The notes under the pieces are model-generated. The model saw only the letters and a list, made by a program, of their open reading frames with translations, searched no databases and was not told the DNA's origin. This document shows, piece by piece, positions 1 to 64,000 of a DNA stretch of 64,000 nt. The translations under genes and the position numbers were made by a program. The first letter of the stretch is position 1, and the number at the start of each line of letters is the position of its first letter. The stretch comes from Tetraselmis striata (taxonomy: Eukaryota; Chlorophyta; Chlorodendrophyceae; Chlorodendrales; Chlorodendraceae): NCBI GenBank assembly GCA_006384855.1, contig VCJN01000708.1, forward strand, positions 248,001 through 312,000, read 5' to 3'.

Positions 1-490
1 CTGCAAGGGTTTCACACTTTCACTGGTGCCTGCCGTCACGGGGTCGGAAAAAAGGACCTACCCGTTCATTACTTTTGACGCCTGTAGTAGTGAGCATACG
101 AGCAATACGTACAAAATACAATATAAATAGCTGCCCGTACTACTATTAATTTAAATGATGTCCACAGCAATTCTGGCCTGCATAGCCGCTATTTATATAT
201 GAGTAAGGAGTAATCTATACATTGCGCCTGTGCGGTACCAGTACGCGCATTAGCATGGGACTGCATCGTCAGCAGCAGCGCGAAATATCAGAAGCGCAGT
301 ACGAGCTGCTCATCGCCGAACACAGCAGCAGAGCTTAATCCTGAGTCGCTACTTCTTACGCCGGACAACGATAATGCCGGCGCTCTCACGACACCTGCTG
401 ACACCACGCGCCACAACGCCCACCGCTGCAAACACCAACACCTTCCCTGAAGCAGAGGCATAGCTGGAAATAGCCGCCAGATCCGCCGAC
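1..490. other. intergenic, no gene seen
   Basis: AT-richer start of the window upstream of the small secreted-protein gene. Reading frames on both strands are short and of low complexity. It probably contains the promoter of the gene that starts at 491, but I see no convincing TATA or other core element. Confidence 0.5.
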
Positions 491-1556
491 ATGAAGCCGA
501 GCACGCGCTCCGCTCTCGCGATCGCGGCACTGCTGCTGGTGGTCGCCACGGCGCCGGCGAGCGCGGCGGGCGGGATGCACAAGGGCGTCCACCAGATGCC
601 CAAGGTACGCTTGGGGCAGGACCCCCGGCGGCCGGTCCAGCCCGACCCGCTGGCGCGCCCGCCCTGCCTCTCGCTGTTAGCCGGGACAACCCGCGGCGTG
701 CGTGGGCCCCGCTTCGCAATGCTACCGGCCCCTACATGGCATGGCGCCCACAAGGGCATGCCGCCCGCGCGTTACCGGCGGGGGTCACCTAAAATACGCT
801 CTATGGGTACTCGTAGGGCTGTTTTTCTTACCCCGACTTCACGGGGGAGTGAGCCCCCCCCCCTCCCCCCCCCCCCCCCCCCGCCGCTTTCCTCCATTCT
901 TCCCATACCAACAGTGAGATGCGCGCTCGCCGCCAGGCCCTTTCTACTGCCGGGCAGCTAAATGGCGAGTTTGTGGCCATGGTTCTGCTGTGTGCATGCA
1001 TCCGCTAACAGGGCAGAACTCGGTCTCGGCGCCGTAAATCTTTACGTCGAGCAACTGCCTCTTTACAAAATTAAAAAGGCGCCTTATGTGTGAATCTATG
1101 ACGAGACCAACTGATCGTCCACCTTGCGACACCAGCTGTGTATCTTCTGTAGATAACTAGCCCTTGTAGAGACACGTTGCTCATGTGCAATGAATCGTTT
1201 TAGTGCAGCAGCGCACATCTGGAATCCTCCGCCTCCGTCCAACACCTCCGTGTGGAGTCTCTCTGCTCTGCGCTCCCCCACCTATACCTGCTCGTGCCAC
1301 CCGGCCTGACGCGCCGCTGCGCGCCCGGCAGGAGTCTCAAGAGTTTCACCGCACTGTGGAGGAGCCGGAGGAGCACCCGCACCTGAAGCACTTTTATGAC
1401 TGGAAGAAGAAGTACGCGACGGTGGGCGGGGAGGCCAAGGCCTTCCGCGGCAAGGTGCCCGAGGACCTCATCCACTACATGGTGGCCGACCAGGACGGCA
1501 AGCACTACGTTAAGCACGAGCTGCACCGCCCCATGCCCCAGGAAACCAAGAAGTGA
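491..1556 (+). CDS. small secreted or organelle-targeted protein, unknown function
   Basis: Two-exon model: 491-604 and 1332-1556, joined in phase 0 (donor AAG|GTACGC, acceptor GGCAG|GAG), giving about 112 residues. Residues 1-26 form a hydrophobic leader (charged MKPSTR, then an Ala/Leu/Val core ending in ASA), typical of a signal peptide or thylakoid/mitochondrial leader. The mature part is highly charged with many His, Lys and Glu (KHFYDWKKKY, VKHELHRPMP). No family is recognised. The C-terminal exon has strong coding character and ends at TGA 1554-1556; a further small exon inside the 727-nt intron cannot be excluded. It converges on the ERCC6L-like gene. Confidence 0.6.
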
Positions 1557-1898
1557 GAGGGCGCCCCCCCCCCCCCCCCCCTCTCAAGCCACCCGAGGAC
1601 CGCTCCTGCCGGCGAGCAGAAGGAGGTCCGAGCGCCGGCAAGCGTCGGCGCCTTCAGCCTAGGAGAGTCAAGTAAAGAGCAAGATCATGTTGCGATTCCA
1701 GAGAAGGCACCGATTGCTCCTTTCCACGAGATCGCCGCGAGGCGGCTGCCCCCCCCCCCCCCCCCCCCCCACCTCTTCGTTATTGTTTTAAGAGAAGGCC
1801 GTTATTCTTCGCCTCGGTGCCGCGCGCCTTTGTCATCAATCTACCGTCCGCCGCCATGGGGAATCCCCCAGGGAGGGAAGCGACTGCCGGCAGGGCGC
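1557..1898. other. convergent intergenic region with C-tracts
   Basis: Short spacer between two convergent genes. It holds two poly-C runs (about 1565-1580 and 1749-1770) and no protein-like frame. It presumably carries both 3' UTRs; no clear polyadenylation signal is evident. Confidence 0.5.
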
Positions 1899-2474
1899 TC
1901 ACTTGCTTCCGCCGGCCTTGCCCTGCTGCGCGCGCTTGGCGGCTTGGTACTCTGTCTCCAGAGCGCGCACGGCCGTCTTCACCTGAGGGGGCGCAGTTCA
2001 AGACGCGCGGCACAGGCATTGGGTCAGTTGAGTGGCCAGGCAGCTGGCCGTAGGGGTCGGCCACCGATGAGAGGGGGGTCAAATTTCACCCCTTCATGAA
2101 CATTCGCAGGGTGCATGAATCGGGTAGCTTCTCTGCCCGCCTATCTGCGCATGGCCCCAACTTCGATGCCGCCTCCCAAGTCAGGCGGCGCATGCATTCT
2201 TTAGCAGGGATGGCGGGTAAGGCAGCGGGTGCGTTGCTCCCGCCACATGCTTGGGCGAGGAGTACACACATCATGCGGCACATCCGTGCAGGCAGTCATC
2301 ACACTGCCCTCTATCTGCGAGCGCCCTTAGAATGAGCCTCAAATTGGGCTGGCATGCCACCTACAACAACATTCGCTATAGTCCCGCTGTGGTCTCGCCC
2401 AAACTTGACAGTGGGCCAGGTCATCTCTCGCAGTGTTCGCACTACAGCGCCGGCACCCGTGATAGTCATGACAG

Positions 2475-2536
<62 letters not shown>

Positions 2537-3087
2537 AGGAAGCGACGAGGTTGGGGACCTTCCCGGAATGCATATGTGCCTTACGGCGGACATTCCAAAG
2601 AACAGACAGCTCTATCCATATGCATGAACAGCACCAGGCATGGGCAGGGGGGTAGGCCCATGGGGCTCCGTCACCTCCTGGGCGTCGCGCCCCGCGGGCA
2701 GCCCCCCCTTCAGCGCGGCGTGGTACTCCAGCAGCAGCGCCTTCATCTGGCCCACGTGCTTGGCCTTCATGGCGCCGTAGCGCTGGTGCAGCTCCGCGGC
2801 GCGCCGCTTGACCTGCGGAGAGTGGGGGCAAAGACGGGGGCGGTCATCCCCTGCTGTAGCGATGCCCCGGCCATCGCATCGGATTGCGCCGAACAACCCC
2901 TTCAGAGTCATCAGACCCCGGATGGACTGAAATTAGGCATGGGTACGTTTCATGGGTATGAGCTTGAAATCAGCATCGAAACCTTGCAGCTCACCCCCCA
3001 CACACGGCGATTGTACTACATCACGGCGACTTTACACGACATCAATGCTGAAAACATATTATGGAAGAGCCTTGTAACTACAAAAAT

Positions 3088-3132
<45 letters not shown>

Positions 3133-6100
3133 TAAATGTTGCACTGTGGCACAAACTGCTTCAAGTCGACTCCATACAGTGCGACTTCATGCTCAAGTGT
3201 TCAGACTGGGCGATATGTCGCCTTTCGTTTTGGCCTGGGCTGGACTGCCCACCGAGCAGGCGGGTGGGGCACGGGGCGCACCATCAGCATGTCCGCCCCC
3301 TCCGGCAGCGCCGCCTTGCCCTTGATCATGTCGTCGTAGCTGAACAGCTGCTTGCGCGCCGTGGCAATGTCCGCCGCGGCGCGCCGGTGGGCGGCCTCCT
3401 TGGCGGCGAGATCGCCCGCGGTGGCCGCCGCCGCCGCGGGCCTGGGCGCAGCTTCCGGCTTGGGGGCGGGCTCCTGGGCGGCGCTCGGCGGCCTGCTGCT
3501 AACTTCCGGGGAGGCGCCGCGCTCCGGCGCCGCGCCGCCGCTGGTCTCTGAGGCGCTCCGGGAGGCGCTCAGCTTGGCGGACGCCTCACTCAGCTGCACC
3601 TCCAGCGTCTGCACCGTCTGCTTCACCTGCGGACAGCAGCGCCAGCGGGCGGGTTAGACGCTACCCCCCCCCCCCCCTCCCCCTCGCGCCGCCATCTTGT
3701 TGCAACCCAGCCCTCGCCCGTTGGAACACGCTTCTGTTCTGCCATGATCAGGGGGTCAAGCTTCATCCGTTTGCTCAGCTGAATGGCTCTGGCGTGGAGA
3801 CTGTATTCAGGCAGAGGCTTGACATTGCAACCCCGCCGCGACACACAGGGAATGACGCCCTGTGATAGCAGATATACCATGTGATGCCATTGTCTCATAT
3901 CAAGCCGCCAGACACTATCATCAAGAGATACTCCGCACTGCTTCTGAATGTTTGAGATATGGCTTACCTGCGACTTTCAGCGGAATTCCAACAAACAACC
4001 GTATACGAGTTGCCCCCATTTCAACTGGGGGGGGGGGGGCGGGGGGGGGGGGTTGACTCCGGAACGAGCCCCTATTTTGTAGTAAACCCTCATTACGGAA
4101 CGGCAACTTGCGGGCACGGGATACGGGGCTGGGGTTGCGGCTACCGCATGCAACTCCCCCACTTTTCCCAACCCCTCCGCTCCCTGCCAACCGCAACGAC
4201 GGAGGGTTCCCACCTTGAGCCCGCCGTCCGGTAGCTTGCTGCCCATGCGCTGTAGGCGCTCCGCGAGTGCGCGCTGCCCGCTCAGCTCCTTCTCCAGCCT
4301 GTCCACCTGGAAGGCGTCATGGCAGCGGGACACGCGAGTGGTCACGATACAAGCGGGCAAGTCTCAGAAACAAAGCCGCGGTCTTCTATGCAGGTCCTAG
4401 CGTCAGGCAGCGCTCTCCTTCGTGAAGTGGCGGCAGCTTTGTGATGAGCGGCTGCGCTGCGACAGGCTCAACGCCGTCGCCACATGCGTTGACTTGCAAT
4501 GCTGATTCGCAAAGCATCGACGGTCGCTTGCTATTCGCGTGCTGCGGAGAAGGGTGACCGGGGCGATGTAGCGGTGGGGATTGGTACAGTGGGGTGAACA
4601 ATTTTCCGGGGGGGGGGGGGGGGGGGGGTATCCCGCCCCACATGAAACAGCCTATGGATGCAGGCCCGCCTGCCGAGTGCCACCAACTTCGTCTCATACG
4701 AGTGGCCTGCGGGTCACCGCGCAGGCTGGCGCCAGCCCGAGTCCAGGACGGGTGTGAACCATCGCTGGCGGTCAAAAGAACCAGCCCTTGCCGTGGCAGC
4801 ATTTCCTTCAGGTAGTGCCTGATAACCCACGTGGTAGCGGGGAAGGAGACAGCTGTGCATCGGCGGTCCCGGCGCGGCGCTGTGTTCTGTCAGAGGCCTT
4901 GAAGCGCCTTGAAGGACACCGACACGGCTGGATGGCCCCGCAGCCCGCGGAATACACCGGGTGGCAGGAGCGGGAAATCGGGGGCAGCGCGCAGGGTCCT
5001 ACCTCCGCCTGCGCCCTCTGCTCCGCGCTCTCCTCCGCCGGCAGGCCCAGCTTGAGCGCCGACTCAAACATGTCGCTCAGCGCGCCGGCGCCGCTCCAGG
5101 AAGGGGCTGCCTCGCGGCGCGACTTGCCGCGTCCACCGGCGCGGCCGCCGGCTGGGGCGCGGGCGGCCACCGGGTGCGCGTCCCGGCTGCTGTGTGCGAA
5201 GCCGTCCATCGCTTCCTGCGCATCCATCATGGCCAAAGGAGGACCGGGCCGGAGGGGGGGGGGGGGGGGGGGGGAGGGGCACGAGCACGCGTGAGTTGGG
5301 GCTGACGTGACTGTGACAGCCCAGAAGGCGCTGCACCGACATGATGGCGTTATCATGTTATCTGACCGATGATGGCGTGAAATTATCGGCTTCTTAAGAC
5401 TATAAAATACACACATACATAGGTAGCCACTGTCATTGACACTGGCATAGCCACGGGACCACTCTTGTCGTTTTATACTGGTCGCTGGCCTCACACACAT
5501 GCTTGACCCAGAGGCCCCCACAGCATGAAATGCCGCCAAGGTCCTCACACATCCAGTGAAGCGGAGTATCTGCCTAGAAATAAGAAGTCGGGAACGCGCC
5601 ACCGTCTCAGGCAGTGCACGCTTTTGTCTCGATGTACAGTGTTCCTGTTGGTTCATTGCTAATTGGGCTACTATCCACAGGCAGGGAACTGAGAGCGAGA
5701 TTTGCCAGCTTTGAAGGTATGTTAGCACACAGCAACAGGAACCGTCAGTGAGGCAGCGACGTCGGTCTTTGCGGAGGCGCAGGGAGCGCTCGGTCCGGCA
5801 GGCACACGGATGCAGGTGGGTGGGCGGCACGCCTTGGAGTAGATGAGGTCATGGTCCGAGACGCCCGCAAACGCCGGGAGCGACTCCAGCCATGTCAGGT
5901 GCGCCGTCAGCTCGGGGCCCGCCACGCGCTGCGCGGCGTGCAGCTCATGCAGCTGCGCCTGCGTGCGCGACGCGGCCAGCTCCGCCGGGTCGGTGGAGAA
6001 CAGGTCGCGCAGGTCCTGATGCAGCAGAGTGCGAGCAGTGAGGCGCCATGTGCGCGCGATTCTGCTGGCACCACACAGCTAGCGCATTCAGGCATACAGC

Positions 6101-9100
6101 AGGTAAAACTGGTGAAGAGGAGCCCAAATGCGTGTGTCGCCTTGTGTTTACTCTTGTGTGTCCTCTTATAAAAGGTGATATTACACACCCATCTTCTTGA
6201 CAAATGCCGCTATGTGTACATATACAATATTGTATATTCACACGCTTATAAGTACATGCATTGCATGTTCATATGTACCACAGCTGCCGGCGCCACAACG
6301 GCATTGCGAATGAGAACCGCCCAGCCTGGAAGGGATTGGGTACATGGACGATGCTACAGCGAGATTACTGTGCAGTGAATGTGCCAAAAGGTCGCATGAC
6401 CCAACCCAAATTCGGGGCTTGTACTACAAGTCCACATAGCCGCATTGGCACCAATTGGTATAACGTCATGTATATAACAGTAAGAGGTATGCTGAGTTGC
6501 CATACCATTCGTTTGCTTTGGCATTCTGTCCCTAAGGTTGGAAGGGTGTGGGGTGCTGGGTGTCGGACCTGGTGGGAGAAGTAGCGGAAGTGGTTGCCGT
6601 CCTCCATGCCGGCGCGGGAGAGCCCGGCCTTGTGCACCTGGTTGCGGTAGATCTTCTCCTCTACCGTACCGCACGTGATGAGGCGGTACACCACCACGTC
6701 CTTCGCCTGGCCGATGCGGTACGCGCGGTCCACGGCCTGGTTGTCCGTAGAGGGGTTCCATGCGGGGTCCACGATGATGACGCGGTCCGCGGCGGTGAGG
6801 GTCAGGCCCAGGCCGCCCACCTGGGAGGTGAGCAGAAACACCTGCGCCCGCGAGCCGGGCGCCTGGAAGGAGGCCACTAGCGCCTGCCGCTCCTTGGCGC
6901 TCGACACGGTGCCGTCGATGCGGAGGAACCGCACCCCGCACTCGCGCAGTTCGGCCTGGATGATGTCCAGCATTACACGGGACTGGCTGAAGATGAGCGT
7001 GCGGTGGCCGTCGTCGCACAGGCGCCGCACGAGCGACATGACAAAGACGGTCTTGCAGGAGGCGTCCGCCGCGCGCTCCGCCAGCGACGACAGTAGCTGC
7101 CCCTGCATGACGCGTTGGTGGGGGATCAGTGCGGCTCGACCGCTGGAGACAGTCCTGCCTCCCATACCTACACGCACTCGCTGAACCGATTGGGAAAAAT
7201 TCGGTTTTTTTTCCAATCGGGACTGCAATGGGGAAAAAAAACTCCCAAACATGCCACGGTTACTTGTATTGATCGGCGCACATCTCGCCGAATTGGGACT
7301 GCATATAAAACAACAGGCCATAGGCGGTGGCTGCTATTATGTGGCGCGTCTCGGCGGGGGCGAAAACGGACAAGCCGGGCGCACCTGAATGTCGTCTCCA
7401 GCCCAGGTCCACCAGTCCTCGCCGGCCGCGCCTGGATCCTGGGGCCCGCCTCTGCCTCGGCTGCCGCCGGCACGAGGCCCCTGTGCATCGGCCTCATCTC
7501 CGCTGCTGCACGAGATGAAATCTTCCGAGTCGGCGCCAGAGTCGGCGTCCGAGTCGGAGTCATAGCTCCGGCGCGGACCACCTGCCGCAAGCCGGCTGCC
7601 GCCGCGCATCACCAGGCGCGCGGCCTGATCGCTCAGCAGCGCCGGATGGTCGCACACCTTTACGGGCAGCAGCGATGGAGTACGCTCAGGACGGTTACTC
7701 TCAGCAAAGCGCTCGACGAGCGAGCAAGCAGCAGCACAAATTTCGTTCGTCATACATACATATAGCGACTATACATGTGCGCGCGACGAGAGCGGAATAG
7801 AACCACAAAACATTATATTATGCGATTTACTACCGGTAGCTAGGTAGCCCCAAGTGTACGAGTTCGCAGGCAAAAGTCGACGGACTACAAGTCTGATGTA
7901 TATCTGTGGAATGTATCGGAACGATCGTCGCGCGCGTGCTGCTGCATGCTGCGCACTGCTGCTGACGATGATGCTCGCGCGCGGCGGTCATCAGTGGGTG
8001 CGGTCATCAGTCACCGTCGCCGTGCTCCTGCTTCGGGCCGCTAATCCTTTGCCTGAACTGCGGCTACTCGTGCTAGCGTGACTGGTCGAGAGGCTGTAGC
8101 AAATGCCCCCTCGTCTGCGACCCACCTCCGCTATCAGTTGTATGGCGGAGAGGGCCGCACCTTCTTCAGCACGGTGATGGCTGCCAGCGCCGAGCCGGTC
8201 TGGTTCAGTGCCGCCTTCACGGCCTCCGAGTTGAGAAACGCCTCGTAGATGCGCCTGACGGGAAGCCACAAATGCAACCCTCAGCGGGCACATGTCGAGA
8301 TAGGAAAAATGCCATTTCCCAAACGGTAAACACAAGCAAGTAAGTTTGACTGTATGGAAGCAACGGCAGTCCCTGCAACCTTGTGGCGCCATCGAGCGCC
8401 AGAATAATAATAAAATCAAGTCCTTCACGAAGTCCTTCACGAATTCAAGTCCTTGTCCACCTCGTAATTAATATAGTGGTACCGATTTCGAATGGACATA
8501 TTCACTTGACTAGTCGCATCCAAATCGCCCCCACCCCCCCAAGGCGACAATTAACATTGATGTGCTGATGGTCACAAGTATGGCTGGCGTGGCATCTTTG
8601 CTGCGCACCTCTGCATTGGCGCCAGGCGCAGCCACACAATGAAGTCGTTCTTGCGCCCCATGCCCTGTGGCTTGGGTGCGGCGGATGTCTGCAGCCCTGA
8701 GTCATCCTTTGCCCCGGGTGCCTCCGAGAGGTTGTCGCGGTCCGGCAGGACCTCCTTCTTCTCGCGGCGGAGGATGTATGGCGCGGTGGTGGCGCGCAGG
8801 CGAGCGGCTGTGGCCGCCCCTGCGCTCCTCTCTCTGCAAAAGGACACAACCCCACCATGCTCATTGGCACCTCGTTTGTACCTCCACACGAATTCAATGC
8901 TTACTGCATCATTGACAGCAAAACGAGTTCTACCCTGAAATACTGGTGCAGGTGCTGACAAGGCAATGAGAGCGCTGAAAATAAGAACACGGCCCGCCTG
9001 CCAGAGGTCAACCAAAGAGGTCAACCAAAGACGAAACAGTCAACGATTGTCCCTTAGGTCACATATCAACCCAGGCTGCGGATTTCATTGCAAGGTGGTA

Positions 9101-10743
9101 CGGATTATTTGGCGCATGTTTATCATATCAGTCTCATACTGTGATGTATCCCAACGACTTGACATCGACGGAAAGCACCGCACGCGTAGGTCCCTTCCTC
9201 GCACCTAACACGACAGGGTTAGCAGCCAGGGGGTTGGAGGCGCCCACCGATGCGTGGCGCTCTTGTCGGACCCAATCGTGATGGGTACCTCAAAACAGCG
9301 CTTGAAGGTCTGGCGGTCGTCCAGCAGGCCGGGGCAGGCAAAGTCCAGCAGCGAGTGGAACTCCATTAGGTTGTTCTGCGCCGCGACGGGAGAGAGGGGG
9401 TGAGGAACGAGCTCATGCGTCAGTGCGACCCACGCCGCAACGAATGTAGCTTCAAGATACATATATCTTCGACACATTATCTTTGATATTTCTCTGTGTC
9501 TTTATATATTCTGATGTGCTGAAGATATAACCAGAGCTGCAAGAAACAGAAACCCTGTCCAGTTTCCATGGTTAGATGCTTTTTTTGCCATGAAGTGCGC
9601 CTGATAAGCACGCTTTTTAATTATTGTTCAGCCATGTACATGCAATCACCAAACTCTGCGCTTACAGGTGCCAACGCACCTACCAAAACTCGGAGTAATT
9701 CCCTCACAAGGGACTGCTCGTGACCTTTAGGAACACTTGCTGTGGGTTTGCCTCTATTTCACCTCATGTTGGGCGGGTTTTGGTTCGCAGTGCGGCGGGG
9801 GCCGTATGTTCTGACTGCGTCTCCGTGAATTACGCGTAGCACGGGCGCTGGAGCAGCGGCGCACCTGGATGGGCGTGCCGCTGATGATGACGCGCATAGC
9901 CACGGGGATGCTGTTCAGGTGCTGCACCAGCTGCATCTTGGGGTTCTTCACCTTGTGCCCCTTCCATGCCAAGTCGGGCCTCCCGCGTCAGCGGCCGTCT
10001 CAGGCACCCCTTGCCGCCAGGGTCAGCAGCATTCCCAGACAGGCGCACCTGGGAGATGCAAGGGCGGGGAGAGGAGGTTGCCCACCTCGTCCAAGATCAT
10101 GAGGTCCCATAGCGGGCGGTCTTCGTCTTCCTCCTCCTCCTCCTCTCCCAGCCACACCTGGCGCGCCTCCGCCAGCGCCGCGGAATTGTGCTGCACCATG
10201 CCGTAGGTGGTGAGCAGGACGCCGGGGTGGCGCATGACGCTTGTCAGCGCAGACTGCCTGCGCGCGTACCCAGGCAGCATAGGTGCGGCTCCTCAGCAAT
10301 GTCAGACCAGGCGCCCGCTCGGCCAGCTCAGGCTACGGGGAAGGCAAGCAAGAAGACCGCACCGCTCGCGAGGCGTGCCGGCATAGTACTGATGTGTCTT
10401 GGAGGCGAGCCCGCAGGTGCGGAGCTCCTTCGCCCAATGCTCCAGCAGTGTCTTGGGTGCCACGACCATGGCGCGACTGGGGCAGCCGCGTTTCAGGTCA
10501 GACACCGCTGTAGTCCAGATATAGATATAGATGATAACGTATGAAGATGCAGTAGTGATATTTGTATGTGCAACATATATATACAGGTGCCAACGCAGCT
10601 ATAAGAACCCTTACTATAGGCCTCCAATTTGCCTTGCATGCAAATATTAAAAACATCTGCTATAGTTTTGCTATATTTTCGTCACCCTCTGGCTAGCATG
10701 GCAGGTTCTTTTTCACAGCGTTCTTAACCGCGCCGGCACTCTG

Positions 10744-10781
<38 letters not shown>

Positions 10782-10809
10782 TGTGCGTGTGTGTGTGTGT
10801 GTGCGTGTG

Positions 10810-10867
<58 letters not shown>

Positions 10868-11508
10868 GTCATGTCCGCCATATCCCAGTATGCCCACTGT
10901 TTGATGTATGTACGTCATCTCACGTTTGCGTATGTAGCCATGAGTTAAGTGGATGTGGGTGTGTGTAATTTTTCTGCGGGTGGAATTGGTTCTGCAGGAA
11001 GGCGGAAGCCAATGGGCGAGGCAGATGGACGCACCGAATGCGCCGCATGTCAAACAGCCCAGCCAGAAAGGCCGACACCTGCATCGTCTTGCCCAGGCCC
11101 ATGTCGTCGGCGAGAATGCCACCGCGGCCCATACGGTGCAGCCCCCACAGCCACGCGACACCCTCGCGCTGGTGCGCGTAAAGCAGCTTCGCCACAGGGG
11201 TCGGCAGTGTCAGCTCGCCGGCGTCGCCAGTGCTCGCGGAGGCCGCCGGCGCCTCCGCCCGGCGCGCAGGCACGGCCGGCTTTATTGTGGCGACCGGCGC
11301 CAGCGAGGGCCGCAGCCCAAGGGTGCCCATCCGGTTGGTGATGCTGCTCAGCGGGTCGTCACGGCTGCCCGCCGACGGCACGCCAGCCCGGCCTTGGTTT
11401 TCGTCCGGCATCGCCACCACGTCGCCCTCCTCATCGCTGCTGCTGTCCAGCAGGCATACTGGGGGCAGCTGACAGGGCGAGGGAGGCGGGCAAATCAGCC
11501 AGTTGTGT

Positions 11509-11539
<31 letters not shown>

Positions 11540-12433
11540 GGGGGGGGGGCGGGGGCTGTCAGCAATTATTAACATTGACTCCGGACGATTTCCTTCTGGA
11601 TTTCTGTATGGCGCTACCTGTAGGTGATATCCGATAATATGATTACATGAGCTAGACGCAACATTCAAGAAATCCACACAGAAATCCAGAAGGAAATCCA
11701 GCTACGGGCCAACAGAGGCGGGAACCGCCATGGTAGCCGATAATATCCTTGTACATGGGAACACCGCCGGACCTGACCCCTCGGCTCGACACCTCCCTTG
11801 CCTTCTCTCCTCTAATTAAAGAAGCGAGTGGGCAGTCGGCGTCGATAACATCAGTCTTTGCTACTGGTATGCAGACTAGAAAAGATATCGCCGCTTCCCA
11901 ACGGATTCCCTCGTGCACTCTCGGCAGCCTCGCGGGCGTCCGAGTTGAGTTAATATCCTTTCGCCGTCGATTGACTCGTCCCGAATAGACTCGTCCCGTC
12001 ACGTGACCGCGGCGACTGCCGACGCCGGCTCGGAGTACTTGTGGTTCGGAGTCATCCGGCCCCAGGGCACATCCACCACCATCTGCAGCCGCCCTCATCA
12101 TGATGCCCCCTCGCTACTGAGCATATCGTGCGGCCGAGATTGCGGCCCAGCCCGGAGCTCAGGGCAGACTCGACCTAGTCGTGGTGGCGGCCGACCCGGT
12201 CAACGCAGTCAACGCGGCGGGGCAGAGTGGCGCACCTGCCGGCGCCGCTCTTCCTCCCGCGGGGCCGACAGGTTGCCGCCTGCCTCAGAACCAGCACGGA
12301 CCTGGCCCGGTGCCGCAGCCCCACCGGCCGCCGCTAGCTGCTCTGCGCGCTGTCGGCTCCTCTCCAAGCGCGCTGTCCGCGCCGCCGCCAGCTCCGCCAC
12401 CGCCCCATGTCCGCTGCCGCCGCCCCGAGCCAT
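1899..12433 (-). CDS. ERCC6L: SNF2-family DNA translocase, ERCC6L/PICH-like
   Basis: Minus-strand exons in order: 12433-12236, 11468-11035, 10476-10363, 10257-10086, 9960-9865, 9375-9248, 8833-8609, 8254-8161, 7657-7385, 7102-6569, 6015-5761, 5215-5003, 4306-4214, 3626-3282, 2812-2675, 1982-1899; about 1,131 residues. Every join keeps phase. SNF2 motifs follow the family order: [10 protein letters not shown] (about 186-194), Ia [18 protein letters not shown] split by an intron (305-308), [10 protein letters not shown], then the C-lobe with [26 protein letters not shown] and DRAYRIGQ. After the helicase, FRYFSHQ, LHAARR and SDHDLIYSK match the region that distinguishes ERCC6L/PICH from CSB. 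In animals PICH coats ultrafine anaphase bridges; a like role here is inference. The last five exons (Ala-rich, predicted coiled coil) are less conserved. The 3' end of exon 11 is the least certain boundary. Confidence 0.88.
2477..2528. repeat. (GA)n microsatellite
   Basis: Uninterrupted AG dinucleotide run of about 52 nt inside the last intron of the ERCC6L-like gene. On the coding strand it reads as a (CT)n pyrimidine tract. Confidence 0.95.
3088..3130. repeat. poly-G tract, 43 nt
   Basis: The longest homopolymer in the window, in an intron of the ERCC6L-like gene, so it is poly-C on the coding strand. The exact length may be an assembly estimate, because such runs are error-prone. Confidence 0.95.
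10742..10864. repeat. (GT)n microsatellite
   Basis: About 120 nt of nearly pure GT with a few C and A interruptions, in intron 2 of the ERCC6L-like gene. It gives spurious His-Thr and Cys-Val ORFs in several frames. Alternating purine-pyrimidine sequence of this type can adopt Z-DNA. Confidence 0.95.
11503..11549. repeat. (TG)n followed by poly-G
   Basis: A TG dinucleotide run (about 20 nt) passes directly into a run of about 27 G residues, in intron 1 of the ERCC6L-like gene, just upstream of exon 2 in transcription order. Confidence 0.9.
11588..11697. repeat. perfect 20-bp inverted repeat in intron 1 of the ERCC6L-like gene
   Basis: Arms at 11588-11607 and 11678-11697 are exact reverse complements, separated by 70 bases. 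The transcript could form a stable hairpin. It may be the remnant of a small inverted-repeat element; the host intron also contains poly-G and (TG)n. Confidence 0.85.
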
Positions 12434-13086
12434 GATCGGCGCGTGCTGTCGTCCTTGGGACGCAGCTGGGTTTCGAGAGCCGCCAGCGGTGAGAGTTGCT
12501 ATGCTAGGGCTTGCGTATACTGAGGTGATGCCGGTGGGGAGGCCGCAGCGGCAGCGGGGCCGGTGTGAATGATGGCGGAGACAGCAGTGCTCGGCGCTTT
12601 CGTCTGCTGCCTCGTAGTATTCGAGGCGCTACTACGGCAGACGCATAAATAACAGGGATGAGTTTCCGCGCCGCCCATCGACATTATGGTTGATGGTAAA
12701 GTTCGCCCCGGTTGATGGTTCCTCGCGTGTCGTCGTTAATCGCGGGGTGCTGAAGAATGCCGATGGATGTGCCATACATGTTGCATAATACCTGTATATA
12801 AGTAATATTATAATATAACGAGGATCATTCTATACGGGGGTCCGCATGGACCAGTAGTAGCCGGCCAGTATAAACAAGCCGCCTATCTGCGTACTAAGCC
12901 AGGTAGTATCCTATCCGGCACCCGTACCGTCAGCACGCCACTTTCTTACGCGAGGCTGTACGTTTATCAGCCTGCCTGCTAACCGGCGCCCGTCGTTTCG
13001 GTCCGGGGGCCGCCCCCGGATATATAAGGCCAGTAAGAATTGCAAGTGTGTTTTAGGTGCCATATGTCGCTCAAAACAGAGGGGGG

Positions 13087-13117
<31 letters not shown>

Positions 13118-13399
13118 TGATGGGGGATATTTGATAGCTGGCCCTGCCTGGCCCAAAGTTTTGATGCTATTAATTTCCGCTTTGCTTACTCGCTCCAACT
13201 ATTGTAACCGCCGTACCGCTCCAACTAATGTAACCGCACGCACCGCACAATGCTCACCAGCACTGCCGCCGCCGCCAGCGCGTCAGATTGCAGCGAGGGC
13301 AGCGGTCGTCGTAGCTCCAGTCACCATCCAGAGAGTGGCCGTACCGATGCTCGTCGCACGGGCAACAGTGAACGATATACTTCTTTATGTCCGGGACGT
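12434..13399. other. intergenic, no gene seen
   Basis: Upstream flank of the ERCC6L-like gene. It contains a 29-nt poly-G run (13089-13117). The first few hundred bases presumably include the promoter of the minus-strand gene. No protein-like frame is convincing. Confidence 0.5.
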
Positions 13400-13419
13400 T
13401 CAGGCATTGCTCCAGCCAC

Positions 13420-14923
13420 CTATAACCACGTCTCGGTAAGCTCTGACCCGTCCTTCGGTAGCATGTGCTTCTTCAGCGGCTTCGACAGGCCCTCGAACGC
13501 CGCCGTATGTATGTTGTTGTGCTTCAGATTCCACTTGCAGGGATTGAGCGCGGCCTCCATCATGGTAGGGCGTCGGCACCGGTGTACAATGGACGGCGCA
13601 TGTTGCGAAGCGGGGCGGAGGAACATGTGTTAGCAACGGACTAGTATAGGCGCCACACAGGAGGGGAGGGGGTCGACACGATACATGCTCACATCTTATT
13701 CCCGTCGTCGTACTTCCCTTGAGCGATGCTGGTCCCGATACTGAAGTCATACCTCGCGCCAGCGTGTCCTACACCGTCGTTGTCGCTTCGACTGTCGTCA
13801 TAGGGGTTGCCTTCCACAACCCCGCGACAATGCCATCGGTGTCGCTATCGGCGTCGTTGTCGGCGTCCATAAGTTCGCGTAGCTCCCGTACGTGCGTGCA
13901 CATGCGCGCAAGCATGTAAACGAACGCGCGCGTAACCGTCATCTTAATCAAATCATCGTTTGCACCTTGCCAGTGCGATATTCTTACCAATACCTGAATA
14001 CCTGAACTATGGGGCAACAACGCGGGCAAGCACCCCCCGAAGGCACCGTCGGTGGGTGCGCAAGGGGCGCAAAGCCGGTAGGTCGTCAATGGCGCCTTGA
14101 GGCAACTTGCGAGTGAAATCGCTCCGCTGCTCTGTCGTCAAGTATAGCGGTTGTGTCTCCGACTCAGTTAGCGCTTCCGAGTCTCCGTCGTCGTAAATCA
14201 CCTTCATCACCATCTCCCTATCCGATGGGTCTGCGTCCTCGTTGCCCCATCTCCAACGGACGACATGTATGTTGGGTGATACAAACGGTTGGCTATCACA
14301 TGGCGGCGGTGGGCCTATGGAGGTGTAGTACGGGACGTCGGGGAGGGCAACATGGGTGGGGGTGGGGGGGGGGGGGGGGGGGGGGGGCTACTTGCCGAGA
14401 AAGCTCCCCCGCGTCCCGAACGTCTTGGTTATATGATCGCGCCCACGTGAAGCTCGGCATTCATCTCTTGCGCGGCCATGCTTGCTGTCAGGCCACCATC
14501 AGACGACACCGAACGCCCCTCCCCGCCGCTGGGTAGTGCGGGGCTCGCTGATTCGTTTCAGGGAGACGGGAGCGGCGGAGCGGGAGGCGGGGGCGATGGC
14601 GGCGGCGACGGCATCGATGCATCACCCGGCTCGCCCCGCGTTTCGGTCTAACCGGGTCCGGACGGAGTAGAGGTGTGACGGACGTCCGGTGCAACATGGG
14701 CGCCATCACCACCGGCTGCGACAAGCGCGGCGGTGTCCGGAGGCTCGGCGCACGCCTCCGTCCATCTGTGAGTGTCGTACATTTGAGTCTTCGAGACACG
14801 GGCGCCGCACGCGTGGCAGCGCACTCTCTTAAACACCGCTTCCCAAGTCCCCCTGGCAGCGGTCCAGCCCTCCTTGCCCTCATTAATAGGGCGCTTGGAG
14901 TTGCGACGCCCATGGCACATCAC
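13420..14923 (-). other. protein-like fragments of an unidentified gene or transposon
   Basis: Several minus-strand stretches read as real protein but do not form one open frame. In transcription order: a zinc-ligand fragment with RCHACGARV and DTHRWTEAC near 14,900-14,700; an acidic piece with MKVIYDDGDSEAL, like a Tudor-type strand, near 14,300-14,050; a helical piece (KMTVTRAFVYMLARMC) near 13,960-13,770; and a basic piece (MEAALNPCKWNLKHNN) near 13,600-13,420. They could be exons of one gene, or a decayed element. I could not derive phase-consistent joins, so no CDS is proposed. A poly-G run lies at about 14367-14387. Confidence 0.3.
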
Positions 14924-15383
14924 TACTCGGCGCCGGCGGCTCGCGGCGGCGGGGGTTGGTAGGAGCTAGTCACTGGCACTAGTCACGCGCTGGTGATATG
15001 CACGGTAAACTGCCCGCGCGATGCGTGGTAAATTGCCCGCACTAAGAGCAATTCAGCCGGTTTGAGCCCTACGATACCGTTTGGCCGTGGCGCGTCGTCA
15101 CGGAGCTTTGTGATGAGGCGTTAAAGTACAGCGTGGCGAAACTCCCCATGATTACGGGTAGCCGCGCGAGGGGCGATGTGGGCCCAATGTACTATGGGGA
15201 TGGCACGACATGGTACTGGTAGCAATTACGGAACGCGGGCGAGCCGGGCGCTTCATTGATGCGACTACCGAGCCTAGCAGAAAAGTGGCGATTATACGGT
15301 GTATATAGCGATTACAAGCCCATTCCGTGGGAAAATCGCGATTACGGGCCATTACAGTATAATTACGAGACAATTTGGGATGC

Positions 15384-15384
<1 letters not shown>

Positions 15385-15419
<35 letters not shown>
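15385..15419. repeat. poly-C tract, 35 nt
   Basis: Uninterrupted C run in intergenic DNA; it produces an artefactual poly-proline reading frame. Confidence 0.95.
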
Positions 15420-15421
<2 letters not shown>

Positions 15422-15540
15422 ATCCGCACCATACACTCAACATTTTGTTGAAGGGTCCACCAGTCGCCAGGTGGGTGGTTACTTATTACTATATTACACG
15501 AAACACCTTCCATGCACACCCACAAACGAGTGGACCAAGT

Positions 15541-15995
15541 CTTCTCGAAATTCTGCGTGTGGCTTCACGACCACGCCGCATTCACCAAGGCTCAGCTTTA
15601 GCACGAGCTTCGTTGGGCCTACTTACCGACATGCAACTTCATGGAGCTCGTAGTGGAAGTCCTCGACATCAAGACTTGGCTTGGCAATTATCTTATTACA
15701 TGGCAAGGCTATGTGTTGAACACGTGACTTCTAGCTTATTATTCGTCATCAGGCAATCGGAGGCCGTGGTCGGAGGTGTACGCAGCGCTCTGTTTTGCAG
15801 TCCTTGATCCGATACCGCAGAGCATGGGCCATAGTTCATCCTTCGCGGAGTCCCCGACGGCACCCCAGCGTAGGTACCTTGCTTCTCGCCCCCTCTACCA
15901 CTCCAAGGCTGACCCGGGCAAGGCTATTGCTGAGGTGGAGAAAGATATTTGGAAGGCTGCGGACAGGTCGCACTTCTCCGCGGATGAGAGCTAGG
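15541..15995 (+). pseudogene. possible chromodomain-bearing retroelement remnant
   Basis: The frame through 15646-15723 reads LVVEVLDIKTWLGNYLITW followed by QGY. This resembles the first strands of the chromodomain found at the end of Ty3/gypsy integrases (V-E-x-I-L-D ... Y-L-V-x-W-x-G-Y). A stop lies shortly upstream (in QL*HELRW) and another follows soon after (TGA 15724-15726). A separate frame just downstream ends in a hydrophilic Lys/Asp-rich tail at about 15993. No integrase or reverse transcriptase motif was found nearby, so this is a broken piece at best. Confidence 0.3.
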
Positions 15996-16366
15996 AGGCG
16001 ACAATGAGACGAGGGGTCGAACTCTCTTCCTTGCGTTTTGGCCCGAGTCTACAACGGAGCTAAACAAACCTGACGGGATGAAGGCATATGTGAATGGTTG
16101 CTTGCATGCCTCCTCGAAAGACATGTAGTGCAACTCCTCGCCCGATGCAGTCGGTTGAACAATCGGGGCTGACATCTTGTAGTCAGTTATGATTCCTTGT
16201 ATGCTGCCTCCGGCATAACTAAAGGCGACCACAAGTCATGGCTTGGGCGCACAACACACAGTCACACTTCTCCACTAGCGCTCTCTTGAAGAATTGGCGC
16301 ATGTAGATACATAAGGTTTACTTCCGTTGGGCGCGCCTCTACCGGAAGGGTAACCGTAAAGAGGAG

Positions 16367-16700
16367 TTAATAAGCCACCTCAAGCGTTTCCAGCGCGTCG
16401 GAGAGGGTTTTGTAGATAAACGCAGTGCAATCTTGCGCGGTCTCGTTGGCGGTAGGTGTTCTTTGGGACGCTCATGGCGACAACAGCGGCATCGTGAAGC
16501 GGTAGGGAGGCGAAGGCAAGACATCGCAGGACTGTCAATATAGCCTCTGAGCATGTCGCCGTCGCACCGAACTCTGCCGCCTTCCTCTACGACAGCTTTA
16601 ACTGTTGCACGTTGTCGATGCTGGCGCTCACGCATACTTGCATAACGCCACCAATCAGTTCCATGGGCATGGTGGGGGTGGTTGCTGTGAGAGTGGGTGT
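16367..16700 (-). pseudogene. frame-broken coding remnant, unknown
   Basis: Minus-strand segments in two or three frames read as protein: TPTLTATTPTMPMELIGG, then AILTVLRCLAFASLPLHDAA, then DCTAFIYKTLSDALETLEVA ending at a TAA (16367-16369). The helical, leucine-rich character suggests a fragment of an alpha-helical repeat protein. The frames are not joined by obvious introns. A spliced gene or a pseudogene are both possible. Confidence 0.3.
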
Positions 16701-17650
16701 TGCGATGTCCAATAGCACCCCCCTGCCAGGGTTCCGCGGCGGGTGTGTCGAATGGAGCCTCTACAACCGACGCGTGGCGCCGCCAAGGATAGCGCGCACG
16801 CAAACATGGGCCCACGCGCGGCCGGACACGTCGGTACGGCTTCTCCAGTACAATACTATGTACTGTTTGGGATTCAGCTCTTATTTTGCCGATATCCGGT
16901 TTAACACCCCCTCCCCCTCCTCATTCTCAGGGAGAAAAAGGGACCTAAAACAACAAATCAGCTTGTATTGTGATGGCCTATTGTTCCCTAATAAAACTAC
17001 CACGGACAAGCAAGGTTTTGTGCACTTCACGAACACACTTCAAATCTGCGTCTGCGAAACGAGCACTACATGGTTGTACCGTTGTAGTACCATCGGAAGA
17101 GGCCTTACCTGCTCCTACGCTCATCGCCGTGCTGTCGGTAGGCGCCGCTTGAAATTGAACCTTCCGCCCTGGCTCACAAGCTGATGAGACGCAGCATGCA
17201 CGGTTCGTGGCGCGAATGCGCAATAACTCAGCTCATACCAGCCAGTCGTAAATGATCGCGGCAGGTGCTTACAATCGGTAGGTATGAGTAGCTGCAACGG
17301 CAACTTGGCACTCCTGCCCCCCAGCCACTGCCCCCTCCACCAAATCGAATAAACTCGCAAGTAATTATTGTGTTGCTGTCGCCACTTTCCCGTCTCACTT
17401 GCTGTCGTCAAGCTCTTCTTCCCTGACAGCTCCGAGGCACCCACTACCAGCAAGCGAGTCCAAGTACTACCGGTCGTGTTACTATGCCCAGAGTCACTTC
17501 TTCAGAGTACGTACTGCTGCACCTGTAAATGTTGCATCGTGGAATTTGCGAGTCCTGCCACCATTTACGAGCAATAACATCACGCGCTCAGGATTTTCTG
17601 AATCACTAATACGGCGACTGCTCATCGACACTACAGCCATGACTGCTATC

Positions 17651-17973
17651 TCGTATCCTGTCATTGTCCTCAACATCAAGGCCCATCCGCGCCCGTTAAC
17701 GCTCATGAATTTGAAGTTTTCAACTCGCCCGGTGAGATCGTCGAGATTCGAGCGGCGGACCTCCCCGTCAACCCAGACAAGGTCCCATGGGGGCTCCCCA
17801 GGGAACGCATTCTCATCATCTCGGAGGGCGAGCTCGTTAGTGACAAGCCTCCCAACTTAAAGACGTTCAAATGCGCAGTCTGTCTTCCAAAGTCAGTGGA
17901 TGAAAAAACGCAGATCAAGGCCCGCGTGGAAGGCTCGCAGCTCGAGCTGCGCATGCCCAAACGCCAGCATTAA
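17651..17973 (+). CDS. HSP20/alpha-crystallin-like protein, C-terminal coding part
   Basis: The open frame ending at TAA 17971-17973 gives a coherent C-terminus of about 105 residues with no ATG at its start, so the 5' exon is missing or unrecognised. The pattern EIRAADLPVNPDKV, ILIISEGEL, KTFKCAVCLPKSVDE and IKARVEGSQLELRMPKR follows the strand order of the alpha-crystallin domain in small heat-shock proteins, including the 'F..LP..VD...IKA....G.L.L..PK' signature. The call rests on that pattern alone. An upstream exon may lie between 17.39 and 17.52 kb, where another frame ends at a possible donor or stop. Small heat-shock proteins are ATP-independent holdases; the role here is inferred from family only. 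Confidence 0.42.
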
Positions 17974-20659
17974 TTCAAGTCAGTCCCGAAGATCGAGAAA
18001 TGGGATTCCTTTGAACATAGTGCTGGCAGTGGAACCATTCCAGCGATTCGAGTACTCCAATGTAAACTGCAACCTGTCGCGCCAAACATCGCCGTCATCG
18101 CATATGGCCACACAGCAGAGTACAGGCTGAAACGACACTGATCGCCGCCTTGGGCGGCGTCTCTACTGCAGCAGTTTATTGAGAATAGCATTCTAGATTT
18201 GCATGGAGAACTACCTTATAGCCAAGTACCGGAAAGCAGTAGGCAGCCAGCGAGTTTCGCCGTGTAGCGCGCGCTACAGTCAGAGTTGTTACCTAGGTGG
18301 CACGCTAGCTGATCTGCCGATGTGTAAATAAAACTTTTGCAAGTTACAATGATAACAGTAATGTAGTGAAAGTAACATTGGTTCGAATTCAATGCCCATA
18401 ACCCCCCTCCCCCCTTGCCCGCCCCAGCTCGAACTACATGCGGAACATACGCCCCTGACTTTTGTCTGCCGAAGCTAGCAGCTTCGTATTGGCTGTGGTC
18501 ATTTGTCCAATATCTGCATGTGGTTACCCACGCCATCATGCGGTGTCACATGCAATTACAAGGTACACACGCTTCACATACTACCGCGTCATGACATGTG
18601 CCTGATATGAGCCGTAGTATGTGTTCTGATTTCTCACAGCACCCTATCATTTACTGATAAACCTGCAATGCACCGTACTCCTTCTGTCGCTTATTAAATT
18701 TGGTTCTGTATGCTAGGGTTCCAGCTATGCCTGCCAGATCTGCTCGCTTCCCGCTCTGTAGATCAAGCAGGTGGCATGGTCAGCTGCCCCACACAGGGGC
18801 AGTTGGCGTCCAAACCATCAACAAGGGTTGCAGCGATTGGGTGCGGCTGCCAATGCTGAGGCTCATAACGCCGGCGGGCTGTGCAGTCCAGCACCTGTAG
18901 CTCCTCTGCGCAGCGTTGCAAGTCCTTAGGATAATCGGGTCAATCATGCATACGGGGCGGTCATCCGGTGGGCTAGCAATAGGGCCTTGCTAGTACAAGA
19001 AACACGGCGCCTGTTACTCTAAGTGGGGTTACTTCTTATTTAATTATGCCAGAATATGTATCTAAGCTGGGTATAACCAAATGAGCGGGCCGCAACCTGC
19101 TGCATTCTTAGGCACAGACCCTTATTCTGATCGCCCTTGAAATTGCCTCGCAATCATTCTTCAGGATGTAGAGACCAGTGACCGCTGGGCCATTGCAGGT
19201 TGCCCGTCAGCATCATATGTACTCAGGCCGGCGCATCGCTGTATCGATACGTAATTTGTATATGGGTACACTGTCCCCGGGCGTGGCTGCCCCACCGGGC
19301 GACACAGTAACATCAACATGTCTTCCTCAGTCAGAAGTAAATTATGACGACAAAACATAGCCATCATCCATCGCCATTCCTTTCCGGCAGCGGCCATGGT
19401 ACCCTAGCTTGACCCATGGAGGACTACATAGTCCACTATAATCACTCGCCGTCAAAAGTTCACGATTAGTCTATCCACATACGATTGCGGCCTTTCCACA
19501 AGATTTTGCAGGAGCAACTAATTATACCCTGTGCTGTCTGACTCATCTTGCTGAGCAGCAATGCCACTACTACACCCATGCCTGCAAAACCAGGAGCACG
19601 CCAATAGTCTGGATAGTTTCATCACCACCCGGTTCCATCATCGTCACCACCATTGGCACCCAGCACATGCCTCAGCACATGACAATGTTTAGATCGCTCG
19701 CCAACCCAAATTGCCGCTGCAAGGAGGGAAAGCAGGTGAGACATGTTCATGTAAGATTGCCCTGGGTACCTTTCAGTGGGAGCTTGTTCCACAATCTGCT
19801 GTCCGAAACAGCAAACTGCCCGCATTAAGCGCGCTATCCTGCATCGTCGTGATAATGAAATCAAGACCTGCACTGAAATGAACTCCGCGTCGCAGATTAG
19901 AGCCTGCCCATTATGTGCTGCTACCACAATCGCCATGTGCACCTCAGCAGAGCAGTCTGCGTGAGGGATTTGCGTGTTAAACTCTGAGTTTCTCCGGAGA
20001 TAGAGCTCGCTTTTTGGTGGGGTGCCGTTCCCAGTGATGCCGCCAAGAAGAGCTTGCCGCTGTCCATGCCATGGAGATACTAATGAATGGATAAAGCTTG
20101 GCAATCTTTTGGGACCCGGTAAGGACTTTTAAGCATCTCTCTGTGGAGCCCCCCCCCCCCCCCCCCCCCCCCCCCACCCCAACAACAACACTCTTCAAGT
20201 GAAGCATTCATACCACTTCTACATTTACAGCGCCATCAACATCATGCACCCGTCACAATTCTGGTCCATCCATATACCTACCGCATGGAGTGCAGGGCTT
20301 AAATCACACTCGAATCGTCAACACGGCTGTGTATCAGGCAACTCTGACTTATTGCAGGACACTCTATAATCGCCGAACAGCCATGCATTGCGCCATGAAG
20401 GGTTTGCCAACTATCGCACAAAACAGTCTCAATCATTGTGTGTGAAGAAAATTGAAGCACCCGAGCAGACGATGTCATAGGAATATATTCTTACAGTTTG
20501 TGACTGTCACCCAACCATACAAGTCAATCTAGAATGAAGGTCTTGCATTCTGTTTGGTCACGCACTCGCCACAGCTGGGTGGCCTAGCAACTGCTGTGTA
20601 CGGTATCGCAGATTCACATTGCAAAAAGGGGGCATGCGTGTTGACACCGCCGGGCACTT
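17974..20659. other. long intergenic region, no gene supported
   Basis: About 2.7 kb between the HSP20-like end and the ABC1K gene. ORFs on both strands are short, antisense-like or low in complexity. A poly-C run of 27 nt sits at 20149-20175. I see no RNA gene or transposon terminus here. Confidence 0.5.
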
Positions 20660-23600
20660 TTACGAAGCCAGCACACGATCAGACCAGCTGAGGGCTAGTT
20701 GGCGGGACATCTTGGGTAGGTCTGACAGGAGGCCGTTGGCCAGGTCCGCAGGCTGGATCTCGCCCTCCACCAGACTGTACAGCTCCAACAGCTCCTCCGT
20801 GTGCTGAATAAACGCAATAAGATGAGCCAGAGGGTAAGTAAGACCTCATTTCCACGCTATCTACATCACAGATATGACAATGGATGCGAGGTGGACAACA
20901 AGTAAGGAAAGGGAGCGCCGGAGAACATACCAGGCGGTTGCCCTCAGTGACGGCCAGCAACAGCTGGTTACGGAGCTTGGTGTCCTGAAGCAGCAGGAGC
21001 ACTGCGTCGCGGATGGTGTCATTCAGGTTGAGCTTGCTCCCCATGGGGCCGCCGGTGCCGTCTTGTGCCAGCTTGATGAGGTTCCGCAGCCGCTCCCACT
21101 GAAACACTCCGTTGCAGAACAAAACCTGTGGGAATGGCATCGCCAACACCACTGAGTTCATCTTGCTGCATGAGACCTTGCCATGGAAGGGGCATGGCAA
21201 AAGAGGAAGTAGGGGTGTGCCGGGTGCATGTGAGATGGCCCACCTCAATGAGACGCTCGCGAAGGGCGGGGTCCTCATCCGTGAGCAGGCGCCGCGCCAC
21301 ATATGGATACGCCACCTGTGGGCAGGGTAAAGCACATGTTAAGGACAGCAATGTACAGCGAACATGTCGCCCTCGCTTAGTCGCCTTCAGCGGCATGAAC
21401 CGCTGAATATCAGCTGGCTCGGGGTGCTGCAGACCTCCAGGAAATGGAAGTTCCGGTCCAGCGTCATGCAGATGCCCTCCTGGGTGAGCAGGGAGCGGAT
21501 GACGAGGGAGTAGCGCTCCGGGACGCGGATGGGGTACTGGAAGACGAGCTCGTTGAACTTGCTGGTGACGGTGCGAAAGTTGAACACCGCCATGGACTTG
21601 CCCATCGAGTCCTTCCAGATGTTCTCCAGCGCCGGCACGATGGGCGTGATGTCGGTGTCGGAGGTCAGGAACCCAAGCCGCTGGAAGTCGCCTGCCATGT
21701 TGACGTAGTCCTCGTTGACCGCGTGCACCACCGAATCGATGAGTACCTATGAAATGGGCGGAAGTGTAAGGACGTTAGGGCTGTCGGCTACAGAAACTCA
21801 GCAAACGCTCAGCGGATCCACAATGGACGCACAACTCGGACGGAAGCCGTCCCAACAAAAAATGTAGCTGGCTTACCTGCTTGTTTGAGGTGCTCAGCGA
21901 CGCGACATTGCCAAAGTCCACGTACGCGATGCGCCCGTCACGCATCGCAAAGATGTTCCCCGGGTGGGGGTCGCCGTGGAAGAGCCCAAACTGCGGGATT
22001 GTCAGGGAATAGGGAGGGGTTAGCGAGGTTAAGGTGCCTGGATGAAGAGAGGCAGCAGCTACAGCCGTTTCTGTGGTCGTCAAGGGAGAGGCTGAGCACA
22101 CAACGGAACTGAGAAACTGAAGTGGAGAGAGGGAGGGAGGCAGCGAGGCAGGGTGTCACCTCCAGCAGCTGCCGCAGCCCCGAGACGACGCCAACCTTGA
22201 TGAAGCGCTGCACATCAAGCTCACGCTGGATGGTGTCGGGGTCGGTGCAGCGCACGCCGTCCACCCACTCCATCACCAGCGTCTGCGAGCCGCACAGGTC
22301 CGGCCGCACCCAGGGGATCTTCACATTGGGGTCGCCTTCAAAGTTGGCGTAAAACTCCTGGATGTTTCGCATCTCCTGGCGGTAGTCCAGCTCCTCCAGC
22401 AGCTTCTCACCGAACTCGTCCACGATAAGCTGCATTCAAAGCGGGGCATCCGTGAGAACCAGCACTGCAGCCACTGCTTTCGTCACAATATCTCCAGGTT
22501 GTGCTGAATGCACGGGGATACGCCCACAAGGGGGGCAGGGGCAGGGGGGGCACACACCTGGGCGTTGCAGCCGAGGCGGCTAACGCTGTACCAGTTGAAG
22601 AAGCCAGCCAGCTCGCGGAAGATGAAGAGGTCGCGGACGATGGTGGGCTCCACGTTGGGGCGCCGCACCTTGATGGCCACCTCCTTCCCGGTGTCGCGGA
22701 GAGTAGCCTGCGGCACAGCGGCAACAGGCGCGGGGTGAGCGCAACACGCCGAGCAGGTGTGGATGGGTGGGGGGGCTGCCGAGAGCGATGAGCGATGATG
22801 GGCAGGGGCGGCGCACCTTGTAGACTTGGCCCAAGCTCGCTGCGGCGACGGGGGACTTGCTGATGGCGCTGAAGACGGAGGAGATGGGCTTGCCGAGGTC
22901 CTTCTCCATGATGGCAAACGCCTCCTCGTCGGGGAAGGCCGGGACATCATCCTGTGCCACCAGTCAGATGCTGAGAGCGCTGGCTGGGGTGAGGGCAGAG
23001 GGGCGGATCGGGGCGCAGATGAGGAATATTGGCAGGGGCATGCAGCTGCCGGTGTATTACCTGGAGGACGCACAGCTCGTCCATAAAGTCCTGGCGCACG
23101 ATGTCCGGGCGGTTGGCGAGCACCTGGCCAGCCTTGATGAAGGAGGGCCCCAGCTTGGTGAGCATCTCCCTGCAGGTGACGCCATCATGGGGGAGGGGGT
23201 CAGGGTCTGCCATGAGCGGAAGAGGGAGACCGGGGAAGGGGGCATGCTCCAGTTGGCGCACGCCGAGCAGCGGGAGAGGGCTCACCGGAGCTCTGCAGCG
23301 CGGACCTTCACCTGCTCTTCATTGTTGCCCAGCGACCTAAGCTTGTCAGTGTGTAGGTTGAAGAAGAAGCCGCCGATGGAGCAAACAATATCCGCGATAC
23401 GGAGCTGCGCGCCGCAGCCGCACGTCAGCTTTACCGTTGGAACAAGGCGAAACCAAACAAGGGAGCCCCCTCTAAGAGCGGCACTTACGCCAACGCCAAC
23501 GTAGTCTGCTGGACCGCGGATCACGGACGCCTTGATGCGCTCCGGCGAGTAACCGGACAGTGAGCACATCCCCTTGTCCAGCTCTAGCCCCTGCCACGCC

Positions 23601-24168
23601 TCACCAGGGTCACTGTGGGCCATAGTCGGAAAGACAGACAGCATCAGGCGCCACGACCTCGGCAGCAGAGGGCGTCACATGCCCATTACACGACCAAATG
23701 TTGCACTGAGCCTGGTGATCCTGTAGAGGACTCTATCCCGAGGACATCCGCAGACTGTAGGGGTAAATAAAATATACACATAAAGGCATGTACATATACA
23801 TGCATAGTCGCTACACAGATACATGGATACGGACATTCGCGCTGTTTCAGTCTCTCGAGCCCCAACAGCGCGAGTACTTGGTGAGCATGTGTGCGCGCAA
23901 GCCCCTGACACCGGCTGGAAGTAGCATGGCTTGAAGGAATGTCTCACATTTTGGCGTACGGGCGGGTGTCCAGCGCAGCTCGGACCGCCACCGCGCGCGA
24001 GAGCCGCGCCGACCGGCGGCTCCCGCGGTCGGCCGCAGCCCGTCGCAGCGGCAGCCCGCGCATGCCTGCTCCGCCACCCCGGCCGAGGCTCGCTGCCGCC
24101 GGGCAGCAGCAACTCCGGCCGCTGCTTGATGTCGCTGCGGCCAGCTCTGTAGCGACAGTAGTAGCCAT
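20660..24168 (-). CDS. plastid-type ABC1/UbiB (ADCK) atypical kinase
   Basis: Minus-strand exons: 24168-23948, 23612-23489, 23404-23286, 23169-23061, 22951-22817, 22707-22558, 22429-22160, 21990-21877, 21746-21435, 21315-21244, 21125-20931, 20803-20660; about 654 residues, all phases matching. Residues 1 to about 73 are Ala/Ser/Arg-rich with few acids, like a plastid transit peptide. UbiB-family signatures: FIKAGQ (KxGQ, K167), Ala-rich loop VAAASLGQVYK (226-236), VAIKV with K249, catalytic loop HGDPHPGN (381-388) and VDFGN (D401). Family members act on quinone or prenyl-lipid metabolism and photosystem maintenance (plastoglobular ABC1Ks); the specific subgroup cannot be assigned here. The ATG at 24168 is the first in frame. 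Confidence 0.9.
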
Positions 24169-24910
24169 GCTGGCGTCCGCGCGGGTCGTCCGGGGCGCGG
24201 TGGCGGGGGGGGGGAAGGCACGTGAAGCGCCGGCGAGGGTGGACGGCTCGGGAAATAGCCCAGCGGGGGCCGCTGACACGGTACGGAAGGTTGGGCAGCG
24301 CCACAAAACCGCAAGGTCTACTGAGAACTTTCTGCGCCACGTAGCACTATATATTCAGAAATACGTGCAAGCGCGAGGGCACTTGAGTCAGCTGGTGGCT
24401 GGCGGGCCAGGTGAAGCGACGAAGAGGTTTCGGGGGCGGGGGGGTGGGGGGGGGGGGGGGCGGGGGAATTGTGACACTGTCCAAGCAGGCACGCGCGCGC
24501 ACGACTCGGCCAGGCGCTGCTGGCGCTCCGGCGCGCGTCGGCGACGCGAGCATCGTCAGCATGAGCAGGCCAGCAGGGCTTCCGCAACAGCAGGTCATCA
24601 CATGTGCGGTAGACAACGCCGCGAGTGCACGAAAAGACGATCGCGAGTGTATAACCATTTCTTTGTATTCGTATAATATTTTAGGCACAACATATCTTCG
24701 TATAGTACGGATTCCATACAGCTCAAACCGCGAGCAGCGGTGTGCTGGCGTGCTGCTGTTATACGGTGAGTACACGAAGCGGCGATCTCAGTGTTTCAAG
24801 TTGAGTCTAGTTTTGCCAAAAAGGTTGTGCACGCTGTGTTACACGGACAAGAGCCGAAATTGGCAGGAAGGTAAAGTGAAAAGCGTTAAGGAAAAACGGA
24901 GTCAGGGGGG
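24169..24910. other. 5' flank of the ABC1K gene, no gene seen
   Basis: GC-rich near the ABC1K start with a G-rich run at about 24431-24466, then AT-richer. It contains the left copy of a 25-bp direct repeat (24794-24818). No protein-like frame is convincing. Confidence 0.5.
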
Positions 24911-25122
24911 CGTTGCGTGGAAGGCAGCGAAAACTGGAAGATGGCAGGCTCAGCTGTTATGGCTGCTTTTATGTCTACTCGTGCTGCACCCAAAAAGGGC
25001 GCAACGACAGGTGCCTAGTTCCCGTACCACTGAGCAGCACTTGTAACTGAAAAGCGGTTAGGTGAAGGGAGGAAACCCCATAAATTAGTTTAGATCATTT
25101 CAAGTTGAGTCTGGTTTTGCCA
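24794..25122. repeat. 25-bp direct repeat pair around the left terminal repeat
   Basis: Copies at 24794-24818 and 25098-25122 differ at one base (TTTCAAGTTGAGTC core). They bracket the left 187-bp repeat of the mobile element and could mark nested or split terminal repeats. Confidence 0.75.
24911..25097. repeat. left direct terminal repeat of the YR element
   Basis: Starts with CGTTGCGTGGAAGGCAGCGA and ends near TTAGTTTAGATCA. It matches 27861-28056 in the same orientation, including shared blocks GAAAACTGGAAGATGGCAGG and GGGAGGAAACCCCATAAA. Confidence 0.88.
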
Positions 25123-25263
25123 GTCATGAGCGAACGGAGAGAGCAGTGGATTGACGGAGAAGGGGTAGCACCAGGTCATGAAGGAGACACCGGGAAGGCC
25201 ACCGCTGGGGAGTCCTGTTGGACTTGGAAGTGGCGGAGGGGGGCGATGTGGCCAAAGAAGAAC

Positions 25264-26325
25264 TTACCATGCGCCAGGTGAAGGAAGAACGTTGGGGTCG
25301 ATGTAGTCCAGAACGACGTCGGAGCTAGTGGCCCAGCCGCTTTGGTAGCGAATGTGGGACAGTGATACTCCGATGGCGTTGGCCGCAGACGCTTCGCCCT
25401 TGCGAAGGCTGTGTGAGGTCCAGGAAGTGCCGGCGGGAGGGGCAGCACCAACAAGACGGATGGCTGTAGACACCAATGAAGTCCGACATTCTAGCGGCAG
25501 TCCAAGGTTTTGACTGCTCGCTCGGGGTGACCGCCCAGAAGTTTGTTTCAGCCAAGGCAACAGTAACCAGGGGGACAGACTGTATCGTGTCGATGAAGTG
25601 GTGTAGGACGGAGACGTGCAACTCGGGGGTGCTCTGACACCGGAAGGAGAAGTACGCGCATGTCGTCGGGTCCCCGTCGGCCGTTGTCGCGGTACACCTG
25701 CAGGGTTATGTTGTAATCGTCGACATGCACATTCCGCACTCGGCAGGAGACGCCAGTAAGTCCTCTGGCAAAGAACATGAAGTTGACAACCGAGGCCACG
25801 AGGGCTCGGAAGTCGTGTTGGTACTCTGGGGTGGGAGCAGACACAATCAGCTCGGCCTTTGTGACGAAGCGGTAAGCTACATCGCAGGCAGAGGAACTCG
25901 CAAAGGGCCGGCTTCCAGACGGCGCTGCCGCAGCATCAGTCCACGCCTTGCCGAAGTGAGGTGTAGGCTGTCCTTGGCGATTGGGTCGAGGTTGTGCAGC
26001 TCGAATAACGTGTTGATTGCAAACAATCATGTAGGGTTGCAATGACTTATTAGCTCCAATGTGCCCTCGCTCACCAATCCAGGCAACGTACCGGACGACT
26101 GTAGCAGTGGTCGCCTCCAGCCAACGGGCTGATGTTCTCGGAGTCGTGGCAGAACTCCGCGAGCTGAGAGAGTCTGCCGGCGTAGCTCTTGAGTGTCTGA
26201 GCGGTGAAGGAGCTGGAGAGCAAGTCGAGTGTCCGTTGTCCTAGCTCGTCCGAGCCGAAAGCATCCGGCAATCGAGATAGATCGCAGTGAAGCAGCCTAG
26301 GGGGCGACAGCTTCGGGCTTGTCAA
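25264..26325 (-). pseudogene. tyrosine recombinase, frame-broken
   Basis: Reading across at least three frames recovers a full tyrosine recombinase layout. A SAM-like core-binding region comes first (FTAQTLKSYAGRLSQLAEFC, then TTATVVRYVAWIGERG after a frameshift near 26,125). The catalytic N-part follows (VVNFMFFARGLTGVSCRVRN, carrying the first Arg). The C-part has SHSLRKGEASAANAIGV (the HxLR box), SGW and a terminal VVLDYIDP (nucleophilic Tyr). Breaks near 25,610 and 25,480 change frame again. With no intact frame this copy cannot make the enzyme unless the breaks are introns or sequencing errors next to short homopolymers. Confidence 0.75.
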
Positions 26326-26795
26326 TTACGTAGTGCGTCGTTTTACCGACTGAGTTCCAGAGGTGCGACTACTGTTTGCAAATTACTCGGCAGCAGCGGT
26401 TATATTCCCGGCGGCTGGCCGGTAGTTGCTGGACGGGTTTGCGGTAGCACCAGTACGGGTTTGCGGGGCCAGGTTCGGGTGGGAGGGCCGCCCCGCGCGC
26501 CCTTCGCGCTCGTAGCGCCTGTCACGCGCGTAACCTACACGCGCGAAGCTTGGTCGTTGCGAACAAGTTGTGACACGCAATGTAACAACCGACGGACTCA
26601 ATGATGGAATGGTACGGGAGGCGGTTGGTTGAGCCGCCATGTGCAGGTGTGCGGATGGTTGAGCCGCACTCGGCTGTAGCTATAAGAAGCACCGCACCGA
26701 GGAAGGTCTAAATGAAGTCAGTAAGGTGGGGGGATCAGGTATAGACACAGGGCGCTCATCCCGCCGTTGAGCTGCAAGGGTGCGTTCTGCGGCGG

Positions 26796-27685
26796 TCACC
26801 GAAAGGTGGCCTCGCAAGGTTCCAGCAGCTCCGACGAAAGGCGCCCCACACCGTCACTCGTGCTCACCTTCGCGGCCGCGCCACGCCCGCGTCCACCGCC
26901 ACGTCCTCGTCCACGTCCGCGACCTGCAGCCGCCATCCGAGTAGTAGCGGTTGCTTTGGCGCTGCTGGCCACTGTCGCCTCGAAGATGCGACTCTCGTAG
27001 TCCCTCATCAGGTCCCCAAAAATCGCGGAACCCAGATGCTCAGAAGCAGGCTGAAAGTGCTGAGCTCGCAGCACGTCTAGAACACCTTGGTCACCGTGCA
27101 CACGCTTGACCTCATTAAGCCTCCGTAGGACGAAGGCCAAACGAAAGCGAAACGCCTTGTCGATGGCTTTGGGCGGCGTGGTTCCGAGCTCTCGCGAGGT
27201 AGGGGGTGAAGTCCTGATTTGCAGCAGGGGCGTAAGGCAGCAACCTCGTCGAGAGCCACGAAAAGTGCGGCCATGTGGGCGCCGAAACACGACATCCATA
27301 GATACTCCTCCTGGGCCGGCAGACGCCGGTCATCCTGCTTGAGGTACTCGTTCGTTAGGTCGGTGCTCAGGGGGAAGAGCCCAGGCACCCTGCTAACCGG
27401 TCGAACGGCCTCGTAACCAGACTCTGCTCTCTGCAGTAGTTCTGGCACCGCGAGGTGGTCATGATCCTCGTCACTCACGGATTTTGCTCCGACACGACCG
27501 CTCTGGGCTAGCTCTAGCAAGTCGGGGCGCTCTGCGGCTCCCCCGCTGCCTGTCGGCTGTCCCGCAATTCGCTGCCCGGAACCGGAACCATGTGCTCCTT
27601 CTCCATCAACAACGCGCTCACGAGCCGTCAATTGGGCCATTGCAGTAGCAAGCTCTCGCATTAATGTACTAGACTGGGCCTTCAC
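26796..27685 (-). pseudogene. Gag-like protein of the YR element, frame-broken
   Basis: The first frame (27685 to about 27200) begins with a coiled-coil-like segment and reads LTNEYLKQDDRRLPAQEEYL. A second frame (about 27230-26796) continues with FRFRLAFVLRRLNEVKRVHG, SAIFGDLMRDYESRIF and an Arg-Gly repeat (GRGRGRGRGG), then stops. The frames overlap around 27,200-27,240, so one frameshift or a small intron separates them. The RG-rich tail suggests nucleic-acid binding, as in Gag proteins without zinc knuckles. Identification rests on position and composition, not on a recognised domain. Confidence 0.5.
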
Positions 27686-27860
27686 GTCTGTGTGTAGCGA
27701 CTCGAGCGTCGGCTAAACGACGGGTTCTTCTCCATCTGACATGGTAACGCACGGGCGTACGGATGAGAATATCACACACGGGTGCCGCGCCGGGTGTGGT
27801 CTTGAACAACCTGGGGTGACCTTGCTCGCAACCTAACAGGTTACGAAACAGTTTAAACAT

Positions 27861-28056
27861 CGTTGCGTGGAACGCAGCGAAAACTGGAAGATGGCAGGCT
27901 CAACTGTTATGGTTGCTTTTATGTCTACTCGAGCTGCACCCAAAAAGGGCGCAACGACAGGTGCCTATTTCCCGTCGGTACCACTGAGCAGCACTTGTAG
28001 CTGAAAATCGGTTATTTTAGGTCAAGGGAGGAAACCCCATAAACTAGTTTAGATCA
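27861..28056. repeat. right direct terminal repeat of the YR element
   Basis: Same orientation as the left copy. Differences include a GTCGG insertion near 27,975 and an extra TTTTA near 28,015, so the two copies have diverged and the insertion is not recent. Confidence 0.88.
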
Positions 28057-28191
28057 GTACATTACCAGGTACCAGACACCTCGTACCCTGCCCGCGCGGC
28101 CACAAACCCCGCCGTGGTACGGGATGATGCTGCCGTGTACCTCATAATGATGGGATGTTTTGCGTACAATTTTCCGAAATACATTCAGAGC

Positions 28192-28274
28192 CAGTCCTGT
28201 CCCGCCCCGGGGGCGAAAAAAAACATTCCCAGCAGTCTCATGACTTTTGTTTTTTTCGCCCCCGGGACAGGACT
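28192..28274. repeat. inverted-repeat hairpin element (MITE-like)
   Basis: Arms at about 28192-28223 and 28248-28274 are reverse complements (core AGTCCTGTCCCG ... GGGGCGAAAAAA). The left arm carries an extra 5 bases. The spacer is about 25 nt. One arm is found again at 35183-35210, so the sequence is dispersed. Confidence 0.8.
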
Positions 28275-32057
<3,783 letters not shown>

Positions 32058-33394
32058 CACCGGTGCGGGATGTCTTTCCGACGTGCACTTTTTATGACGC
32101 GGCAGCAAAACTGGGGCGTCGCATTCTTCCGCCTAATTTAATGGACCTAATATGTATCTTCGATAAACTGCCATTATTGTCTTCAAATATCAAGCAGCGA
32201 AGCAGGAGAATCTCAAAAGCGCTACTGGAAGAATTGCCAGCACAAGTGGGAGTATCAGAGTATAGCTGTAGTTCGACGACTGTACAGATGAAGTGTTGGA
32301 TGGAGGATCCATCCTGCATGCACCATGCACAAACCGGGTCAGATGACCTGCAGGTGAGACCATACAACAGCTGAGAGCGCGCTTCCATAGCTGTCTCAGC
32401 CCATGGCTGTGTGGTATTGCCTATTATCCGCAAGGAATTGCCTTTGTTCTCATGGCACATGGAAGGACTCCATATCGACAAGCTCATGGCTAGCGTTTTC
32501 AGCCATGCTTCAGCCCTTAAGCTAGCATATCAGTTTCAATGATACATACAAATTGCGTTGCATGGCCGCGCGCCATTACACGGACTCCTCTTTCTGCAGC
32601 AATAGCCGCCCTCAATGCAGCACTCAATTGAAGCCCACATGCCGGGCAAGTGACTTGTTCAAGCTGCCCTCGCATTACCGCATCACCGGGCGGAATAACT
32701 TTCACAATCGCAACCCTCAGCAAGAGAGGGTGCGACGTGGCTTCATATGAGCAGAGGGAATGTAGGTACAGACAGCGCAGTTGCTACCATCGCATAGAGG
32801 TGGCTAGGACAAATGCGCTGTTTGCTCTGTATATTAGGATTGCCGCACGGCTTACGCAGGTCATGAAAGATCTGCGCGAGGAACATCATAACACAGCCCA
32901 CGACTGATATCACGTCCACCCGCATTGGCCGGCAGTGCGGTTTCTCAGCAAACGGCGCAATGTCGCAGTAGCCCAGTACAAAGGCACTTGCAGTTTTGCA
33001 GTGGCACATTGCAGCCATTCTTGGCACATTGACGTTGAAAGGAAGTGTCCTAAAACTGGTGTTGGTGAAGTGTGCCCCCGAAGACGGTGCTCCCGGATGT
33101 CCTCATGCCATCCATCCTCGGTACTGGTTCACGGAGGCCAGCATGACTGGCATTAAAACGCAACTGCGAATGGCTCTCGGCCCTCCAGTTGCAACCAGGT
33201 AGCCGGTGGGAGCCTCCACAGGCACCTGCTCAAGACCACATGGCTGTGTTTGGGAGGAAGTGGCCCAGCTGGGGCTCCGGTGGGTTGCCGGATGCCTCGC
33301 TGGTCTGTCGGCGTGCTGCGGCTTGGGATGAGGATGACCTCCCGCACATGGGCATGCCATGCAGATGCCCACAGCGCCTGCGGTGTCTGGTTGA
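32058..33394. other. intergenic, no gene seen
   Basis: About 1.3 kb between the kinase and the convergent roadblock-like gene. Frames are short and of ordinary composition. No RNA gene, repeat or element terminus was recognised. Confidence 0.5.
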
Positions 33395-34652
33395 TCACAG
33401 CTCCAGGATCTCTTGAATCTGGCATTGGGCGAGCGACATGTGAACACCCGGGCTGCGCATCGGTCCCGCGGGGGGGGGGGGGGGGGGGGGGGGAGGGGGG
33501 GAGAAGCATAATGAGGCATAAACGAGATATAAACATCGATGCATTTCGAGTAATTGCGCATGCAATGATTTCTCACGCCAGTAACACAAGTGCAGTGGCA
33601 CACAGGATGCCGAATTGCTGGTAACTTGACGGCAGATTGTGCCAGGGTGCCCAGGACTTGCTCATCCTAGCCCGTACGTTTGTGTAAGTGAGCGGGAGCT
33701 CGCCTCAAATCACGCATAAGTGTTCATGCCACATAGGTAAGTACTTATGGCACAAAGCGCGGCAAAAGTTCAGAATTAGGCCTGCTGCTCCCCGTAATCC
33801 ATATGCTTTGTTCATTACGGGTCGGCGGCTGGCCGTATGTTGAATCAGTAGTGCTTATGTCCGCGGGGCTGGCCTCATGTCAGCACCTGCCATCAGCACG
33901 GCTGCGTGAGCATGGTGTATAATAGTCAGTTGCCGATATCAGGGAGGTCGGCATGCGCGCTGCGCCGGGTGCCCAGGCACGCACCTGCAGCAGCGTTGGC
34001 GCGAGCTGCGCCTCTAGCCCCCCCATGTCAAGCAGCTCCACCACCTGCGGCGAAGCCATGACGAGCGACACCAGCACGGCGTCGCCAAGCTTGTAGCAGG
34101 AGCACACGTTCTGCAGTCCCTGAATGCACCCGCCCGCTCAGCTCTTCTGTCAGACAACCCATCGACGCATCACTGAAGGAGCAGGAGGGTGTCAATATCA
34201 CGGGCATGTCCGCAGGGAGTCCATCACCGTTTACACACCTTGGCATGCACTACAGGACATGCGTGGTCGCCCAGCGCGGAGCCCAGAGACTGTGCCGCCT
34301 GGCGCAGGGCGGCGGCGTGCGGCAGCCTCTCCTCCACGGAGCGCCCATCCATTTCCTGGGCCTCATGCCCGCAGTAGAGCAGCAGCCTGGCCTCGCTGTC
34401 TAGCAGCGCAAAGGTGGCGATCCCTGGCAGGGACGGAGCACCCAACAATTAGGCAATATCCTCCTAGAAAATACACATAAATCACTGTTGGCTCGCAACA
34501 GAGGCAGCCAAGCCAAGGGCGGGGGGGGGGGGGGGGGGGGGGTGTCTCCCCGCACCTGGCAAGAATTCCTGCAGCTGCCCCAGCTTCTCCTGAACCAGTG
34601 CGCCTTGAGACTTGGACAGTCGGCTGCCCACGAAGCAGCAGCCGAATCGCAT
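33395..34652 (-). CDS. roadblock/LC7-like small protein (LAMTOR-type candidate)
   Basis: Minus-strand exons 34652-34556, 34423-34239, 34119-33985 and a very short last exon 33418-33395 (seven codons plus TGA) give about 146 residues with consistent phases. The predicted order is helix (ALVQEKLGQLQEFLPG), strand (IATFALLDSEARLLLYCG), long helix (AAALRQAAQSLGSALG), two strands (PVVHAKVGLQNVCSCYKL, DAVLVSLVMA) and an amphipathic C-terminal helix (LEAQLAPTLLQIQEIL). This fits the roadblock/LC7 fold of dynein light chains, MglB and Ragulator subunits. No subfamily signature is clear. The first ATG is within MRFGCCFVGS. The final micro-exon is the weakest part. A 22-nt poly-G run lies in intron 1 (34521-34542) and another of about 22 nt just outside the last exon (33472-33493). 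Confidence 0.5.
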
Positions 34653-37296
34653 CCTGCTTTGCTCTCAACTAGTGTTCAACCAGATTTAATTCTTGTTTCC
34701 GGGTCCCGTGAAAACAAGAATTCCCGTCGCACTCGCCCCTCGATGTAGCTCATCCGAATTGCGAGACCTTCGTTTGACAGATGACCCTCTCCCTAGTCGC
34801 TAGTCGCTAGCCCTTCCTGCGCGCTGGGCGGAGCTCCACCGGCCAGCCATCTCCCACCGCTCTTGGTCTAGGAGCTCCACGCCGCAAGCAGTGCACAGCT
34901 TCGGGCGGTCTGCCGCATGCAATCCATATAAGCTTCTGGTACCTGAGGTTGTTCGCAGCGGCCCCTCCACACGCTCCGGCCGCTCTGAGAAGCGACGGTT
35001 TTTTTATTGTCTGCCGCCGTGCTGGTACGGTAGCGACTAAAGGTCGTTATCCCGAGCGGAGGTCCGGTACCAGCAGTATATAGGTAAGGATAGGGACTCT
35101 ATCTCCTGGCAGGTAAGTGCCACGCCGGGTGCGGGGTTAGCGGTGCGTGGGCTTTGCAGGTAAGTGCCATATTCACTGGTGCCAGTCCTGTCCCGGGGGC
35201 GAAAAAACAAAGTGCCTTTGTACTTACCTGCTTAATTATTTACTCGCCTAATGACTAATGTCCGAACTATATTTAACGTGAACCATCACGTTCGTTCCTT
35301 ACATCCGCGAAAGATATCCTGGCAGGGATACCGGCTGGTAAACTAGGTACTTATACTCGGATAGTCGGATGGTGTCGTCCCGTCCGGCTTCATTATTTCC
35401 TACGTACTACTAAGGATTATTTATGTCCTATGTTTCAAGTTTTCCTGTCTTCATTGGATTCACAGGCCGGTAGAATCTGGCGGGCGCGTAACTAACTCGT
35501 TACCTCTCGTCAGACGTCAGCACAATGCAGCCCCCGCCCGCGCGCACAAATAGCACAATATAAACTACAGGTTCTCGTGCTACTCGTATTGTTGATATGG
35601 TACGTCAGTGGTCGCTAGTTGCTGCTGCTAGAAGTCGCTTACCTGTACGGTATACCGGTACTGTACAGTAGTAGCAGGCTCAATTCTTTATACGAATATG
35701 TATTATCCATAGATAAGGATGATTACCGGTACTTCCTGATCGCTTTTTGCAGGTAGCTCATGTAACTGGTACCATTTAATCCTTACTAATACCGGTAGCG
35801 CCACAGCAGTATTGCTAAGCACAGCATTGAGAATATAATTAATTACATGAGCCAGCAGCAGAGGGCGATATCAGGGAATCACCAAAAAAAACAGCATATT
35901 AGCATGCATCTTAATCACGCAGTGCTGAGCGTGACACCGCGCGAACATCCACTTCCATGCCACCACTTCGGCGCTCTTCAACAACAGAGGTGCCGGCTCG
36001 CAAAGTCGCGCGAGAGACAGCTCTGCGTACACCCTTGCGCTGGAAAGGAAAGATAAGCATTATTCGCGCTTTGGGTTTGTGGAGGAACAGTGGCCGGGTG
36101 AGCTCGCCTGCCAGCTCGCCGAGTCCCCGGCGTGCCAATCGATTACATTCACCCTGCTCAACACACCGTGAACGACATCGACACAGCGGATGCACACACG
36201 ATAGCTGCGCACACGTTCGGATCGCACACTTGCCCTCAGAAGCACCGCTTCCAATCTTAGTCCACCTTGTCATTCCGGCGCGCGTGGCCCTGTGGGAGGG
36301 GGGCGAGCAGGGAAGATCGTGTCCTGGCTGCGGAGCTACTTTCGCCCGCCGTGTGATCGTGCATGCCGCTTTATGTCGGCGCTGTACGGGTTAGCCGCGG
36401 GTTTCGTCCCGGTTGTCCAGCGGGCGGCACCACTGCCGTGGCCCCAGCGTAAAATGCAGCACAGGGGAGCGGCTTCCGCTGGATCCAACCCGCCACCCAC
36501 CAATACCCGTAGGGCGCATGCTCGTGCTCGCACATGCCACTGCACGCGTCAGCGGCTGGCATCGGCGGCGCGACGGTGGCGGCGAGAAGGTGGCTGCCGA
36601 GAAGAGCAGCCATCCCGCCACCTCTGTGCGGCCCAAGAGGCCGACCCCGTGTCTCGTTCCCGTGCCCCGGTAGAGCGCGCCCAGGGGGGGGGGGGGGGGG
36701 GGCTGTCTGGCGTGTTGCGTCAATCAGTGACCGAAGCAGCGCGCGAACTAGAGACCCGCCGACGATATACTCTCGGGGGGGGGGGGGGGGGGGGGGCGAC
36801 GGCCGCCGAGGCAAGAGCCGGCGTCGTCCCGAGTGTGTAGCGAGTAGGGGGGTAAGAGTGGGGGCTGAGGGGGTGCAGATTCATACCGATCCGGATGTCA
36901 GGCTGCTTGTCGAGTGGTATTGCCGGTGGGCGGAAGTTGCCGATAAGTTGAACGGTAGCTGTTTAAACAAGTTTCCGGGGGCGGGAAAGGTGGATTCATT
37001 CCGATACTTGGCGTGTCAGTGCATTATCTTGCGACCAGTGAATTTTCTCGAGCAATCCCAGTGCCCCTTCGCAATCGCCTCCCACCACCCCTCTCTTGCC
37101 CCCCCTTCTGTTGCCGCGATGGCCGTATTTGCGTGTTTCTGTTAGGCTTCAGTTCTAGCTAATAGGCAGCAGCAATGGCCATACTTTGATGGATTCACGA
37201 GGTGGTTGATACGTATGCTGCTTGCTGGCCCAGCTGACAGGTGGAACCAGCACAGCTTGAAAACATCCGGGCAGCGCCAGGCCCCCACCCCCAAGC
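34653..37296. other. intergenic, no gene supported
   Basis: About 2.6 kb. The AT-rich middle (34.98-35.9 kb) is rich in GTAC/CCGGTA motifs and has no frame. The second half has G-runs (36685-36702, 36776-36796) and ORFs of biased composition. One frame near 36,310 shows CPGCGATF...HAALCRRC, a lone possible zinc-ligand pattern, but there is no supporting gene structure. Confidence 0.45.
35183..35210. repeat. solo arm of the 28.2-kb hairpin repeat
   Basis: About 28 nt matching the right arm of the hairpin at 28192-28274, including GTCCCGGGGGCGAAAAAA, with one base fewer in the A-run. No partner arm was seen nearby. Confidence 0.7.
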
Positions 37297-40200
37297 ATGG
37301 CGACATCGCTGCTGCACCAAGCGGCAGCGCATGGCGCACTCGACGAGGTGCGCCTTGCCGCCAAGGCCTCCAATGTCAACGAGCCTGATGCCAACGGCCA
37401 AACCGCGCTTCACCACGCTGCCCGCGGTGGCAACCCTGATGTGGTCAAGTACCTCCTCAGTATTGGCGCCCGTGCTGACGTCACTGACAAGGTGCGCTGC
37501 GCGCATGACAACCTGTCCCTCTATCACGGGATGTATGGCCATGCGGAAGTGGCATAATAATGACGCGCGCCCGCATATGCCCGACGCAGGCGGGACGGTC
37601 GCCCACTATGACCGCTGCTCTGCAGCAGAATGAGGAAGCCATGGGAATCCTGCTGGGGTGGCCCACGTCCAAGAACCAGCCGCAGGCTGCCGGCCGCCCT
37701 GCCGTGCGCAACGAGCACCGCGTCTCAGCGCCACTCCCCACCTGGAAGAACGGCGATGACAGCGCCTCCGCGGAGGTGAGCAATTACCCGTATAGGCCAC
37801 AGTCCTGCGTGATGTGACGGCCGGTGATTGCCATGGCTGAGGGACGCCTGTGCCAGCAGGTGATGCGCTCCCTGGACTCGCTCAGCGGTGGCTGGACCGA
37901 GCTGCAGCATGCGGCGCATGACGGCGCACTAGCCGATGTGGCGGAGCTGCTCGCATGTGGCGCCAACCCCAATCACGGCGACAAGGTGAGATCATGCCGC
38001 ACGGCAGCAACGAAAGGGGGGGAGGGGGGGGGGGGGGGGGGGCGCTATGTTCCCGATTGTCCCCCATTCTTGCACTCAGTACGAATAACCCTGCCGGTTG
38101 CTGATGGGAAGCTTTACTTGATCCCTCTCAATGTGCTGCATACAGAGATAATTCTTTTGGTTCGCTTTATATGAAGTAACTTGACAGTTGAATCAGCGAT
38201 GCGTCGATTTTTCAGAAAATTTTAAAAGAACGGATTCTATATCACTGGCCTACAGTTCCATGAATTGCATTGCCAGCGCTTTGAAGTAGTCGCTACCAGA
38301 GTTTTTTTCCCATTACCAGCAGCGAGTAGCGAGTACCAGTACCATTACCTCCCAACCGTGAGATCGTTATCGGACGGCTGTGTAATTAAGGACCGTGGGC
38401 GGGCGGGTGGGTGGGTGGGTGGGTGGATTATAGTACTTAGTAGTACATGCCAGTAGATAAGCGCTTTAGTCATGCACCTATAGCCCTATAGGCCCGATCC
38501 GCTGCACAATACGGGTACCCGTACGGCAATAAAGCTCACCGCCGAAAAATTGACGCTTCGCTGGAATACCGTTTTTGGCAGAGGGAAAGCTGTGCTTATC
38601 TCAACATTCATACAAATACACCAGGAATACGGCACAGAATCATCGACGCGACAGTGCAAAACAATGTTCAGGAACCCAACTAGATGCCAGAGGTGGTAGC
38701 AGGGATCATAAACGTATAAGGGATGAGCAGTAATCAATGCTTCATTAAGAGAGCTGTGTTTTTGATACATTGCGTACCATCAATAGCATAATATGACGTT
38801 GCATCAGGTAGCCAATCCCCGCGTATGAGCAAACACTGCCTGCTTTGGAGTTGTGTTCCTTGCTGGATTGCTGTGGTCCTGCAAGTGAGCTGGGTAGAGG
38901 CAGAGGGGACTGCACCAATACGGTCAGTGACGCCCCGCTGCGCCTGTTTCTCCTCTCAGCACGGGCGCACCGCGCTGCACCTGGCCGCGGCGGAGGGGCA
39001 CGCGGCAGTGGTCCAGAAGCTACTGGACTACGGCGCCAACGCGGCCGCGGTGACCAAAGACGGCCGCAGCGCGGTGGAGCTGGCCGCCGGCGCAGGCCAG
39101 CGCGAGGTGCTGCATGTCCTGGGCCAGCATGGCTCCCTGGAGGACGGCGCACTGCGCCTGCGTGGCGGAGCCGGTGCCACAGACATGGTGCGCAGCCTGC
39201 ATCTCAACCCTTCCTAGGAAGCACGCACTCCCATGCAAACAGTGCATCAATACGGCCTCTCCCTCTATGATCTTTGCACTGCGCAGGGAAATGCAGTTGG
39301 AAAAACAGATGCGCGACTATTCTCTTTGAAGCGTAATAACCAGGATCACTTGGGCGCATCTCTGCGATGTCGATGCCATCCACTTTTGGAACTTTTGCCA
39401 GCTACACTTGATGCTGTTCTGCCAACGGTTGCACAATGATTACTTGCAAGCACGACGTAGGGCAGTCATGTTGCTGCGATTCAGTGAGAGCGTTGATCAT
39501 CCACCTGCTTTGGCGAGTCAGGCGCACGGCTCTCGCAATATCTTTCATCACGCGTGCATCATGAAGGTCTCAGCGCAACATATGACCGTGCTCCAGAGGT
39601 GCTCCTGAACAACGTGCTGCTTGCCGGGCTCTGCAGGACTTTTACCGAGGCAGGGCCAAGAACTTTGCGCGTAAAACGACCACCACCATCGAGGAAACCC
39701 GCTCCTCCTCCGCTGGCCGTTACCCGCTGCATGACGCTGCGGGACGGACGGCGCCGCCGAAGCCGGCCAAGCTCATGAACCTGCTTGACGGAGAGTGCAA
39801 CGTGGACGAAAAGGATGAGGTACCCCCCCCCCTTCCCCGTGTTTGATGCGCATCCTGATTAATAAGCGTGCGCTTACAGCGATTACCTGGAACCTCCAGC
39901 AAGATACTTATTGAAATGACCAAGCTGTCATCGCGCCGCCAGGAAGACCTTGGTGGTCAAGTTCTCCTGCGTACTCTGGCCGGTTGATCTGACTGTGTCG
40001 ACCCTGCGCCGTGTCCTCTTTCCACAGAGCGGATGCACACCACTGCATTACGCTGCCGCCGCCGGCGACGAGTCATGCATCTCAGCCCTCATTGCCGCGG
40101 GCGCCGAGAAAGCGCCGCGCGACAAGGACGGCAGCACCCCGCTGCACTACGCGGCCGTCAATGGAAAGTACAAGGCGGTGCGCGACCTCCTCCGGCGGAA

Positions 40201-43200
40201 TGTCAAGGTCAATAGCGAGGACCGCGATAAGTGGACGCCGCTGCACTGCGCCGCTTACAAGGGTACATACGCCGCCCGCTGTCCCCGAGCCCTCGCGGTT
40301 TGCGATGTGACACTTCGTTCAAATGTGAATTGAGATGAGACGCCGGCAGTGTGCTGCTGCCCACTCGTTGGTTCTAGGGAATCCAAAGAATGGTGTCCTC
40401 ATAGGGTACTGGGACTTATTTGACACCTTTGAAGAATCAAAAGCGGCAAGTCGATTTTCTACCCGGTACGACAGCATCTCGTGCATTCCTAGCTAGGACG
40501 GGCGCCGTTGCGGTAATAGGAAAACTTCTTCAAATATCAACCTGCCCTACTTGCCGGAGGTCGAGAGTAGACGTAACTACCGGTATGGCGGAACCCTGTA
40601 GCGGATGTTCTTATAGATTGCACGCAAGCCCAGTTTGAGGCGTATGATAAGGGTTCACATGGGTGCGTAGTGAGGATGTGTATAGCCAAACGCCACCGCC
40701 GTAAGAACTGTTGCGCAATCATGCCATGACGGGTTTGTTTTTGCTCACATATCACTGGGCTTGGCAGGCCACGCAGGCGTCGTGAAGACCCTCCTGGAGA
40801 ACAAGGCTTCCCCCAACCTCAAGAACAACGACGGCGCCACCGCGCTGGACCTCGCCGCAGCCAAGAAGTACCGCGATGTGATGGAGCTCCTCGCCAACGC
40901 AGGCGGCGTCAAGGTGCGCGCTGTCTTTTGCCATCCTTATGGCTGCAGCTATATTTTACGACGTATGCACATGCAGTACCGCCGGGTGTTGCATATTGGC
41001 ATCTGACCGCCCTTCGCTACCGGGTCATGTTGGCGCAGACTCGTGAGCAAGTGACCGAGAGCAAGTGGAGCACGAATCGGTACTCGTCCAGCGGTGATGA
41101 GGTGAGTCGCCCAGACCTGGGTGTGAGGCCCGCCTGAGGAACAAGGACAGGGGAACCGCTTGGCGCAGGGTACCGCGCTTTTTAATCCGGCTCGCGGCTC
41201 GGAAATGATGAGTTGTCTTTCGTTCACAATCAGTGTGGTATTTGTAGTTTATTCTGATACTCTCAAGATAAATATTGTGTTTTTCTCTGAGCCGGGGGGG
41301 GGGGGGGTTCCACTACGCGGATATTTTGACTTTTTTGCTGCGAAACAACTCATTAACCTATAAACCCAATGTAAGTGGTGAGGTAGGTATTTCCAGATGA
41401 AAATGGTTTTCCTCTTTGCTTGTTGGGGGGGGGGGGGGGGGGGGGGGCAAAAAACAGTAGTACTTAGCAAACCAAAGGGGGCTGACAGTAGTATGATAAC
41501 GGACGATGTGTCTGCGTGCGAGCAGGCGCCCGCAGCAGCCGCACCGCCTGGCTCGGATGACAAGCTGCGGCGCGACAACGAGTGGCTGCATCGCCGCCTG
41601 TTGGAGATGGACCAGGAAATGGGCGATCTCAAAGACGCAAACGGGAAACTGCGGCGCCAGGTGGCGATGGGTGGCATGGACGACAAGGCGCAGGAGAGAC
41701 TGAGGGAGGAGATGGAGGCGGTGCAGCAGGCGGCGGACGAGGCCACGGCGAAGCTGACGGAGTCCGACCGCGAGAAGCGCGCGCTGGAGGCCAAGGTGCG
41801 GCCGGCAACCAAAGGACACCCCGCTCTGTACCTCACGGGAGCTGCGGGCATCGCTCTTCCGAGTATTTCGCGCCCGCGCTGTGGGCTAGCTCTCCCATCT
41901 AGTACTGTTTCTGACCCCCCTAGTACTGTTTCTGACGAGACGAAAACTACGATCCTTTGTTTATCTATTTTTCTTGAATAGATATATATGTTGACCCCCC
42001 CCCCCCCCCCCCCCCGCCGCCCCACCCCCCCCAAAAACAACCCGGCGCTTCCAGGTCCTGGATGGCCGGGAGGCGATGCACAACATGGAGCTGCTGACCG
42101 TGGAGCTCAGCCGCCGGCTGACAAAGGAGAAGGAGGACTACCTCAAGCAGTTCAACATTGCCAAGGAGCGCCTCGAGCGCCAGTAGGCTCCCCCCCCCCC
42201 CCCCCTCCTGCTTGCTTTTCTCTCATCACTGACTCACTCACTTGCACCTCACACACATGCCAAAGGACGGGCTGGCTCTGTACGCGCCCATATTAGTGCG
42301 ACATAATAACTATGCCACGTGTGTGTTTGCGGGCATGAATATCCCATGACCTTTACGTATATGTATTCATTTCATATCTCTGAGCATTATATGGGGAACA
42401 GCAGTTCCAATCTACGAAAAGTCGGACGACATTCGCTTTACCACCCATAACCTTTTGGGCCGCTTTCTACCACCACAAGTCGATTTATGCGGCATCACGC
42501 GCGCGCAAACTCCGGGCAGAAGTGAGCTTTGAGCTGTGAGCTACGCTGTACGAGGACTTTAGTTTTCCTAGCTTGGAACTACTCTATGGGGTCTACATGT
42601 GCAGAGGGAGAGGGAGAGAGAGAGAGAAAGAGGGTGAGGGGGGGGACATTACACTTGTTGAAATGTCATGACTACACGGGCGGTATGACGGCACAGTTGA
42701 TATTAGGAGAATTTTTTAATGACTGGAGCACTGGAGCCGAGCGCACTGTGCATTGCCCCCCCTACTACAGGCTGGCCGACGAGCAGGAGCGCATGCGGAA
42801 CGAGTTGGCGTCGAAGAAGGCGGAGTTTGAGAAGGCCAAGGCGGAGTACAAGCGCCTGACCGACGAGTTGCGCAACAAGACAGTCGGCATGGACGAGCAC
42901 GTGCGGCAGACCATCAGCAGCCTGGAGCGGAAGCTGAAGGAGAGGGATGACGAGACCGCCGCGCTCAAGGCCGAAGTGAAGCAGCTGCGGGCTGACAATC
43001 TTGAGGGCAACCAGGAGGTCCGCCGGCTGGACCAGCAGCTCAGCGATGCAAAAGAGCACATGGCGACTCTGGAGGAGCACCTGCAGGTGCGTGGGGGCGG
43101 CATCAGCTCTCTTATCCCACTTTATGGGTTGTCCAAAATGTGGAGTTGGGAAAGGTTAGGAGGGGGGGGGGGGGGACCAAGGCATGCAGAAGGACACAAG

Positions 43201-46200
43201 TCCATGATGAATGTGGGTTAGGACGTATACACTTATGACGACATTGAATCATCATTTATTTTTTTAAATCGTGCGCCGACTTCATGAAGTCATGCAGGCA
43301 CTATGTGATGCACATATTGGGCAGCAGGGCGTGTAGGGTTTCATGAATTTTACAATGGTGTATTGCAAAGACATGAAGCTGTGGCATAACAGTATCGCTG
43401 ACAAAGCCCATTACACTCACGTCACTAGTACGTCAAACCCCTCTGCAGCAGTTGCGAAGCATGATGTGCCCTTTGCATGTTAGTCAGGGTCGACTGTAGG
43501 GTATGGCCTCACTTCAGAAATCCTGCAGCTTTACAACCTTATTCGCCACTTTTATGGATCTGCCGTAGCCGACAGGTAACAGAGTGTCTCCAGAGTCCAA
43601 GAAGTGGCTTTCCAAATTGGCATGGTTTCGGAGCCCCCGTTCGCTAAATTGTACAACTTGCCGCTACAGTAGCATTACATGAAGATGACATGCGCTGCTG
43701 TCCTTGATCGCTGCCGCGCGCTGAGTCTGCTGGCACCACTGTGCGCGCTGTGACAGGCGGCGCAGCAGAGGATTGCCGGCCTGGAGGCCGACCTGCAGGA
43801 CAGGGGCGGCAACGCGCAGAAGGTGCGTGTGCATCCCACCCTGTGAGGGCAGCGTCAAGCAAATGGCTAAACATGCGTGACAAACACGGTGGCGTGAGCG
43901 CACTTTGACAGTCGCATCAGATCCTATTCAGGTAGCGAAGGTATAAACAGTACATTTTAATTTTTCAGTGTGTATATTGTATTACACATCAGGCGATATT
44001 CGTTATCTAATATTTTCATATATATTCAATTTTAGTAGCCGGGGGGGGGGGGGGGGGGGGGTAAACTTAAAAGTTCGCCCGGGTCATCGGCATACCCAGA
44101 GCCGCCCAAAGCCGCCCCATCACTTGACCTCGTGCGCCAACTGCAGTCGTAGGTCTGGTATACCCATAAGACCGTTGCCTCATTCGAACCCGAAGAGCAA
44201 ACGCATCAACCGGGTAACCCCGGGACACGGGCCCGGACGATATTACCCTGAAATGACAGAGCCGGGAATCGATCCGGGGATCTCCTGAGTAGGAGACCGC
44301 CGCTCCACCGAGCGAACAGACGAGGCCTGTTGGGGGGGGGGGGGGGGGGAGGGGGAATTGATCTTGCTGAATTGTCTTATTGCTGAAGTTTGATATTCTT
44401 TGAGCTCGTGACAAGTTGAATATACTTGTCTTCAAAGGGGAAGAGAGGGGGGAGGAGTGGTACCAGACGCTAATGTAATGCTCCTGGTGCTTGACATGGT
44501 TGGCGTGTGCAGATGGAGCGGGAGTACGGTCAGCATGTGCGCCACCTGCAGGAGCAGCTGGAGGACGCTCTCAACGCCGCGAAGCAGCCCGGCGTAGCGC
44601 TGAAGGAGGCGAACCGCAAGATCCACGGCCTGACCCAGGACCTGGAGGACACCAAGCGCGAGCTCGAGAAGGTGAGCGGGCGCACGTGGCAGCATCATGT
44701 GACATGGCGCTTAGCGGCGCAACTTACTTCCCAATAATTCGCCATACGACATTGCGCGTGTGCTATGGCGACCTACTCTGCAACTGCCCCCTTGCGCCGC
44801 CACACTTTCGCTGGCACCGATGATCTTTTCGCTAGAACGAATACATTCATCCTGGAGCAGAAATGCACTGGAAGTGTTTATTTCTCACAGCAGCAGGAAA
44901 AACCGAATATACAAGAGTATCGGAATTCCGTACTTTCTTTGCGAAAAGGCGGTGTTACTAATGACTGGTTAACACAAGTATTCATAGTGGTACCTCTTCA
45001 GTGATTTTTGTTTCAGAAGAACGGAAGAGTGATATATTGACAAGCTTTTGTGGCGCTACGGGCGGAAGACAGTGCTGGCAATTGGGGTCGGATTTGTTTT
45101 TAGACTCGCCTACTGGTATTGAGTAGTCGCTTTACAGTGAATCCCTACAAACATGAAAGTGGCGCGGCGGAAAGTGTGGCCACTACGAGATACGAATCAG
45201 GGGTGTTTTTTGACATCCTGGGAACTGTGGCAGTCTAGGTTTAGGTTTATAAACCCTGAAATTGCAGAGCCCTCACTACACCCTAATGGCCGCAAATTGG
45301 GACAGGCCCAGGTGTCCAACATCAATGGGTCGGAGCAGATAGAAGGGTTGCAGCGGATTGTGAAGGAGCGCGACGCCGACATCAAGAAGCTGCGCGAGAG
45401 TCTCGATGGAATGGAAGAGGATCTGCAGGACACCGAGCACCAGCTCAGCCGCACCAAGAAGGCGCTCCAGGAGGCAAAAGACGCAGCGGCCGAGACGGAA
45501 GCCGACTATGAGGTCGAGCTCCAGGAGCTCCACGCAAAGAACAAGCGCCTGGAGGAGGAGAACAAGAGGCTGAGGCCGGGCCAGCCGCAGCCTATCAACC
45601 ACAGCGCTGTGCCACCCCTGGTACGCCCGCCCGCCACGTGCCTTTCCCTGCCCAGCGGCTGTGGATGTGCTGTGGGTGGCGGGAGCGCAATAAATGGAAT
45701 GATAAGAAGATCAGACACAGTTGCCAAGTTGTCTCGTGGAACGTGCGTTTGTTTGTGGACTAGTATAGAACACTGTACAATTGACTGACAACACCTGCTA
45801 GCCGGTGCTTGGGTGCTAGATGGTTGGAAATGGCTAGGGACACCTCGTGGTATAGAGAATGAAACACGCAACTGCTCCGAAACCACCGGGGTCAAGCGCT
45901 TGGCAGGTCCAGGTTAAAATTTGTTATTGTGCTTGGCAACCAGACAAATGTGCCCGGGAGTTTGATGCGTGGGAGTCGGCGCTCAATGGTGGCTTGCTTC
46001 CTATGCAGGATGCCGACCTCCGGGCAAGGCTTGACGCCGAGCAGAGGAAGGCTGAAGCCCTCGAGGCAGAGAACAACAAGCTTAAAAAGGTGGGGGACGC
46101 TTTTGCCCCGGCCGTGCAATAGCACCCCCTGACGAGGGGCGCCCTGCGTTCATATGTGGACACAAAATACCCCTGACTGGGTACACGCACGATGCCGTTT

Positions 46201-47037
46201 CGAAGCTACATATATCGGAAGATGATTGAGTTTTCACTGGGTGGTTAGTATGCGTTGCGCAGTCAAGCAAGTTCGCCCATTATAGCCACCTGATGGAGCG
46301 GTGCCATGTATAGATTAGGCACGGCAGTGTACCCCTACCAAAGTATCGCCTTGTGGGCGCGTCACATACTAGGTGCTAAGGTGTTGGAGGTATACAAAGA
46401 GAGAGAAAGGGAAACATGACATTGAGTCCACCTAAAGTGGAATCAATAGTGGGTGTGTGCTCAAGCGTTTCAACAGCCATACTAAGCGAAGCACCACATG
46501 TGCAGCACTATCGCAAACCAAAGTGGTGTTTCATCATCAATATTGGGCACTGAACGTATCTGACTGCTGCAGAAAATGAAGAACATGGTGCCCAAGATCG
46601 TTGGCAATGTGCCGCAGCAGAACACGGACGATGCCGCGCGTAAGCTGGACGAGGCGCTGGCGAAGAACAAGAAGCTGACGGCCGACAAGGCCAACCTGAC
46701 GGCCAAGCTAACGGAATTTGGGGTATGTTTTCGTGGGATGCGGGGCTCTGAGGTCAGACTAAGAGTTTTGTGCAAGGGTGTATACAGGCTCGGAAGATTG
46801 ATGTAGGCGCACTCTGACTACAGTAGTTCCTGAAGTAGTAGGCGCGCAAATATAAAACATGGAATTGCTCCGGTGTACTGTCCTTGTCATTTGTGTATGG
46901 TATGGAATGGTTAAACGCGCCCAGCCCAGAGGCCTGGGGGTAGCTAAAGGGCATCACCCAGCGTCATATTTGTGTATATATGTAAGCGTATGTATATATT
47001 TTACATTTGACATCTACCTATACCTATACTATGTGCA

Positions 47038-47103
<66 letters not shown>

Positions 47104-50100
47104 AATATGAATATGAACATGAACATGAATATGAATATGAATATGAATATGAATATGAATATGAATATGAATATGTATATGTATGAGTGTATGTATATGT
47201 ATACGTATATGTGTATGTATATGTGTACGTATATGTATATAAACGTGTGTGTGTATGTATATATGTAAGTGTATGTGTATGTATATATGTAAGTGTATGT
47301 GTATGTCTATATGTATGTGCATGTGTATGTGTTTGTGTTTGTGTATGTGTACGTGTATTTTGTGACTTCTGCGGAGTTCATGTTTGACACAGTCATCGTA
47401 TTTGGCCTGCAAATTGTGCAATACACACGTCCACACAGTAACTTTTTAGCGTCCCCCGCCTGGCGCTGCTACAATTAAATTGCTTGGAAATCCCACTGCG
47501 TGACAAATTAATTTAGCAACAGTCAGCTTTCCGTTCTCAGGCCCACCCCGGGCGCGATGCATCGCCCCGCTGTTTGGGTTGCTGACTGTGACATTGGGCG
47601 CCCGCTCGCAGGACGCCATACAAAAGTTGAATGGCGACCTGGACGGCGCTAAGTGGGAGCTGAGCGGGCTGCACGACCAGGTGAAGCGGCTGCAGGCAGC
47701 GCTGCTGGCGGAGGAGGGGCGCAACGTTGAGCTGGAGAGCGAGCGCAACAAGCTCACGGACGAGCTGGCGGCGCTCAAGGCGCAGCTGGCGGAGGCGCTC
47801 GCGCGCGCGGACGAGCTGGCGGACACCGTAGACAAGCAGAACCGCGAGCTGCAGAACCTGGATGAGGTTTGGCTGCACGCCCCCCCCCCCCCCCCTTCCC
47901 CCCAAATTGCCCCTTCACCCGGATTCCATGGCGCCCGCAGCAGGAACGAGGCAGCCTGGCGACGCCTCGCGTGGTAGGCGGACTGATGCACGCGTTTGTA
48001 GCCAGAACTTGCCCACAATTGATGACGCGGTCATTGGAACACTGTGAATAAGCACCTGCGCTGCCTGCCAGGGGTCAAACGTCGACGAAACTATAGTGGG
48101 ACTATAACAAATGTTCCTATAGACTGCATGCAAGCGCAATTTGAGCCTTTCGATTAGGGGTAATGTTAAAGGTCCGTCAGCACCCGTAGTTGCCGGACAA
48201 GAACAATGATGCAGCATGGGACTGCATGGGGTGAATACTGTACAAAATATCAATTAATCGGACGATCGATGCGCGGTGCGGAAACGAAGTAGCGGTGTTC
48301 GAAGCAGCGTATGAAGGGTCGAGGTGATATTTGATAATACAATCACACTCTTGCGATGAATACCTGCGCATCCGTTTGTCACCGTGGACCTAAATGTATA
48401 TACCGCGGGCTCTGTATCACATCAGCTTCAAACGCTGTTCCCGCCACCTGTCGTGTGATTTAGAAACGTCGCATGGCCGTACGTACTATGCACGTCAGCT
48501 CACTTGGAAACTGGAATTGCCTTAACAGGCTTAGCGACTAGTTACATGCCAGGTAATCTTCCGCGATGCCGTTGTGCTTGTTTGTGACTAGGGTTCCCAA
48601 CCCTATCGCACATCTGATCGTTAGGGTAAGCAGCTTCTGGTCCCTTGTACTACATTTGCAGATTTGTGGACTATTGTATGGGCCAAAAGTAGCAGTATTA
48701 TTATTTCTGAAAATGATAATGCTAATGATGTTCCGTTACTGGTTTTCCATATCAGTATAAGTTTATTCCCATCGATGGTTTGCTGCTCCATCCTAACCAC
48801 CTAATGTCATTTCACGGATGCTGCTGCCTGGTGTGCAGCAGCACGGTCCAGCAGCGCTGCCTTTGGCTGCCCTTGGCCCGACCTGGCCTGCCGGCGGACA
48901 GCCTTTCCCTTTGCCTCAACGTTCTACGTTCAGCCACCTCCGTCTACTCGTACAGTATCCCCAAGTCAGTCCGTACCTGTGTGCAAGAAATTGTACGTAC
49001 TGGTACCGACATACTGCATCAGTAACGATGCAATCAATCGGTTACGGGTACTGGTACCGTCGTATGATTACTGGTACCGATTTACTACAGGCACACGGGT
49101 ACTACAGTCCCAGGACTGTGTTAGCAGAATACATTGCAGACTAAAGATGTACAATACCGCTACATGCGGGGTTTATCGACTATTTCCAGCGGCAAACGAA
49201 GTACAACGAAGTACATACCCCCTGATTGACATTCTATTTCCTTGATAAGCCGCTGGCGCTCTTACCTAATGCCCCCTGGGTCTCGCTGCTGCAGGAAACC
49301 CAGCGCCTGCACACCGACCGGCAGCAGCTGCAGGCGCTGGTGGAGAAGCTGAGCGCGGAGGCGGACGCGCTGCGCGCGGAGGCGGCGGCCCTGCGCGCCG
49401 AGCGGGACGCTGCGGAGGCGGAGCGCGCCGAGCTGGCCGACCGCGCGGAGGAGCTCGCCGCGCAGAGGGACACGGCGCGTGGTGAGGCGGCGGCCCTGCG
49501 CGCCGAGCTGGGTCGCGCGGAGGCGGACGCCGACGGGCGCTGGGCCAGCCTGCAGGTGAGGGCCGGAATGCAAATTCTTGGTCTTGAGCTTCTGTTGCCT
49601 CATCCTTCATCTCTGCAGAAAACCGGTGTGGCTCTGGCCCACAGGCCACCACCAAACATGCTCACCGCATGTCAGACTGATATGTTCAATTGGGAGTTGA
49701 GCTGCCTTCCCATAGCCGGATTTTATCACCTTGGCGCCGCCATTATCATATTCCTGTATGTATTGATATCTACCCCCAACACAGCAATGGCCCAGCACGG
49801 TAAAAGCAGTAATTGACGCCTTACAGGAATTTGATAATAATTGTAGATAATTGTACAGTTATCTACATTCGATTACTGCAAACCTCAATGTCTACAATTT
49901 ACAAAATAGGTAAATTAACGAGTATTTACTCTTTAAACTGTACACTGTATTTCTGTAAACTAAATGTCTGTAGTTAACGAGCAGAACTCGAGAAAAGCTT
50001 ATTTTATCAACAAAAATCCAGAAAATATATCCTATTTCCGGTATCGACTTGGACTTTGACGAAAAATAAGTCCAATGTGGTCTAGTATGCGTCTACCACG

Positions 50101-51317
50101 GTTTTGGAGAGTTGGCGAGGCACCTGCTCCAAAACCATACATTGTTGTCCCGAGTCATTGCAGATACACGTTGCACTTCCCCCTTGTGAAGGCAGGAGCT
50201 CCAACTTAGGAATTGCGTAGGAAACATAAAGGATCGGTCGCGGTGAATTTACTCAAAGCTTACGAGCCGTGCTTGTCAAGCAGGATACGACTGTCGCCTG
50301 CCGCGGCGCTGAGCCCCACTGTATTGGCGCGCTCCCCCAGGCTGAGCTGGCGCGCGCCGCGCAACTCGCGGATGACAAGGAGGCCGAGGCGGCTGCGCTC
50401 AACGCGGAGCTGCGCAAGCTGAAGAAGAAGCTGGAGGATCTCGACGCCGAGCGCGCGGCTGCGGTCGGCGCCAACAAGAAGCTGTCTGGCGAGCGCGACA
50501 GGCTGCAGGTGGGTTGCTCTCCCGATTGGTGACCATCCACGTAGTTGGAATGGGGAGCGCGTACTCTCGGGGAGGATGTGCGCGTGTATGGAATGGCACA
50601 GTGCTCGAGCCCTGGACAGTAGTATATCTATGTATGTATATGTATATATATATCCCACAAGCAAACAGGTCCAGTTGCCATCGTGAATAAGATGCCATCC
50701 TGGAATCTAAGCACAGTGTGCAGACACAAAGAGCACAGCCGCCCTCTCCCGCTTTGGTGACCAGCCCCCATGTCATTATCCTTCTGACAGTGTTTGGCGT
50801 GGCGTCGTGCATCCCCATCCCCTTCGTCGTCCATCCCCTCGAGTGTGCTTGCTGTTGCTGCCCGTCATGCTGGGAGGTAGCCTCAGCGGGATTACGCTCT
50901 GCGGGTTGCCGCGCCTGACATGTGCCCTGCTGCCTGCAGGGCGAGGTGGACTACCTGGTTGCGCAGAAGCGTGAGCTGGAGGTCGAGCGTGACGCCGCAG
51001 TTGGCGCATACCGCAACAAGGACAAGGAGCTGGCGGCACGGGATGCTGAGCTGTCCGCCGTGGCCAGCAAGCATCAAGGGCTCGGTGGCGAGCTGGCCGA
51101 GAAGGACCGCCAGCTGAAGGACACCAGCCGTCGGCAGCTGGCCTACACTGGCTCGCAGCTTGCGGAGGAGAGCGCCGACCTTAGCGGCAAGGCCGTGGAC
51201 GCCATGCTGGAGAGCTTCTTGACGCCGCGCCGCGCCCTGGACATGCAGACGGAAGTGGCGCGCAAGAAGGCCACCGCGCGCAGCGGGCAGCACTACCCGC
51301 CCCCCTTCCCCCTGTAG
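37297..51317 (+). CDS. ankyrin-repeat and coiled-coil protein, about 1,290 residues
   Basis: Twenty phase-consistent exons: 37297-37491, 37626-37775, 37860-37985, 38960-39187, 39637-39819, 40028-40262, 40768-40913, 41039-41101, 41526-41795, 42055-42182, 42771-43086, 43757-43822, 44513-44671, 45312-45620, 46009-46089, 46573-46722, 47612-47866, 49295-49555, 50341-50508, 50940-51317. Residues 1 to about 420 hold ankyrin repeats ([59 protein letters not shown]). The rest is heptad-rich coiled coil ([34 protein letters not shown]). The tail has an Arg/Lys segment before the stop. Such proteins are usually scaffolds, for example at the basal body or cytoskeleton; the function here is unknown. The acceptor of exon 9 and the alternative CAG at exons 2 and 3 are uncertain. 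Exon 10 ends at CA|GTAGGC, so a tempting TAG stop is actually part of the donor. Confidence 0.78.
38405..38426. repeat. (GGGT)n tetranucleotide repeat
   Basis: About five GGGT units in the long third intron of the ankyrin gene. The G-triplets have the spacing of a G-quadruplex motif on the plus strand. Confidence 0.8.
41425..41447. repeat. poly-G tract in the ankyrin gene
   Basis: About 23 G residues upstream of exon 9. Other runs in the same gene lie at about 38020-38042, 41287-41298, 41994-42015 (C), 42190-42204 (C), 43161-43175, 44041-44061, 44333-44349 and 47880-47895 (C), all intronic. Confidence 0.9.
44255..44322 (-). other. degenerate tRNA-like sequence (possible SINE head)
   Basis: On the minus strand the segment shows a box-A-like TTCGCTCGGTGGAGCG, a perfect 5-bp anticodon-like stem (TCTCC/GGAGA) and a box-B-like GATCGATTCC. 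A normal cloverleaf fails: the D loop is only about four bases, the anticodon loop is six, and the T stem has a C-C mismatch. It is therefore more likely a tRNA relic or a tRNA-derived element than a working tRNA. It lies in an intron of the ankyrin gene, antisense to it, beside a poly-G run. Confidence 0.35.
47035..47355. repeat. hexanucleotide satellite (ATGTAT)n to (ATGAAT)n
   Basis: About 300 nt of 6-bp units in an intron of the ankyrin gene. Pure GTATAT units (to about 47100) give way to ATGAAT units (to about 47172) and then to degenerate TATGTG units. The apparent Met-Tyr, Met-Asn and His-Ile ORFs here are artefacts. Confidence 0.95.
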
Positions 51318-52983
51318 AGCCGGCACGACATCCCTAGCTGTGATGCCCCCCGTCCCCTCCCTATCCCACTTTCTGACACCGCTACTACTTAGGGTGACCA
51401 TGGCAACCTGCTCGTCAATTGTACTGCACCGACAGTAGATGCCTTGCCTGGCTGCAATCTTGACGCAGCTGTTCTAGGCGTAAGACATGTGGAGAAAATT
51501 GGTCTGAAAACAAACGGCGGTTGCGGGTCACCATTGTAATCACTTGCCCCCCCCCCCCCCCCCCCTCCACCAACTGAGCAATCAGCAGCACTACCTCCAA
51601 CCCACTCATATATCACCTTTCTGCACATAGGCTGCATACTTTGGTGGGTGATGACGAAGTGGCAGACTTTATATTTATTGGACTTCATACCATCACGGCT
51701 GCCTTGTGTATATTTACGTCGGAGCGAATAATAAGTGTGGACAAGTGTTCATATCAGTATTTGGAGCTTCGTCGCGCTTGACCTTGGTCAATCCTGCCTT
51801 TTCCCACCCTAAATGTTGAAGATTTTTACCTAAAACTGCTTTGTACAATAGGACGCGTTTTAAGCTGGGATGCGCGAACTTGTGGACGCCTCAATTGTAT
51901 ACCCTATGGAGCTATGGCCCTAGCGGTACCAATCTTCTATGGCTGACTATGGCGGTTGCAGCACCATCACACGGCAAGGGTACGACAATAAGTCGCATCA
52001 TCCATCATATGTCCATCCAGTTTTTTACATCATAAGACATATAGTCGCCAACGAGCTTCGGGGGGGGGGGGGGGGGGTATTACATATGAGATGGACACGG
52101 CTTACACTGATACTTTAATGGTGTTGACCGAATGATGGGTAGTCAGAAATACGTATATCCCTACACATGTACATTCATACAAAGTGTTTGGATGTATGAA
52201 GTGGCGGCAATCACGAACGCCACCATCGCCGCCAGTCAGTATTTAGTCACGCAAACTATGTTTGGAATGCTGTATCTGGGGCGCTACTAGCAGCTGCTCC
52301 TACAAAATAACATTATTATTTATTAGTAGTCGCTATAATAGCAATGCTGACGTTATAATAGACTCCTGCATGCTCGTCGTTGTCGGGTCGGCGCCGCCGC
52401 CAGCCGCGCCATCGGGCCAGTCGCGCCGCTTTCGTTTTACAGGGCGAGACACGTGCTGATGACAATTATTATATTCAAGCCCCCCACCCCCACCCCTTGC
52501 CCCCTGCGTCTGAATCCTCTCACAACTGACATAATACAGACGTCGAGAATCATGATCAAATGGGAATAAGAACTGAAATGAACAGGACCTGGGGGTAGGG
52601 GTGGGATGATTGCTGCTTCAAGTAATTGTGTGTTGGCCTCATGATGATTAAGTAGGTTCATCAAGTTCATGCGAGTTACCCAGCCACCAGCCAACAGCGC
52701 CCGCTGCAAATCATGCCGCTGCCGCCAGATAGCAACACACCCTGAGGCATGCTAGATGAATGTCACCTGGACTTGAATTATTCTTTAAAGGTACCCAGTC
52801 TCCGGGACCACGGTGTTTGCCTGCATTGGCAAGCATGGACATCCCATCAGTAGACCCAGCAAGGAGTAACTTAAACCACCTGGCCCAGCCCCTACTCTTC
52901 AGCATATCTGGCCGATGGCGGTCCAGTCACCCTAGCATGGGCGCGGACACGGCTGGCGGCTCTTCGACACGTCTTCCGCCGGC
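51318..52983. other. convergent intergenic region, no gene seen
   Basis: About 1.7 kb between the ankyrin gene and the convergent fibrillin gene. It carries a C-run (about 51547-51565) and a G-run (about 52061-52077) and is AT-rich in between. No protein-like frame or RNA was recognised. Confidence 0.5.
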
Positions 52984-55977
52984 TCAGCGCGCCACCCGAG
53001 CCAGCACAAACAGGTTGCCCTTGTCGTCGCGGCCTATCCGGTGCGTGGCGTCCACGTACGTCACCTCCAGCCAGCCCTGCGGGTTGAAGATGGCCAGCAG
53101 CATGTCGTAGTTCTTCGCAAAGATCTTCTGCAGCTGCGCGGGCTCCTGCCGGGACGCCAATGGGAAGGGAAGGTGAGTACTGGCAGGCAGGGGGGGGCCC
53201 TGCGCAGCCCTACCGGTACCTACAACCCAGCAGCCATGATCATCCCTTGCATGTCACGACCTGCTGATGATTCACATCGACTGTGGCCATCGATTGAATG
53301 GCGCTCATATTAATCATCGCCCTCTTCAATGAGCATGTTTGTGCGGGGTAAGCCGTAACGCCAACTTTTATGCGAACGCAGCACATCCATAAACGATGCA
53401 GCAGGATACAGCCTCGCATGCTCTACACATTGCTCAAACCCTAATCAAACGGGTCGCCCCTCACCGAAATGCGGAAAGCCCAGGTCGGAACGATGTGTCC
53501 CACGCTGCTCGAATAATTGATGGGAATTTAGGAGCACTCCTATATTTTCCAGATTAGTGGGCAATCCGTACTGATGCTCTTAAATGCCGCTGCAGATGAA
53601 GTACTGAGCCAATTGCTCCGACAGGGGCTTGACTGCTGGTGTCCCCGGACATGGCCTGGTGCATGGCAGAGGATGTGGGTCAGGAGGGGGGGGGGGGGGG
53701 GGGGGTGCACCAACGTAGACTCCTTGAACTCGATGTCCACGCGCGTGTCGGAGGCCGCCTTGTAGTTGGCAACGATGCGGAGGGAGCCACCGAAGTCGCC
53801 GAGTCCCGTCACGTTGAACTTCACCAGGTTCACCTGCGCAGGTGCAAGAGGGACCTCAGAGGGAGCGTCGGGGGCGGGGCGCCCTCTGCCACAGGAGGGC
53901 AGGCGGTCGGTGCTCGGTGGTACCACAGGGGCGCTGCGCCAGAGATGCCGGCGGAGCTTAGGCGGCCAGCTGGGATACTTGGCGGGAGGGGGCAGCGCAC
54001 CGCGGTGCACGCCTCTGTGTCGATGATCTGCAGCAGCTCAGAGATCTTCACAAACTCCCGCAGGCCGAGCTTGGTGCGCTTGGCGCCCTGTGAAAGACAG
54101 CAGCGCGGAGCACACCTTGACTTTGATGGAGCCCGCACTCGCTGGCACACTTTCAAACTGAGTCCATGACTTTGAAGGTTATCCTGTGTCCCGGAAGGTG
54201 CACATGTGGAATGTAGGTAGCGGCACTGGCACACCGCTATACTCTAGGCACTCTCAACAACTGATTACCAACGCGCACGCAAGGGAACCATCACGACACC
54301 CACGGCGCCGAGGCACCCTGTGTACCCGGTGGTGAGGGGACGAGCACAGGCTTGACAATGACTGGTGTCCGGTTGTACACATTGCTACAAGCGCGGCATT
54401 GCCAAGACACGCTGACACCCCTAGAATACTGAACTGTAATTACTGGGTTCTCCAGGATCACGCCATCTGGTACAGCATGCGAAGGCCCTCACAGGACGGC
54501 CACCACCGCCCTCCGAGTCCCGCGCTTGTCAGCCCCAACTCCCGGTCTATTCCGCGCGTCTCCGCAATGCGGGCGCAGCCTGGGCCACGCACGGTGATCT
54601 TGATCGTGGAGAAGAGCACCTCCCACTCGCCCGCGACGCACGCCGGGTCCGCCAGCGCATTTGGCGTGGGGTTGGCCGCCTCCAGCTGTTGCACCAGAGC
54701 CTCAATCTCCTGCCGCTTGGCCATCTGAGCGGCACACCCTCGCAGCGCTCAGCCGACAGCGTAGATGATGCTTTGAGGCATTTATTGGGGACAGATGCCC
54801 GCCAGAGGGGGGGGGGAGGGGGGGCTGGCTGCGCACCGGTACGCCAAAGATGCCTCGATCGGTGCCCTGCAGCGCGCCCACCAGCTGACCCTTCACCTCC
54901 TCCAGCGACGCAGTATCTACCGCCATCACCTGGAAAGGGCGCGGGGGGGAGGGGGGGGGGGTGTCAGCAGTGAATCGCGGCCCGCACAGGCGCCTGCCTG
55001 ATTGGCGTGTAACACAAAGCTGTAATCATCAGGGTGCTGAATGCCATCGTCCACCCGCGCCCAGATAGGAGCACAGCCGTCTACATGGTGGGGTAAGATA
55101 GCTGCCGGCTGGTGCCGGCTGTACGCCCGGCGCACAGATTCTGGGCACTGCTGGGAGCAGCGTACGGGTAATCATGATGATCTCCAGGTCCATTCAAATC
55201 AGCTCAACACTTCAGCTTGACGGGCCGTAACTTCAGCGTGACGCGGACGTAACCGCGCGAGCTGATGGAAGGCGATATATTGGACAGCTGCGACACTGAT
55301 CGTATCCTTGCGCTCAACAGGGATGCGAATAAGATCGTAAGTCAATAATCTCGGCCGTTCTGCAGTGCAGCAGCAACACGGAGCCGACGCCCTGACGAGC
55401 AGGACAGACCTTTCGTGGCCATTGTCAGGTGTTTTGATGGCAGATGTTAGGCAGCTATCCCTGCTTATTTGGGAGAATTCCCGCACTAAAGCCCCCACGT
55501 AGTTCAGTGGAATTAATTGTTGGAGTTCACTTGATGACGACTATAACGGAGCTGTCGCTTAGACAGGGCGTTCCCGGAAGGACTGCGGGAAAACCCGCCG
55601 TAGAGGTGCTGCAGCGGTTGCACTGTTATCCGCCCTGTCCCAGACGCGAAAAAGCAGCAACGCGGGAAACCGGCAGGGGCTCTCGGCTCTCGGCCGGGGG
55701 AGCCCGCATGCCGATGCGCGGCGGGGATCGGGCGGCAAAGACGCCCAGCTGTGACCCCACAGCGGCGTCACACCTGCGGCTGGGCCCTCCCCGAGCCCTG
55801 CGCCGCGACGAAGCGTGGTCCACTCCCGCGGGTGCCCAGTCGGTAGTTGGCCGCCGGCTGCGCGTGGGGGCGGCACGAGCGGGGCGCGAGCGAGTGCGGC
55901 GCCCGCCACCTCAACAGCGCGCCGCCGGGGGCGGGGCGCTGCGCGGTGCCCGCTAGGGGTGCGGTGGCGGCGGCCAT
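52984..55977 (-). CDS. plastid lipid-associated protein, PAP/fibrillin family
   Basis: Minus-strand exons 55977-55774, 54929-54837, 54724-54593, 54087-54001, 53833-53711 and 53145-52984 give about 266 residues, all in phase 0. Exon 1 (68 residues, Ala/Arg/Pro/Ser-rich, starting [10 protein letters not shown]) looks like a plastid transit peptide. The mature part shows the family order: GTDRGIFG, then [24 protein letters not shown], a beta-rich middle ([18 protein letters not shown]) and the C-terminal box [20 protein letters not shown] followed by DKGNLFVL, which is diagnostic. Fibrillins sit on plastoglobules and thylakoids, bind lipids, and help in stress protection and plastoquinone or carotenoid storage. 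The size is normal for the family. Poly-C/G runs are present in the introns. Confidence 0.87.
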
Positions 55978-57416
55978 CCAGACTATCACTATATGCAATA
56001 GGATTGCGACGGCTCCTCCTTCCACGAGACTGGGGAAAGGACTGCGAGTGACAAAGCGCATTCGCCACCCCCCCCCCCCCCCCCCCCCCCCTCCCCGCAG
56101 ACACGGGGTCAACAGTCATACAGCAGCGTCTGCCCGCCCGCCCGCGGCCGTTGCCAGAGTAGCGAGGTCCGCAGTCCGCGCGGGCTCCGAAATATTATTA
56201 ATACTAATCTCCCCGCCAGCATACTGACAGAAGAGCGAAACTATCCGAGATTCCCAGCCTTGAACTTGTGCGAGCATTCACGTATTGCGGACCTGTACCT
56301 GAGCTGGCATGTGAGCTGCTTACATGCTGTGGCGGAACATCCGCCACGATGCCCCGCGTCGCGGATTTAACGTACTACGTCGCAGTATATTACATGCAGT
56401 ATCGTCTGCCAGTCGTCGTCGCTAGCTACGATTATATACACCAGATTGCGCTGCTCCGCATGCTATGCAGGTACGGTACCCGTAGAGACCCCAAATGACG
56501 TCATCCGGGGATTGTAACGACCGATAACCTTGCTTATTAAGCCCTTGCACCCCGACCGTTACTCGTTTTTCGCCCTAGCGGGTCCCGCGACCTCATCAGT
56601 ACTTTACCACTTGACCCGTCATTTTCACTGCTGTATCGGCTACGTTCGCGCGGTACGGGTTAGTCGCGCCGCCTACTGCGGGATACGGACGGCTACCTGT
56701 AGTGGCTATGAGTATTCTCTATAGTCGTCGCGGCGCGCATCTGCTCACCTCTCCTGGCGCAGCGCCTAGCTACCATCGCGTCAGTGCGCGTACCCCGGCG
56801 TTTCTGGAGTAGCACTATACAGGAGGACGAACGGCGCCGTACAGGTAGTCGTAGTCGTAGTCGCGCGGCGCGTCTGCTCGCCCTCCCGGTGCTGCGCCTC
56901 GCTGCCATCGCGGCTGACTGGAGGTTGCCCCGACGTTTCTGGGGCGGGTACTTTCCCAAAGCTTTCTCAGGTGTGACTCCTCCCCACCCTAGCACGCACA
57001 CACACAGCAGCGCACACGGGGGACGGGGGACGCTCCTTCTTGTATAGTTGCACCGCGTGCCGCTGGATACGGACGATTACGGTACGCTAGTCGCTACTCG
57101 TATTCGCGTGGAACTGTCGGTACCGCCCCGGCGGGGGGCGCTGCACATCGTCACACCAGCGGTGCACCGCGCCCCTCGGCGACGGGTCGAGGCGCTCCTA
57201 GAGGGAACAGTATTTGCGTTTGAACCAGGGGATTCCTGCGACCCCTGATATGTGCGCTTTGCCGCACTGGATACTGTAGTCTCTAATCGCTAACAGCATG
57301 TACCGTGCCCGCGTGGCAGACCTGTTGGTGAACGCTCTCCTCGCTAGTGGTGCGGCTCGCGCACCGTGCACCTGCATCGTTCTAACCAGCGCGTTCTGTG
57401 CAGGGCCCTCCTTGGA
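55978..57416. other. intergenic; contains a diverged tandem duplication
   Basis: About 1.4 kb upstream of the fibrillin gene and of the terminal island. It starts with a C-run (about 56068-56091). No gene is supported. A duplicated segment lies at 56722-56945. Frames of moderate length are Arg-rich and arise from GC-rich triplets such as CGTAGT. Confidence 0.5.
56722..56945. repeat. diverged tandem duplication, unit about 95-100 bp
   Basis: Segments at about 56722-56815 and 56850-56945 align in the same orientation (shared GTCGCGCGGCGCG, CATCGCG, CCC(G)GCGTTTCTGG-type blocks), with many substitutions. The spacing is about 130 bp. Confidence 0.6.
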
Positions 57417-58091
57417 ATGAAACTATCTGATATTTCACTCCACGTAGACGTGGAACATGTTCGTTCAGTACTCAATTTGAGTCCTGAACGTAATCCGGAC
57501 TTGGGCGAGGTCATACGCCTTCTTCGCGGGGAGCGGGGAAAGGCGAAAAAGTCTGAGACTGCGTCCATTGATGGCGCCTTACTACCTTGCATGCAACAAA
57601 TGTATGCATCTGGTTTGCTTGTTGACGCTGCACCGAACTTCATTCCTCCAAGTCAATATGACGTGCTGGTCACCGACATATGTGAAGAAGACTTGAAGTC
57701 TGTATGCATCGAGCTTGGGCAGGAGTACCTTTCTGTTCGAGAGAACAAAGCGGGATTTCCGCTATCCGGACTGTTCTACGGAAGCAATCATCGATTGTTT
57801 GTTTGTCTGCCAGTTGAAAAGAGGAACATCGAGCTCAATGTGCCGTTTCTGATCGATACTGGGGCACCGTATACATATGTGACAGGATATGTATTTGAAA
57901 AACTGGGTTACGTAGAAAATTGCCCATCTTCCGCCACCATACATGTGAATGATACTGGAATGAATGTCAACCTGTCTGTTGGCCACTTTAAAAATGTTAA
58001 TTTGTTGGGCCAAGACTTTTTTCTTTACGCTCAATTAACATTATCGGTAGACTATACCGAGCGCACTGTTATCATTTCAAAGTGCATTTAG
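57417..58091 (+). CDS. retropepsin-like aspartic protease domain protein
   Basis: Single open frame from ATG 57417 to TAG, 224 residues, lower in GC than the host genes. The C-terminal half matches a clan AA aspartic protease half-domain: hydrophobic-hydrophobic-D-T-G (FLIDTGAPYTYV, D147) and the second box NLLGQDFF (195-202), as in Gag-Pol or DDI-type retropepsins. Such enzymes act as homodimers. The N-terminal 130 residues are unknown, helical and acidic, with no Gag, RT or ubiquitin-like pattern. No LTR or polymerase lies beside it. A CTTCTGTGCAG just upstream could be a splice acceptor, so a 5' exon is possible. It could be a domesticated retroelement protease or a viral gene. Confidence 0.65.
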   Translation: MKLSDISLHVDVEHVRSVLNLSPERNPDLGEVIRLLRGERGKAKKSETASIDGALLPCMQQMYASGLLVDAAPNFIPPSQYDVLVTDICEEDLKSVCIELGQEYLSVRENKAGFPLSGLFYGSNHRLFVCLPVEKRNIELNVPFLIDTGAPYTYVTGYVFEKLGYVENCPSSATIHVNDTGMNVNLSVGHFKNVNLLGQDFFLYAQLTLSVDYTERTVIISKCI

Positions 58092-58815
58092 AACTATTTG
58101 TTATGTATTTGATTTACCTGAAGCTGCGCGTGCAAGATGATGACCTCAGTGGGTGCGCATACCCAGAGCTGGTGCCCCTCCTGCTGGACCCCTCCCTGGC
58201 CCACTACGGTGAGTTGGTGGACAGGCGGGCGAACAGAGGGTGCGCCAGAAAGGATCTCCACATACACACGCTCATTTGACGGCGCCCTCTCCTCGCAGAA
58301 CCCCCCGTTCCAGACGAGCCCCCAGCGACGCGATCGAAGGACTCTGTGTTGCGCGCCGCCGCTAGCGGCTGAACGGAGGTCTCATACGCGCCTCAGATTA
58401 GCGCTGGTTTTTGTCGGTACCGCTCTTTGACGCTGCGCGCGCCGGGATACGGAGCGCTCCTGCAGTCGCTACCCGTTGGCTGTAGTCGCTAGTAGCGTGC
58501 TGTCGGTTCGCGACGGGATCTGCCGGCAACGCTTGTCTCACCGGTGATGGTCCGCCGCCATCGCTTAGGTACTGCTGTCGGAGGCATTTCTGCTGTCGGG
58601 GACGTTTTCTGGACTGGCACTTGCCTGCCTAAACGGAGACTGTGGGTGGGGGGTCCGACAGGGCGCGTGCCGTCGCGCCTCCGTTCCCTTCAGATCTATT
58701 GTGAGTATCGCATCTCTGCCATTACGTAGCTTGAACCCCCATCCGGTGTTGCTGATCTCTGGCGAACCTCCTGCGCTTCAGATCTACGAGTTTTTTTTGT
58801 TCACCGTCCGCAAGA
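58092..58815. other. intergenic with leader-like repeat copy A
   Basis: About 720 nt between the protease and the LRAT-like gene. It contains 58342-58430, which resembles 60506-60590. Frames are short and no gene is seen. Confidence 0.5.
58342..58430 (+). repeat. dispersed leader-like repeat, copy A
   Basis: Shares CTCTGTGTT, AGCGGCTGAACGG, AGCGCTGGTT and TGTCGGTACCGCTC, in the same order and spacing, with 60506-60590. Both copies lie a few hundred bases upstream of an intronless frame, so they may be a duplicated promoter or 5' region. Confidence 0.65.
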
Positions 58816-59430
58816 ATGAGCTCAGTCATAGAGCAAGTGATTGCAGCCCTACAGAAGGCGTTCGAGGCAGACACCACATTTGATCTTCTACAAAAGATGC
58901 TCAGGGGAATGGAAACTGCTGATTTTTATCCTGACCATACTACCGAGCTTCTTGTCACTCCAGAGGATGTGGGAGTTTTCGAAATTGTTTCGAAAGCTCA
59001 GCGGGGCGATCAGATTGTGGTCCAGTGGAAGTCCATCAACGATGGCGAAGTGGACATTGCGCCCCACTTTGGTATTTTTGCAGGAATGGATGAGCACAAA
59101 TTACCGTGGATGATAGACATGTGTCCTACATCTGATACAAGAAGTACGTACGTGAAACGAATCACTCTGGAGGATTTTCTGTCCCACGAGAATCGTTCCT
59201 TATATAAGTTAGGTATTGTCAGACATCTCACAGCATTCGAGAAAGAATTCTCTGCATCTCTCGCCGAAGCCTTTGCCAATCTTCCTGTGGACCAGCAACC
59301 GGCTTACCATTTTTTTGGACGTAATTGTGAAGTGTTCAGCTATTTCTGTCGGACAGGAAGGTGCGTGGATGTGAGTTGCCATAATTGGAGTGCGACTTTG
59401 AGTCCATTTGCGCACTTACGTGGCCCTTGA
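58816..59430 (+). CDS. LRAT / NlpC-P60-like protein
   Basis: Intronless 204-residue frame starting at ATG 58816, with lower GC than neighbours. GDQIVVQWKS, then APHFGIFAGMDE with His84, and a later FFGRNCEVFSYFCRTG with Cys171, match the permuted NlpC/P60 fold of the LRAT family (H-box followed by the NCEHF-type catalytic Cys box). LRAT-type proteins are thiol acyltransferases or phospholipases; related proteins also occur in large DNA viruses and in bacteria. The usual His after NCE is Val here (NCEVF), a change that may matter less than the catalytic Cys. There is no membrane anchor at the C-terminus. Substrate unknown. Confidence 0.65.
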   Translation: MSSVIEQVIAALQKAFEADTTFDLLQKMLRGMETADFYPDHTTELLVTPEDVGVFEIVSKAQRGDQIVVQWKSINDGEVDIAPHFGIFAGMDEHKLPWMIDMCPTSDTRSTYVKRITLEDFLSHENRSLYKLGIVRHLTAFEKEFSASLAEAFANLPVDQQPAYHFFGRNCEVFSYFCRTGRCVDVSCHNWSATLSPFAHLRGP

Positions 59431-59613
59431 TACGCAGGTCTCTGCCGCAGGTCTCCGTCCAAGAATGGCGCAACTTGTTGTGGTGCAAGTGTTGTGCGCG
59501 CAGACTGTCCATGCATGCACCGCACCCGTGCCACTCTTTTCCGCGAAGAAACGTAAGCGAACGATTGAGAGTGTGCCGCATTGCGCGTTTGCTACGCAAG
59601 GCCGTTTATTGCG

Positions 59614-60165
59614 ATGGCGCTGAAGGCGGTGGAGCTGTTCGCCGACCTCAACGTAGACCCGGTACGGGCGGGCAGCGTCGCGGGCAACATGTGGTGGCTC
59701 GACCCCGTCATCCCGGAGGGTCCGCCGATCCCATTGGTCGTCCGCGTGAGGGTGGTCAAGGCGCATAGATCCCTCGTGGGTTTGTACGTCGGCGAGCTGA
59801 TGAAGGAGCTGGAGCGAAGAGGCGTCGAGGGTTGCATCGGCGCGCGCGTTTCAGATCGCACCGGTCCGGAGGGGGACACCACAACCAACTCCACAAACGT
59901 CGTGTTCGCGCGCGGCGCGACGTACACCTGCTACCGGTTTCCGAACCCTGGGATGCTACCGAAATTGTGGGCGCGCCATCGGGCGGCGTCGGCGGTCCAG
60001 CGGTGGTGGCGCCGGGGGCGCTTCCGCCGGGAGAAGGCGCGGTTCGTCCGCGCGGACGACCTCATGTTCGAGTCGGGCGACCCCGGACCGCTGCCGCTCC
60101 ACCTGGTGCAGCGCGTGCTGAGCGAAGCGCTGGCGGCGCGGCTCCGAGAACGATGGGGTCACTGA
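59614..60165 (+). CDS. hypothetical basic protein, 183 residues
   Basis: ATG at 59614 (MALKAVELFADL), ending at TGA. Strong GC-rich codon bias, unlike the LRAT-like gene before it. A beta-rich first half (PLVVRVRVVKAHRSLVGLYV) is followed by a Trp/Arg segment ASAVQRWWRRGRFRREKARF that resembles an IQ-type helix, and a C-terminal helix (LVQRVLSEALAARLRERW). No family recognised. No introns evident. Confidence 0.55.
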   Translation: MALKAVELFADLNVDPVRAGSVAGNMWWLDPVIPEGPPIPLVVRVRVVKAHRSLVGLYVGELMKELERRGVEGCIGARVSDRTGPEGDTTTNSTNVVFARGATYTCYRFPNPGMLPKLWARHRAASAVQRWWRRGRFRREKARFVRADDLMFESGDPGPLPLHLVQRVLSEALAARLRERWGH

Positions 60166-60700
60166 GATCGCAGCCCGCGCCCGCCAATCACCCAAACTCG
60201 GCTCGAGCGTACACGCAAAACTGGAGCGAAGACTTTTACGGCTTTGAATGCACCTCCTCCGAGGCGTGATCACACCCGAGAATGCCCCTTAATACCTCAT
60301 TACAGTCTTTCCCAAAAATAATAGCGACTGGCAGCACGGTAGACCCTCCTCAGCCCGTAGAAGACGTTGTCATGCAGCAATTTGGCGGCTTTGACACCGA
60401 GTAGAAGTGTAAACACATTCCAAACACCCTTTGTTCGCCCTCACTGTTCCCTCTCCTCACATAACCCCTCGTTTCGGGCGCGCGCCCAGCTATGTGACAG
60501 GAGGCCTCTGTGTTGGGCGTGCGCCGCGAGCGGCTGAACGGCGTGTTGCGGTTCAGGTGAGCGCTGGTTGTGTCGGTACCGCTCGTTTCGCTGTCGGTTG
60601 TATGGGCGGGAGCGTTTCTGGGTGGCACGCACGACCACACCAGCTAAGTAACCTGACTTTCTCATGACAGGTAGCGCCTGGACTAGCGGTTGTTGCGAGT
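60166..60700. other. intergenic with leader-like repeat copy B
   Basis: Short AT-richer stretch followed by GC-rich sequence. It includes 60506-60590, the second copy of the leader-like repeat. No gene seen. Confidence 0.5.
60506..60590 (+). repeat. dispersed leader-like repeat, copy B
   Basis: Counterpart of 58342-58430, lying about 110 bases upstream of the frame that begins at 60701. Confidence 0.65.
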
Positions 60701-61867
60701 ATGGACTTCATTGCCCCAATACCAAACACCGTCGTCGCTGAAGCAACGCGCCCAAATGGGTGTTTTTTATTACAAAACTGTTGTCAGAACTCGATGGACT
60801 TGATCCCAACACGCTGCCTCGGTATCTTTCCAGGGGGGCTCATACGCCCCACTTTGTGCAACCGCTTACTTGCAGCAAGCGGGCACCCTCTATACTCAAA
60901 AGGACGATACCCTGACCCTCAATGGTACTGCACAATTTTGCGCATTTGTGAAAGGGTTTCTCAAACTCCGGCGCGGCGGCAATTGGTCCGCACCGTGGGA
61001 CAAACAATGATGTCACACGACCTGTTGAGGCAAGATGTTCATGGTGTCATGACAGCCTGTGTCAGATTTTTTGCCCTATGTACCCTTCCTGGCGACTCCG
61101 AGACAGTTCCTATTGTCATCCTTGGTGTGGTTTGAACGCTAGGCCCTGACCAACTCCGACATCACAACTTCCAGACATTATGCATCAAGTTGATGTCACT
61201 TCCTGGTGTTCTAGGACACAGCTCCACAGGCAGCACCATACGTGATTTGTTCAGACGTATCACAAAGGACAACATGGCCATCGATGTACTTCAAGATTTC
61301 TCTACCAGTTTGGCATCCCTTCTGGACAATGAAGTTGTACTGCAAGTCATCAACGATCTTTGTGGCTATAACATCTCGCTTCCGGATTGCCCTAAATGGG
61401 TTGTTTTTGTTGCAAAACTGGTGATACGTAGCCAGCGTCCGCCTGCGGACTTACAGTGGGATGTCCTCAAAGTCCTGGACGTTTTCGCATCCACTCAATC
61501 GAATTTCACTGCTTTCATTAACGAGCTTATTTCATGTGATCCGGTACATGGTGATCTCATCCTAGATTTGATGCAGGAAATGACTAGCCAGGAAAGAGAG
61601 TTTGTAGGCACAACTTCATCGTACGCTTCCTTCACAATTACTACAAGACATGTGACGAATTGGGCGACGAGAATGCAATACGCAAACTATAGCTTTACAC
61701 TGGAGAAAATGTGTGAAATTTTGCTAGCAATGATGCGTCGTTGCCGCACCGAACTAGACTTTCAGTCGTTGTTTCCTCCAGAGCACCAGCTCAGAACTAG
61801 GAGACGTGATGCTAGTCACGCAGGCCATAGATGCTGTAAATCGATAGCCGCATATTTGTATTTGTGA
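60701..61867 (+). pseudogene. unknown protein gene split by one in-frame TGA
   Basis: Two frames, 60701-61135 and 61136-61867, lie in the same register and are separated only by TGA 61133-61135. The codons just after the stop still read as protein (LGPDQLRHHNFQTLCIKL). The second part alone has MSLPGVLGHSSTG..., VLQDFSTSLASLL, CPKWVVFVAKLV and NFTAFINELIS, a helical unknown. Near 60,750 a different frame reads APKWVFFITKLLSELDGL, which resembles the CPKWVVFVAKLV segment, suggesting an internal repeat and a frameshift (a G6 run at 60833-60838 is a candidate). Either a decaying gene, a recoded TGA, or two genes. No family recognised. Confidence 0.5.
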
Positions 61868-62145
61868 TACTTTGTGAAGTATTGACTCGCCGCGTTTCAT
61901 GTGGTAGCTGTGACACGGCGATTAACCACCCGTGACTGTGGCTACGGCTGGCGCCGTCGCGATAGGGGCGTGTGTCTGTCGACATATAGTTAAACTACAT
62001 TTCGGAATTTGTGGGACACCCCCGTTTCGACGGTAACTATATTCAACAAGCATGTGATCCACTTGGGTGATCCACACCATGATACACTCATGCAAGCTGC
62101 CCTAAACGCTCGTCCGGGCGCCACTGTAATATGGTGTCATCATGT
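61868..62145. other. short spacer
   Basis: Contains CATGTGGTAGCTGTGAC (61898-61914). A similar string, GTGTGGTAGCTGTGAC, occurs at 63926-63941 near the window end. No gene. Confidence 0.5.
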
Positions 62146-62599
62146 ATGAGCGATAGCAGCGTTCTCCACCGCGTGGACCCTCCTCTGAGATGGAAAAGTG
62201 ACAGAATTAAGGCAAAGGGCCCAGATGGACACGTAAAAAATCTGCCAAGTGGAGATGGCAAAACGACACTCCATGTTCTTTCATGCGGACCAGACGGTGT
62301 TTCAGTTTGAAAAAACTAATCCGATAGAGACGATGGAGAAGATTGTGAGTGTTGAGATTAAGATTCTAAAAATTCAAGATATCATGGCCTCTCACGGAAT
62401 CGACAACCCGGGTCATCCGTCCTCTTTGATGATTGAGCTCCCGGGAATCGGGAAGGTTTCCTTTTTTGATGCATACATGTGGCACAGGTCGGTATTGCAG
62501 TCGTATAGCAAGGAGTGGACAAGGGCACGATTGATAAGCGGATTCGAGTACATACAGGAGTACATGGAAGAGTTTGAGATAACTGTGTTTGGAAAATAA
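62146..62599 (+). CDS. hypothetical protein, two overlapping candidate frames
   Basis: The main frame starts at ATG 62255 (MAKRHSMFFHADQ) and ends at TAA 62597-62599: 114 residues, acidic, with IMASHGIDNPGHPSSLMIEL and GFEYIQEYMEEFEITVFGK. A second frame starts at ATG 62146 (MSDSSVLHRVDPPLRW) and ends at TGA 62308-62310, overlapping the first by about 55 bases. The two may be one protein joined by a frameshift, or only the longer may be real. No family recognised. Confidence 0.45.
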
Positions 62600-62758
62600 A
62601 CGAAATTATGTATATCGCCACGTCATCTCGGTGGATACATCGCCACGTCATCCCGCGTCCCCGCGCGACATAGGACAACGCGGCAACGGACAGCGCGGCA
62701 ACAGACCGCGTCCGTGAAGACACCCGCCACACCCCAGCGGGGCGGTAGAGACGGGGAG

Positions 62759-63373
62759 ATGGCGCGCGGGGAGGTGCTCTCCGCGGATGGCACGCCGCTC
62801 CACTGCGCCGCGGCGTCCGCCGCGCTGTTCATGTACGGGTTCAAGCCGGGGACGGCCCGCTTTCCGCTGAGGTGCACTCGCACGGGAAAGGTGAGCAAGG
62901 TTACCGCCGGCAAGTGTAGCACGTGCGAGGCGGCGCTGGTCGGCCGACGCGACATGTATTGCGCGGGGTGCGAGACGGCCGCGTACTGCTCGCGCGAGTG
63001 CCAGGCGTCGCACTGGAGATCTGGCGGACACAAGGCGGTGTGCCGGGCCTTCGGGGAAAATCTTCTGTCCCTCCACCGGGTGCGCCGCGAGTGGGTAAAC
63101 GAGATCGGGAGCGGCAATCGAGTTTTCACCTGCACGAATGTGCCGTGTAGCGTCTGCGGCGCAAACCCGAGCGAGAGGTGGTGCGCGCTATGCCCCGGCG
63201 GGTTCTGTGTCTCGTGTTTCCCGGGAGGCGAGCGCCCCGCGGGGCACGCCGGTCAGTGCTTTAGGAGCGGCCTTGAGCTCAAGGACACCCTGAGGAAGCT
63301 GGGACGTCCCGAGAACGAAATAGCGTCGGTGCCAGTCGTGGAGGTGTTTCGTGTGCACATCTGCAGGGGTTAG
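62759..63373 (+). CDS. MYND zinc-finger plus B-box-like zinc protein
   Basis: ATG at 62759 (MARGEVLSADG), 204 residues, GC-rich. The MYND finger at 53-95 has all eight ligands in order: C53-x2-C56, C68-x2-C71, C77-x3-C81, H91-x3-C95 (seen as CSTC, CAGC, YCSREC, GHKAVC). A second Cys/His cluster at 130-167 (CSVC, CALC, CVSC, then H163 and C167) has B-box-like spacing. MYND domains bind proline-rich partners. An N-terminal DGTPLHCAAAS segment hints at one ankyrin-like helix. The stop (63371-63373) is one base from the stop of the opposing frame. No intron seen. Confidence 0.68.
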   Translation: MARGEVLSADGTPLHCAAASAALFMYGFKPGTARFPLRCTRTGKVSKVTAGKCSTCEAALVGRRDMYCAGCETAAYCSRECQASHWRSGGHKAVCRAFGENLLSLHRVRREWVNEIGSGNRVFTCTNVPCSVCGANPSERWCALCPGGFCVSCFPGGERPAGHAGQCFRSGLELKDTLRKLGRPENEIASVPVVEVFRVHICRG

Positions 63374-63374
63374 T

Positions 63375-63836
63375 CTAGAATGGACAGTCGTCATCGGAGA
63401 AGATAACGGAATCCAGGTCCCATCTCACGGAAAAACACCCCGCCGGATCGGCGCCGCCGACGTCTGGCCTAAGACCGTATGTAAGATTTCCTTTACGGAG
63501 AATTAGTTGCAGCCTTACCTGTCTGCTACCATCGGGCACGGGGGCGTCCTGGCTGGAATGCAGCAACGCGTTGCTCTTTCAGTGAGCGCCGCGAGGGTAT
63601 CCGGACACGAATATCGTGTCGTCTCCGCGCAGTCGCCGCTGCGGGCTCGGACACACGCGCTGCATAAGTTCGTACTCTGCCTGGATGATGACATTCAGTG
63701 CTTCGACCGAGTCGCGGAGTTCTGGAATGGCCGCGTCCCAGTAAACCGGGGCGGTCCTCGCCACGCACACAATGTCGTGATTGTCAGCACTCTCCACCGG
63801 TACGCACCAATGAACGCAAGCCATCTGGGAGGACAT
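63375..63836 (-). pseudogene. unknown minus-strand gene split by one in-frame TGA
   Basis: From ATG 63836 (MSSQMACVHWC) the frame reads SADNHDIVCVARTAPVYW, VEALNVIIQAEYELMQRVC and FVSGYPRGAH, then meets TGA 63579-63581. It continues in the same register (KSNALLHSSQDAPVPDG, RLQLILRKGNLTYGLRP, VRWDLDSVIFSDDD) to TAG 63375-63377. The downstream part is protein-like and has no ATG near its start, which argues for one gene with an internal stop. No family recognised. It faces the MYND gene tail to tail. Confidence 0.45.
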
Positions 63837-64000
63837 ATGCACAAGTTTGGGACAAAAGGGACACTTTTGTTTGGAAAAAAAACGCTCCGACTAAACTACG
63901 GACATTGTTGACATGTACGCGGTTCGTGTGGTAGCTGTGACCAATTGTAGGTGACAATTCGCCTGTGTGGTGTCGGGGAGTGGGTAGCATTCCAGAGAAG
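63837..64000. other. end of window
   Basis: Upstream of the last minus-strand frame; no feature beyond the repeated GTGGTAGCTGTGAC string. Confidence 0.4.

Follow-up and report, generated by a model that had tools for sequence, protein, structure and literature searches.

A probable degraded giant-virus fragment in a 601-kb contig of Tetraselmis striata

The analysed stretch of DNA (the window) comprises 64 kb of a 224-Mb genome, namely positions 248001-312000 of the 601-kb contig C554. Close to its right end seven open reading frames (ORFs) of 114-224 aa are located at positions 57417-63373, together with intergenic modules and remnants of genes. In window coordinates, the features are:

56474..57416, plus strand: left intergenic stretch with repeat modules shared with viral-type contigs
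57417..58091, plus strand: retropepsin-like ORF, 224 aa (Pfam gag-asp_proteas, E 0.0054, sub-threshold)
58285..58722, plus strand: mosaic of three upstream modules, preceding the LRAT-like ORF (DNA matches)
58816..59430, plus strand: LRAT/NlpC-P60-like ORF, 204 aa (Pfam LRAT, E 5.1e-4, sub-threshold)
59614..60165, plus strand: GC-rich ORF without family, 183 aa (GC3 0.85)
60701..61867, plus strand: a single gene that an in-frame stop divides into the ORFs 60701-61135 and 61193-61867
62130..62599, plus strand: two joined gene relics, including ORF 62255 (114 aa)
62759..63373, plus strand: MYND zinc-finger ORF, 204 aa (Pfam zf-MYND, E 1.4e-7, over the cut-off)
63375..63890, minus strand: open frame with a stop at 63579 (ORF inspection), a possible pseudogene
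63918..64000, continuing to 64017 outside the window, plus strand: second copy of the stretch behind the 389-aa gene (91% to C2385)

The first-pass annotation had described the last 6.5 kb as seven or so short frames without evident introns and with mixed GC content. This was verified for the reading frames, which were devoid of introns, and for the composition, as GC3 was 0.45-0.57 in five ORFs and much higher in ORF 59614 (see above) and in ORF 62759 (0.82). The reported tail-to-tail stops one base apart were also found (MYND stop at 63371-63373, minus-strand stop at 63375-63377). Seven ORFs were indeed present, but 60701 and 61193 did not hold as separate genes: the region 60441-61914 has 97% DNA identity to C2385:239.8-241.2 kb, where a single gene is open as 389 aa, and further relatives of it occur on C2441 and C1446. 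A second correction concerns ORF 62255. Positions 62130-62293 are the relic of a gene with an open 270-aa copy on C2441 (90% DNA identity), and the ORF starts as an out-of-frame reading of this relic, while 62292-62592 represent the end of a second gene and match C2385 directly upstream of a D5-like gene (74% DNA identity). Of the three protein families that had been proposed, the MYND assignment exceeded the Pfam cut-off, but the retropepsin and LRAT assignments did not.

Relatives elsewhere in the genome were found for six of the seven window ORFs, four of them on C2385. The LRAT-like ORF had no second copy in the genome and no PDB match. The protease ORF, in which a DTG motif is visible, has DNA copies on C2607 (91%) and C2605 (93%), and its best PDB match was not meaningful (E 0.99). 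C2607 is a 30-kb contig with the protease copy close to its end, and its first 20 kb look host-like by ORF pattern only. The only relative found for ORF 59614 was C2499:40085 (57%), with a PriCT_2 primase some 5 kb away, and the closest relative of the MYND ORF, C2385:311338 (76%), is itself interrupted. An LTR retrotransposon or retrovirus was rejected, because neither reverse transcriptase nor integrase was detected beside the protease with Pfam in nine ORFs of 57-64 kb.

The upstream modules are about 80-150 bp long and 75-81% alike, they precede different genes, and they recur on C2607, C2385 and C2441. In the left intergenic stretch, 56474-56607 matches the C2385 stretch upstream of the 389-aa gene (78%), and 56657-56745 matches C2607 (75%). 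In the mosaic, module 58285-58428 resembles both 60449-60587 and C2385 (77%), module 58437-58549 resembles the sequence upstream of the C2607 protease copy (78%), and module 58635-58722 resembles C2441 (81%).

The extent of the foreign DNA was determined from composition and ORF density. The k-mers were host-like up to about 56-57 kb; from about 57 kb an ORF-dense block continues beyond the window as far as about 99-101 kb. There the composition becomes host-like again, and thus host-like k-mers flank the block on both sides within C554. Between 57417 and 64000, 4 ORFs of at least 200 aa were counted (both strands and overlaps included), whereas 40 third-order Markov simulations gave 0.35 on average and never more than 2. 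Between 64 and 100 kb there were 22, compared with 2.2 on average and at most 5 in the simulations (again 40). Chance ORFs as the origin of the island were therefore rejected. In the k-mer comparison that had been proposed, 64-100 kb was clearly outside the host range, but 57-64 kb was only intermediate between host and core, with correlations slightly closer to the host (0.33-0.51) than to the core (0.22-0.40) and 1-kb log-odds near zero. ORFs of the ORF list cover 66% of 57.4-63.4 kb and 68% of 64-99 kb, which is not a high coding density and could reflect decay.

The host character attributed to the exon-rich 1-55 kb was in line with the k-mers and with the Pfam matches of three ORFs (PAP_fibrillin, ABC1 and kinase), the first of which points to a plastid-bearing host. 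On the right side, an RVT_2 retrotransposon, of the Copia type, is located about 30 kb after the block. No conserved host gene was identified among seven ORFs scanned there, with Pfam hits in two retrotransposon ORFs only, and ordinary intron-rich genes adjoining the block were not seen. A host repeat is present in direct orientation on both sides (55385-55653 and 101048-101310, 69%). It was rejected as a target-site mark, because it occurs again at 107 kb and, in the form of partial matches, at 35 kb and on C2607, which makes it a dispersed repeat.

A look for viral hallmarks beyond 64 kb had been proposed as a check. A broken D5-like primase-helicase was found, but capsid and PolB were not recognised in the block. 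The gene has 95.5% DNA identity to C2385, and PriCT_2 was over the cut-off in the block copy, while D5_N was just over it in the longer C2385 copy (22.9 versus 22.4 bits). This primase family, distinct from the C962R-type D5, has three copies on C2385 and one on C665. It was the sole hallmark-type gene recognised in the block. When the genome was searched for MCP, PolB and VLTF3, no match fell within the block (the control of one capsid model was silent), and a Pfam scan of 29 ORFs yielded neither hexon nor packaging ATPase (FtsK-type). The block outside the window also contains an SbcD/Mre11-like protein, tail-fibre-like proteins, a kinase, a RING protein, two DDE transposases and weakly TnpB-like ORFs. 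The SbcD-like protein matches bacterial and phage families, and its relatives were found on C613 (43%) and C2605 (41%), not on C2385. A 758-aa gene has a 58% relative on C2385. Among the TnpB-like ORFs 74127, 96520/97862, the sole such match was Cas12f1-like_TNB in 97862 (E 2.4e-4, under the cut-off); 96520 is 31% identical to a C2385 ORF that had no PDB match. PDB yielded nothing useful for the 758-aa and TnpB-like proteins.

Three contigs of 536-655 kb, C2385, C2605 and C613, have a virus-like gene content. Each encodes PolB in a single open frame (1223 aa, 1381 aa and 1150 aa, respectively), and of 21 PolB pieces the other 16 are spread across four contigs, with several frames on each. VLTF3 is present on C613 and C2605. 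A C962R/D5-type helicase-primase occurs on all three contigs (three-sequence alignment; Pfam on two of three), with a PDB profile match of E 1e-46. PolB, D5 and VLTF3 serve as Nucleocytoviricota markers in the available part of PMC12455990. The capsid model PF04451 gave no match in the genome and its control was silent too, and the sole match to PF16903, on C2306, was interrupted. The polymerase pieces are 48-88% alike among themselves, and the identity to their closest IMG/VR loci is 31-34% across almost the entire length. No relatives of the SbcD-like, VLTF3, D5-like, C962R-type D5, LRAT-like or 758-aa proteins were detected in IMG/VR with short peptide patterns, on account of which this absence is weak evidence; in a phage collection, no relative of the D5-like protein or PolB was detected.

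Protein and DNA searches thus tied most window ORFs, and further block genes, to contigs with PolB, D5 or VLTF3. Together with k-mers and ORF density, this kinship supported the earlier proposal that the block is endogenous DNA of viral origin, with its boundary near 57 kb. Very probably the host chromosome carries a degraded endogenous giant-virus (Nucleocytoviricota) fragment of approximately 43 kb, with the island as its left end; such a fragment is a known kind of element. A virus akin to that of C2385 would have placed DNA in the nuclear genome, and much of it would then have been lost or rearranged; the block contains transposases and TnpB-like ORFs of a kind found on these viral contigs, and part of the remaining genes would have been broken. 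Points against this reading are a gene order that is not collinear with C2385, where the anchors lie at 240, 269, 311 and 631 kb, the lack of a recognised capsid, PolB or VLTF3 in the block, the intermediate composition of 57-64 kb, the low ORF coverage, the SbcD-like relatives outside C2385 and the lack of an identified conserved host gene on the right side. For some of the broken C554 genes, longer open copies occur elsewhere in the genome. Eight pairwise comparisons between copies gave dN/dS values of 0.29-0.65. PMC10120064 cautions that a stop codon or frameshift in an assembled endogenous virus can stem from an error of the assembly. We infer that the breaks represent real decay, that viral integration, rather than a subsequent transfer from a resident copy, brought in the DNA, and that the block genes are silent or residual.

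A rather unlikely alternative is that the island at 56.4-63.9 kb consists of separate mobile gene cassettes with shared upstream modules, which move among host and viral DNA, and that the viral insertion comprises 64-100 kb only. The modules before different genes here and on C2607, C2385 and C2441, the intermediate k-mers, and the protease copy near the end of the partly host-like C2607 would fit this explanation. However, 60701/61193, 62255 and 62759 have relatives on C2385, as do the D5-like and 758-aa genes of the core, and the relative of ORF 62255 is directly upstream of the D5-like gene there. With regard to the 64-100 kb core, cassettes and a giant-virus fragment are compatible. It is improbable that the block stems from a smaller virus, such as a polinton-like virus, virophage or satellite, or from a plasmid-like replicon: the primase family of the block differs from the C962R-type D5 and recurs on C2385 and C665, and PolB was not found, but the length of the block, the SbcD-like gene shared with VLTF3-bearing contigs, and the lack of hexon and packaging ATPase among the Pfam hits argue against it.

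That a viral contig and a host contig were joined in an assembly chimera is very unlikely, even though large viral contigs do occur in the assembly, as host-like DNA lies on both sides of the block in one contig. In addition, the protease, the 389-aa gene and the D5-like gene differ by 3-9% in DNA from their nearest copies and are broken at different places, which rules out that the block was simply misplaced from those contigs. A bacterial source, by gene transfer or contamination, can practically be dismissed, and so can ordinary host genes that are poor in introns. The SbcD-like gene does match bacterial families, but no protease relative was found in GTDB (that protein only, short patterns), and the MYND, RING and kinase domains together with the kinship to VLTF3/PolB contigs point to a eukaryote or a virus. 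A bacterial origin was rejected on the basis of the empty GTDB protease scan and the PolB and VLTF3 contigs in the genome.

A degraded giant-virus fragment can be compared with known systems, as far as the available parts of the reports describe them. The giant endogenous elements of Euglena gracilis (PMC12455990) are likewise Nucleocytoviricota DNA at several sites of an algal genome, with tetranucleotide deviation from their neighbours, erosion, related copies and transposable elements. However, they have a GC content of 25-37%, lengths of 86-311 kb, a coding density above 90% and, in most cases, capsid genes, in contrast to the GC-mixed and shorter block described here with its lower ORF coverage and no recognised capsid. 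Ectocarpus also harbours integrated giant viruses (PMC13236599); some are reported to contain a transposon with a Fanzor gene, while the TnpB/Fanzor assignment here is weak, and full-length elements are able to reactivate, in contrast to a broken fragment. In Cymbomonas, an integrated Algavirales virus of about 400 kb was found amid host DNA in an algal long-read assembly (PMC10675990), yet as a complete virus genome and in a genome of 914 Mb.

From sequence comparison, the virus clade of C2385, C2605 and C613 would be less ordinary than an integrated fragment, given the low identity of the nearest IMG/VR polymerases. It is conceivable, but doubtful, that these contigs represent an undescribed family-level giant-virus clade without a Pfam-recognisable double jelly-roll capsid, the genes of which spread into the host as small cassettes with upstream modules. 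Seemingly members of a distant clade, the resident viral contigs could widen the known range of algal giant viruses. Taken together, one genome contains what is very probably a decayed giant-virus fragment as well as longer open relatives, and thus decay, gene exchange and selection may be traceable within a single organism.

The right end of the window, for which the first-pass annotation had claimed about seven short frames in some 6.5 kb with mixed GC, indeed contains seven ORFs of 114–224 aa, which occupy 66% of positions 57417–63373. They are designated by their start positions:

57417, retropepsin-like protease
58816, LRAT-like ORF
59614, GC-rich ORF
60701 and 61193, two parts of one gene, which has 389 aa on contig C2385
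62255, ORF containing a gene relic
62759, MYND protein

Two GC3 classes were present, 0.82–0.85 for ORFs 59614 and 62759 and 0.45–0.57 for the other five. The MYND domain was clear in Pfam, while the retropepsin and LRAT assignments were matched under their cut-offs only. Four ORFs of at least 200 aa were found in 6.6 kb of this island, versus a mean of 0.35 and a maximum of 2 in 40 simulations, and thus its ORF density exceeds chance. The host stretch from 1 to 55 kb likewise beat simulation (14 ORFs versus a maximum of 8).

The carrier contig, C554 (601 kb, within a 224-Mb genome of 2903 contigs), was analysed rightward as far as 412 kb of the contig; window numbering is carried on beyond 64000. 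Island-style ORFs persisted up to about 99 kb, and the 64–100 kb stretch, the core, held 22 ORFs of at least 200 aa, a count that takes in overlapping ORFs, versus a maximum of 5 in 40 simulations. Their sizes include 470, 758, 302, 591, 236, 273, 639, 246 and 236 aa, and further 420, 390, 299, 1040, 425, 255 and 443 aa. Pfam matched a PriCT_2 primase, a calcineurin-like phosphoesterase, two DDE_3 transposases, a protein kinase, a RING protein and, under its cut-off, a Cas12f1-like zinc finger; NCBIfam and PHROGs added an SbcD-like protein (under the NCBIfam cut-off) and tail-fibre-like proteins. Of the D5 and PolB genes that had been proposed as a check beyond 64 kb, the core contains a counterpart to the former in a broken, D5-like PriCT_2 primase-helicase (the D5-like gene), whose copy on C2385 has a P4-type primase C-terminus by NCBIfam/PHROGs; PolB frames lie on other contigs. 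A tail-fibre-like ORF carries a tandem 201-bp coding repeat at 94046–94609, with copies about 95% alike. The transposases lie at 73084–73992 and 95050–95817, and the same family occurs on the viral-type contigs C2605 (at 121092) and C2441 (31–49% alike).

The tetranucleotide correlation to the host was 0.42–0.80 in windows within 1–56 kb, 0.51 at 56–60 kb, 0.02–0.45 for windows of the 58–102 kb stretch, and 0.45–0.55 past 102 kb. Log-odds per 1 kb were about zero at 57–64 kb, mostly positive at 64–99 kb and negative from 101 kb. The suggested k-mer comparison therefore revealed a foreign signal at 64–99 kb and host-like sequence from 101–102 kb, but the island itself (57–64 kb) was intermediate and by correlation slightly closer to the host than to the core, which counts against a simple one-block reading. 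On the right side, host-likeness consists of k-mers and one retrotransposon, and no conserved host gene was found among seven ORFs scanned with Pfam. Inside the window, Pfam matches to PAP_fibrillin and ABC1, families with a link to plastids, suggest a plastid-bearing host. Ten near-pure G or C runs of 29–43 bases all lie at or below 56.1 kb of the window (e.g., 3088–3130, 13081–13117 and 15385–15419).

At the left edge, modules common to viral-type contigs start at 56474. These modules of about 80–150 bp, 75–81% alike (64–81% in a looser comparison), precede three genes, namely the protease, the LRAT-like ORF and the gene of 389 aa, and a whole-genome DNA search with 57417–60000 located them at no fewer than four further places (C2385, C2607, C2441 and a second copy in the window). 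They may be promoters or repeat debris, and GT...AG pairs spotted by eye in some of them could be 5′-UTR introns.

The proposed searches of the individual frames yielded relatives of most island ORFs on C2385, C2605, C2607, C2441 and C2499, contigs of the same genome; for the LRAT-like ORF no second copy was found in the genome. The retropepsin ORF has DNA copies on C2607 (91%) and C2605 (93%), the MYND ORF is 76% alike to C2385:311338, and the single relative found for ORF 59614 is at C2499:40085 (57%), with a PriCT_2 primase nearby at 45.5 kb. In comparisons restricted to selected loci for ORFs 60701 and 62255, positions 60441–61914 were 97% identical in DNA to C2385:239.8–241.2 kb, and the second part of ORF 62255 was 74% identical to C2385 sequence directly upstream of the D5-like gene. 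The latter gene shares 95.5% DNA identity with its C2385 copy; values were 58% to C2385 for the 758-aa gene, and 43% to C613 and 41% to C2605 for the SbcD-like gene. Comparison of the remaining core genes covered selected loci. The 758-aa gene has a further relative at C1742:171220–173374, which is diverged and split and perhaps another relic. Several diverged PriCT_2 primase families were seen (C665, C2499, C1590 and C2385:265936, 284180 and 631932), one of which occurs three times on C2385, and are possibly satellite replicons.

Several frames are broken on C554. A stop divides the counterpart of C2385's 389-aa gene; the D5-like frame, which on C2385 stays open for no fewer than 813 aa, breaks off at 639 aa and is picked up again by a second ORF at 82474; positions 62130–62293 are a relic of a gene with a 270-aa open frame on C2441; and the minus-strand frame adjoining MYND has an internal stop. 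Such stops can stem from assembly errors (PMC10120064). The opposite pattern was also found: the MYND copy is open on C554 and cut at 108 aa on C2385, and the protease copy is fuller than those on C2605 and C2607. Eight comparisons of copies gave dN/dS values of 0.29–0.65 at dS 0.02–0.19, pointing to past, partly relaxed constraint and small divergence.

From their gene content, C2385 (655 kb), C2605 (653 kb) and C613 (536 kb) appear to be large giant-virus genomes or insertions. Each has one single-frame PolB (1223, 1381 and 1150 aa, respectively); the other 16 of 21 matched PolB pieces, on C116, C181, C1470 and C1373, are split in the manner of intron-bearing genes. All three contigs carry a C962R/D5-type helicase-primase, distinct from the D5-like gene (Pfam was run on two of the three), and a profile of these proteins matched C962R (1e-46) and poxvirus D5 (1.5e-8) in the PDB. 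VLTF3 is present on C613 and C2605. The 60 kb examined of C2605 are densely filled with long ORFs, and four of nine scanned had a Pfam match, including an F-box/ankyrin protein and a glycosyltransferase. The sole genome match to Capsid_N (PF16903), at C2306:108648–109034, is interrupted by a stop. The three PolB pieces formed one clade (support 0.96) apart from 41 IMG/VR sequences, which had alignments of at least 230 residues and were drawn from 80 of 293 confirmed loci. C613 and C2605 were 88% alike, and C2385 was 48–49% alike to either. Among these 80 loci the three best matches had 31–34% identity over most of the piece, and shorter conserved segments from other IMG/VR loci reached 44%.

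The most probable mechanism is insertion of DNA from a C2385-type giant virus into the chromosome, with subsequent deletion, rearrangement and loss of frames. Collinearity with C2385 is absent, the anchors lying at 240, 269, 311 and 631 kb there versus 60–82 kb here, which points to rearrangement, to several insertions, or to a related virus whose genes are ordered differently. Endogenous elements of giant-virus origin are well documented, with examples in Euglena (PMC12455990), Ectocarpus (PMC13236599) and Cymbomonas (PMC10675990). The block on C554 is a further, partial giant endogenous viral element of this already known kind.
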